Assembly: GCA_964036155.1 (NCBI GenBank)
Contig: OZ038423.1
Span: forward strand, 51,847,249 to 51,911,248
DNA from: Diploscapter coronatus
Lineage: Eukaryota > Nematoda > Chromadorea > Rhabditida > Rhabditidae
Length of the DNA: 64,000 nucleotides
Direction of reading: 5' to 3'
Shown here piece by piece: positions 1-64,000 of this stretch. The notes beneath the pieces are model-generated. The model did no database searches and was not told the origin of the DNA. It saw nothing but the letters and a program-made list of their open reading frames with translations. Within the stretch, counting starts at the first letter, position 1. Every line of letters starts with the position of its first letter. A program made the position numbers and the translations under genes.

Positions 1-60
1 ACCAATGTCCTGCTTCCTGCTCCTAATTGACGAATTTTAACTTTACAGTCATAATACTCG

Positions 61-246
61 TCATTGAAAACACTTATTTGGTAAGCTTCAGAATGTGTAG
101 AATAGATTTAGCCTCGATTTAAAGTAAATACGATCATCAAATGACGAGTTATGACGGTTTGAGATAGATTTGAAATATTCGATTTTTCGAAAATTATGGG
201 ATCGAAAATGAGAAGTCCGTTAACTTCTATTTTAGATTCTACGATA
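61..246. mobile_element. MITE-like repeat copy, partial at window edge
   Basis: The interior and right end of this stretch resemble the element at 8131-8370: a shared run around the words ATTTTTCGAAAATTA and GATCGAAAA, followed by a right end CTTCTATTTTAGATTCTACG. The matching left terminal repeat is not recognisable before the window edge. It is a diverged copy of the family described at 8131-8370, 45648-45874 and 49279-49362. It has no coding capacity. Confidence 0.5.
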
Positions 247-2272
247 TATGTATGGGTTTGAAATTATGAATGATTAGCATAACGCAAATATAAATGCAGA
301 AATATGGAAGCAAAGTATTAGATTCTTTATGCATGATAATTGGCAATGACCAGCCAATTCATCTAGTTTGCATGCTAGAGAATAATTACGAGATGTACAC
401 TTGGTTAAGTTGCAATGTGCCAAATCTTGCCAAATGAGAAAAAATATATATAAGGCGTTAAGTGATTAGAATTATGTACTAACAGATAAAATAACATCAA
501 ATAGTGAATTTATCTCGTTCGACTGCAACTGCCAATTAAAAATTTGGACTGAGTGCATTTATGTAAATCTCGATTAAGCTTAGCTACAATTCTGCATATT
601 TCTAGGAATTGGCAGGCAAATCTGCGAGCAATTCGCAAATTGAAAACGGAAAATTTGATAAAGACGTTCTTGAAAACACGAAAAGCAGACCAGGCAGGAG
701 TGCTAAATTAAGAGGGGATAAAGCAGAAGAGCTGAGTAAAAAACGAAGGGATTTCGGAAGGAGGTATATGGGAACGAGGCAAATTGCATCGAAATGGACG
801 AGTTTGGAAGGAGACCTGAAACAAGATGCCTCTTCCTTGAAACTGGAAGGACTATGAAAATGGGAGAAGAAATGGAAGAATAAAGAAAAGGAAAAGATTA
901 GCAAAACACGCGCGCACACGCACAAGCAGATAGATGGAGGCAGACAAAAGAGCATTCAGAAGCAGCGAGCAGTGGGACTGGAGACTGGAGACTGAGGAGT
1001 CCATACAAGGCCTGGGCCTGGCATGGCTTGGCTTTCCAAGAGTGGGCCTGCTTTCCCCTTTCTCTTCTCTTCCTCCCCCTTTCTTTCTACTAACTCCCTC
1101 TCACACTCCCCTCACTCTTCACTTGCCCTAGGCGATCGATTTATGCACATACAGCCTATTATGAGTCGAACTGCTTGATGACGCAGAAAACAGATGGAAA
1201 ACGGCGATATTGAAACGAAATGAGAATAGAAACTGATACAGAGGTGCATGTAAAATTGCAGATTTGGACGAGGCTTTGCTAGCTCAAATATGGAGACTAC
1301 AACCAATTGAATTTTACGATGCAACTAGATATTGGCACGTCCATATGAATTGTTAGCACACTAGTGCTTTAATATATAAACGCATTGAAGAGCCAGAACA
1401 CAGTCAGAGTGACTAGTCTCATATGTTCGAGGACTGAAAGGCTGAGCGGTTTCATGAATTTGTAAGAGCCTGTCAAAACGACCAATTTGACGTCGTAACG
1501 AGAGCACACGGACTAAAGCTCAAAAATTATATTTTGATTCAGATTGATATGAACTATTCCATTAATGCCTAAACAATGATGATGCGAAAAAATATTATAA
1601 GCTGGAAATGTCCATATATAAGATCTTCATAACAATGTTCTATATTGAAGAATAGGCTGGACTTGTCTATCTTGGATAAGTAACGCATGTCTTATTCGAG
1701 TCAAGTTCGTTCAATTAGCTTGTTCTCTGCCAGTAGTACAATACAATGTCGGAAATTTTGGTTCAATAAGTTATCAGGAATATATTATTCGTCCAGTAAG
1801 ATGCTATGTTTCTTATAGGGGTACAAAGAAGCGTGTCTGGATCCGTTCAATTATTACAATAAGCATAGTGCCAAATGAGTTGAGTCGTTAAGTCGTATCA
1901 TATCACGAAGAAGTATAAATCAATAATAACTGATATAATTTTCTATACGAAATCATATTGAAAAAAACTAGAAGAAGTCACAAAAATGGTTGCAGCACCA
2001 TCATGATGTGCATATAATTGTCTAATTTAGTTGGTGACGTACACTCACCTAATTTGGATATTTTTTCAAAAGTTATTATTTTATTCGATATAATATTGTT
2101 TCAGCACTGATATGGATAATTCGAGATGTTTGGCTAGAAGAAGCTGGTATGGCTTGGAAATGATAAGAGAAAGCTGGAGAATTGGGTCAGTTGGCTGCCT
2201 TCGAGAGGAATTCCGTCCAGACGACAAAACAGTCCATCGATTCTTCGTCTAATTACTTTACACTAATTAATC

Positions 2273-2524
2273 ATGCATATTCTAATTATTCTATTCGTTT
2301 GCTATCCTCTTTACAATCTCTCCTTCACCTTCCCTTTGAATTCGGATTCCGAGACCAATCTAAGGCCAGTCAAAGAAATGGGAAACGTAGGCACTTTCTT
2401 AAAAACACTTTGTGAATTAGTCCTCGCAACCTCAACGACAGGCGTATTAGACGTAGATTATTGCATACATCCTAATCCTAATTCGAGGCAACTTCCTTTT
2501 TATCCGAAAGGGAATGAGGATTAG
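2273..2524 (+). CDS. Candidate small secreted peptide, 83 aa, unrecognised
   Basis: This is a single uninterrupted reading frame from a true ATG to TAG. The first 20 residues (MHILIILFVCYPLYNLSFTF) are strongly hydrophobic after a short polar start and look like a signal peptide. The rest is a short polar tail with two cysteines (in TLCEL and DYCIH) and no obvious dibasic cleavage sites. I recognise no family. The next gene starts 110 bp downstream on the same strand, a spacing compatible with a nematode operon. The downstream ORF start at 2182 in another frame lacks these features. It could be a chance ORF, since 83 codons in AT-rich DNA is not decisive. Confidence 0.4.
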   Translation: MHILIILFVCYPLYNLSFTFPLNSDSETNLRPVKEMGNVGTFLKTLCELVLATSTTGVLDVDYCIHPNPNSRQLPFYPKGNED

Positions 2525-2634
2525 CAGATATTTGTAAACCGGATTCATTTTAATAACGAATCAAGCGAATCACTTCATGTATTATTCTGCCTTGAGAGTT
2601 TGCAAATATCACGAGTAATTCTGTAAATTTGAAG

Positions 2635-3282
2635 ATGCCTCCTCCGAATGTGAAGATTCGTTCTCGGATGATGTCAGCACTGAATGGAGTAAGCAATTAT
2701 ACAGAATAATACAGCATCCATTTGAATTAGGGAGGACTGATTATTCTCAACAAAAACAAGAAACACACATCCAAGACTGCTAAGCATAAGCAAGTTAACA
2801 GTGTCCTGGCCGCAGGCCTGACTGAGCAACCCATCACGGCTGCCTCTCAAATGACAACAGAAAGTAGTCTGACTACTGTGCAGGTATAGTGCGTTTGAGG
2901 ATAATTATTTTATTTTTTTAAAATAAATAATAATAACAACAATCCGAGCATATAATCAAATAGTTTTGGATATTTAAAATATTTATCTATTTTATTTATC
3001 ACATTTTAGCTTCCAATAATGGCGGATTATGCGATAAAACCTTTATTGCAAACAAATTTCATTGATTCGAAAGGCCGTTTACTTCAAAACGTGGTTTCCA
3101 TTCCAATACGCGTCAGTGAATCGATCAAGAAGTATGGAATTTCTAAGCCTTATGAAAGATAATAATGGATTGTAATTAGGAAATCGCCTAAGCCAGTTGC
3201 GACACAAGTTGAAGTCGACCCTGTCGAGAACCGACAAGTCACTGTCAAATTTGGACCATCTTCCGATCGGTCAATTATTTGA
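2635..3282 (+). CDS. Unrecognised basic protein, 143 aa, four exons
   Basis: Four exons join in consistent phase: 2635-2688, 2731-2883, 3010-3131 and 3180-3282, giving 144 codons including TGA. All three introns have GT-AG ends; the first is only 42 bp. The product starts MPPPNVKIRSRMMSALNG, continues through a lysine-rich stretch (KNKKHTSKTAKHK), a Ser/Thr-rich segment and a C-terminal part containing KKSPKPVATQ. No transmembrane segment or signal peptide is visible, so it is probably an intracellular, perhaps nuclear, protein; that is an inference from basic composition. An AATAAA-like word lies about 45 bp after the stop. I could not assign a family. The good phase agreement across three introns makes a real gene likely. 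Confidence 0.7.
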
Positions 3283-3468
3283 AAAATGATTCTCTACTAG
3301 TAAAATCGTGAATTTATTCAACTTAGAAATAATAAACTGTTTAATTTGTACATTAGAATCCGAATAGAGGAAGTGATGTAAACCGTAATGATTGTAAAAA
3401 AAATGATAATATCGGATAAAAATGGAATAATCTAAGAACAGGAAAATCGAAAAATTATAATGGTGATG

Positions 3469-5943
3469 TTACTTGATGGATAATGAGCTGTTCGATGATA
3501 ATCTTTTATCTCTTTCATCAACAGTCATTGGAAAATCGTCCTTAGAAGGCACTCCAAACACAGCATCGATAGTTTCACTGTCGAAGTTGCAGATGTTGAA
3601 GACGTGCAGCAGATGCATTTCCTCGAGGGTCTGTGCCGCGCAGACCTCAATTCCGCCCAGTAGCATAAGCACGTCGCCTATTCGACGCTCCATTTCGTCC
3701 TCTTCTATCGACTCATAGAATGCGTGCAGTCCACGAAGTACGAGATTTCGAACCTGAAATAACTGATATTTTGCATTCATTTATTTTACAAAATATTCCC
3801 TCCTAGCTTTCCTTCTTCTACGTTATTTCTCTAAAACTTATGGTTTCTTTGTAAATAGAATGAGGTTTTGAAATTTATTAATTGTTCCTGTAATAATTTT
3901 AAAACTAGTCAATCACCTCATACAGAATATGCAGGTCTTCGGAAGTGGCAATGGATTTGTACGATTCGAAGAGGAGTGTCGGTTCTTAAGCAGGAATTGT
4001 GTCAGCGTTTGATATACAAAAGCAACTAACTAAGCAGCATGAGAATCTTCAATGCAGCAACTTCGATCGGGCGCAGTTTGAGTCGACGAAGAGGCTGGGC
4101 AACTTCGTCAATCAACATGGTTGTCAGAGGCAGAAGAAGTCTATAATAGAGTATTGCATAATTATTTTACACTCATTTCTACCTCTGTTCCTCGATTATT
4201 TTTGTGGTGAGATGTCTCTTGATTTCTTCTGGAATATCAATGAAATCTCTGAAAAATAAAAATTTGATAGAGTATTAGTTATTTGTCGTTTATTATTGCT
4301 ACTTTGTTAGAAATTCTCATGCTCATAATTACCAACAATTGTTACCTAATTAGACAAGTTCGATCCGACAGAAACCACACATTTTCATGAGAAGGCATTT
4401 GCGAAGTGTAGAGGCCATGCTCAATAATCGTGTATCGAAAGCAGAATCGACGAGTCGACGATGTCTGAATGATATAATTTATCTTTTCTTCAGTGAAAAA
4501 TTATTTAGCACCCTAAAATGTTGCGAAAGTTCGAGGAATCTGGGTATTTTGGAGACCCATTCTCTCAAAATAGCTATGTCCAATTTTAGACTCTGCACAA
4601 ATTCACTGTTCAATGAAACATTTGAGAAACTGCAGTTCTGAAAGAGAAATGAATTGAATAAAATGGATTGAAATTAATTCAACCGGACTGTAAAAGTATA
4701 TCTTGTTGCCGACAGGATGTGAGGCTCCAAGCAAAAGAGCAGTCTTCGTTCGAAATTCCTGATCAATTGCAGATATTCCATCTAGAAATTTCAGCGCTAC
4801 TCTCGATGTTTCAGATAACTGAAAGTCGCTTATTCGTAAATACATTTCGCTGTCACATATTGCCGCTCATATTGTTCATGTTCGACTAATTGAAGAAACC
4901 AAGTACACACGTTTGGAAATGAAGATGACCTATTAGTATCGTTATCAACTGATATGACGATATTTTGACATTTCAATTTTGATCTAAAATCAATTTCAAC
5001 ATTGCGCTTGAATATTTAATAGAATTAAGTTTTCAACGATTTTGTTCTTGCAATTTATCAAAAGAGACTATAAATAATTATGTTGTTTTTTTTCTTAATA
5101 TACCTTAGAATGTGCATTTAGATTGCTTCTCCGACTTCCAATAGCGTCTCTTTTCGGATGGAGTGCTGAAATCGTTCATATCTGCCATAATCGATCAATT
5201 TGCCCAATGATGTAATGTGTTATTTCAATGGCTGATTGCAGGACAACAGAAAGGTCAGAGTGATCGTTTTCTGTGTCTTCACAACCGACAGAAGCATGGA
5301 AGCATGTGGTCATGCAGCCTTTCTATCTCATTTCTTCTAACCTTCCTCCTTCATTCCGATTTCAAGACATCTCTCATACCTGCAACGACGACACAACCGT
5401 TTCACATCCTTATCTGAAAATCATTTTTAAAGAGATGGTTGAAACAAAATAAGCCTCACTATTTTCAAGTTTACAGCGTCCCTTAAGTTTACAACGAGGC
5501 GATTTTTCTTGCAATACTACCTAAATTGAACATAATTAAGTTTGTTTACAGGGCAACTTGTAGACCTCACAACATTCAAGACTCAAGACATGCGAAATAA
5601 TGTGAGAAAAGAAAGCCTACCACCCAATGCCCTACCCTAGTCACTATTTCGCATGTCTTGGGATCATGCGGTTTCCAGATAGCCTTAAATTATGCAAAAT
5701 TAAAAATAACTTACCCTCCGGAAGAATGATTTGCACCCTAAACAAGCTTTGACATTGTAATGCATTCCTGTGTTTGAATGTCTTCCGCAAACTAGACATG
5801 CTGATTGTTCTAAAATTGAATGAAAAATACAATTTTAAGGAATACTTCAGAATACCTGAGCTCGATTCACCCGTTCTTAATGCCTCCATCTGGTCGCTTG
5901 CAGAAGACGGTGATTCTGATGACGTCAACGTCGTGTCGCTCAT
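3469..5943 (-). CDS. Nuclear hormone receptor, nematode type, 428 aa
   Basis: This is a ligand-type transcription factor with a DNA-binding domain of two C4 zinc fingers and a ligand-binding domain. Twelve exons join in phase: 5856-5943, 5715-5809, 5460-5520, 5342-5413, 5104-5165, 4684-4818, 4512-4637, 4346-4464, 4183-4248, 4031-4140, 3917-3984, 3469-3753. Finger 1 begins [14 protein letters not shown] and ends [10 protein letters not shown]. Finger 2 is CKLKGRCKL followed by [20 protein letters not shown], the normal Cx5Cx9Cx2C spacing. The ligand domain shows [31 protein letters not shown] and a helix 10/11-like [11 protein letters not shown]. The C-terminus lacks a clear acidic AF-2 motif. 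The P-box (LGCKS) is of a divergent kind known in nematode receptors. An in-frame ATG at 6003 would add 20 residues. The class is certain; orthology within the large nematode family is not resolved. Confidence 0.93.
5584..5695. mobile_element. Short foldback element with 16-bp perfect inverted ends
   Basis: It lies in intron 2 of the nuclear receptor gene. The ends CAAGACATGCGAAATA (5584-5599) and TATTTCGCATGTCTTG (5645-5660) are exact reverse complements around a 45-bp core. A related sequence of about 115 bp lies at 38432-38548, sharing the core word AAAAGAAAGCCTA and the distal word TTCCAGATAGCC, so this is a dispersed repeat rather than a local palindrome. Confidence 0.6.
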
Positions 5944-6003
5944 TGTATCATATTGAATGTGAAATATAGGATTCTCAATATTATCAGTAATTATTACTTT
6001 CAT

Positions 6004-6694
6004 AATCTAAGCGAATTTCCGATCGATATTTAAATTTAGCAACGAGATTGAGAAGAAACAATGAAATTCAGTATTTAGAAATGGAGGCACGAGTTTCGTA
6101 TTTCTGCTATGCAATTATTAGTTTGAAAATTAAACTCCATATTTGATCAAATCGTTTATCTGTAACATCATAAAATAAAATATGAAAGAACCGCATCTTA
6201 GGCAATCTGATACGCTCGCAAATATATAGACAGGAAAAATGAGAAGAATAGTTGTAAGAAAAAGGGAATGATCAAAGATCAATCGGTAAAGATTGGAAAA
6301 ACCCTGCATCTCCTAGACTAAATATATGATATAATAGTAATGATTTATAAAGTAAAGAGGGAAAAAGAAAAGAAATGATCTAGCAGGATTGATAAGAAAT
6401 TGGGGAGGGATCATTGAACAATTTGAGGATGTGAGAAAGTACTGCAAATTAAGAGAGGGGATGAGAAAGAGGAAGATAGAGATAGACTGGGCAATCTGTG
6501 AAGAAAGATGCATATCAAATAGTAGACTACCATAGCATCAGAGAATTAGACATACGAAATAAGAAATACGACTGATGAATGATCGATATAAAAGAAATAA
6601 GACTGAGTGTGAGAAGTTAGAAATAAACAAGGAGGGGGAAAATGACAATGAATGAAGCAAATGAGAATAACTGGCAAACATTCACCATGACAAT
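6004..6694. other. Intergenic, between nuclear receptor 5' end and ADA 3' end
   Basis: This stretch holds the presumed promoter of the nuclear receptor and the 3' flank of adenosine deaminase, both on the minus strand. It is AT- and purine-rich with no reading frame that has splice-site support. I see no discrete regulatory motif. Confidence 0.6.
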
Positions 6695-9600
6695 TTAGGG
6701 TTTGGCTTTGAGAATTAACTCGACGAGCTGCTGTTTTTCTGTCTCAGGCAAGAAACACGACTTGGCTGCGTTGACTTGCGCCTGCCAGAGCTGCTCGGTT
6801 GTCAGGCCTGCAAAGATATCGCTTATTAACGAATTGAAGTAAAATGCAAAAAATAAAATACAAATAAAATTGGCACCTTAACTAATGTCAAATATCGATT
6901 ATGCAATGTGTGCATGCAAACTTTCAAATTAACGTCAAATTCATTCTTTGAATCATTGAATCTTTGTAAATTCGACTGATTGCAAACGTAGCGATAATTT
7001 TTAGTCATCAAAAATGTGCGTAATTTATTTCTGCCGCAATTTATCGGTCATTTGGGTCACTGAAGATATTTTGCATTGAGCTTCAGGTATCACTTTCATT
7101 TTACAGTATATGTGACTTTTATATAAAATGAGAAAAAAATTAATCTAAAGTACTCACGTCTCTCAAATCTGCATATTTCTCCAAAATCTGTATTTCAAAA
7201 ACATTTACCGATATTGGAATGAGCGAGTTGCATCTCACTGAGCATCGAGTTGTCGAAGCAGGTCGGGTCGTCGCGAGAAATCGAGAAGTTCACTTTGTCT
7301 TCGGCCCATCTAAAATCGGAATATCAGTATTCTTCGTTATTTCTGCGAAGCTTGCAATAAATGCACGGTTTTATCAATGAATCTGTTTTTCTTTTATAGC
7401 TCGTATCTTTCGCTCTTCTAACCTTTCATGGCAAAAAATATTGTGGAGCTGCATAATTTCGCAGATTTTACGAAGGACTAATATCGTTAAAGGCCGATTA
7501 CTTGAGAAAAAAATAAATGTTGCACAAATTCGAATATGCAAAGTGGCATCGCGGTATATCAAATAGTCGTCAAAGTCATTCATTGAATCGATAAAATATT
7601 GCCTATTCGTATGTAAGCAATATGCTAATTTTCATGATCAAAGTTTGTCCCTTTTATTTCGTCTCAAGTAGTCGGTGGTTACTGACAATAATCAAAGCGT
7701 TGAAATTGGCAGTTAATTTCACCTCTTGACTGGATGATTCTTCCAGTCGAGCGGGACAGCGCCAGTCATGACCGAGGAGTAGGGACAGGCCTCGAGATGC
7801 ACGCGTTGCTCCTTGACGAAGTACTGCTCGTATTCCGACTCGTTCTGCATCACTCTGCAATTCGCGCTCTCTCGTTCGTTCCCCACTTTCTTCCCTCCAA
7901 CCTATATCCATGTCCGATCCTCTCAGCCTTCATTTCCTCGATCGCCTTCAGCACCTCCTTCGGCCCTCCGCTCTCCCCAGCGTGCACTGTTCTGTGGATT
8001 CCTCGAACTGCTGCTTCCTGAATATTTTTTCTTTTTTTTTATCAATTATTAAAATGAAATTAACTCGGTTTTAATAACAGAAAATTTCTAGTTCTCCTAA
8101 CCAAGAAAAGAAAGCATAAAAGAAATATATCGTATTCTCTCTAATTGAAGAGCGCCCCCAAAATGGCAGAACGACTCATTACTCAGCTTAAATCATTTCA
8201 GGGGGTATCTTATAAAATTGTCTTCAGAGTGTATAGAGTGGATTTAGTCCTGATTTGAAGTGATTATGATCATTTAGATGATGAGCTATGGTGGTTTGAA
8301 AAATTAAAATTTTTCGAAAATTAGAGGGTTGAAAAATAAAAGGACATTCCCTTCTATTAGAGAGAATACGATGTCTTTTTCAACATTATCGAATGATAAG
8401 TAGATCTTCGAAAGCAAGAAAACAACTTTCAATTATTCAAATATACAGTAAAGATAAAGTTTAGAAAAATATAAATTTTGGAATCTATAACTCATCGAAT
8501 TATTTTAACCGTAACATCCGAAAATTGGTATGTTTTCAGCTCGATATGTTCAGTAAGGATAAAAAGTTTCAGTAGAATTATTGTAAATTAGCTTGTTTTA
8601 ACGTTGAGAAGCTAAAAATGGGTTTATAAAATTGTGATCAACATTTTATTTTTAGAAATCGTAATTATTTTAGTAAAAATTTTGAATTTCTTCAAACTCA
8701 CCTTGAATGCATCGACGACCACCTGTTCGTACTGCTCATCAGCTCCATGGGCAGTTCCAGCCACATCGATGGCGACCACTCCAAGATCTTTGCCATTCGT
8801 GGCTGCAATTACTCTTTACTTTAATTGACCATTCCTTCCATACTCACCCAAATCAAGAATCATTTGTGGGAATTTCTTGTCCATGCCCCTGATCATGCAC
8901 ACAATCGAGCGAGCCTTCACTCCGAAGTCCTTCTCGCCTCTGTCGAATCCCCTCTTCACCGCCTTCACAACATCTACCATGGTAATGTCCTAAATGAGCA
9001 ATTTCACGAGAAAATAGGGGATTATTAGTTAATCGACGAATCTCGTAAAGATTAGCTTGAAAGTTATGTGAATATTGTGAATATCGAAGATATTTAAAGA
9101 ATTAAGTACATTTTCATTGGATTAAAAAAAAACCAATAGTCATAAACGATTATTTCGATTGTAATTACTTACAGGATATTTGACAGGATCGATAAGCAAG
9201 TGAGGCCCATATCTGCCCTCGAAGTAGACGACTCCATTGGCCTTCTGATCTTCACACAGCTCGTACGCAATTCTCTCAATCGCTTCGAGATCGCCACTGA
9301 AAGCTATGTAGCTTTTTAGCGAAAGAAGATGTTTTAAAATAAAATTAAGCAAAACTTTCATCATACAAAGAGGAGGATGGAATGACCCATTTCCTAGTAG
9401 CGGCATTGTAAAAAAAAATGGAATGTAATTTCTTGAAATCGATACTGCGCAATCCTATCTAATTCATAATCATAGTTGATTGAATTGAAAGGGAAATAAA
9501 TAATAAATCGGAAGAGCTACTTACATGACAACGGGAAGGAAGATGAGGAAAGCCTCGAGGACTTTGGACAGATTCGCAGGGCTGTGGGTCACCAACACTT

Positions 9601-11067
9601 TCTTCAGCTCTTCCACTGTAGTCGCTCCTTTAAGGGAGATCCCCTTCTTCCTGCAATTCCGTCATTTTTAACTACCTTGAATCAGACTGCTCTTACTTGG
9701 CCAATTCCAGAATAGTTGTGAATCGAATGGCCCCATCCAAGTGCAAGTGCAGTTCGATCTGAAATGCAAACCAACCAATGATACAATTGAACTGGATGAC
9801 CTCTAACCTTAGGGAAACTGAAAGTTCTTCTGGTCATCTCGGTTACTTCGGGAACCGAGATCGAAATGTTCGGATCGCTAAATTTGAATAATTAGAAAAA
9901 AAAACGTTTCAAAATTATTTTTTCAGAGTTCAAAATCTGTTATATCTTTTGGTAAAATTAGGTAGACCATCAAAATACGAATATTTTCTATTCATGAAAA
10001 ATTTAATGACCAGACATAAAATTGTAAGAAAGAATGAAGAGTCTCTAAACTTTTGAGCTGTGAAAATTTGCACGTTTCAAGGATCCTCCTCTCCTCTGAG
10101 CCTCTACTTAACCTTTTCATATTTACTTAGGTTGTGGAACGGGTAAAGAGATAAAGAGGAAGCTGAATGTAGGATGGAATAAATGGCAAATAATGACAGA
10201 CTAGAGAAAATTTAGACTTCATTAAGAAGGAAGATAATTGCAGATAAAAGAAAAGTCTAAACGTAGATGCCGTGGAGTCATAAAATCATTTCTTATAGAG
10301 TGAAACTCCAGACAAGGATGGATTAGAGAAGATTTGATAAGGGCATCAAATTCACAATTCATAATAGTGAAATTGCCAAAAGCGCAGATTAGAAATGTGA
10401 TGAGAAAAGCTTTAGCGCATTATTTTTCTGATAAGAATCTAGCTGACAGATCATCTTCGAAAATGTAGGAAAAAAGAACTTGGACAGAAATTGAAAAGGG
10501 GGCACGTAACTTTCCTATCATGAAGAGGACTAGCAACACGGGAAGCCCCAAAATTGAGGGGTGAAATTGGGAAACGAGAAACAGGACTCTCACTATCACA
10601 TAGAAAAATTGAAACTTACTGACAGCGCTTATATTTAAAACATCCGCCCATTTAGGTAATTACTTGTTACTTTCCAAATGAAATTCGAATTTTTAGCCCA
10701 ATTTGAAAAAAGATAACTTATCTAATTGGAAATGTCGGGATAAGAAAGGTGGAATTTGAGGACCAATTACTGTCAGTGAGCACTTTCTCCCCATCATTAA
10801 AAGTGAGTTTCACAGACGTTGGTTGGAATTTTTCTTTAAACATGTCTGCATTTTTTAAATTTTCAACACATTTTCTTTTTCGTTCATTTTTAATACAAAC
10901 TTTAAACTCTACTTGAAAGAAAGTACCCAAATGCATTGATAATTGATAAGTTTCAAAATGACCAACCTGCTATGGATCATCTTCTTCTCGAGCTGCTCGA
11001 TCTTCTTCTTCTCGTCCATTTTTGCTTCTGATTGTGCCGAATTGTCAGTCGATAGCCACGAGCCCAT
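6695..11067 (-). CDS. ADA: Adenosine deaminase
   Basis: The enzyme deaminates adenosine and deoxyadenosine to inosine and deoxyinosine in purine salvage. The metal-binding N-terminal motif [11 protein letters not shown] lies near 9755, followed in order by an [13 protein letters not shown] helix, [15 protein letters not shown], the catalytic TVHAGES near 7985, ERIGHGY near 7920, [15 protein letters not shown], and [13 protein letters not shown] near 7275 with the metal-binding Asp pair. The protein ends [12 protein letters not shown]. Order and spacing match animal ADA. Exons are separated by GT-AG introns, one of only 47 bp (7855-7901). I chose the first in-frame ATG at 11067; 11019 (MDEKKKIEQ) is an in-frame alternative, and the frame stays open upstream of 11067 with a hydrophobic run. 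A MITE copy sits in one intron (8131-8370). No catalytic residue appears to be missing. Confidence 0.95.
8131..8370. mobile_element. MITE-like element with ~20-bp terminal inverted repeats
   Basis: The ends CGTATTCTCTCTAATTGAAG (8131-8150) and CTTCTATTAGAGAGAATACG (8351-8370) are reverse complements at 19 of 20 positions. The 240-bp unit has no coding capacity. Interior words (TGGTTTGAAAA, TTTCGAAAATTA) recur at 61-246 and 45648-45874. It lies in an intron of adenosine deaminase. Confidence 0.7.
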
Positions 11068-12392
11068 CAGCCAATCGTCGAGGTAGAAATTGCCGCTGAC
11101 TGCGAAGATGAACAGTGCAATCGATTGTCGCCTGCCTGAATTGGAGAGGAATTGAAGAGTTCGCAGAAAAAGAAAACTTTAAAAACTATTGAACGCTTGG
11201 ATATTTTGGCACAATAAGTTAAAAACAAATTTATCGGCATTTTTCTGAATATTGGCCAAAATTCACAACAATTCAACAAGATTGCGAGTTTACAAACACG
11301 TGCTTTTATCGAAAGAAGGAAAGAATGATTGAACATGTGGCACGAGCGGAGAGTCAGAGAAGAGGACAACGAGAAATAATGCAGAAAACGGAAGGAAAGA
11401 AGAAATGAAATCAATGAAAATTGAAAAAGTAGAAATTGGCGGGTCATTTTACCACTGCCAACATTTGGCAAAGAAGGCAAAGAAATAATCGATATGCGCT
11501 TGCATGCAGAATTTCGGATAAATGCGACGCGCTTATATGGATTCAGCTGCGCAAAATAGAAAGTAAAATGAGATGCACCGTTTTTTATTTGCATTTTTCT
11601 GTAATAAATAATGCTATTCATAGAACCTGAACTGGATTAAAGGGTATAAATAATTGTCCAAAACAATAGTTCGCTAAATTTGTGTAAAATAATTACTTTA
11701 AAGCTATTATAATATGAATGATGCATAATTCTGCAGAAAAGTATTGCGTAGTCTCAGAAAAATCAATGCAATTTCAAGAGAAAGAGAGCAGACAATGGGT
11801 TACTTATCTGATAGAAACGCGCATCTTCAGTCCAGTGAAAGGGGCAATTATCTATCTTCGCCACTTTTTGAGTTGATCCTTATCGCTCGATTCGAAATGT
11901 GTTTGCGAGAAAAGTGAGCAGAGATAAATCATGAAAAATGTCAAAGATCATGAACTTAATATGTCTATGAAAAATGATAAATGAATGAAACTATTACAAT
12001 TGCAATTTCTGTGAGATGGAATAAATAGAAATTGAGCAGTTCTTGTCCTCTTAGTCACTATTGTCTTTCTTTTTATAAATCGTGAACGCCTATTGTGTGA
12101 TTACTCTTCTTCCTACGCATTTTTCTAGCATGTTGGTTTTAGCAAATAATTGCTCAAATACTTAGATACTTGGATGCCTACCACGTACATCATTTTTCAA
12201 TTAAATCAGCTGAAATATATACTGCATAAGGAAATACATTTATTTAACTCGTAAATACATACATAGAAAGAGATAATAATTGGAAGAATAAACCATCATA
12301 TAAAATAAGATGTAAAACAAACATCGGTCAATGTGAATGCTCGTATTTTTGACGTCCGATCACCCTAACAATTGGCTCATGATCTTCGAATC
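11068..12392. other. Intergenic, upstream of ADA
   Basis: AT-rich sequence between the ADA start and the stop codon of the next minus-strand gene. An acceptor-like AATTCAG near 11139 precedes the ADA frame and could be a trans-splice or cis-splice acceptor. A 184-codon minus-strand frame (11067-11621) crosses the region but has no splice or family support. Nothing else was recognised. Confidence 0.5.
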
Positions 12393-15300
12393 TCAGTAAT
12401 TACGCACGATGCTCTAAAATTCGATGGATTATAAAATAAATAGCATACTATAACCTCAACAACGAAGCTGTTGTTATATTGCCTGCTAATGTCCTGGAAT
12501 CGAGTATCACCTAAATAATCGATTGTAAGTTCAAGAAAATACGAGAATTAAAAAATGTCGTACCCGATGGTAGTCGTTCTACTTGCCTGCTCCAATGCCT
12601 CCCTTCATTAGGTCCATCTCTCAGCACGGTATCAAGTTCGCCCTGAAAAAAGCTATCTATTTAGTTTTAACATTAAGATTAGGCTCAAAAACAAAATATT
12701 GAAGAGTCTGAAATGTGAAAGGTCGAAAATATCAAAAGGAAGAATGGTTTTAGGCAATCTCTTTGTGTTCGTATGCTATTTCTTCATTTGTCTAATCATG
12801 AAAATAACCGTGCACCACTTTGAACTTCCCAGATTAACAGCCAAATAATAGCATAAGTGAAATATTTAGAGAAAAGTAGACTTTGTTTCAAGGATATACG
12901 AAGTTCAGCTTTGATTTCATTCTTTTTAGCTACTTTATGGCTCTATAAAGTTTAGGTAATAATTTTAATTGAATTTCGCTATTCAAAATTTTACGCCAAA
13001 ATTTTGTGCAGCTTTTATTTGAAGGCTTAAAATATGGAAACCAAAAGTAATTAGCAATAAATTTTAACGTTATTATTCTTCTACAAAGAAGAGCTACTCT
13101 AATGAAGTAAAGCCATCAAAATAGTCACGATAAATTACCTTCCACGTCTCCTCCTTTTGCTCGTCCAACAACCTGCCCTGTTCGTCCTTCCACTTCCAGT
13201 TGTTTTCCGTTTTCCTCTCGATTACTCCTGTAATTTCATTTGTCATTCGAGTAAAGGACACTTCGAATGCCAATATGGCACTCCGTCCTGTGTCTGCTTC
13301 ATCCTCATCTCCAGCCTCTGGTCTCACTCCTGCCATCTTCCCCAGCAGCATTCGTTGTGCATCTGCATGTGCCCTGGGGCAAAACTCCTTCATCTCCTCC
13401 TCTCGCCTTTCATTCCTTTATCCTTATCCATCTTCCCTCCCCTCCTACTTTTCCTTCTGCAGCTCTCCAAACTTGCGCATCTTCTCTGTCAATTTCATCG
13501 CAATTTTCCAATTCGGCTCATTATTTCTCGGCTCGGTTTAATTTATTTGCTTCATGTGAGGAGTAGGAGAATGCATTGTGTGGTGATGGCCGAATGTGGA
13601 GTGCTCTCCTTCTCTTTATCTATATCCTATCCTATCTCTAGCCATATAGCCACATATTCTCTACTCCTATTCTATTCTTCTTTGAAATTATTCGCCCGTT
13701 TGTTAAATAGCCTATAGCAATAAGAGGCAAAAGAAGCTGCTATAGGCAAACCAAGTGAGCAAAGAAGTGCGGACGATGGAAAGGAGCGAGGAAATGAGTG
13801 AGAATCAGACAGACAGAGAGTGCGGCAGAGACGACCTCCCTTGTTCCTATTTTACTTTTCTCTTATGAACCTTAATGACTTTTAGGTAATTTCCCATAAA
13901 AGTTTCATCGTCAATTTCCGTTCAGCAAAATTTATGTCGGTCGAATTCCAAGCACTTTTCTTCTCTCAGGAGGCCAGAGGGAAAATCCCTACTTCTATAA
14001 GAAGCATTCACAGTGCAATGACGATTCTCTATTCTTATGAACAATAGAGCCTCAACATTTCCCCTTTGTTTCTAAGTCTACTCATTTGACTGCATAAATG
14101 TATATGTGCCTATGAATATCCTTACGTCTGCACATGGTTGTGACGAGATCATCCTCATCGCTCTGATTCATCATCGTGCGCAGCCAATCATCCTTCGACA
14201 TCTCTGCTCCACTCGAGTTTGGCGCTGGCGGCCAAGTATCTGCCGTCCTTATCACTGCCCCAGGACTGCCCACTTCAATTTAGAAAGTCTTCTTTCCATT
14301 CTCAATGTGGAATTTACCTGGAGTGCTTCCCCTTCTCCCCATACCTGGCCGAATTGCAGGTGTATCACTTCTCATCGTTCCATTGCCGTAAGATGCAACA
14401 GGTGTTTTGCTGCGAAAGGCATGAGAAGAATACGGGGCAGCGCTGAGAATGAAGACTCATTATCTTCGAAATTCATTAAAACTTCACCTGTAAGCAGAGC
14501 TAGGCTTGAATGAACTTCTCCAAGGGACTGCAGACTGATTGCCAGTATAGGTCGATGGAGTTGGTCTGCTGTACTGTGTGCTGTAGTTTGGAGTATAGGT
14601 TGACGTTGCTGGCGCAGCTCCAGTATCCCTTCCATAGGGCCCAACGGTTCGAGCTCGACGACGATCAAGCTCATCGGTTCTAAAAATACTCCTGGAGTGA
14701 ATTTGGTTTGTAGTCTTTATTTAACAAGGAAAAAATTATTCCATTCATTCGCTCATATTGAATTGCTTAGTGCAGCACATTTCAGCTCGTTTCGCTTCCG
14801 TTTGCCCTTTATGTGTTGATTATTCTCCCTTTCGCGCCTCGCTTTCAATTCCTTCATTACTTCTAGTCGACTATATTTAGAGAGCGCAAGTGCATTTTGA
14901 AATGTGAAGTCTGATTAGTGGAAGTAAGATCATATGAAAACCTGATTTTTGACTGACTCTGACGATCTTTATCAGTTTTAAAAGGGATAATCCCATCGAG
15001 AGTTATGACGTCGAGAAGACGTGTTCCAAATTTTCACCTTTGCTAACATTTCTTCGCCAATTGAAGTCGCGATCAGGGTTTGAATAAATTCAAACGAGTG
15101 CAAACCTTAAAAATCGTCTTTTCCCCGTCATTTCTCGTTCATTTGAGTGAGGGAGCAGCAAGGTTTCATTGAAGTGACCTCAGCAATGAATGTAAATGGA
15201 TTCATTTTCTCATTTCAATGGTCAAAATAATGTACCAAAATTTCCATTTTACAACGAGGAAACACAGAATCGGGGCGTCGAGATGAGATTTTGGTCTAAA

Positions 15301-18300
15301 AATGACTGCGAGGCTCCCAATCTATTATCCAATGTTTGAGGGTGGATGAAAACGACACCAAACGTCGATTATTTGAATTTTTCAAGCTTTACGGTCATTT
15401 TTATCGGGTTTTGTTGTAAATTAGTTGGGTACCAGGCAAGGCAAATTGTTCATCTATCTATCGGTAGTATTTCGCACGTGAAATTCGAGCTCGAAACCGC
15501 TTTATTTCGAGGAATACATAGGTGGCGAAAAATCGCTTTACAAAGTTCGCTTTAGAAATTTGCCTCTACTTGCGCCCTCTAACTATATTCGTTCTTTCAT
15601 ATCAATTGCCCAAGCTCATTCTCAATATAGTTATAAGTAATATGCTCAGGCTCCCAGCCCAGGCAGATGGATGGCTCTGCCTATTCCTCTCCATCTCCAC
15701 ACCGCATCTGCATCTTTCAGTCTCTGCTTCTGCCTCTGCGCTGATCGGCCTTTCTTCCCATTTCTTACCCGAACTCAATTACAGCCTTAAGGGTATGCGT
15801 GGCAACGAGCGTAGTGTGAGGGAACAAAGGAGTCAGTCTTCGGATGCGATATGCGAGATTCAATATTTTACCTTCTCCTATTTTCTCATATTTTAGTGAT
15901 TTTCGCTTTTTGACCAAAATTTAATTTGAGCTTTTCTATGACGTTCAATGACTTTGGGGATGCCCTATGTGACATAATCAAATAAGGATACTGAACCTGA
16001 CTATCTAATGAAATTCTAAGATACATGATCAAAGAATGAGTTTCGCATTTGGAATATAAATACTACCTATTACAAGAATTTATATACGCATGTCTTATCT
16101 TACCGATGATATTTAGTCTATTTCAGTTTTTTAGTTTTAAATGTATCAACAACACATTTAGTTAGGTCATCTCGTTGCCTTTTTATGATGTTAATTATGG
16201 TTTCGTACTTTTAAAAGATATCCTTAGTTTGACAGAGGAAATGAGTTCGAAAGAGTGCAACCTATTTAGGAGCCATTAACCAGTCTTCTTCCTTGAATTT
16301 CAGCTTTTATTTATATCAATGCATATCACTCAGATTTAAAAGAGTGGATATCTCGATTTCCGCCATAAATAACAATAACCTTAATTTATCCAACAGTTGA
16401 TCATATAAAGTCGTATAAAATTATTTAGAATAGAATCATTTTTTATTCTTTGCTGCACGCTAATGGCCGAAGTGTTTCCAGGTGAATATTGCCCGCTCGT
16501 TATCAGAAATTATATATTTAGATTTTTGTAGGTATTAACTCGGCTATCATAGTCACTTTACAAATAGGATATCTGTTACTAAGACAACACATAACCTAAA
16601 AATGAGTGTGGGATATGGAAAAGCTTTTTCTTGTCATGGGAATGCGAATGCAACTCTTAACAGAATAGCAGACAATAGTCTGACTACGCAAAGAATTAAT
16701 ACTTGCCTCTCCTCATCAAAATATTTCTTTCTTTTCTCAAAAATTTTTAATTGTCATTCATAGTAATATTTGCACACTTTAACTAGACTACTTTTGATTT
16801 TTATAATCATATCATGAATTTTTATAGCGAATAACAGACAATGGTCACCTCTATTTAATTCTATTAGATGACTACAATTTTGCAGGAGCTTTCCATCGTC
16901 GCTAGTTAGTATCGAAATCTCATTTATTCTCGAAAAATTTGTAGCTCCAGACAGTACTCTTGATTCGTACTTTCTTTCATTTTCATTGTAAGTCGATTTC
17001 GTTTTTCTCAAATATATTTTCTTTAATTTCTGTTGCTTGCTTTCAACGTCTTTTTCTCCCATCATAAATATTCACTACTGCTTGCAATGCGCTGTTATTT
17101 TAACCTCTAGCATTTACTCAATTTCATTCCGTTCATTTATGGATATTTCGCTTGAATGAGTTGCACACTCGTTAAGTACGTATTTGCAAGAATGATCTGC
17201 CAGATTGATGAAAACTTGGATGCAAATAATTATTTTCGTCTTTCATTAATTTTGTTCCGAACCTCAAATCAATGCTGACTGAGCGTTATAAATTGCGTCA
17301 CAAATCGATAGTAATTTCTTTAAAGTCGTTCTTCTATTTTGTTCAAAAATTTATTTCTGTAGCATACGTGAATGCAATTCTGTATCTATTCCAGGAATAA
17401 TTTTCCGAAACTGATCGTCGATGATTTTATTAAAGGAATAAAGACGAAGACTTAACAAATTTTAAATATGTTCGTCGATTTTTTTAATCGCCCGTATATC
17501 AATTGCGATTTGTTCTCTCCAATATTTAGATGCAGAACTGCTTTCTACATATGTTAAAAAAAGATTTTTTTCGAAAAGAATGAGCAGATTATTTTTTAAA
17601 ATACTAGCGCTTTGCAATGAAAGTTAAACGCTCAGCCTTGTTTCAGAACAATTTCGAGCAAATTAAAAGTAGCTTAAGCTCTACTACAATTTTAATCATC
17701 TGTGGTAATCAAGATATTTTACGACCAGGTGCTATTTTCATTTTCTAATTTCGAGGAGAATAGTTCGTTTTTGGCGGGAGAATTTGAAAATACCTTTGTA
17801 GAATTTCGAAAGAAAATCACTCGTTCTCTATAAAAGAACGGACAGAAGAAGGATGATCGTCAGAAGATCATGCAACCTGTCTTCAAAATATTTTCTATAA
17901 ATAATGTTTACTTGGTCTGACATTAGCAAGGAAATAACTCATGCGAGAAAACGTCATAATCATGATTTCGTCATTCTGATCTAAACCCTACAATTTCTAT
18001 TCGTTTGACGAAAGCCTTCCCTAGATCTAGTAAAGAAGTACTTCCTTTAAAAACGTGGATAATTCATTTTCAAGAATAATCGCTTCCCAGAGGAAAATAA
18101 TGGAAAAGTTTTACTAGGACATGAGTAATTTAGAATTATTTTCTTGATGGATAAGCCATGCAATTGGTTCCGGAGCATTTTTATTTCGGTATTACGGTTG
18201 GATTGCTCGAAAATTTGCGCTAGCTGCATTTATAACAGCGAGTAGTTAGAAATCAAAAGCTACCTCAATTAGTGTCAGAAAAAATTTGAAACAATTAAGA

Positions 18301-21300
18301 TTATGAATGCATCCTGATCAATTGTTGGATGGAAAGCCCATTTCCAGACTTCGGAAATTGGAAAATTCGGGAGCGGAATGAAATTTCCACCTAACACTGG
18401 GTCTGATGTGTTAAATTATCGTGGACTAATTTGTATAGGTATTTTTCACTAAGTTTCATTCAAATCAGTCCATGATAATTGAGCATATCAGCTTATATTT
18501 GTGATCATGACTATTTCAAACTTTGACTACCACTATCTATCGATTTATCAGATTCTTGTAAAAGCCGTATACCTCCGAAATTAAAATAATTAGAGGGATA
18601 GGGAAATAGTTTTCTAGAAAACACCTTCAAAGTGTACCAACATTTTGAGACCGAACGTTCCCTACTTGTCCTATCCCAAACCCTTTTTATAGATACATAA
18701 AATTTAACCAGTGTGCGGCTCTTATTAAAAGCCGTATTCGTCAGATTAATTTTAACATCCTCATTATCCTATCATCATTAGTCTCACTGCTAATGATAGA
18801 AATTTAAAATGGACTAACGTTTCATTGCGTCTGCTGGCATGAGAATTCTGCTGATTGCTGATGCAACTGCTGACAGGCCGTTGCACAGACTGATGAAATC
18901 CTCCAGACGGAGCCACACTCTGCGGTCTCTGAGAATTGACCTTGGCCCTCATTTGCTCTGCTTCTTCCAAAGGACTGATCACATATCTGCCCATGTAGAA
19001 ATCATCATCTTCCGCCTTTTTCGGCCTAAATCATTTGGCTTGTATGCGAGATATATTATTATCACCTGAAGACATATTGTGCTTCGTCGTCGCTGTTTCC
19101 TTCAAGTCGACTCACGTGCTGCTCAAGTTTGCGCATCGATGGTCCAACACTATTGGCTCGGTGACTACCAGTTCTAAATCCAAAGTTCATAGTTTAAGCC
19201 ATAATTTTAGGATCATAAATTCGTGAAATTTAGTTTGATTTGAAAAAGGAACATTTCAATAGTTTTTGATGATCTTTGATTCCGTAAAATCTTGAGGATG
19301 AATTCTGTTTCCGAAGTTTGAAAGTGTTTTTAGTTGCACGCTCGTTTAGATTTTTAGAACAGGAAACCAAATGACAACTCGAAAATTTTCGGAATCAGCT
19401 TCGTCCAATGATCATCAAATTTAAAAACAAAAAAGCCCAACCTATTGATGAATGAAGATGGATCGTCTTGTTTAGAGTTGGAGGCCCAAGAATTCATGTC
19501 TGGATGACAGCTTTGGGTCATTTCGCGCTGTGCAGATAAGCCTCTCTCGCGTTTCTTGTGCAGATCTGAACTAGAAGTTCGCGTTCTTTTATTTCCGAGT
19601 CGCAAGGCAACAGCTGTTAATTTAGTAGAGTCACATTACAAAATATCATTTCTACGGAGTGTGAGTGCTGTTTGGTAAACGAAATGGGCAGCTGACCGGT
19701 CAGTTCCTGCATCACGTCTTTCGGCAGGGCTCCTATTTTGGGCTGAGTCCTCTCAGCGCTCTTGTCTCTGGCTGACGACTTGTGTTCTACATCTGACAGG
19801 GTCTCTCTTGCTGGCGTAATTCGAGTCGGCTTGGCAGGGGGAGGAGGTGGAGCTGGGGGCGGGACTGACTTCTCTCTGAATTTGCACATTTACTAATTTA
19901 GAATATCTGAACTTTTGTTTTTTTTTTATCTATACCGTTTCGGCTCAGCAACGAGAGTTATTGACTCGTCCTCGTCGGCAGTCGCAGCGGCAGCAGCCCG
20001 TTCTCTCGCCTTCCGCGCTTCTTCCTCGGCCAGTTTCTTTCGTCGTTCAGTTTCTTTTCGTTCGGTTTCCTTTCGCTCAGCTTCTCTCCTCTTTTCCTCC
20101 ATAATTTTGCGATGTTCCTCCATCTTCCTTTCGTTTTCTCGCTCTGCTTCTCGTTGCTTTTCTTCTTCAGAGGCCCTTTCTTCCGAACTGTCTTCCTCGT
20201 TTTCTTGCTCCGGCTGGTCCGACTCATTTTCGACTTCAATTTCGGGTGGCTCAAAGACGACTTTATTGTAAGAAGGTGAAGATGGGGGCGAATTTTGTGA
20301 TGACAAATATGGTCGTGGAGCAGAGGGCGGGAGTGCCTTGGATGGCAAAGGGCTGGTGAGCCACCGCCAAAGCGATACAATACCACTGCCAACGAGTTGA
20401 GCAGACTTGACAACAACAGATCGAACTTTGTCTGCTGCATTTTGAGCGTATTGAATCATCCTGTTCCTGCTTTGGTCTGTTGAATAACTACCACCGCTAT
20501 AGCTTGGAGATGACCATCCTTTCAATGAAGAGCTGTAGGACGTTGAAGGAGCAGTGTGATTGTGTGAAGTCGTCTCATGAGTTCTTTCAGCGCTACTGTT
20601 GCTACTGCTCGGCTCCTCTTTACACGGTTTCCCATCCACACAGCATATTCTTCGTTTAGGCTCTTCTTGTTTCAACTCACCACATTTCCATTCTTCTTTG
20701 CCTCTAAAAACGTCTAATTTTCAATATGGAAAGTTATTTGGTTTGGATTAACTTTAGAAATGCTTCAAATGATCTTTCAAATTTAGGGATCAAAATAACG
20801 ACTTTAAACCATAGTTCCGAAGGACAAAATCTTCCGAACCTCTACCTCATTCACTCAGCAATAAACAAACTAGCTTTGCGAAAAAATTAGGTTTCTCTCA
20901 TCATTGGATCAGGCAAACTCATAGGGTTTACTTGTTCAAGGAGGTGGCTATAGACTGGTCAATTGATAATTTACCCTGAATTCGCGAAATTTGCGCAAAA
21001 AATAATCCGAAAACTGACGAAATTAAAGAAAAATTATACGAAAATCGAAAAAGAATCGGTAAGTGTTCAATCACATTTCACTTTCAAATTACGTTTTTTT
21101 TAAATACTTTTGAATATTTTCCCCGAAGCCGCCTCAAATATTTCGATCGAGTAGGATTCATAAATTTTACGAAATCCGTAGGCGCAAATACATACTTCGA
21201 CGATTGATTTTTGATTATTCCGTTTCAGAATTTTTTTTCCGAAAATTCGTTCTTCCTCTAAATTTTTCTCCAATCTCGCCCCTGAAGTGTATTCAACCCT

Positions 21301-21841
21301 GTTGCAGTTTTTTTCGAAGCACGTCCCTCGCCTTCTCACCTTCCTCCTCCCCCTTTCCTTCTACTTTTCTACTTCTAATTCTACTTGTTCTACAATTTCA
21401 TAGTCTGCTCCTCTCCAATTCTGTCAGTGCCCTGCCTTCCTTCCATTCCCTTCACAGACAGCTGTTTCTGCTTCAGCTTTCGCCCTGTTTTCTCAGATTC
21501 TCGGCATTCTCTGCTAGTCGTTCAGTGTCTCCGTCTCTCGAATTACTCGCTAACTTCTTTCTTACTCGTGCAATTGTCTTACATTTGCAAATGTAGGCAT
21601 ACATTTAGGAGTGGGTGTCTCATGAATCAGTAAGACAACACATCAAATCCCTATCCCCCAATTCTGATTCTAAAACAGGAAATTAGGAATTTCGGCCAAA
21701 AGTTGCGCGCTTTCGTGAAAGATCGTAGAAATAAGTCAGTGATAAGAGGGCTTACTTGAATAGGAAATAGAAAAAGTAGAAAAATGTCCAAATTAGGGAG
21801 CAAATGGCTGGAAATAGAGACGAACGGACGTAGGCGAGCAT
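12393..21841 (-). CDS. Unrecognised protein with N-terminal membrane anchor and charged helical region, 13 exons
   Basis: Exons assembled by phase: 21756-21841, 19936-20703, ~19665-19875, ~19442-19540, 19066-19173, 18819-19025, 14488-14679, 14345-14442, 14126-14272, 13139-13227, 12564-12642, 12455-12510, 12393-12413. The join between the third and fourth exons is uncertain; the others agree in phase. The N-terminus (MLAYVRSSLFPAICSLIWTF and the following FYFFYFLFK) is one hydrophobic segment that fits a signal anchor. Next come a Cys-containing stretch (KCGEL, ICCVDGKPC), a Ser-rich part, a long Glu/Lys/Arg-rich region likely to be helical or coiled coil (around residues 190-270), a proline run (VPPPAPPPPPAKP), and a C-terminal part with EDDDFYMGRYVISPLEEAEQ and GRHWSRQVERLPSG, ending FVVESIVRNY. 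I do not recognise the family; a membrane-tethered cytoskeletal linker would fit but is a guess. It contains a 4.1-kb intron. Confidence 0.72.
14680..18818. other. 4.1-kb intron of the anchored protein gene
   Basis: This is by far the longest intron of the gene. It has no exon with family support. One ATG-initiated minus-strand frame of 103 codons (16754-17065, starting MMGEKDVESKQQKLKK) lies within it, with no recognisable domain. Small hairpins occur, for example CGTTCT/AGAACG near 17822, none convincing as RNA genes. Confidence 0.55.
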
Positions 21842-22275
21842 TTTGAGTTCGCTCGAGATCGAATGGGGGATTCGAGACGAAAGAGCAGCGGCTGAGAGAT
21901 AAGGAATTAAAGAGACAGAAAGATGAAGAAGCAACTGTTAATGAGGGAGCGATTGTGTAATACGAACATGGAGATGACAAAGATGCAGACAGGGCAGAGT
22001 GGAATTGGGGAGGAAAGTGACAGACGAGCAGATGAGATGATAAGTCTTGTAAAAAATGACAAGCAGGATGTAGGAGGGCAGGTCATCATGACGTCCTCTT
22101 TTTCTCTCCTCACTTCGCTTTACTTTTCACCTTCTAATTTTAACCGATGCATTACAAACGCACAGGTGCATCGTTGGCTTGTCGTGCCAAGTATCCAATG
22201 ATCGACATGTAAATGCGGAACAATTTGTCAGAGATGAGTATTTTTGCAGGAAGATGCAATAGAATTGCGCTGGGG
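21842..22275. promoter_or_regulatory. Divergent intergenic region, presumed bidirectional promoter
   Basis: Only 434 bp separate the ATG of the minus-strand anchored-protein gene and the ATG of the plus-strand QUI-1-like gene. An acceptor-like TTTTTGCAG lies 26 bp before the latter ATG and could be a trans-splice site. No discrete core promoter motif is evident. Shared regulation is an inference from geometry only. Confidence 0.45.
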
Positions 22276-25200
22276 ATGTTCCGAGGCAGAAACAGTCGTC
22301 AAATGAGCCATACGATAAGTAACAGCTCGGTCGAAGGACAGACTGGGCAGACCAATGCAGGTGCAGTTGTACAGGCACAGGGACAAACACAGAAAATTGC
22401 TTCCAGCACTGTTTATGTCGTCTACAATGATATTGAAGGTGGTTTTTTTCGAACTATTTTAAAGATTTTGAGAACAAAGCAGATTTTATCAAATGTCCGT
22501 GTAGATTAGCGCTCAGGATGAATCAAAGACTATTTTGATGAGCGCTTTTGATAATTGATTAGGAGAGCCCGTCTTTCTGATCTTCTGATCCGGCTGAAAT
22601 CAGCAATGCCTCAATGTCAGAACTCATCAGTAGAAATGACTTAAAACCAACTGATTTTCAAGAAAAATACGAACAAAATTTGAAAATTCAGAAATGCGAA
22701 TTGAGAGAAAGATCCTCTGGCGGGACGTGTTGTCCGAGCTGCAGAACTATGCATTCCATACGGGATTCGACCTGCAATGGGTCGATCCCATCAAGGATAA
22801 ACTGACCATCGATTTGGCTGATTCCGTCATCAACAAATGGGCAAGCGAACCAAACAGTCTGCTTATCGTGAGTTTTTTAAAGTATTATTTTCAAGATTAG
22901 TTTCTTCTTCACTTTTCACGATGATTTATGAGGTACATCGAACATATTTGTATTTTCTTTGATAAATGAGTGGCTGGAAGATTGTCTTGCTTTCAGCTAT
23001 GTTTACAACATTTGGTTTTTTCTTCTTATACCCAGCTCTATTTTACTTGAAATTCCATAATTTGCCAAAGACAATCAAAGTTCATTTTCTCTTCTTTATT
23101 GCAGATAATCGTCGGCGACAAGTATGGTACGGCTTCTGCCCCGTCGAGTTTGCGGAAGGAGGAGCACGATGCAATTCGAAGGGCTGCTTTCGAGCATAAT
23201 GCAGGTTGGAAAGCACACCTTTACGTGTAAATCTCTACCAATCTCGCTCTCGATTCATGCGCATTTATGCAGAAGAAGTTCTTTGTGTAAAAATAGTTTC
23301 GACGAATTTACATGAAGTTAGAGCACAAATCTAGAGAAAATCGTCTTTTCCCTGACTAAACTGAAAAGCTGTAAAAGTTAGTGAAGTGTTGCTGCACTCT
23401 GCCCTCATTCCCATCCCTGCACATTCTTCCTTCTCTCCTTTCTTCCTTCCTCTTTCCCTGCCCATTTACGCACTTTCAGTTTTCTTTCGTATCTATTTTA
23501 TATCTGCTTGCTTTCGACACATGCAATGTGAGCAGATTGCAATTAGCAATTTTTTCCTCCTTCCTTCTTATCTTCATTTCACTCGAGTTTCAGCTCTTTT
23601 TCGTCAACTTCTTCTAATGTGTGTAGTATTGCAGACGTGAAGCTATTCGACCAACTCTATGTGTTGGATCGCTCCTTCAAGGACGAGATCTACAGGCTAA
23701 ACCCAAAGAAGACTGATACCAAGACACTGGGAAAGTTGGCCAAATTGATACACAAGGCTGCTGAATCGGTAGGTTGATATACGAATTTTATCCTCATAAA
23801 AACTCGCTTCCACTATCGTTGTCATGAAAGGATTCAAAATGACATGATTGACACCTTAGAGAGTACAGAAAACTAATTACCATCGCCTTTTGAAATGTTG
23901 AATAATGTCCAAATTTGATAGACGATCAAATGGATTAGGATAAGATCGTTTATGGTACGAAATAATTGTCCTGAAATATTCATTTAAAGACGAACTTTAT
24001 AGGCAATCTCTACTCGATACCCATTTCACCGATATCCGATTTTGAAAAGATTACTTTTCAAAATCAATGGTCATAGAATTTAATGAACTTTCCAAGAAGC
24101 TGAACTTGTTTCTATCCCTTTCCATGATTCTTGTGATCACGATGAAAAATGACAGAATATGTTATCGAAGTATTGATAGTGATTCTAGAAATGAAATCAT
24201 GAATGTGCTGATCCGTCTGAACTCGTTTTCGATTATGTTGATCTTTGGCAGATAACAGTTTCATTCAGCTAGTCATTCTCCTTCAATTATCAATTTGCCA
24301 TCATTAATCAGCCCTCCATCCAACCAATCAGTGATTCAGTTGTGCTGTGTTCAGGCGTTCGAGGAGGGTTCGATCAATCAAGTACACGAGCAAAGACAGA
24401 AGAGAATCTTCTTCTCACCACTCCACTCGGCAGTCAGTCAGGCACTGCAGCTGCAACCAGGCAGAGTCATCTTCGTCCTCAGGAAACTAGAAGGCGAAGG
24501 TAAGCTGCTTGAGTAATGGACGACCAAACAATTAATGAAGTTCTGCAAAGATGAACACGATAGAGCAACATTACACTGCAATATACATTGAGAAAAAGAA
24601 CAATCCAACAGTCTAGTCATTTTCACTCATTCGTGTTCATGAACATCGATTACTTAAGTTGTTTTTTTCTCTAATCAAGATCTTTTCGGAAATTGATATC
24701 CAGTTTCTTTCGAAACGTAGATTCTCGAACCGTTTAGAAATTCTTCAACGAAAAGCTCTATCTTCTATCTGTTCCTAATAATCTTTTTTCTCATGTCTGC
24801 CCAATTTGCTTCATCTGCATTATTTGTTCTTTTTCGGCCTTTCTGTTCATAGTCAAGCTCTGCACAACGACACAATCGGTTGATGAGATTTAGTCCATCG
24901 GCCTCCCCCTTTACCCCTGCCCTTTCTGCTTTCAGTTCTGCATCTGCATCTGGCCTGCCTTTCTTCGCCTTTTCATTTCCCATGCCCATTCCATATGCAA
25001 CTTCTCTATCGTCGCATTCCTGCATTCAGCCAGCAGTAGCAGAGCAGTCCGTCCTCTGCCCCGTCCCTCCATCCCGAGGGTTAAGGCAATCTCCCTTGAT
25101 TCACTTTATTTGTCTCTCTACCTACCTACCTACCTCTCTCTCACTCTATTCCCTTCTCTCTTCTTCAGTTCTGTTTCATTTCGTCACTCAATTGCATTGT

Positions 25201-28200
25201 CTCTTTTTGCTCTGCCTTTCACACTCCCCCTTCCCTTTCCATTCTCAGATTCGAATTGTCAAATTCAGCCCTGCCCTGCAATTTCTGTTGCATTCAATGT
25301 ATCACTCATTCATTCATTCAGGCTTATCATCGAGTGAAGGCAGCAGTTTCGTGGAGAAGGCGGACAGTCCCTCGGCAAGGAAGATCGAGGATCTCAAGGT
25401 AGAAAATTGGAAATTGCTTTGCAGCAGCTTGATAAGAAAATAAGTGGCTAAAATATACGTAACATTAGCAGACTGAAAAATCTCATTTCCTTTGGACTAG
25501 ACACAGAATGCAATCTTCAAAAAGATTCTTATCCCAATTTTGACCTTTTTATTCTTATCGTTCTAGTGGGATTTTTGAATACGATGGATGTCAACAGGTT
25601 GACAGAAATGAAAATGGAGAGTCGGATAGGTACAAACGGAACAGGTTTGGTATCAAAGTGATCAGCATGTCAAAGTGCAAATTTTGATACCAGATTTATA
25701 TTATTCCTATTAATTTGGCAATTTTTGATATTTGATGTTTTACAAATCCGTTTTGGAAGACATGGAAGAATTCTCTTCCGGATAATCTTGTTCATCCGTC
25801 CCACAGGAATCAAATGAGCAGTTGTAATTTGCAATGCATTTAGCAAATTGGCTAGAATGGCAATCGAAAGATCCGTTTTTATTGAGATATAAGATATATT
25901 TTTTAAAATAATCAGATTCCTTTTCAAATATTCAAGATTAGCATTAGGTTAAGCTAAATTTTGTTTATGTTTGTGGGGAATGGATGCAAATTTATACCTA
26001 TTTTCATCGCGCGCTGACGACAATTTTTCTTCTGTAAAACGTGCAATTATCTCTGTACGCTATAATTGGTCGGATCTTCAATTGTTTCATTGAGCTTACA
26101 CAAATGATAAGTTTCGTTTGCAGAACAGCATTTCAACTTGCACTTCAACGACAGTCCTGCCTCACGTGATCAACCTCGAGCAGCTCGACCCGACCACGTT
26201 CTTTGCCTCGAAAATGTCCGACAAGTACAGGGACGAGATGGCCAGGCAGCTGAGCGACCGGGTCAAGACCAAACTCTCTGCAATCCACCAGTCATCCGAC
26301 ACGCGGCCCGTTGTTCCCGTCCCACTTCGACAAATCGCTGCTGATGAAAACAACATTCATATCGGTAAGCCGAAAGTTTATCTTATCGCGATGTAATTAT
26401 TATCGACCGGCTTCATATAAAATGGAGACTAAAAATTTGAAAAATGCTAATAAAACTCGATAGATGAAAGGACCAATTTATTTGTATTTCGATCTGATGT
26501 TTATCAAAAATGCTCAATTGCGTCTATTTCACACGCTCTTAGCAATTTTTTATCTCCAAAAAAGTTATTTTCAAATTGCCTGATTTATTCATTTGCCATT
26601 TAGATTTCATCACAATGGTTTTGAAAAGTTTCACATATTTTATTCCCTTCCTTAATTATGCTCACATAAATAACCATGACCAATACGCAGGCACATTGAT
26701 TTTTTCTGACAAAATGTTGAACACAAAATTGTATCTTTCAGCACACGCATTGAGCATATTGGATGTGCCCGCAGCCCCTCGGCCTGCATTCGATCAAAAA
26801 CTCGCAGAGTTGACTTCTTCACCTGGTGGATATTATTTGATACAAGGTTGAAGGATTCGTCATTCCCAAATTAAGGCTTCATTTTACAGGACCAGATTTG
26901 TCTGGGAAAACTCGAATGCTCTGCAAGCTATATGAAATGGTTCCTACAGATCATTATAAGTTAATTAGGTAGCTTTTGGATTTTCGTAGAAAAGTCTTAT
27001 AATTTATTTCTAGGTTTATCAATTTATCGTACGCTTCAACATTTGCTCACGAAGTTTGGCGACTTCTATTGATGTCTATTTGCGAGATGGCCAATTTGGA
27101 TCCAACTGCAGTCATTCATGTAGGAAATTTTCGCAAATTCTAAACTCTGATTGTTCCTTTTATTCAAGCCATTTTATATTCTTTCTGTTTGCTATGATTA
27201 CTTGTGAAATCCGTGGAATTTAAAAATAATCAGAAAAGTTATACATCATAATAAACGAATTGAAATGGAAATAACCCATATTTTGAAAGACTTCTTGTTT
27301 TAGACGATGAAGCTAAGTCGTTTGTTGATCGTCCTGGAAGATATCGTGTCCCAGCTGAATCGACCAATTTTCATCTTTATTGATGATATTCATCTCCTCA
27401 AACACGGTCATTTTCTCAGTACTCTGGACAAACGAAACAAAACGGTATGCATTCTACACTATTTGCTGCATTCATTCAGACTTATCTTATCTCTATTCTC
27501 ATTTTATCGAATTCCATATTCTTTCATGTAATTCCAGGCCCCCCAACATCTGCACATAATCGCGTCAGTCTCTAGTGTGGCCACAGTTCCCTCGGTCTTC
27601 CTAGTGACTTTCACGAACAACATCGACCTGCCCGACGAGGACGAGATCACCGATATTCTGAAGCGGAAACTCTCGCGAACGGACAGGAAAGTCACTGGCG
27701 AGCAACTTTCCGCAATCAAGAATCATGTTGGTTTCGAACACTTCATTTTGTTACTCCATGAATTTTCATTTCAGTTGACAGCCACTTCAAAAAGCATCGC
27801 CCTTGCAGAGGCTCTACTCGATGAAATACTGCTGGGAGGTGGCGTCGAAAAGTTTCAAGGAGGCATTGAAGGTTGGTCAACTATGTTTTCACCAAGACAA
27901 ATGAATTTTTGAAAATTTCAAGTCAGGCTTGTCATAAATTCGATTTTTCTGGGACAGGGACGGATAAATTCGTGACATGCCTGTTTTAAATTTAACTTCC
28001 TATCTCTGGACGACTTTGGATCATTTTCGTTTATATGTTTTTCGCTATGATCATCTTGTCTTCCATCGGCGAATGTGTGATAACTATGTTTTTACAAAGA
28101 AATACTAGCAGCATTAAATAACATTTCAGGACTTTAGCAGTTTTTACTGAAACATTCTAATGAAGTCTCAATTTCAGCCCGATTGGAGCGAATCGAGAAA

Positions 28201-31200
28201 GAGCACGGTGCAATAGCCGTGCAGGCCGTGTGCAAATACCTGTGTGTTTCCAGTCATGGTCTGTCCAAACTGGAGTTGTTCGACGTGCTCAGCAGCAATC
28301 GACCCCTTCTACTGTCCCTCGGCTGCTCACTCACTTTCCCTCCACTACTTCTCGATTCGATACTCAATTCATTAGGTCATTTATCTTTTTTCGCCAAAAT
28401 AACTATTCTCAAATTTTCAGGCTCAATGTTGCGTAAAGTTGTACTTGACGAACGAGAAATCATAGGAGTCTCCCACAATTCACTACTCAACATTCTCAGG
28501 CATCGGTAATTTCCTTATTCCTTCACTTTGAAAATTATTTCTTTGGAATTTAGATATGTAACAAGCACTACAGAATTGAAATCACTACATATTGATATAG
28601 CGGATATTTTTGGTGAATACTACCAAGAACCAGAAAATATTTCTCCTAGAAACTCTCTGTCATATCAGGTGAGTAGTCAAGATATTTTTCTTTACATCTG
28701 ACTGATTTTTTTAGAATTTTCCTCAAAATTTGAAGAGAGAATGTGGAACAATGAATATTAGAAAGTTACGGATTTTATGGTTCCATTTACTGCACACAGG
28801 TTAGGTTTACTTTAAGAAGCATAATGTATTCGCGTATTTGCAGGAAATATGGACAGTCTAAAAGAATTAGCGCTCTGCCAATTCGAATACATCGATGCGA
28901 CTGTGCGCACATGCGGAATGCTTCATCTTCTGTCTTTGTACGAGGAATGTGCCATGCAAGTTCTGCATCATGATATTCAAGGTCGGCATTTTGTTACCAA
29001 TGATTTGATTAGCTATTCTTCTGATTTAATCTTCTCACAATCTTAACAATAATTATCCTAATTAATTGGCAGAAAATCGATGAAAACTGGAAAAAAAAAT
29101 CTACGGAAATTGCGCACTTATAGCTAAAGGTATTTCGGGGATCTTTGGCGCAAGGCACTTTGAACGATTTTCGTTTGACGCAATTTTATCTTTTCCATTC
29201 GTGATTAACGGTGAAATTTAGTGATTTCAATGAGCTTCATTTTAAATCGGAAATTCTAAAAAAAGATTGGCGAATATTCGTAAAAAGTTGAATATTTACC
29301 TTGAAATATTTCTTTCCGAAAGATAATAGCTCCATTTTAGTTTTATGCGAACAAGTTCTGCTTCCTGCAATCCCGACAGTCGTTCAAGACAACGAGCAAC
29401 TCGCTGCAGAAGTCATTGGCAGATTGCGATTCACCAGAGGTTCATTTTAATGCTGTCGAAAGACAATAAATTCTTGTGTTTCAGCCGAAAACAGTCATTT
29501 CCTGAACACAATGGTGGAGCAAGCCATGTCTTGGGTGGATCTCTACAATCGACAGCCTCTGCTCGTGCCTCTCTCATGCTGGATTTCCCCGCCCGCAATG
29601 AAAACTTGCCGAAGTTTCCAATTGAAGGTTCATATCCTAGCAAAATTTAAGAATGAAAATCCTTCTAGGATTGGAAAGCAGCGCAGACAATCCTGGCCCC
29701 GACCCACAACCATCAGCACGTGCTCATCTCTGGCAACCAGTCCTCTCCTGGCATCATCTTCATGTATCACATTCCATCGCAGTTCCTAATCACTACCTTC
29801 AAAGGTAAGCGTTCTTTCCGTTTTTATTGTGTGAATAGCCTTAGTTTTGATCGCCATTCGCCAAATTTAAATGGAAAACTGAGCACCTATAATTCAGAAT
29901 ATGAAGATCATCAGTTTATTTTCAGGTCATACTGCCGCAGTAACATCTCTCTGTTCGAGCAATAATGGTCTATTCTTCATTTCCACTTCTGCAGATAAAA
30001 CTGTCAAGATGTGGAGTTTCCTAAATGCAAGTTGATGTTTCTGTCGGAATAATTAAAAACTAAAAGAAGTACAAAGCCAAGATTAATACGATTGATCTTC
30101 CCAGAAAATTGAAAACTTTCGGGCCTCATTGAGTCGAAGTCATACATAACCTCTTTTTATCGTGTAATTGCCCAATGATAATGATTCAACTTGTAGGGAG
30201 AATGCCTGAAGACTTTGAGACCTCACAACCAGAAAATAACCTGCTCGATTCTGAGTTCTGATGACGAATTCATGGTCACTGGTTCTGCAGACTCGAGCGC
30301 TAAGGTCATCAACATTGAGACAGGGGAAGTGATTCGCTCCTTCCCAGAGCACACGGGCAGCGTCGTCAGTCTGCAACTCACTTCCAATAATCAATTCCTC
30401 ATTACTGGTATGATAATTATATTATATTGAAGGAAAAACGATCATTCTTTCCTAGGTTCTGGTGATTTTGTGGTACAAATGTTTGACATTCAGTCAGGTC
30501 GCTGCATCTGTCGAATGGGTGGTTTAATGGCGCCAGTTAGTTGCTTAGCAATAACTCCGTAAGTGCTATTCTATCATAAGTGTATAATTACATTGGTAGA
30601 TTTTTCCATTCTGTTCAAAGCATTACATTGTTTTAATAAAATTGAATAATTATGCGTGAAGATGTTGCTAGATATTCTATTTTGTTGGTTTTCTAAAGTC
30701 TACTATATTATATAGATATATTTCGTTTCCAGAAACGATGCATTTGTTATCGTTGCGTGCGAAGACGAGACTCTCCGAGTGTTCAGCACCGTTTCCGGAC
30801 AGGAATTGTTGGAACTGATGGGGCATGAAGGAAAGGTAGGATCTAATTTTAAATTTGACGAAATGATTGCTCTTTCCCAGGTGAATGCCCTTGCAGCAGC
30901 CCAGGACGACTGTCAGCTCTTTGCTGCAACCAAGTCGAAGATCTTCTGCTATGACCTCCACAATGGCCAGATGGTTGACATCCTCGATTGCCAGCAGTCA
31001 TTCCCTGTCTGCAGTCTCAAGGTACTGTAATCATTTTCGTTGTCTAACATAACATTGGGAAATTAAAGAAAAAGAATTCGCAATGCTCTATATTTTTGGG
31101 TTTGAAATGATCAAAACGCAAATTTCAACTAAACCACTCAATAAATATTCATCCGATTCATATTTTCTTCTTATGACCAACAAAATTCATTCAGATCTCC

Positions 31201-34200
31201 TCCGACAATTACTTCCTGATTTCTGGTTGCGGTCCCCGTGTCCACGTGTGGAATGTGCAGAAGAGGATTCTGGACGGCCACGACGCGTCTCTCGACAAGG
31301 AAGGATTCGTCACTGCAATCGCCATGTCGCCTGATGAAAAGGTCGGATCATTTTCTGGTTGATTGGAGAATTGAAGTTCTATATCAAGTTATGATAAACC
31401 AGAGTTAGGGAGTATCTAATCTTGAAATTATTGATTCTTTGAAGAAATCATTTCAGTATCATACCATAGCCCTATACCAACATACAGAGTGCGCAAAAGT
31501 CTGAACCGCTAAAGATAACTTTGAAAAATTCCATACAACGCTAGTAAAAACAATATTAAAGAAGCTTTTATTCTAGTTATTATTATACTAGAATGTTCCA
31601 AAAATTGTTTTATTTCATTTACATTATAGCCACGATTCTATGGATTTTTCCAGTCTTAACTTTAAATGTAATAGCCGCCTAGGACTTTGGCTTGCCCTGT
31701 ACTTCATTTTTCCACTTTTAAACTTTCCAAGAAACTTCATTTTCAATTTAAAGTTATGAAACTTTGCAGTACTCCGCATGTGGTACGTTTAATGGAGTGG
31801 TTGCTTTCTGGGACATGGACATATGTCAGTGCACCACAACGGTATGTTTGACTCACATTTATCATCCCAAAAATGTACTGTTCAGGTAATTCATGCAAAG
31901 GGAATCCCTGTTTCCTGTCTGCGCTTTACATTGGACAACAGCATTCTGCTGAGCGGCCACTCGATGGGCGGCATCCTCATTCTCGACACTGCGACTGCCA
32001 CTGTCATTCGACATGCCAATGTAAGATTTATTCTTCTGAATTAATCGTTCGATTTGATAATATGGTGGTATACAAAAGTTTAGAATAATGTTGAATGCTT
32101 GAAACTATCAGCGTCATCGATTTCTGAATCTTTCAGGAATTCAAACATTTCACAATTTGACGAATTAGCTTTTTGAATAAGGAGAGGATAGTAAAACGCC
32201 TTTCCTTTCGCATACTATTTCACAAGTTACGAAGGTGTGAATTTTGCAATTTATTAAGTTTTTCATTTATTAATCCGAATAAAATTTTAAAAATCATTTC
32301 CTCTTAATATCATCTTCAGACGTAAAAATATCAAAGATAATGGTTTTAGCAAAAATATAATTGCAAATATTTTTAAAACTCATGCACTGATTCAAACATT
32401 TCAGTTGCATTCGGCAGAGATCGTTTCGATCTGCAGTTTGTTGGGAGGAAAAGTAGCGAGTTGCGACAAGGACGGCAGATTCGTCATGTGGAATGTGCAG
32501 GAGGAGGAAGATGCACCGGTAAGAATATCTGTTCTACACAATGAGTAGTTTTGTAAGCTTTACCAGGGCTATTTAGAATTTTCATTGAAAAAACTGAATT
32601 GGAGATGAGTCCAAGAACCGTAAAATTTCAACTCTATGATCTCATAATTAATAAAATGGCATCATAGCTTAAAATAGATATATTTATCTTTCAGGAAATA
32701 GTGGCTCAAGGCATCCAACCTCCAGTAATGATGCCTGCAGGAGGTCGAATTATCATAGGTCACTGCCCGAAAAATAGCAAAGAGTAATCTTGAAGTTTAT
32801 AGTTTCATCTGAAATGAGATTTTAGAATGAAAATCTGGACGATAGAAAACGATAATCCTGTGCAGAAGAATCGACTCTATCACAACGAAGAAATCACCTG
32901 CTTTGCCATGTCTTCGAGGTAACTTTAATGATAATTAGACGCGATATACCGATTACAACATTAGTGTCAAATTTGGCCTCTTGTATTTTTACCCCCTTTT
33001 TCTCTTCTCCTTGCTATTTTCCAAAAAAGGAGATAAAAAGTACAGGAGGCCTCAAATTTCATAGCAATCCCGAAAACTTGTAGATATGTCAGATTTTGTT
33101 CTGATTTCTATTGTTATTATTAACTCTATCTATCTCAGATCTAATGATAGTGGTAAAAATATGAAAATTTGTGATTTAAGAGGAGGCAGCCTGGTAGCGA
33201 CAGCTTCCATCGATCAGTCACTCAAACTATGGCAGATAGAATCCGGATTCTTGACTCAAGTCCTGGTCGGACATGAGGATGCAGTGACGAGTTGTGCTCT
33301 GGCTGAAGACGAAAGGCTCGTCGTGTCTGGGGGAAAGGATAAGAAGGTAGGAACCAATAATTTAAAATTAAACAATTTTAACGTTTCCGTATTTTTCATC
33401 GGTTTAGTTCGTCAAATTGAATCATTTCGTTTAGCTTTGACTTACTTTTTTTTAAATTGAGAATTTTTACAAACATTACGAAAATCCATGATCAATGAAA
33501 ACGACTAATTCCTTATGATTTTCTAGGTAATTGTGTGGAGTGTGGCGACTGGACAAATCATGCATTGTCTGACAGCCTCTGCCTCACTCTCTTCCATCGC
33601 CCTAACTGCAGACGCCACTGTGGTTTTCGCCTGTAAGTAATTATTTATTGATTGTAAAAAAGTAGGATCTTCACGATTTTACAAGTCTTAGCACGAGAAT
33701 AGAGCTCTCCAATTTCAGAATTAGTATTTTTTTTATTTTCAGCGACAGAAGAAGGCTGGTTGGAGGCCTGGTCGACTGACAGGGGAATCCTCCTTTCTTC
33801 ATTCAATGCACATCGCCCTATTCGACATATCATTTCCTCTTTCGAAGCCAACAGGTAAACCGTTCATTTTGTTCATACATCCTCGTTTTATTTAGATTGT
33901 TATGTCATTTGACAGCCTGTGCCCAATTACCTATTCTGTGTCTTCACAATTCCCCTGCGGGCAATGTTCTTCTGCAAAGACATCCCTCGTCGGGCAGAGC
34001 CCATTCCGTTGCGAGTCTTGGAGCTGATGGTATCCTTAGAATTGTCGATAGTAAAGGAATAAAGAATCCCAAAACCTAGGTGGTGCATTGGGAGAATCGC
34101 CAGGGAAGCGAGACATCTCGTCCAACTCGTTGCAGCCAGGCAATGGACCCTCTGCCTCGGGCGGCCTGTCCCCCACTCTCACTGCCTCTGGCTCCTCATC

Positions 34201-34366
34201 CACTATGGCCCCACCCCGCTCTGCCCACCATCCCAGACCCACCTTCGACAAATTGGAGAGGAGCAAGAGCAGGACCTCGCTCATCGAAAAAGACAGAACC
34301 ACCACTCTGACGCAGATGACCACGCACTCCAACACTAACAAATCCAGCACTTGCTCCATTCTTTGA
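22276..34366 (+). CDS. qui-1: QUI-1/NWD-like STAND NTPase with WD40 repeats
   Basis: This large multi-exon gene encodes a NACHT/NWD-type ATPase followed by many WD repeats. The 5' exons read [30 protein letters not shown] and [13 protein letters not shown], the conserved NWD1/NWD2/QUI-1 N-terminus. A Walker A motif ([10 protein letters not shown]) lies at 26890-26920 and a Walker B-like segment ([12 protein letters not shown]) near 27360-27400. From about 29700 to 33850 consecutive exons carry WD units such as [18 protein letters not shown] and [16 protein letters not shown]. The last exon follows a 50-bp intron (34031-34080), is Ser/Thr-rich and ends KSSTCSIL, a CaaX-type terminus. One intron (30027-30196) uses a GC donor. 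In C. elegans QUI-1 acts in sensory neurons in quinine avoidance; that role here is by homology only. Start chosen at the first ATG in frame with the conserved N-terminus. Confidence 0.92.
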
Positions 34367-35440
34367 AAAAGGTATATCGAAAGACGACGGGTAGTATTAT
34401 ATCGACATATTTAGAAATATTTAAAACTTGTTCGATTTGTCGAATCACAAATCAGAATAATGAAAAATCTAAGGATAGTTGTGCAAAAATATCATCTTGC
34501 TTCACCGATTATTAATCATTTCGATATGAGTTTTGAATAATAGGGAAAATGTACACTTCATTCTTCATTCCTAACTCATTCTAGTCGATAATGTTGTCCA
34601 AAATGTGACTAATTTAAACGCAATATTCGTTCAATTCGATATCTGATCCATGCAAATCAACATATGAAATCTATTTATACCTAAACTTTCAATGATATAA
34701 TCTCCCTAAAGTTTCATAATTTATTAGATGGCTTTACTAAAACTATTATTTACAAAATCCGATGCGTTTATCTACCTTTCATTAAATTTTCAAGTCTAAT
34801 CTAATTGTTATATTTTGGCTTTATTCTTCAAACTCTACTTTGTGGGATGTGTGATACTTAAATTTATAAACGGGTTATTCTTCCAAGAATAATGAAAAAT
34901 CAGTAAATAAATTATGCTCCATAGCCTGAATAGATTTATAGATTTACTGAACAAGTTTAAGTCGGTATCGTCGTAAAGAAGACAAAAATGTTATGAAATT
35001 AAATAATATCGCTCAACGAATTGAAACTTTACAAAATGATCGTTGAAAGAAAACATGAAATTTGAATTCATCGATAAAATTAACATGCACGAAAAATTTG
35101 ATCACATTCTAAGAGAGAAATTATTTCCATTCTGACGTCAGGATGGAGGCAATAATTTTCCGATAACATTGATATAGAATGTCAGATCAAAAAAGTTTCT
35201 TAATGAAAGTTGTTTATCTCGTCGAGACAAAGTGATTGACACCCAATTTGGACGGTTTCCATGCATGTTTCGAAAATCTGTTCCGCACCCGTATTTTAAT
35301 GCCAGATTTGTGGTGTTCCTCGCAGCGAATATAGATAGTATACCAAAAATCAGCTCATTTGAATGACTTTCGGTTTTGCTCACCACCCACAACTCGCTTC
35401 TTATAAAGAAGAGTCAGTACTGTGGTCTCGTATATTGTGA
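34367..35440. other. Intergenic, AT-rich, no gene seen
   Basis: The 3' flank of the QUI-1-like gene up to the start of the segmental duplication. I see no exon with splice or family support on either strand and no RNA gene. Confidence 0.6.
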
Positions 35441-37970
35441 TTCATAATCAATATACCATAAATTATGGTTAAGGCGATAATTTACCATTAGCAATGACAC
35501 TTTTAGCGCAACACATCTCGATCCCTATCCATGAGTTTTCATCGATCCATTTCACATTTTTCTCGGTTTTTGGTTTGATCTCTATTTATTCATTGCCAAT
35601 TATTGAGTGACCAGGAATTTTCAGTTTGATCTGCATCATACATTTTTCAGGAAAAGTCATGAATAGCTTCAACTATTCAATTTATTACGAATCTCGAAAC
35701 TATCTGTTCATTCTACCATTTGAATCAGCATCAACTCAAGGCTACAGTTCTGAAAATCGAATGAGAATGCAAATCGATTATCGACTTATCGCATACATAT
35801 ATGGATTTTTTGGATGTGTGTCTATGCTTTTGGTGACTATTCTGAGGACTTTGGCGGTACTTTTAATATTTCGAAAATAGATATATGGCATAATGTAGCA
35901 GACAAAATGTTAAAAAAGAAAAAGATTTAAAGTTGAGTTTGACTCAATTATTTTACTTTCTATATGCCATCTTTATAAGTTAGAGTTGTTAATACCAATG
36001 GCAAATTATGAGATTGTGTGTGGAATGAATCTTTATATCGTCTTAGGAAGATGTAAATGATCGAAATGAGAATAGCCGATGTAGTAATAATGGATTCCGA
36101 ATTTGGAATTACTTCTGTTCATTCCTTGGATTTTTCGGTTTCATCCGCATGGCTCCAGAATGGTTTTGGAGTTGGCGAGAGTATGTCAATATTAATATTA
36201 TATTGTATGAAAAATAACTTAAGAAATTCGATATTATATTCCTTATGCGTTCCATCGCATTACATGACAATAAGCGATGGTTGGATGTCGTTTTTCATTA
36301 CATTAAAGGTAATTTTGTACAATTTATTATGATACAAATTCCAATACTACGATTTATATCCTGTAGTTTTGGTATCATTTGACAACATTTTTAGACGATG
36401 CTATTTACGGAATCGCTCGTACTTTTACATTTCAATGTAGAACCTTATTTTGGATGTTTCAATCACGTTTATCATTCTGTGTCTATAATCTATGCAATAC
36501 ATATCATCACTACATTTAGTCCATCAGGTATCGATGACACCGAATTAAGAGTGGCTGCAAAGTAAAACAAGGAAAAGTGGACGGGATTTATTCTTCTCGC
36601 TTTCACCTTTATCCAGGGAGAGAGAGAGAGAGACACCGTCTTTCGTTGCTTTCTCTTCTTTCGAACAGAGGAAAACAAAAATTAAAATCGCGTCCATTTC
36701 CCTCCTCCGCTTTGCATCCCCATTTGGTTCGGACTTATCGATAAAGCATTTATTTATTTTTCCAACTCATTTAAAGCCTATTCATAAATTTAGGTCGTTG
36801 GTATTTCATGATCGACTACTTGATCATTTCTATAACTTATGCGTATTATGCAGCCCGGGCTAAGTGCATTTTGCCAAGAAAATTCATTTGTGTCACGATA
36901 ACTACACTCCAAATTCTTCAGCAAATTATTGGGTTATTCGTCACTGCATTAGCTTATAAAATCAAGGTATCATTGAAAAATGTAACAACTTTCAAGGTTT
37001 TCATTTGCAAAATTATTACATTAACGATATTATCCTTATCATTTCTTTCAGATGTCCGGGCAAAATTGTAAAGAATCTTTCGAAACACTCAAATACAGTA
37101 ACATGTACTTTTCCATACAACTCATTTTCTACATCAAGTACTTCTACGATGCCTATTTGGCTCGGAATAACCTCTATGATATGAAAAAGGCTATTAATGA
37201 AGCACAAAGCATTTTTCCTATCGAAGAAATACCGTACCACAGAATACGCATTGATCGGGTAAGGAAACAATAGCAATGAATTCATAAAAAAAAACATGAT
37301 CATTTTTGACCAATCTTTTTATTGTCAGAATCGTTCTAAATGAAGATGCATTGTAAAGAATGTTTAATGGCACTCAGATTGCGAAAGGGGAAATGATGAA
37401 AATGTTATTCATTTTTTCCTTGAAAAATTTCCAAATCATTCTGAAATTTGTGGGGTTTTTTTTCGGGGATCCTTCGAGAATATTTTTCCAATTGGTTTCC
37501 AAATCCAAACCGCTCGGAATGAGTCCGGAAATCCATCGGAGAATCGTGCTTCTCGAAAATCACACACGTCCCAAATTCACGAGGCTTTGACAATTTTCTC
37601 AGCGTTCTTTCTTCTGTTTGGATAAAGAAGATAGAAAATGCATCGTTGCATAATAAACACACCTCGAATTTTGCATAATTGCTCAAATGAACGTTTCATT
37701 TTCAAATTTCAGTATCGTCTGGTTCAATGTTGATGATAAGATCGATAAGAAAGTTGATCGAGAAACGAAGAAGTTATATGAAAACTGTAAGAAGAATCTC
37801 TAGCTATTATTTTTCACATGAAAATACAATTTCGTGTTTTTTTCTCATAATTTATATTTACCGTATATTTCTCATATAACTAATTCGTTCATAAATCACA
37901 CAATTTACAAAGAATTACTGGTTTCATTCTTCATATCTCGAATCTCACTTGTAAATTATCGATAAGACTT
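35441..37970 (+). repeat. Segmental duplication, copy A
   Basis: This 2.5-kb block matches 46174-48738 in the same orientation, from the words TCAATATACCATAAAT upstream of the ELO-like gene to CACTTGTAAATTATCGA downstream. Exon lengths are identical between copies (198, 134, 85, 133, 173, 207, 21 bp) and introns differ by small indels, so the duplication copied a whole gene with flanks. The copies start 10.7 kb apart. Confidence 0.9.
35659..37733 (+). CDS. ELO-family fatty-acid elongase-like protein, copy A, abnormal catalytic region
   Basis: ELO proteins catalyse the condensation step of very-long-chain fatty-acid elongation in the ER. Seven exons join in phase: 35659-35856, 36047-36180, 36224-36308, 36395-36527, 36794-36966, 37052-37258, 37713-37733, about 316 aa. 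Family signatures in order: YLFILPFESA near the N-terminus, FIRMAPEWFWSWRE, SGRWYFMIDYLIISITYAYY, ILPRKFICVTITTLQILQQI and a C-terminal KYFYDAYLARNN. One intron is only 43 bp (36181-36223). The exon that should hold the KxxExxDT and HxxHH motifs is odd: the reading joined by phase gives HVYHS in place of HxxHH, while a DT-like DDAIYGIAR appears in another frame just upstream. An acceptor-like TTTTCAG lies 8 bp before the ATG. It may be a pseudo-enzyme or a decaying gene. Confidence 0.78.
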
Positions 37971-38578
37971 TGGTTTTTGCTGACATTCACTCTTAATCAC
38001 GTAGTGAATTTCTTGAAAAGAGAATAGAAGAATGTAAGAAAAGATCAAATTCAAGTAAAATGAAATAGATATGAAGAACGGAATTGAAAGAAATAGCCGG
38101 GTCTATGAAGTGCGGAGATAATTGGAACAAAGGGAAGGATGTGAGGACTCTGATCAAAAACCAACTACATTCCGCAACTTGCCGAAGAACGAATCGTCCC
38201 TGCTTCGGGGAGGGCTCGAGCTCTGAAAGATATGGTCTTTATCAAATGGATACATGTGAAAATCCATAATAAAACTGTACAAATGCAATTGCCGAGTAAG
38301 ACAAACACCACCTTTAAAAGCGCTCTTCCTCTATTCTTAATTGTGCGCAGATAAAATTCTATTGAGACATGCTCTCTTATTATTTTTTCATAATATCTTC
38401 CGACTAATCGCATGACATTCAGATCTTAGGTTATGCGAAATAGTATGGGAAAAGAAAGCCTATCACCCAACACCTTACTTAATCCATACACTACTTCACA
38501 TGTCTTGAGATCTTAATGTCGTGCGGCTGCTTCCAGATAGCCATGCATTTCTAGTTTTGGTCCTCTCGAATCATTAAT
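37971..38578. other. Intergenic, contains a diverged foldback repeat
   Basis: Sequence between the duplication and the NUP35 stop codon. The part at 38432-38548 matches the short foldback element at 5584-5695, but its inverted ends have diverged. No gene was recognised. Confidence 0.55.
38432..38548. mobile_element. Diverged copy of short foldback element
   Basis: Homologous over about 115 bp to 5590-5695: both contain ATGCGAAATA, AAAAGAAAGCCTA, CACCCAA, a CATGTCTTG-like right arm and TTCCAGATAGCC. The inverted ends match less well than in the first copy, so it is probably older. Confidence 0.5.
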
Positions 38579-40019
38579 TCAATCGAAAACGTTCACCTCT
38601 TGTCTGAAGCTCATTGACAGAGGCCTCATTCCGGAACGGGGGGTTCCACTGCGAGCTGGCATACCACTGGAATATTCAATATGAAGATAGAGGGTAAATA
38701 AAAACGAATGATTACCTGACAGAAGTGTTGAACGAAGTGTTGTTGGTGGTAGTGTTGAAGGAGATGGCGGGAATGACGTTGGGCTCGGTCGAGTCGTCTA
38801 GACTCGCCGATTGTCCGTTCACTGGCAGGGCCGCATTCTCAATGTCGTTAGAGGCCAGTTCCTCAAGTTGATCATTAAGACATTTTATTGTTAGTGATTC
38901 TTCAAATTATAACGAAAAAACTTGATCTCACCATCTTATTCGAATCTAATATTTGCATTTTGAACTCGCTGTTCCGATTGTGATTGTAGAAATTAGCAAA
39001 CTTTTAGACAACCATAAAATACTTCTAGTCTTTCAAATTCTATCGAAATTAGGGAATGCAGAATTTCGATTTCGAGGAGGCTTGATCTGTTTCTATTTAG
39101 AGCCCAGCTTTTTAATCGAAATTGAAACATTATTTAAAAGTTACCTCTTCAGTAGCAGGCATAACTCCAATGCGAACAGAGCCATCGAGAATCATCCCGT
39201 TACGAGCTAAGGCCTGTTGGGCATGGGCTGCACACGAATAGCGGATGTACATCCAATTGCCACGAGGAGCTGACTGCAAAGATACGAGAAATGAAAGAAT
39301 AATAAAACAAAAGATCTGATGAGTTGCTCTCCTTCTCTATTATCAAGACTATTTTCTAAAAGAAACTGCATGAAACATCAGAAAACCAAGATACAGTTTA
39401 CCTGATGCGAGACAATCTGTGCATGTTTGGAGAAGAGTTTGAGGATGCTGGTGGCGTAGTCGGAAGGGAAGCCGAACACGACGATCCACGTGTCTGCAGC
39501 TGACTCAGAGGAACGCTGTCTGCTCGACTGTTGCTGGGAGGGCAGCTGGTCGAAGATGCTTATCCTTCTGCTCTTGTTCACTGGCTCCAGGGCACTGCGA
39601 AGGGAACGCAAAGGGGGTGCTCCTGGAAGTATTTACTTTCAAGAACAAAAACTGTTATTTTACAAACAATCAACACAACCAGTGTCCCTTCTTCTCCCTT
39701 CCTCTATCAAAATTACCATCAGTTAAAAATTTACTACTCATGCATAGAGGCCTCTTAGAAAGTTCATACGATTCTAGACAGTATATCGCTAAAAAGAGAC
39801 GACTATCATTTTTTCAAGTTACAAACAAATAAAGAATAAAATACCATTTTGAGAGTCGTTGTTGGAATTGACAGCCTTTGCAGCAGAAGCAGCCGCACTG
39901 CGAGGCAGAGTGCCGTAAGGACTGGCCGACAGCTGGGAGAAGGTGATGTCGCTGCCCGCGAACGAGGCATTCCTCTTTCCTCTCGCTCCGTTCACTTCTG
40001 TCCCTATCCCTCTCGCGAT
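38579..40019 (-). CDS. NUP35: Nucleoporin NUP35 (NUP53), N-terminus uncertain
   Basis: NUP35 is a nuclear-pore scaffold-linker protein with an RRM-like MPPN domain. Exons read, N to C: a Ser/Ala-rich part (SQLSASPYGTLPRSAAA), then APPLRSLRSALEP (vertebrate proteins have APPVRSIYD here), DTWIVVFGFPSDYATSILKL and GNWMYIRYSCAAHAQQALAR, ending RIGVMPATEE; these last three form the RRM-like fold. The C-terminal part includes RSGTPRSGMRPLSMSFRQ and stops at 38579-38581. The terminal amphipathic helix (MEYMFGW-like) of vertebrate NUP35 is not seen. The most 5' exon in the correct frame opens after an acceptor at 40020-40021, but no convincing initiating exon is found; directly upstream lie G-alpha exons in a phase that could splice to it. 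Identity is strong, the 5' end is unresolved. Confidence 0.85.
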
Positions 40020-40033
40020 CTGTCAGATTCTGC

Positions 40034-40737
40034 TGAACGAATGCAGGCGACCAGTGACTGAAATCGATGTCTAATAATTTATTAATTTTCATGGACGTAA
40101 TTCAAAGGTAGTGAAGCTATCAATATCATAAGAAAAATCGCATATTAATATTAATATAGTCTGCGTTATATGCGATTTAGGTTCGTGTATTTGTCGCCGC
40201 TGGATTATCGTTGCCGGCTGTGTTCGCCAACGAACTCTCGAGTTTGAGAGTATAGGAAATAGATTAAAAAACAATACACTGATAACGGTAACCAAGCTGT
40301 GACAAATACATGAGCCGTACACCTTTACATCAATGTTATGACGCTCTCTTACGCAACATATCTAGAGAAAAGCAACTTTAAAAAAAAAAATTCAATGAAT
40401 TACTTGAATAGTGTTGCTGTAGACGACGGGTTTGTACTGCTTCCTCTCCTCGTCGCTGTAGCCAGTCTCGTGGATGATCTTCATCTGCTTCACGATCGTG
40501 CTTTTGCCCGACTCGCCCGCGCCCAGTAGCAGCAGCTTCACTTCCCGCGAAGCTCGCTCTCCGTCTGCTTTCAGCTGGAAAACAACGCATTTTTCAATAA
40601 ATGATTTCCAGTCTTTGTCAGATTTATTTACAATTTTCCAATTATCATTTGGTAAGGGTATCAAAGTAGCCAACCTGCTCATCGATTTGCTTGGACCTGA
40701 GTTTGGCGTGTTGGTCAGGGCTGTTAACACATCCCAT
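40034..40737 (-). CDS. G-protein alpha subunit, 5' fragment only
   Basis: Exon 1 (40675-40737) encodes [20 protein letters not shown] and one more Q, with an N-terminal MGC myristoylation/palmitoylation signal. Exon 2 (40404-40574) encodes 57 residues including [20 protein letters not shown] (P-loop) and [16 protein letters not shown], typical of G-alpha i/o-type proteins. After a phase-0 donor, a phase-0 acceptor at 40058-40059 opens a reading SLVACIRS that fits the next conserved G-alpha segment, but the match stops there and a stop codon follows. Switch regions, NKKD and the C-terminus (about 270 residues) are nowhere on this strand down to the window start, except that a very long intron cannot be excluded. 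NUP35 exons follow at once. I read it as a truncated gene or a junction (real or assembly). Confidence 0.75.
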
Positions 40738-42015
40738 GTTGCCTGCCTTTCCTGCCTATCTGTGCTTTCTGCCAATCTGCAATCTGCCAGGGACAACAGA
40801 GGGAAGGGGGAGGGCACCTGATCGATGCACTGAGTGCCCAGTCGCCTCGCCTGAAGCAGATAACGTTCATCCGAGCAAATTAGCCTCATCTCCAAGTCTG
40901 CAGGCCCTGCTGCATTGCGGTACTCGGCCTGTGCCCAGAGCCGCGACTTGGCTAATTACGAGCAACCAACACGCATTAGGAAAGTGAGTGAGAACGCTAT
41001 TAATTCATCGGGAATTCACGATTTATTGATCGAAAAATTTGATAATTGGTAAAGTGAAAAATATTCAATGATGAATTTGAAATGAAAAAGGACAAACCCG
41101 AAGAACTAGAAGATGAAAAGCAGAGAAACGCCGCTGTTTGATGGTAGGAGGCAGCTAAATTAGCCCTGCAGAGATGTGATAAAACAATGAGAGCGAATAC
41201 GGAAATGTACAAATATATGAACACGATCAGGCATGTCATTTTTAGGCCGTTAGGGCCTGGTATAAACATAGCACATGAATTATCTCTACCATTTTTCAAA
41301 CCGCTATTTCTTATCATTGGATGAGAATTGAAAAATTCGTCATCAATTCTAAAAATGACATCTCTGAACACGATGGAATGCATTCGTCTTCGAGAAATAC
41401 AAAAAAAAATGTTGAGCTTATCGAATGCGAATAGCTAGAAGAAGTGATATGGTACCCTCTAGGCCCGTTAATAGACTTGCAACTCAAATACAGATCTATT
41501 GAGTGGAACAAGTAAACTGGGCACTGCAAGAAGAGGAAGAAGTGGGAGAGCAACTGATCATCGGGAAGGCAGAAGAGTAGACTGACAGATTAGAAAATAA
41601 GGACTATCTAGAGGGGTTGACGAGTGGACGTGAAGATAGGAAATTGTCAAGTGTCCAGCAGTTGATCAATAGGCAGTAGCTATATACTCAGCGTTCAAGC
41701 AGCGTATCAATATGGGAGTAATTTGCGGATCCGCAGTGCTGTGGGTCGATGTGAACGAATTTGGATCCATATGGATATGCTGCTTGAACGCTGAATAGGA
41801 AAGACAATAAGAGGTCCAGACATTGTAAATAGACATAGAAAGAACTAATAATATGTGGGAGAGAGGGTAGAGATAAAAGGAAAGAATGGGATAAAGAGTG
41901 AATGTTACTCTAACAAGAGGAAATTTAGCTACATGTGAAAAAGATAAAAAAAAAAAATTAAAGACGCGAATAGCCTATAATCGCGAGGAGACTAATATCA
42001 CCTAGAACGTTGCAG
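40738..42015. other. Intergenic, contains a 110-bp foldback
   Basis: No gene was recognised between the G-alpha start codon and the orphan exon at 42016. It contains a long inverted repeat at 41684-41797, listed separately, and several minus-strand frames without splice or family support. Confidence 0.5.
41684..41797. repeat. Foldback with ~30-bp arms and a nested palindrome
   Basis: The left arm around CAGCGTTCAAGCAGC (41689-41703) and the right arm GCTGCTTGAACGCTG are reverse complements; pairing continues with about one gap to AATATGG / CCATATGG, giving arms close to 30 bp. The centre contains the perfect 12-bp palindrome TGCGGATCCGCA. It may be a small foldback transposon or a structured RNA; there is no coding capacity. 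Confidence 0.65.
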
Positions 42016-42222
42016 AACGCTCCAATAACCATAGAACCACAAATTGAAATATCCGCATGTGCGAACGGAGCGATGCTCTGCATAGCCGTGCTCAAAAACG
42101 ATGAGATTCCAGTCGATGGAACGGACATCCAAAAGCTGAACATTAACAAATTGAATATTATTGGATCATCCTTACAAGTGAACACTAGTGCTTTGTCAAC
42201 GGATTTTACTCATACTTTTTGG
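42016..42222 (+). other. Orphan exon-like segment, 69 codons, unassigned
   Basis: A frame open throughout and a multiple of three long lies between a TTGCAG acceptor and a perfect GTAAGT donor. It begins NAPITIEPQIEISACANGAM and ends STDFTHTFW. The antisense strand also has an open hydrophobic frame (41958-42185), but without matching splice sites. No partner exons or family were found, so it may be a remnant. Confidence 0.35.
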
Positions 42223-42553
42223 GTAAGTCAACTCGGACCCCCTGATAACAACATCCTAGGGAGGACCTAAGTCTGATTTTCTTTGCAAACCCATCTCAAT
42301 TCTTAAACTACTTAAAATACCTCTCCAAAATCGATTGAAGATCGAACCTCTGTGTGAATTTGTATAAGAAAAATCGATGTTGCAGACCTCCTGTCTAATT
42401 TTTTTCAGATTGGCTGAAAGTCTACCTTTATCTACAACGAAAATCAGATTAAAGCGCAAACTATGCTTTTCACATTCGAAATTTGACCGTGAAGTTGATA
42501 TCCATATTTAAACACTGCAAAAAATAACAAGTGAAAAGATTAGTGGATCGAAA

Positions 42554-42667
42554 ATGAGCAATAATAATTACTATTCCCTTGCAAAAACGAAGGAAAATGA
42601 GGCAATTTCGAAGATAATTTCTGAAGAAAGCGAGCACCTGGGAATTTTTAACCTGATTTTTGAATCA
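42554..42667 (+). other. Orphan first-exon-like segment, 38 codons
   Basis: An ATG-initiated open stretch (MSNNNYYSLAKTKENEAIS...) runs to a perfect GTAAGT donor at 42668. The composition is polar, with no signal peptide. No convincing downstream exon was found before the convergent minus-strand gene. It could be a real first exon or chance. Confidence 0.3.
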
Positions 42668-42834
42668 GTAAGTAGGAATTACCTTACACACCAAATATGA
42701 GAAAAATTAACTGACATCACATTAACGTTTTCATGTTACTGTTTTTTTTCCATAATCAGAAAATTTAACTAAAAACCTTTAGTTGATTCTTCGTCGTGAT
42801 ATATTTTTTAAAATAAAGTTACCTAGTAAAAGAA

Positions 42835-44589
42835 TTAAACATTCACTTCAAATGTCGTTGCGAATTTATTAGCAAAATAGCTCATTAAATACGAATCAAG
42901 TTTCCCAATATTCATCTTAGAGAATGGAAATATGGTGCTTAGTGAGTATCGATATTCCTAAAACTACACTACCTCAATTTTTAGATTGATTTGGCATGAC
43001 AAGTTTATCTTACTTTAACGAAGCGTTTTGGATTGATAGATGCCTTATGCCAAATTAATATCGAGTGCGAAATATACCCTTTTGAATAATCCTCGCATCC
43101 CTGCATGGGTGTGTACGCGTTTCGATTCTGTAGAAAAGTGAGAATCCATGAACATCCAGCTCCAGTAAATGACCCGAAAACGAAGACGAACGTGCTGAAT
43201 ATTCAAAATTGATTTAAATTTGAAAGAATACACCTACCTGATGAAGTTGGTGGTCATCGAAAGTTGAATTCCATTTAGTTCCTTGATACCGTACAGATCT
43301 GCGAGCGCGATGGCGAACCATACAGAAGTTATGGATGAGAGAGTGTTGACTAATGTCATCTTTGCCCAGTAGATTTTTGCCTCTCTCGTTGGCTAAATTT
43401 AGAGATAGTTTAGTTCAAATAATTAACATAATCAAGAACATTACTTTGCAATTTTAATTATTTTGGTATAATTTAATGTACATATAGGGACCGCCAGCCC
43501 TTTTGCCAAATTCACTCTGGTATTATGTTTCCTACATTTTAGGGGCTAAGGTGCCCCTCTAGTCCCCACCGAAAAAAAACACGTCACTGACAGAAAATTG
43601 TATAAAATTTAACGCAAAAAATCGCCCCTTTTCGTGAATAAGGGAAGGGGACGTGACCTATCTGCAAAAGGCACTGTGCTGCTCGTTCTCCCTTTCTTTT
43701 CCTGTCTTTGGGGATCTTTTCTCTGCATTCTCTTTCATTTTAGCATTGGCTTCTTCTATATTTTCGCGGATTATCAGAATCTTAGTTGCTCTATGCAGGA
43801 TTTTTTTCAATTTTTACATATGTTGTACATGTCAACTAGGTATACTGATTCATCAGAAAAAAAACTTTTATGTGCCTCTTTTCTAAGTCAAAATATTAGC
43901 ATTGTCGTAATTTGGTGTATTTGACGCACATTTGCAGACTTCTTTTGCACTAAATCAATAAATCGATATCATCACGTGAAAGAGCGGTATTGAATTGTGT
44001 AGTAGGTACCGATAAATTATTAAGGCGCATTCTTTGAGTAACCTGAAACAAAGGCCGGACAACTGCAAAAGTGTCTCGGATCCGAACCAAACTTATATGT
44101 TGGATACACCATGGACCCTAATCACAAAAATGGGAAGATCAGGTCCCGCCCCCAAAAGTGGGCGGGGCTAGGTGGGGGTCAAAGTTGAGCATTTTCACGA
44201 TTAGACACCCCTCAGGGGGTACAAAGAAAACTTTTTTGCTATGAAAGATTTTCGAAAAATTTTAAAAGTATGAATATGGCCATGGAGTGTACTTTCTAAA
44301 AATATAGACTTTAGGAAGTCAACCATTTGTTTGGGGCTGGAGGGGGTCCCAAAGTCAAAAGTGTCAAAAATAAGTTTCAAAAACATGCATATTTTGCATA
44401 AAATCGACTTTCCTGAAAAATTTGAATGTCATACCCACGATCGCCAATTAAGCACCTCAGCACATATTTCCATTGTGCTCTGAAAATTAGTTTTTATAAA
44501 TGAAACTATGAAATGATTACCATGCCGACTATGGATACGAAGAACATGACGGCGAGAGCAACGAAACTTTCCAAGTAGATATTGGCCAT
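42835..44589 (-). CDS. Small multi-pass membrane protein, 175 aa, unassigned
   Basis: Four exons agree in phase: 44521-44589, 43238-43392, 43014-43194 and 42835-42957. The ATG follows an acceptor-like TTTTAG by 3 bp, so the mRNA may be trans-spliced. Hydrophobic stretches FVALAVMFFVSIVGM, SITSVWFAIALADLYG and FVFVFGSFTGAGCSWIL predict three or so membrane segments; the rest includes REAKIYWAKMTL and GYISHSILIWHK. I recognise no family; a transporter-like fragment is possible, but the total length is short for one. The last exon is the least certain. A 1.1-kb intron (43393-44520) contains GC-rich repeat sequence. Confidence 0.5.
44125..44215. repeat. GC-rich short repeat within intron
   Basis: A locally GC-rich stretch in AT-rich surroundings contains CCCGCCCCCAAAAGTGGGCGGGG, whose ends pair as a short hairpin (CCCGCCC with GGGCGGG), plus a nearby G-rich run. 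It looks like non-coding dispersed repeat DNA. Confidence 0.4.
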
Positions 44590-46173
44590 TTCCCTAAAAT
44601 AAAATAAATTTTATTTCAATCAAAATCAGATAGTAAAAAAACGCTCACTGTGTAATCCTCATAAAATTTTGAAAAAGTAGACTAAATGCAGAGAAAGTGA
44701 GTCACGTCAATTCTAGATAAAAATTAGAAAATTTGAGGAACGGAATTCCGTTTCGTGTTTCAGTGCCCGGGGTCCACGAATACTGTTAGTTCACATTTAC
44801 TCATATTGGAAGGGAATCGTGTTGAAAATGAAAGAGTAGAAAGATGTAGGGAGTAAATGAACAGCGCCGTTAGGCGGCACTGGTGGGAAAAGGAGAGAGT
44901 AGGGGGACAGGTGAGAGATTAATCTGTAATTATGTCCTAATTATCTGCTAATTATCACAATTTCGAAGAAGAAATTAAAAAATCTATCAAAAAATGATTT
45001 TTTAAATCACTGCAAAACACAAGAAAAATAAGTGAAAAGTGGCTGTTCATTGAATCACCTACAGGTAATTAGTTCTAATTATCGATAATTACCGAATAAT
45101 TATAAAAATCACGAATGAAAATGTCAAAAAAAAATAAATGAAAGTGGAAATCCAGTTTGAATAATGAAATATACTGCCTGCCGCGACGCGAGAGAAGCGA
45201 ACTGTTCACACTACCCCCTTATGCGAAGGGCACTCGTTACTCCCAACTCTGTTACAATGGAGGATATAACAAAAGTAAAACAGGAAATATTTTCAATAAT
45301 CAGATGGGTTATCAGCTATGGACAATATTGAACCAAGACAAAGGAGCGTGGGTTGGCGGTCCCTAGGTATGATAGAATTTTGCCTTTCCGGGCAAGCTCC
45401 TTCGACTTTGAAAGAGCTCCTAAATGTCGCCTGGTCGAATGACTCTGAACTTGGTTTAGGGGCTGCGAAAAGAGACCTCCCGGAAGACTGACTAAACTGT
45501 GTTCTTGATTTGTTTCTATACCTTGCCCAAGAAATGCTAACTCCGGTAGCTTTTGGATTTGATTTAACATGGATTGGTGTCTCTTGTCTTATCTTCGATT
45601 AGGTATTAACCCCCAATTGAACATAAATTTGCTACTCGATGATTATTACCGTAAACCTCTAATAGAAGCCCCGCCCCTCGGATTTCCAGATCTACCATAT
45701 CCTAATTCAAATCATTTCGTAAGTGTTTATAATTTTCTTTAGAATATTTACTTTTGATTTCAAGCTTCAGCAATATATAGATGAAAAGTTATGATGGTTT
45801 GAAAATTTGGATTTTTCAAAGATTTGGGGATCGAAAAATAGAAGCCCATGAGTTTCTATTAAAGGTTTTACGGTATATCCATTATTCAGTGATCTGTTAA
45901 TATTTGTGTCCAAAAGTTTGAACGCAAATGTGATTTCGAAAATGCGGAAATCGCACCACGTTTTTAGAATTGAATGGAGAATATTACCTTTTCAACTTTG
46001 AAAAACGATGCAAAATAAAAGTTTCTTTATACTTTCGGGAGGATATCATTTTCAAACTTCAAGTTAGCATAACTCTGTCCACTTTTAGGGCGGAGTTAAA
46101 TAAGCTCATTTTTAGGGCCTTTGGGGCTAACTACCATAAAAATTTCATCCGGATTCCGAGAACTTTTGTATGA
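44590..46173. other. Intergenic with MITE copy
   Basis: The upstream flank of the small membrane protein gene up to duplication copy B. No gene recognised; short frames at 45157-45366 and 45316-45570 lack support. A MITE-like element occupies 45648-45874. Confidence 0.5.
45648..45874. mobile_element. MITE-like element with terminal inverted repeats
   Basis: The left end ACCGTAAACCTCTAATAGAA and the right end TTTCTATTAAAGGTTTTACG are near reverse complements. The 227-bp body shares TGGTTTGAAAA, TTCAAAGATT and GATCGAAAA-type words with the copies at 61-246 and 8131-8370. The ends are flanked by TA, compatible with a TA target site. Confidence 0.65.
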
Positions 46174-48738
46174 TTCATAGTCAATATACCATAAATCACG
46201 GTTAAGGCGATAATTTACCATTAGCAATGACACTTTTAGCGCAACACATCTCGACCCCTATCCATGAGTTTTCATTGATCCATTTCACATTTTTCTTGGT
46301 TCTTGGTTTGATCTCGATTTATTCATTTTCAATTATTCAGTGACCAAGAATTGTCAGTTGGATCTGCATCGTACATTTTTACAGGAAAAATGAATAGCTT
46401 CAACTATTCAATTTATTACGAATCTCGAAACTATCTGTTCATTCTACCATTTGAATCAGCATCAACTCAGGGCTACAGTCCTGAAAGCCTAATGAAATTG
46501 CAATCCCATTATCGATTTATCATGTATTTTTATGGATTTTTTGGATGTGTGTTTATGCCTTTGATTACTATCCTGAAAATTTTGGCGGTACTTTTAATAT
46601 TTAGAAAATATATTAATAAAATAGATATATAGCATAATTTAGTAGGCAAAATATTCTTTAAAAAATTAAGCTGAGTTTAACTCAATTGTTTTACTTTCTA
46701 TATGCCATCTGTATAAGTTAGAATTAATGCCAATGACAAATTATGAGATTGTACGTGGAATGAATCTTTATATCGTTTTAGGAAGATGTAAATGATCGAA
46801 ATGGACATAGTCGATGTAGTAGTAATGGATTCCGAAATTGGAATTACTTCTGTTCATTCTTTGGATTTTTCGGTTTCATCCGCATGGCTCCAGAATGGCT
46901 TTGGAGTTGGCGAGAGTATGTCAATATTCATACTATATTGTATGAAAAATAACTTAAGAAATTCGATATTATATTCCTTATGCGTTCCATCGCATTACAT
47001 GACAATAAGCGATGATTGGATGTCGCTTTTTGTTGTATTTAAGGTAATCTTTTTATAATTTATTATTATGCAAATCTCAATACTACGATTTATATCCTGT
47101 ATAGTTTTGATATCATTCGACAACATTTTTAGATAATGCTATTTGGGGTATCGTACGACCTTTCATCTTTAAATACAGAACCCTATTTTGGATGTTTCAA
47201 TCACGTTTATCATTTTGCGTCTATAGTCTATGCATCACATATCATCAGTACATTTAGTCCATCAGGTATCGATGACACCGAATCAAGAGTGGTTGCAAAG
47301 TAGAAAAGGGAAAGGAAGGCGGGGTTTATTCTTCTAGTTTCCACCTTTACCCAGAAGGAGAGAGAGAAAGACACCGTCTTTCGTTGCTTTCTCTTCTTTC
47401 GAACAGAGGAAAACAAAAATTAAAATCGCGCCCATTTCCCTCCTCCGTTTTGCATCCCCATTTGGTTCGGACTTATCGATAAAATATTTTTTTTCCAACT
47501 CATTTAAAGCCTATTCATAAATTTAGGTCGTTGGTATTTCATGATCGACTACTTGATCATTTCTATAACTTATGCGTATTATGCAACCCGGGCTAAGTGC
47601 ATTTTGCCAAGAAAATTCATTTGTGTCACGATAACTACACTCCAAATTCTTCAGCAAATTATTGGGCTATTCATCACTGCACTAGCTTATGAAATCAAGG
47701 TATCATTGAAAAATGTAACAACTTTCAAGAATTGAATTTTTGAAGGTTTTCATTTGCAAAGTTTGATAACTAAATTTTTATTTTTGAATTTAATTACATT
47801 AACGATATTATCCTTATCATTTCTTTCAGATGTCCGGGCAATCTTGCAAAGAGTCTTTCGAAACACTCAAATACAGTAACATGTACTTTTCCATACAACT
47901 CATTTTCTATGTCAAGTATTTCTACGATGCCTATTTGGCTCGGAATAACCTCTATGACATGAAAAAGGCTATCAACGAAGCGCAAAGCATTTTTCCCATC
48001 GAAGAAATACCGTATCGCAGAATACGCATTGATCGGGTAAGGAAACAATAGCAATGAATTCATAAAAAAAAACGATCATTTTTGACCAATCTTTTTATTA
48101 TTGCCAGAATCGTTCTAAATGAAGATGCATTGTAAAGAATGTTCTAATGGCACTCAATTTGATTGTGCAAGAAAAAATGATTCATTTTTAAGTTTCCAAA
48201 TTATTCCGAAATTTTCGGGCTGTTTTTCGGGAACCTTTCAAGAACATTTTTTCCCGATTGGTTTCCGAACCCAAACCGCTCGGAATGAGTCCGAAAATCC
48301 ATCGGAGAATCGTGCTTCTCGAAAATCACACGTCCCAAATTCACGAGGTTTTGGCAATTTTCTCAATGTTCTTTCTTCTGTTTGGATAAAGTAGATAGAC
48401 AATGCATCGTTACCTAATAAACAAACTTCCAATTTTGCATAATTGCTCAAATGAACGTTTTATTTTCAAATTTCAGTATCGTCTGGTTCAATGTTGATGA
48501 TAAGATCGATAAGAAAGTTGATAGAGAAACGAAGAACTTATGTGAAAACTGTAAGAAGAATCTCTAGCTATTATTTTTTCATATGAAAATACCATTTCGT
48601 GTTTTTCAACATTTTTCCTCATAATTTATATTTACCGTATATTTCTCATATAACTAACTTATACATAAATCACACAATTTACACGAAGAATTACCGATTT
48701 CATTCCTCATATCCTGAATCTCACTTGTAAATTATCGA
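46174..48738 (+). repeat. Segmental duplication, copy B
   Basis: Matches 35441-37970 in direct orientation, including the upstream flank, all seven exon lengths and the 3' flank. See copy A. The homology ends sharply near 48738. Confidence 0.9.
46390..48497 (+). CDS. ELO-family fatty-acid elongase-like protein, copy B, abnormal catalytic region
   Basis: Paralogue of the gene at 35659-37733 with identical exon lengths: 46390-46587, 46782-46915, 46959-47043, 47133-47265, 47527-47699, 47830-48036, 48477-48497; about 316 aa if read through. Family signatures are retained: YLFILPFESA, FIRMAPEWLWSWRE, SGRWYFMIDYLIISITYAYY, ILPRKFICVTITTLQ and KYFYDAYLARNN. The HxxHH position reads HVYHF. Just upstream, in the other frame, NAIWGIVRPFIF corresponds to copy A DAIYGIARTFTF with mostly conservative changes, which suggests that frame was once coding. 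If the exon began at the earlier acceptor, copy B would have a TGA where copy A has TGG. An acceptor-like TTTTTACAG lies 5 bp before the ATG. It is therefore the more likely pseudogene of the two. Confidence 0.7.
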
Positions 48739-49537
48739 CTATCATGATTCTAAATCAATTTTTGTTATTGATTTCTATTCTTCTCTTAATTTATTGTCGC
48801 CATCCCGAGTTCGATGATAGATATGAAGATTTGTCAAGGTTTATTGGAATAAATTTAGAATATTTTATTAAAAAAAAAATCATATTCTGAGGAGACGAAT
48901 CAAATCAGATCGTACAAAAAGAGGTCAATCAAGAGTTTATTCTCGAAACAACTGACGCGTCGTTTTTTCATGCTAAAGCTTGTCGTTTTATAAAAGCGTA
49001 GAAAAGTCAGAGCATCGTATTCCTGATAATGGAAGAAAAAGCAATTTTACCTATAGCATTTCTCAAAATTCATTCGCTATTATTGTTTTTGTATAAATTT
49101 CTAAATCACAATACATTCATATGTGCTTATGCTGTATAAACTCCTTCTGCCTTTAATGGCTCATTTTCATTGTGCCAACATATATTTTATTAATTTTATT
49201 AAACCACTACAGCAATAAAATTTCCATATTGTAAGATTAGAAACAATGCAGTTATTAGAGATCAGAATATAATAACATACCGTGAAATCTCTAATATAAG
49301 TCCTCCTTCAGAGGGATATTGAACAATCGAAGCCCCGGGGCTTCCATTAAAGGTTCGACGATACTATAATATCATAGAGCTTGTATTCTTCAAAGGTTTG
49401 GCATTTCCTTATATTTTGGAATCTTCGTCGTTGAATAATAACATTTTTATGACTTGAAAATAATCAAATTGAACATGGAGGGAGATATTCTTTGATAATT
49501 TGGAACGTAGACATTTAGGACTGGGATTCAAGTAAAA
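48739..49537. other. Intergenic between convergent genes
   Basis: The 3' flanks of the ELO copy B gene (+) and of the Ig-EGF protein gene (-). AT-rich, no gene seen. Contains a short MITE derivative at 49279-49362. Confidence 0.55.
49279..49362. mobile_element. Short deletion derivative of the MITE family
   Basis: The left end ACCGTGAAATCTCTAATATAAG and right end CTTCCATTAAAGGTTCGACG are imperfect inverted repeats, and both match the ends of the element at 45648-45874. The 84-bp unit has lost the interior of the longer copies. Confidence 0.5.
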
Positions 49538-51306
49538 TTACACCCCTTTGTGAACGCTTTTACATGAGGATGCAATTCTGCTTGAATCCCAACCCTGAGA
49601 TTTAATTTCATCTTGGCGGTTTTTTAGTCTCATCCCAAGCTTGCACTGATTTTTCAACATCTCTAATTGGTGGATAGCTCTGAATATTTGAACTTTACTT
49701 GTAGAATTTACAAGGAAACAAACTTTAATAGTTCGTCGCCCATCTCGCTGTATCATTGGATCTTTCTGTCCTTTTGCTTTTTCTATACAATCAGAATCGT
49801 CGTCTAAAAAAGATGATGAAAATTTAATGAAAAACTAAATTAAAAATCTTACCATGCAATAATTTATCAAGATCACCGGTGAAGATCAAATGTAACTCAT
49901 GCTGAGGAACATAACGTCGGGCTATTTCCGTTATTTTCGTTATTCTCTTTGTATTTCTCTTTGTTTTTCTTCTAAAATTGATCATCTTTCAAAGTTTAAT
50001 AAATTAATTTGATCTCTGAAAATCAACCTAATTAAGTTATCATAAAAATAGTTTCTCCGATAATAAAGTTTTCGTACTGAATAAAGTCATACTTACTTTT
50101 CCTTGCAAAGCAAAATTCCGAATAAAATGGTTAGGAATATGGTGATGATAGCCAATATATCGATAATATTGATCACATACTTGACTAAATTAACTAAACA
50201 GATTGATTCTCTCCGATTTAACTCATTTTCAAGGATTCTTTTGTGCGACTCACCTGAATCAATTCTGTACCCAGTTACAAACTCGCAATTTTTCCCTGCG
50301 TAATTATCAAAACAGTCGCAAAATTTTATAGAGTCATAGATATAGCATTGCCCTGAAATAGGGATGCAAATGATTATGTATGGTCAAAAATTGTTACTTG
50401 CCCTGCCCATTACAGAAATCATCATTCATATGACAAAATTCACCGATTTTTTTATGGGGTCAGGCTGAAAATAATCATAAATCATGATTGAAGTTATTTG
50501 CCTGGGAAGATCTTGAAAATTCCAAAATAGTCTGATTTTTTCTCTATATTTCCCGAATGTTCATGTTGAAAAAAGGATAATGGTATTGAAATAAGCGAGT
50601 ACAAATTTCAGAAACTTATCGGGCGATTCAATAACTGAGAAAATATCAATAGTTTAAACTAATTTTCATAAGTAAATCTGCCAACCTTCTTGCTCTTTCC
50701 CTGTAGTCGAACCATCTTCGAATGTTCTGCTCCGTTATCAAGTCGTTGTGCAGAACAGTCATAGACTCCAGAATGCCAAGCCACCGCAAATGAATCAATA
50801 TCATAAACAATGCTGCAATTACCATCCTTTTATGTCTTTGCAAATATTTCAGTTTTTACCTGCTTCCGGCCTTTTCACCCACATCCTTAAATCCATCATC
50901 GAGTTTCTTCTGTAGTTTTACTGACTCTGCCTTCATTCCACTGCCTCCAACGCATCTAAGTAACCAATCAAATTATTATCATCTCTAATTTGTAGTGATC
51001 GCTTACTTAAAAGTCAGTTTATCTCCTTCGTACACATTTGCAACCTTAACAGGACCTCTATTCGCATGTTCATCTTCTGAAACCAAAGAATATTTCCCAA
51101 CATTTTGCAAATCAAATACAACAATTCTTTTCAAGGTCATTGTCCTTTTTCATGCAATGGACTTATGAAAAACGTCATTCTTTCAAAATTCGTAAGGTTT
51201 TTTCGTAATTTTTTCATCTGGCTAAGGGTCAATAGTGCTGGTTCTTACCGCGGGACAGGACAATTTCGTAAACTGGCGCAATCTCCATTTCTGATGGGAA
51301 AGCCAT
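49538..51306 (-). CDS. Ig + EGF + transmembrane protein, neuregulin-like
   Basis: Nine exons in phase: 51249-51306, 51007-51076, 50860-50955, 50686-50812, 50402-50464, 50254-50352, 50097-50193, 49853-49971, 49538-49803; about 330 aa. An Ig domain (residues ~30-115) shows EGDKLTFKCVGG and WHSGVYDCSAQ, the paired cysteines. An EGF-like domain follows: FCHMNDDFCNGQGQC then FCDCFDNYAGKNCE, with six cysteines in normal spacing. Next come one membrane helix (ILAIITIFLTILFGILLC) and a basic juxtamembrane stretch (KEKRKTKRNTKRITK), then a cytoplasmic tail ending SVHKGV. No signal peptide is seen after the start (MAFPSEMEIAPVYEI), as in some neuregulins. The exon at 50402-50464 is one base short in an A7/T7 run (50447-50453); as written the EGF frame meets a TGA. 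One intron has a GC donor. A membrane-bound EGF-receptor ligand role is an inference. Confidence 0.8.
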
Positions 51307-52789
51307 CAGAAGCGAAAGCTGTAGATAATTTGCAAATATACAAGAAATGGGTCGAAGTAAAATTTAAATAAAAAAAAAAACAAAAAAAAGAAGCGAAATT
51401 GACATTCGAAATATGAAAACGACCGTAGTGAGACAAAATAAAAGTTAAGAACTCGGAACCGCTCAGACGAAAAAATGGATAAGAAAAAGAAAGAAGAGAA
51501 AAGAGGGCAAGGTTGGCAACTTCTATGCCCGACTCTGCACCAAGACGAATATTGGAAGAAAACGTCTCGAAAGGGTCGCAGTTTGAATTTTATTGGTAAA
51601 GGTAAAAAGAACCATCTTGAACAACCAATTCCAAGTTGAAAGAGTTGAAAATAAGAGACGAGCAATTGACTCGACTCTTGACAGGGAAAAAAACACAGCT
51701 CTGCACTTCAAGGCACATACCATACACTGGCGTTCCCTGTTGCATAATGTTACGAGTTTACACTCTGGCCAATGAAGAAATGAGGAAAAGAATATATGCA
51801 AAGAAGTGAAGCATTAAATTTAAAGGATCACAAGCTCTCAAATTGACCCATAAAATCACTGAGCAAAAGAAAATGAAAACAAGATTAGTAAGGGAAGGTG
51901 AGTTTCTCGCGAAAGAATAGCTCTCGGCTGCAGGAAATGAATGACATGGTTAATGGGATTAACGCCTAATGCAATGATGCAATTTTCTTACAGGCAGATT
52001 GACTGCAAACTGCAACGATGCATGAAAACTGACAGAGAGGAAGACTGGTATTGATTGACTAACACAAGGTGATGACATAAAGACGGATAAGATTGGATGG
52101 TTGCAAAAGAAGATGCAATGACAATTCAACTAGATGGAGAGATTTCGAAAAACGCAACGTCATTACTATCAATTCTGCAGGCAAATAAGAAATCATCTAA
52201 AGTTTGGGTTGAATAGGTGAAGGTAAACCGTAAGTCTAAAATAGCACTGCAGTAGGTACACTGAATCACTAAATTATGGGCATTTCACATTTTAAAGATC
52301 TTTATTTCTATGACCCTATTTTAAAACAAACGCGATAATACAAATTCTACTGACTATTTCGGAATGTGACGAACTCACCAGAACATCAATAAATTACCGA
52401 GATAAAATTTCATAAAACATAAAAGGGAATAAATTAAAAATCGAGGCACCGCGAGTCTGCGTGAGGACTAGATCGAGTCTTTGTTCCCAACATTGAGTTA
52501 GATAATAGGAACACATTTCTATGACTAAATTAGACAAAGTTCTTTGACAATCAATCATCCTGAACAACAACCATGAGAAATTGACCTATCATGTGCAATA
52601 AAGTATAAATAATTGGTTCGATAGAATATGAAAAGTACGAATGTAAATCATGAAGTGGAATATCCTAAATTTGCGTGAATAAATAACCGTTTTGATGAAG
52701 TGTGACTTGGCAAATTGAGTTGAAGCCTTGAAAGATACATGAAAAAGCGTGTAAAACGTTTGAACCTACAATTTGGTCATCCCCCTTTT
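51307..52789. other. Intergenic, no gene seen
   Basis: The upstream flank of the Ig-EGF gene and 3' flank of synaptojanin. AT-rich, with short frames on both strands lacking splice or family support. The presumed promoter of the Ig-EGF gene lies here. Confidence 0.55.
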
Positions 52790-55700
52790 CTAGCGCGGCA
52801 GCTGATATGCAGAAGGCCTGGGCGGAATGACAGGCATCTGAGGCCGCTGTGGGGGGACTGGGGGAGGGGGACCGCGGATCGGAACCTGAGGAGGAGCCGG
52901 AGCGGCGGAACAGGGCGGCTGGGTGAACGACATCTGAGAGAATGCAGAAGGAACTGCAGGCGGAGGAGGAGCAGGGCGAGTCGGGAATGACGAGTTGCGA
53001 GGCATTGTGGGTCTGAAATGACTCGATTTACATTTGATAATTCATAGGTATCATGTGAAAACAATATATTTTCAAATAAAAAAACTGGTATTATGTTGAA
53101 CTTCATCACCAATGCTATTTGAACTTGAAACAAAGTTTCAAAATAATGACATTCTATAGACTTTTTAGAATGGAAAAGCGGGATAGAGAATGAAAATCTT
53201 TATTTTCTGAACATCTGTTCGACAAGTAAAAATTAAAAAAACCCACGGTGCTTGCGTATTTCCGTTTCCATTCTCAGGCCAGTCCAGAGGAGCCAAAGAG
53301 ACAGGAGTGGAGCCGCGAGACGAAGATCGTTCGGGAGGAAGGACGGGAAGAGAAGGGACTGAGGGAGCAGAAGGAATGGGAGAGGAGGAAAGTGGCAGAC
53401 TCGACATGCGCATTGATACCTCGTCCTCGTCGTCTGAAGATTGTGATACGAGTGAAAAGTTTAGAATATCATTTGGAAGAAAAAGCGTGATTTTCTTTTA
53501 AATTTATATGCACTCTGGTCTTGTCCGTTAACGGCAGCTAGTTTTCTACATTTTTAGTTGCTTCACACTTTCTAGCAAGTAGGAAGAATCGAGAAGGTAA
53601 AATCTGTTTCAGCAGTTACATAGATTATTTCGAACATTAATAAACTTTGATACCTAGAAAAAGTCCAAGTGAAATGTGAAAATAGTTTGCGATTTGTCGA
53701 ATAAAACCCTACCATCAAACTCGAAAGCGGCCGTCTGATCACTTTTGCTGGTGCAATTGACGATCTGGTCGGCTTCGTCTTCCAGGTCTTCAACAGAGAG
53801 GGGCGGTTTGAGGGCATAGGCCCAATCGGGAGACTTGAGTCGCACGTGCAACTTTTCGTTGCCTGAAATTAGATCAAATCTGATCGTGTTGAGAATTTTC
53901 AAACTATCACACCTATAATGAGTCCATCGATGCTGAGCACAGCCAGAGCGCACTCTCCCGAATTCACAATCAGCCACAACTCGCCTTCTCCGTATCTGAA
54001 AATATCAGTCATTTTTTTAATAAAAAAAGATTTTCTTACTTGCTAAGCAGCAACCGAATATGCAACTCGTTGAGTTGTTTGAGAATTTCTCCAAACAGAG
54101 TGTGTGGAAAGGTCTTTCTGCCCTCGATACTCACTATCAGGGTTGCATCTGGAGGACCCATGCAACTAAAATCGAGAATAAGAATGCTTGAGAATATGAG
54201 GGGAGAGCACTCACGAAATGACATCTTCCAACAGATTGAGGCATTTGGAAGTGTCGATTTTGTTGAGATTGATGGAGAAAAGAGCGCCGACAGGACGATG
54301 ATCGGATGTCTTCAGTTCGGATCGATAGTATCTAAAAGAATATTTGAATTTAAATAAGTGAATGTTTCGATGAATGTTTTGAAAAAAACCATGGCTACGA
54401 ATAAAAAACAAAAATCTGTACTGAATTACGAAAATGTAGTACTAGTTTGAGAAAGAATAACTAGGAATAAATTCCAACAGACCTGATAAGCTTGGTCTGT
54501 TCATTGGGTCGTCTCTGTTCCCTCCAGAGGATTCTGTCAGTCCAGGCTGGAGTTCTGCACTTCTCGCTCGTGTCGTAATCATCACTGAATGTGTCGTACT
54601 TGTACGTCGGTGCAAATGTTAGTGGACCTTCTTCGAAGCCTGGGAAAATCTAAACAAGACTGTTTTGAATCAACTATTTGGTGCTTTTTCAAATATTCAC
54701 CGTTTTAATAGAATAATAGGACTGATCTATAGAATTTAGTAAGAAATAAAATAGTATATTTCATGATTAACAGCAATAAACTAACCAAATTCTGAGCTTT
54801 CTGCTGTCCTAACTGATCGTGTGGGACGATTCTGTCGAGTTGTCCAGTTCGCACTGCCTCCTTCACTTCGTCTCCGCTCAAATTGATTCTAAACATGATT
54901 TTTTTAAATGAATATATCACATTTCAATACCTATAGTTGAAATCGCCCATCCAAATGATAACATCATGAGCAGGAATATCCTTTCCTTGAGGGAAACGAA
55001 TTTTTCTTACAGCTGTTTGGAAGTCGTCATTTCTATCACGAATCTGGAAAATTGAAAATAAACACTTTTTAAAATAAAAATGACCTCATTTTGTCCAGCA
55101 GCGAAATGTGAGCAGACGAAGCAGATGCTTGTTGAATGAACCACAATGCGAAACGCGACTGAGCCCTGAAACCAAAAGAATTCAATCACTGCATAATGCA
55201 ATAAACAGATTGTTTTCTCTATGTAACAAGCAATAATTTTCACACATGTGAATTATAGATAAATAATAGCATTTCTAGAGGACTTACTTTATTTCCAGTA
55301 GCCCCGCCCATTCCAGTCTTGACAGAGCAGACAGCGAAGTCCTTCATGAATGGAGCCAAGTGGGGTCGCATGAACAGGAACAGACAGACACCAACCTGAA
55401 AATAAATAAACAGCTATTTTGTTTTCCGTCAATAATTTTTTCATACCAATTGTTCACTGCCCAGAAGAATGTAGTCCGCTTTCTCTGCCAGAGTCCTCCG
55501 AATCGAGTCGCACCACAGACGCTGATTTGTCGTGCTGAATTCAATTAGTTTGTCGGGCTAAAAATGGACATGAAAATTGGTAAAATTCAATTATCAATGT
55601 GTACATTTGAATCAAAATTGGGGAAGTGAATTAATTTTTAAATATATATAATTTAACCTGGCTTTGACCATATTGCTGGCATTCAAGTCGACGAGTTCTT

Positions 55701-58700
55701 CCACTCCAATCGCAACGATGTCTGGTGTCTCATCCATTGTGTCTACAGATACTGAAATCGAAAAAAATTAGAAGAATGATTCAGATAAGAATTTACAATG
55801 AAACGACCATCTAGTTAGTTGCTCATTTGAAAATATGGCTTACCAAGTCTCGTGTTTGGGAAAATCCAGTCAGACAGACTCGCCTCGCCTCTGAATGCAA
55901 TGTTGTGGATGTTCTTCCCTCCATTCACATTCCAAGTTCCTAAACATTCTTATCTAGAGTGTTTCAAGAAAGCAAATGTACCTGCGAAAACCTTGATCGG
56001 GTTTGGCTGAGTGATTTCTCTCGTTCTTTCCACGAGTCTGTCCACTGCTTCTGGATATTCTGCAATAGAATAAAATAAGTTACTATGAACAATATCAAAC
56101 TCTAAACAAGAACAAGATTTAAAAAAGTAAAAAAAAAACGCTAAGCTTTCTTCTAGTTTCGTATGATTTTGTGCAGAAATTGTATAAATTTCATATCCAC
56201 CACTTCACATTACATCACAACATTATTCTTACCGTAAATGTAATAACTGGCTAAATTTCAAAATGATACAACTAATAAATTGTTGGCATGGATTCTTTAA
56301 AATCTAACCTTGAATGAGAGGAGGAGGCAACAAATTGACTGCTCTGTCGTAGAGACGAGTGTCCGCACAGATTCCGGAAAGGAGTAGGTCGAATGATTCC
56401 TGGAAGGAAAAAGAAATTATAATTTTTTGAGAAAAAATTAACCTGTTTCGAACTGTCGAGCAAATTATTCTGGATAGTCCTTGCAATCGATCGAGATGCA
56501 TCTTTTATCTGCAAATCCCAACATTGCTTTTTTTACTAAAAGTAAAACTAAATTGCCTTATTCTTTCCATCGAGTGCTCCAGTTCCCGCATAAATCGTGC
56601 TGCACTGATCTCCATTCTTCACCCACAGATCCTTGAAGATTTCCTCGATTCGCTGGTCGATGCTCTTCCCTGTCGAATTCAGGCTGAGTGCTGCCACTTG
56701 CTGCTTGATCATCTGGAAATCAAATAATTTATGATCGAATTAATCTGAAACAAGATTTGGAGAGGCTTAGGCATTGATTTCGAAAACTCTTAAATTCAAT
56801 TTTCGGCTTTGTTTTTAGACCAGAATTATTTGGTTAGATTTTTCAAATTTTGACCTTTGTCCAATCCTAACTTATAGACGTTTGAAAATCTTATGGAATT
56901 TCTCAATAAAAGATATAATTTTGAATGCTACCAAAATATTACTAAGTCTTCCTCTACTTCTAACTACTTTCGTACCATCAATCCGACAACAGTCTCCACC
57001 GAATTGGTCCTATCGAGACAGTCTAGGCAGTTGACTCGAAGCACTCCCTTCTGCTGTTGCTTTATTTGATTGTCGATCGAAACAAAGAAGGAATATTTCT
57101 CGAGAAGTGGAGTCAGTTTTCCAATCAGAGTTCGGATGTTGTCCTTTGAAGATCTGGAATTGAAAACAAAATTAATTTGGTATTTTGCATTCAAGTTACC
57201 TCATTTGTGAATGATAATCGAAATCGATGAATTCAACGCTGTTGGCAAATTGAGAATTCTTGTGGGCTGTCTGAAAAGAAAAGAATAGATTCTAAAATGA
57301 AAGTCCAATTCAAACCCTGAATGCATCAGCCACAATTCGCTCTCCTTCCTTCAGTCCAAGCAGGTTTACAATCGCCGCATTCTCGTATTGTTCACGAAGT
57401 TGGGAGAGATGCCTGAAATTATTCATAACTCTTCTAAGTTGATACAAGTTGTAAACGACATTTAAAATGGCATAATAGGTCAATTTTATGTTTAGCTTCT
57501 TCATAATCTTGCAAGTGGCGCTAACAAATTATGGTAACCCATACGTTATCTTGCATTCCAACATTAGTTTAAATTCTTTCAGTTTTATTATAACATCACC
57601 ATATGTCACTTTTAGAAGATAGCTTCATAACATGAAATATTTTAGAAACCATTAGTTATAGAAATTACTAACACAAACAAGTTTTTTTTGGTTTTCTAAT
57701 AAATCTAAAACTATACCTGTGATAGGCAGGTGCACTAGTTTCGAATGCACGGAGTTTGACTTTGTGGGAACCGACTTGGACTCCTGGTTGCTCCCAGAAC
57801 AGAGGAATAGAGCCGCGGACTTGCAGCAGAGAGCACTCGCCTTCATCAAATACCATCAACTGAAAGAAAGGGAAGAGTAAGAAAAATATGCAGAATAAAT
57901 CAATTCTGTGCCTGTTCAGTTTCCACGAAATTAGCAACTTTTCCCAGGTAATTTGCTCCTCGGACGTTGAATCGAGTCCCCACTCGTTCACAGCTCAGTC
58001 GAGAGAGCAGAGCCACTTTGCCCGTCTTCGCGCCTGCATAGACCACTCGGATCAGGACGCTTCTGAATCAGGCAAAGTTAAATAAAAAAGGACGAGCAAT
58101 TATTAACCCGGCGATGCACTTCAATGCCCATTGCGCTGTTTCGACGCCATATTTCTCCAACGGATAGTGCAAAGTGCGATTCCTGAGAAATGGACTTGAT
58201 GATAACTGAAGGTGATTCAACTCTAACGAACCAGAAGAATCGAATATCGCTGCCTTTCTGATTGTGTCGATGCTGTGCAGAACGAGTCAGGTCGTAGGCT
58301 GGGTTCGAGGAGAAATAGAACATTCCGGATGACAGCAGACGTTGGATCTGGAAAATTCGTAATTTAGCCCCAGATTCATAAAAAAAAATAGCGTAAAAAG
58401 AGAATAAAAATGTAAGAGCATATTTTCAAAACGAAAACTCACATCCGAAATTCTTGGGTCGGAATCTTCTGCACTCGCATTGTTCACCAACGAAATGCAC
58501 TCGCAGTTTGTCACCTGAAAGAAAAGAGATTTCCATCGAATCAAATTTTATCTTCGTGTTATTCAAAATAACTGAGTGTAGTAAATTTCAGCCAAGTCGA
58601 AACTAGTGTTTGACGGGCATTTATCCGTATTTAAAATGAGAAAATGCCAAAAACAAGACGATTGGCGTCGCGATAATTAATTTGCTCTGCCTCGATAAAA

Positions 58701-59092
58701 ATGAATAAAAATATTACCTTCAAAATATCAGATGAATAGATTTGTCCCACCGATAGTATACCAGTCACGACGATCAAGAAGTGCTCTTCTGGAAATAAGT
58801 CTTCATCTTCTTCTCCTTCAAAACTATCTCATACCCTTGCTAATCCTCAGCACCCCCAGCAATCCATAAGAATCCAGTATTTTCGTATAAAGGCGTTTCT
58901 CCACTTCTGTTGCGTCAGAATCTCAAATTTCAAAGGATAAAATAGCGATGATAAATAAACAGCCCTACCCAAAGTAGTGATAGCTCCATTCTGCAGGAGG
59001 AGAGACCCATCGACTCCGTTCTTCTCGACCAGCACAGAGGGAGGCAGTCTCTGGTCTGTTCTGCGCCAAACTCGGCAGCCGCGCACAGACAT
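52790..59092 (-). CDS. SYNJ: Synaptojanin, polyphosphoinositide phosphatase
   Basis: This presynaptic enzyme removes phosphates from PI(4,5)P2 to uncoat endocytic vesicles. The N-terminus ([13 protein letters not shown]) aligns with the synaptojanin start. The Sac domain spans roughly 59.1-56.3 kb, with [18 protein letters not shown] and the catalytic [11 protein letters not shown] near 57010. The inositol 5-phosphatase domain (about 56.1-54.2 kb) includes [48 protein letters not shown] and [15 protein letters not shown] short RNA-recognition-like region ([13 protein letters not shown]) follows. The C-terminus is proline-rich ([31 protein letters not shown]), suited to SH3 partners, and ends SAYQLPR. 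All catalytic motifs are intact. The C-terminal tail is short compared with vertebrate SYNJ1. Introns are GT-AG and mostly short. Confidence 0.95.
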
Positions 59093-59839
59093 TCCCGCAG
59101 GTGTCTGTCTGCCGGACTGCAAGCGCTACAATTCGTGAATGAGCCATCATTGCTTGATTGCCTGTTCTCTGACTTCCCTCTCCTCTCACCTTCTCCTCCC
59201 TCCCTCTAGATATCAAATGTCAGCTGAATAAGCTAAACGTTCAAATTTTCGCAAAAGCAACGTAAAAATTTACGTTTCAAAGATGAGGGGAGGAATAATT
59301 CCAAAAATGCTCAGAATGCAAGATTCCAAAGGTGGAAGGGGGATTGCCAAAAGCTGAAAGAGGGGAAATCGCGGGAGAGGAAAAAAGGAAAGGGAGAAAA
59401 ATGGACTGGAGGAATATGTTATGCCTACCCCTTCCCTCTCCCTCTACTCGTCCGACTTTCACTCTCCTTCCCTTCTCTTTCATCTTCTCCTCCTTCTTCA
59501 GTTCTTCACCCAGGCAAGGCATCTCTGCATCGATTCTCGCTTCAGGCAGCCAGATGCAAAGGAAGCTGAGGAAGGCAGAAAAAGGAGAGAGAGAGAAAGA
59601 TGTTAGCTGAGACTAAATAACCTAAGCGGCTAAACACATTACAATAGTACAAAGCAACGAATAAAGGATCCAGATAATCGCATGTAGGCTGATCAACTAC
59701 TTTACTTCATGGAATACTAGGAAAGTAGCAGGATAATTTATTGAACCATTCAAATAACAACGAAACTTATATCCTCAAAAATATGAAACCCGTCAATAAA
59801 AAGATCATCTTCAATTCGATGCAACTTCGTCCATTCCTC
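59093..59839. other. Intergenic between CPSF3 3' end and synaptojanin 5' end
   Basis: 747 bp on the upstream side of synaptojanin and downstream of CPSF3, both minus strand. It contains a pyrimidine-rich tract (about 59430-59510) and purine-rich stretches. Frames here (for example 59332-59610) are low-complexity and not supported as genes. The synaptojanin promoter is presumably here. Confidence 0.55.
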
Positions 59840-62800
59840 TCATTCATCTTGATCTTCGGCTTTCGGGTCAATCAGCGGCTTGATCTTTTTCAATTTTGTT
59901 GAAACCTGCAGAAACTAGTTTTGAATGGAAAGGAGAGATGAGCCTACCGAATTGAGAAGATGGGCGAGAGAGACGTCCTCGCCGCGAACTTTGCCCTTCT
60001 CGCTCACACTCAGCTGCTTCCCCTCTATATTCACTGTCAATTCTGAGGAATTCGGATTCTTCTCCACTGTCACGTCGTCACCGCTTATCTGAATGAAAAT
60101 AGTTCTTTTCTATTCATAAAGAAAAGTGCATTCTTCTGAAAAAAGATTAATTTCAAATGAATAGTGTTCTTTGTATTTCCAGGTGTGATGATAATTTATT
60201 CTAGAAAAGCCAAAATATGACTTGCGTGTAAAATTGTAGACAGGGAGATAAAACTCATTTCGATCACGGAATTATCATAAATTTTTATCAGCTCATATTT
60301 TTTATTCTTGCCATTAAAAACCTACCTCTTTGACAGTGGTTTCGAGCAAATCGGCAAAACTTCCTTTCGATTTTGGAATGTCTGGAATTAAGAATGGAAT
60401 AAGTGATCTCTTTCAAAATAATTCTTTACATTTGTCAGGAGTCGGATTGGACTCGGCATGGAGAATTGCGGCTGCACAGGCATCTGTCAGCATGTCCGCG
60501 ACTGGAGTCGATTCCCATTCCAGAACGACCACGTTGGCTTTCGAACACAGATGAACCAGCACTGCTGCCTGAAGAAACTATGCATTGAAAATAGAGATTG
60601 AAATAAAGTTGAAAAATTTCGATACTAAATGACAACATAGCAACTCATAGTTCGGATAAATGATTGATGAAGATCAACTGAGAAAAGGAACATAACGTTA
60701 TTTCATACGAGCCGTACAGTATAAGATAAAATGTAACAAGGAAAGTTTCAAAGCTCACATTGAACATGGAGATGGTGTGAGTGGGTCCAGATTCGTCTTC
60801 AGGCTTCAGTTCAGCAATCAGCTTGGCTTCGGGATCCAATTGAGACAGATTGAAGAAGAGCCAGTTGTAAGAAGCCGAGTAGAACAGGGACTGCTTCTGG
60901 GTGAGTTTCGAGGACTGCAGAGAGGTGTAGGCTGGAATTAGAGAAATAGCGAAAAGGTATAAATAAGTTGCTATCATACCGCTCAAATCTCCAGGATTCA
61001 AAATATGAAAGTTGAAGTTGCGTTTCACCAGAATTCCACTCACAATCTCGTTTTCCTGAAAAAATATTCAAAGATAAGAAACATTTTGATTTTTTCTTAC
61101 ATTGGGTCTTCTTTTCGCCATTTCTCCGACCACTTTCGCCGTCTTTTCGCCTCGGAAATGCAGCTGGATTGTCTCGGTGTTGCGAGGATTGTGGATCTGA
61201 AACTTATTTTCCCTTTCATAATGAAACTTAACTCTCAATTTCCAACCTCAATAGGGATATTTTCATCCTCGAAGTTCCGTGCGATGCCTGCCTTCAATCG
61301 ATTCATCTCGTGCATTTCTCCGTGTACCAGAATCTGAGATATTTCCGATTTTATTGCAATCCAAGAAATCTTCCTACCAAATGAGGAGGTCGCAATTTCT
61401 TCACGAATGCCAGAGTTTGTTGGTAGTCTGTGTGGGCGGAGAAGGAAATGTATGCTATCTAAAAGAAAATGGTAGAAAAATTGAAGAGGAGTAAAAACCC
61501 TAACATTTTCTGCTTTATAAAGTGTATAATGTTTATTTTGAGAAATAAATAGCTCAAAACCAAAGTTACATTTACCTGCATTCTCATTGGCAATCTTTCT
61601 CCATTGATTGCTACAATTTCTTCAGGCTCAGAGAGAATGTGCTGAAAATAATGACGACAAATGATGAAAAGGAATAAAAGAAGCTTTTTACCTTGGCGAG
61701 AGTCCCTTCGACACAGTATCCAGCAATGATGCACCCATTCTTCGAGTCTGTGCACCACTGCTCGAATAACTCTCTGGACAGACCGTTTTGCAGCATGCCT
61801 GGACTCGCCAACACCACGCAAGGACCCACGTCTTCGAAATGAGCCATGCCCTGAAAGAAAATAAAGGATTATTGAGTTGGAAAAAAAAATGTTCTAAACA
61901 TTAGCTCTTCACATTTCTTTTAAAAGCGAATATCTGAGAGAATTAAAATCTACAAAGAGGACGCGGAACAAGAGTCCGCCGATCGGGCAGATTTTCGCAT
62001 ATTCTATACAATTTTCACGCTGATTCTCATGGTGTGGTTTGTTTTTCAAAAATCGGTTATCACCATGAGAATCAGCGCGAAAAACTATAGAATATGCGAA
62101 AGTCAGCCTGATTTTGACCCTGTCAGACATTCAGTTTTAGTTTCTTCGAAAAAGGAGAAATTTCACTTTAGTTTCCATTTTCTTGTCACCCCACTCATAA
62201 CTTGAATTTACATTTTTCGGCTTATCTTTCAGAAAAGAAAGTAGAATTTATGAAAAAATGAAAATGATAAAAGGAAAATTACTGCACTCGGGTAGAAATA
62301 AAATTCAACATATCAACTAAAAAAACTCTAACCTTCAAGTTACTGATATGCTTGAAGACGAAAGGGTTGTTAACAGCGATTTGCTTCTGAATTCGCTCGT
62401 TCATTCCGCTCACAAATGTCTGATACACGGCCATGCAGCGTTTGGCCAGAGATGACGCATCTGGAAAGTAATAATGAGATGATTTGGCACAAAAGTATGG
62501 TTGTTAGTTTCATAAGCGAGTGCATTATCTCGAAAGGCACACTAAAATCAATCAAAGTGTCAGAGTGAAGATAAAATGAGAAATAGCTTACAATAGACAG
62601 GAATGTCGTGCAATTCAGGATGAGCCTCCCAGTACTCGTCGAGAATGAGGAGCAGTTCCTGAGCTCTGCCCAAGGCGAATGCAGGGATGAGGCATCTGCC
62701 TCCTCTGCCCACGATATCGTGCACTGTCTGGGTGAATCTCTTCTCCCTCTCCTCTCGGGGCTCGTGAATTTGAGTGCCGTACGTCGATTCCTGAAACAGA

Positions 62801-63943
62801 CTCAAAATAGCATCTTATGGACCATTTGGAAATTACACAACAATCATGATAAAAAGACATACGCATGAAATAGTACAAGAAAAATCAGAAAATATATTGC
62901 AATTCAAGCTCTATTTCATCGTATTGTTATGGTGTTTTTTTTCGAAATGAAATTCCTACCGAAATGAGAATATCCGGCTGAATGTTTGGAATTTCAGCCG
63001 CGCAAAGATGACGATCCTCGAGGCACGAAAAATCACCAGTGTAGAGGGTTTTCACTCCTGAATATAAAAATGAAAGATGAAATTTACATTAAAAATAACC
63101 AGCAATTTCGATCATGAACATGCAGGCACCCAGCACGTGGCCTGCAACGTACGGCCAGAAACGCACTCCATTCACTTCCTTCTGCTCGTGGAAATCGATC
63201 ACCTGAAATTTGTAATCTTTCATTTGAAGAGAAAATGTTGAGTGTTAGGAAGGAATTCTAAGGATGCTTTTGATATTTTTCAGTAAACTTGAAAGCGCGT
63301 TTAATTATCTAAACTCATTTCTAACCTCGATTTTCTCCATGCTCTTGTCGAGATCGTCTTCAGTGTAGAGCTGTGTTCTATCAGAAGCCGCAGAGCCAAA
63401 TCGCGAGATCTGCAAGTTTGCTCGTGTACTCAGTTTAGTAAGAATTAGGAAACATACTCGAATGTAGTCGCCCAAAAGCATACGGTAAATGGCTTTGGTT
63501 GCGTGGGTCATGAAGCAGCGACCCCGAAATCCTGTTTTCTGGAGCAGCCAGGGCAGAGCGCCGCAGTGATCCAAGTGGAAATGGGTTATCTGAAAGTTAA
63601 ATGAAAATTCAGGATTAAAGATGGCTAAGATTTACCAGCAAGAGGTCGATATTTTCGATATCGACGAAATCGACGAAGGGCAGAGCATCGACTCCGTGCA
63701 TTCCGGGGTGAACTCCACAATCCAGCTGAATAGTTTTTTTGAAAGGGAAAAATCCTTGGTCAAAAATTATTAACTTGCTAAGTTATTTTTTTGAAAAATG
63801 CTTACCAAAATCTTCTTGCCCTTGAACTGCAGCAAGTGAGCTGATCTGCCGACTTCCTGTCCCGAACCGAGTGGAGTGAAGCAGAGCACATCCGAATTCT
63901 CCTCTCCAGGAGCATCTGACGAATCCATTGCTATTTCCGCCAT
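59840..63943 (-). CDS. CPSF3: CPSF3 (CPSF-73), pre-mRNA 3'-end endonuclease
   Basis: CPSF-73 is the zinc-dependent endonuclease that cleaves pre-mRNA before polyadenylation and histone mRNA 3' ends. It has a metallo-beta-lactamase plus beta-CASP fold. The ATG at 63943 opens [18 protein letters not shown], then [20 protein letters not shown]. Catalytic motifs follow: [20 protein letters not shown] (63560), [14 protein letters not shown] (63130), [23 protein letters not shown] (62780), [68 protein letters not shown] and [18 protein letters not shown]. The C-terminal domain ends in a basic stretch ([14 protein letters not shown]) with TGA at 59840-59842. All expected zinc ligands seem present. 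Sequence agreement with animal CPSF3 is close throughout. About 16 exons; one intron (61852-62329) carries a long hairpin. Confidence 0.97.
61993..62101. ncRNA. Long intronic hairpin, microRNA-precursor-like
   Basis: It lies inside a CPSF3 intron. The left arm (61994-62034) and right arm (62061-62100) are reverse complements over about 40 bp: a perfect 15-bp outer block (TTCGCATATTCTATA), a mismatched middle of 7-8 bp, and a perfect 17-bp inner block (CGCTGATTCTCATGGTG) closing a 26-nt loop. Length, loop size and internal bulge fit a microRNA precursor; a foldback transposon would look similar. The strand is unknown; both would fold. Confidence 0.5.
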
Positions 63944-64000
63944 TTCTCTGCATTTAGTTGTATCAGTCACTGATTAAAGGCTTAAAAAATCCAAAATAAA

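Follow-up and report, generated by a model that had tools for sequence, protein, structure and literature searches.

A multiplied Ig-EGF transmembrane gene in Diploscapter coronatus with a domain layout like that of Caenorhabditis elegans SISS-1

The window analysed here, a stretch of 64,000 nucleotides (C2:51847249-51911248) from the nematode Diploscapter coronatus, contains one of six copies that we found of a gene for a protein with an immunoglobulin-like (Ig) domain, an epidermal growth factor (EGF) module and a transmembrane (TM) helix. A gene for a LET-23-like EGF receptor (EGFR) is present in the same genome, and the copies of the Ig-EGF gene clearly change fast. We lean towards the view that the gene works like SISS-1 and IGEG-2 of Caenorhabditis elegans, which are described as Ig-EGF-TM ligands of EGFR (SISS-1 was first named IGEG-1; PMC12477552, PMC13014142, PMC12910300, PMC12593006, PMC12485627). 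The sequence-only reading of this locus had proposed a protein of neuregulin-like architecture, with an Ig domain, an EGF module, a TM helix and a basic juxtamembrane stretch but no signal peptide. This architecture holds for the gene family, as judged from Pfam, hydropathy and five intact copies (four of the five for the Ig_2 profile).

The gene model has ten exons on the minus strand, from 51306 down to 49608, and the encoded parts follow in the order short N-terminus, Ig-like domain, linker, EGF module, TM helix, basic stretch and tail.

Exon 1, 51249..51306, minus strand: N-terminus MAFPSEMEIAPVYEIVLSR, without a signal peptide (hydropathy)
Exon 2, 51007..51076, minus strand: beginning of the Ig-like domain (Ig_2 profile, residues 32-111)
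Exon 3, 50860..50955, minus strand: Ig-like domain, first Ig cysteine
Exon 4, 50686..50812, minus strand: Ig-like domain, SGVYDC motif with the second Ig cysteine
Exon 5, 50402..50464, minus strand: EGF cysteines 1-2, followed by a GC-AG intron; frameshifted in the window copy
Exon 6, 50254..50352, minus strand: EGF cysteines 3-6, with C4 and C5 in a single exon
Exon 7, 50097..50184, minus strand: transmembrane helix (hydropathy from the five intact copies)
Exon 8, 49853..49971, minus strand: basic juxtamembrane stretch
Exon 9, 49724..49803, minus strand: cytoplasmic tail
Exon 10, 49608..49679, minus strand: C-terminus, in the frame of the other copies

In all six copies the ATG is preceded, at a distance of 12 bases, by an acceptor-like CTACAG, which would fit either trans-splicing of a leader or a first exon without coding sequence. 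The donor after exon 5 is a GC donor (G|GCAAGT) in every copy, and it was adopted because a plain GT donor, which was discarded, would throw exon 6 out of frame. Splice sites were recognisable across the copies, with the acceptor of exon 7 in copy L010 needing a different placement to preserve the frame, and by our own count five of the seven exon length differences among the copies are multiples of three. Intron 9 measures 44-45 bases in all six copies; its donor is GTTTGT (GTTTAT in L010), a weak donor which counts against the splicing of this intron. In the frame that the six copies share, exon 10 reads open, and five of them end at the same stop, the C-terminus of L013 having a frame change that runs past the common stop. 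A read-through last exon (to 49538) was discarded on account of an early stop in three of the six copies (L010, L013 and L014). The nine-exon model proposed earlier ended at 49538 because its last exon was read through, and we replaced it by the ten-exon model; that end also falls in a dispersed repeat (window 49509-49612) just downstream of exon 10. The repeat contains 61 of the 67 matches of the genome DNA search, matches many places on both strands (75-92%), has inverted ends (GGGATTCAAG...CTTGAATCCC) and is absent from the span of the window alignments to copies L012 and L014.

The products of the five intact copies were searched against Pfam at E values up to 0.05. All five matched EGF_Teneurin (best E 2.5e-5; L011 scored above the Pfam cut-off, L010 under it), and four matched Ig_2 (best E 2.1e-4; under the cut-off in every score shown). 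The product of the window copy matched Ig_2 (E 3.6e-4) and no EGF profile. The Ig_2 match covers residues 32-109/111 and the EGF_2 match residues 128-161. The six-cysteine EGF pattern (C128-C161) is present in all the intact copies and occurred in none of 20,000 shuffles of L011; the six cysteine codons are also present in the window copy, in separate frames. Each intact copy has a TM helix (best 19-residue hydropathy 2.07-2.92), the best hydrophobic window beginning at residue 177-182 and thus close to the six-cysteine EGF module, and the helix is followed by a basic stretch with 6-10 K/R in 20 residues. The claim that the helix ends in a cysteine applies to three of the six copies, the other three having tyrosine at this position. 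No hydrophobic N-terminus was seen in the first 60 residues of any intact copy, and when the 3 kb upstream were searched for an exon of 30-120 coding bases that could supply a signal peptide, the candidates differed between copies and none was common to the six.

Comparison of an EGF profile made from the five copies with PDB sequences gave epigen as the best match (E 0.0017), followed by factor X (0.019 and up), epiregulin (0.059), EGF (0.17) and heregulin (0.63-0.65); LIN-3 was not named among the matches at E up to 1. These scores are weak throughout, and heregulin stands behind epigen, factor X and others. The suggested likeness to neuregulins holds for the layout of the gene family, and no special tie of the EGF module to vertebrate neuregulins was seen. 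The Ig part alone had no match among PDB sequences at E up to 10, so that its assignment rests on the sub-cut-off Pfam Ig_2 match, two cysteines and an S-G-x-Y-x-C motif. When the 290-residue product of L011 was compared with a general protein database, 365 candidates were returned with none at E up to 10, a result that is not evidence of absence.

The genome searched comprises 169.7 Mb in three contigs, two of which (C1 and C2) measure 87.7 and 82.0 Mb and the third about 13 kb. Diploscapter coronatus has been described with a diploid assembly of 170 Mb, 2n = 2 and a heterozygosity of 5.7% (PMC5483258), and the chromosome-sized, divergent C1 and C2 agree with a diploid animal that has a single pair of chromosomes; they were treated as haplotypes. 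A genome DNA search, in which 40 of 44 candidates were scored, located three copies of the Ig-EGF gene on each large contig.

Ig-EGF copies on C2: 51.698, 51.897 (the window copy, L009) and 51.956 Mb
Ig-EGF copies on C1: 55.170, 55.357 and 55.436 Mb

The five other copies were 87-90% identical to the window copy in this search, and pairwise identities in the full alignment of the six ranged from 85 to 92% (15 pairs). A protein search of the genome with the L011 product gave 54 matches, all at the six Ig-EGF loci. The stretch common to the copies extends over about 2.2 to 4.2 kb, in pieces at places, and in the pair L012/L014 (C2a/C1a) the flanks are also 92% alike. The tree of the copies grouped L012 with L014 and, more weakly, L009 with L010 (92/97). 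From these groupings, chromosomal place and similarity are partly discordant; exchange between copies or late duplication could each explain the mismatch.

Several neighbouring features were recorded. An elongase gene (ELO, PF01151, above the cut-off), convergent with the Ig-EGF gene, has its last part at window 47541-48040 on the plus strand. This elongase gene adjoins some of the Ig-EGF copies; with 40 of 1757 candidates scored, at least six other places on C1 and C2 were 86-92% identical to it across 2.5-3.2 kb. A synaptojanin-like gene at about 52800-54600 of the window, on the minus strand, comprises a PF22669 piece, a DUF1866 piece and a proline-rich end; on C2 it is found upstream of the Ig-EGF gene at a distance of about 1.5 kb, and its one C1 counterpart lies about 18 kb from the C1b Ig-EGF copy. 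An NWD1-like winged-helix piece and a WD40 piece at window 28138-28506 and 33065-33457 (plus strand) perhaps belong to a single NACHT-WD40-type gene. Dispersed repeats of about 400-540 bases, at about 43484-44423 (plus strand), are present in dozens of copies (80-91%) on both contigs. Scans of the window for tRNA and composition added nothing.

Compared with the other five copies, the window copy carries a frameshift in exon 5. There is an A run at 50447-50453, the first stop is at 50426-50428, and the product ends after 129 residues, before the EGF module; the EGF and TM exons still follow, in a different frame. The window copy thus does not encode the single Ig-EGF-TM protein that had been read from it, and in its present frame it would yield an Ig fragment only, without the TM helix, whereas the other five copies (L010-L014) are open through the Ig, EGF and TM regions. 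An assembly error is conceivable, since the change sits in a homopolymer, where errors occur. Amino-acid changes private to the window copy were found in 6 of 80 EGF and TM codons and in 1 of 117 Ig codons (Fisher p 0.019), a skew that would fit lost constraint. However, L010 shows a similar skew with an open frame (11 of 80 EGF and TM codons and 2 of 117 Ig codons, p 0.002), which counts against that inference; the private EGF and TM changes in L011, L012, L013 and L014 number 0, 1, 0 and 1. The window copy is probably either degenerating or mis-assembled.

Pairwise dN/dS values, computed by the simple Nei-Gojobori method with our own script, were 0.47-1.06 over the 15 pairs of copies, and those of the pairs matched by contig order were 0.53 (L012/L014), 0.65 (L009/L011) and 0.47 (L010/L013). 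For allelic pairs of D. coronatus with significant values, a median dN/dS of 0.12 with none above one is given in PMC5483258, by methods that differ from ours. Over the six copies, the differences were 0.101 at codon positions 1 and 2, 0.102 at position 3, 0.074 in trimmed introns and 0.108 in upstream DNA. The excess of positions 1 and 2 over the introns gave a permutation p of 0.008 with the six copies and of 0.064 without the window copy. The fast change may stem from diversifying selection or from weak constraint, and the range of dN/dS leaves room for relaxed constraint.

Among the known systems compared, SISS-1 appears to be the one that the copies resemble most in layout. Damaged cells are reported to use SISS-1, together with the sheddase ADM-4, to act on the LET-23 receptor of sleep neurons (PMC12477552, PMC13014142, PMC12910300); the gene model of SISS-1 is given as F28E10.1 in PMC12910300 and as F28E10.2b in PMC13014142. 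Its essential Ig domain is placed at Pro11-Arg109, and its EGF domain starts at Asp119 (PMC12477552, PMC13014142). The likeness in layout consists of the order Ig, EGF and TM, the lack of a signal peptide (implied by the coordinates of SISS-1) and a start codon after a short 5' UTR. The end of the Ig domain and the start of the EGF module are also close to those of SISS-1, the Ig_2 match ending here at 109-111 and the EGF module beginning at about 119-128. Pro11 is invariant in the five intact copies (the Ig_2 match itself starts at residue 32), and in L011 residue 119 is Asp. A difference from SISS-1 is the presence of three copies per large contig. IGEG-2 (F48C5.1) has its Ig domain at 46-117, its EGF domain at 127-168 and its TM helix at 188-210, and its gene has an intron between the codons of EGF cysteines 4 and 5 (PMC12485627). 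The domain order and the location of the TM helix about 20 residues past the EGF module are shared with our copies; the position of the Ig domain differs, and the C4-C5 intron is missing here. Over-expression of IGEG-2 is reported to lead to LET-23-dependent sleep and vulval induction (PMC12485627, PMC12593006), and both SISS-1 and IGEG-2 are reported to require their Ig domain (PMC12477552, PMC13014142, PMC12593006). In view of these two ligands, the earlier statement that nematode EGFR ligands are usually described as LIN-3 type without an Ig domain, and that the present gene may represent an underdescribed family, is outdated. LIN-3 is also a nematode EGFR ligand, but it is described as having no Ig domain (PMC12477552). 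Vertebrate neuregulins and Drosophila Vein are alike in belonging to an Ig-EGF ligand class, with the TM helix and the basic juxtamembrane stretch as further points of likeness; the EGF module here does not, however, match heregulin better than it matches epigen or factor X, and Vein differs in retaining the splice site between cysteines 4 and 5, according to PMC1618406.

That splice site and the placement of the EGF module beside the TM helix are given as marks of ErbB ligands by Stein and Staros 2006 (PMC1618406). According to the same source, tomoregulins have His where all the other verified ligands carry Arg before cysteine 6, and Drosophila spitz, keren and gurken are without the C4-C5 splice site. 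In all six of our copies the C4-C5 splice site is absent, C4-x-C5 lying inside exon 6 and the EGF intron lying between C2 and C3, and the residue before cysteine 6 is Asn (G-K-N-C) instead of Arg. Because both the splice site and the arginine are missing, we refrained from classing the gene among the ErbB ligands. On the receptor side, the search returned a LET-23-like EGFR exon (GF_recep_IV) once on each large contig, at C2:503780 (L044) and C1:565510 (L043), and it matches the solved LET-23 best (E 7.8e-12). The membrane-proximal domain of ADAM17 was not found in this genome, and the 14 controls were empty too, so that this search was uninformative.

The SISS-1-like layout, together with the LET-23-like receptor exon, leads us to read the product as a membrane ligand precursor of the SISS-1/IGEG-2 kind. 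The protein would enter the membrane by means of the TM helix itself, and its ectodomain would be anchored with the Ig domain outermost and the EGF module beside the membrane. A cut in the short linker between the EGF module and the helix may then shed the ectodomain, which would act on the LET-23-type EGFR of neighbouring or distant cells. This reading is favoured by the Ig and EGF profiles and the six cysteines invariant in the intact copies, by epigen as the best PDB match of the EGF module (with epiregulin, EGF and heregulin lower), by the Ig and EGF boundaries near those of SISS-1, by the opening of five of the six copies through the three domains despite a divergence of 8-15%, and by the exon length differences in multiples of three. 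The two missing ErbB-ligand marks, the factor X scores near that of epigen, the teneurin type of the top Pfam EGF match, the general protein search without a relative, the Ig part without a PDB match and the dN/dS values, which allow relaxed constraint, argue against it.

The gene might instead encode a membrane protein of Ig-EGF layout that works without signalling via EGFR, for example an adhesion- or guidance-type surface protein or a binder of ligands or co-receptors with a general EGF module of the factor X, Notch or teneurin type. The failure of two ErbB-ligand marks in all six copies and the teneurin-type top match point in this direction, as does the G-K-N-C ending, which is common to factor X modules. 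We nevertheless consider such a protein rather unlikely, since ErbB ligands likewise carry one EGF module just ahead of one TM helix and since tomoregulins, which are treated as ligands, also lack the arginine and spitz, keren and gurken the splice site (PMC1618406); moreover, epigen ranks above factor X, and the Ig-EGF-TM layout is described for an EGFR ligand twice in C. elegans (PMC12485627, PMC12477552).

A different question is how many of the copies are functional. Only one member may be functional (perhaps the pair L012/L014), with the others, including the window copy, drifting to pseudogenes, whether or not the gene signals via EGFR. Besides the frameshift of the window copy and the C-terminal frame change of L013, this is suggested by codon positions 1 and 2 differing as much as position 3 and more than the introns, and by the concentration of private changes in the EGF and TM codons of L009 and L010. 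The open frames across Ig, EGF and TM in five of the six copies, the preference for exon length differences in multiples of three, the splice sites recognisable throughout (with the exon 7 acceptor of L010 placed elsewhere) and the near absence of private EGF and TM changes in L011-L014 speak against it, and we regard such a decay as possible but doubtful. That the exons are a chance join of an Ig gene and an EGF-TM gene is very improbable; the Ig and EGF exons of the window copy are in different frames and the model was read from genomic DNA, but the same exon chain with compatible phases and one open frame each recurs in five of the six copies. We also think it improbable, though somewhat less so, that a single-chromosome parthenogenetic lineage multiplied an Ig-EGF damage or sleep ligand, giving six alleles and paralogues that diverge fast and have lost the ErbB-contacting arginine from their EGF modules, some of them (the Ig-only form of the window, the divergent EGF module of L010) serving as modulators or decoys of EGFR signalling and not as ligands.

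Taken as an analogue of SISS-1, the gene is probably a fast-evolving, multiplied Ig-EGF protein of an already known layout that works in the manner of that ligand. Given that SISS-1 and IGEG-2 need their Ig domain, several diverging copies in a relative of Caenorhabditis would be natural variants for probing the key residues of the Ig and EGF domains, and they could show whether LET-23 still responds to an EGF module that lacks the usual arginine.
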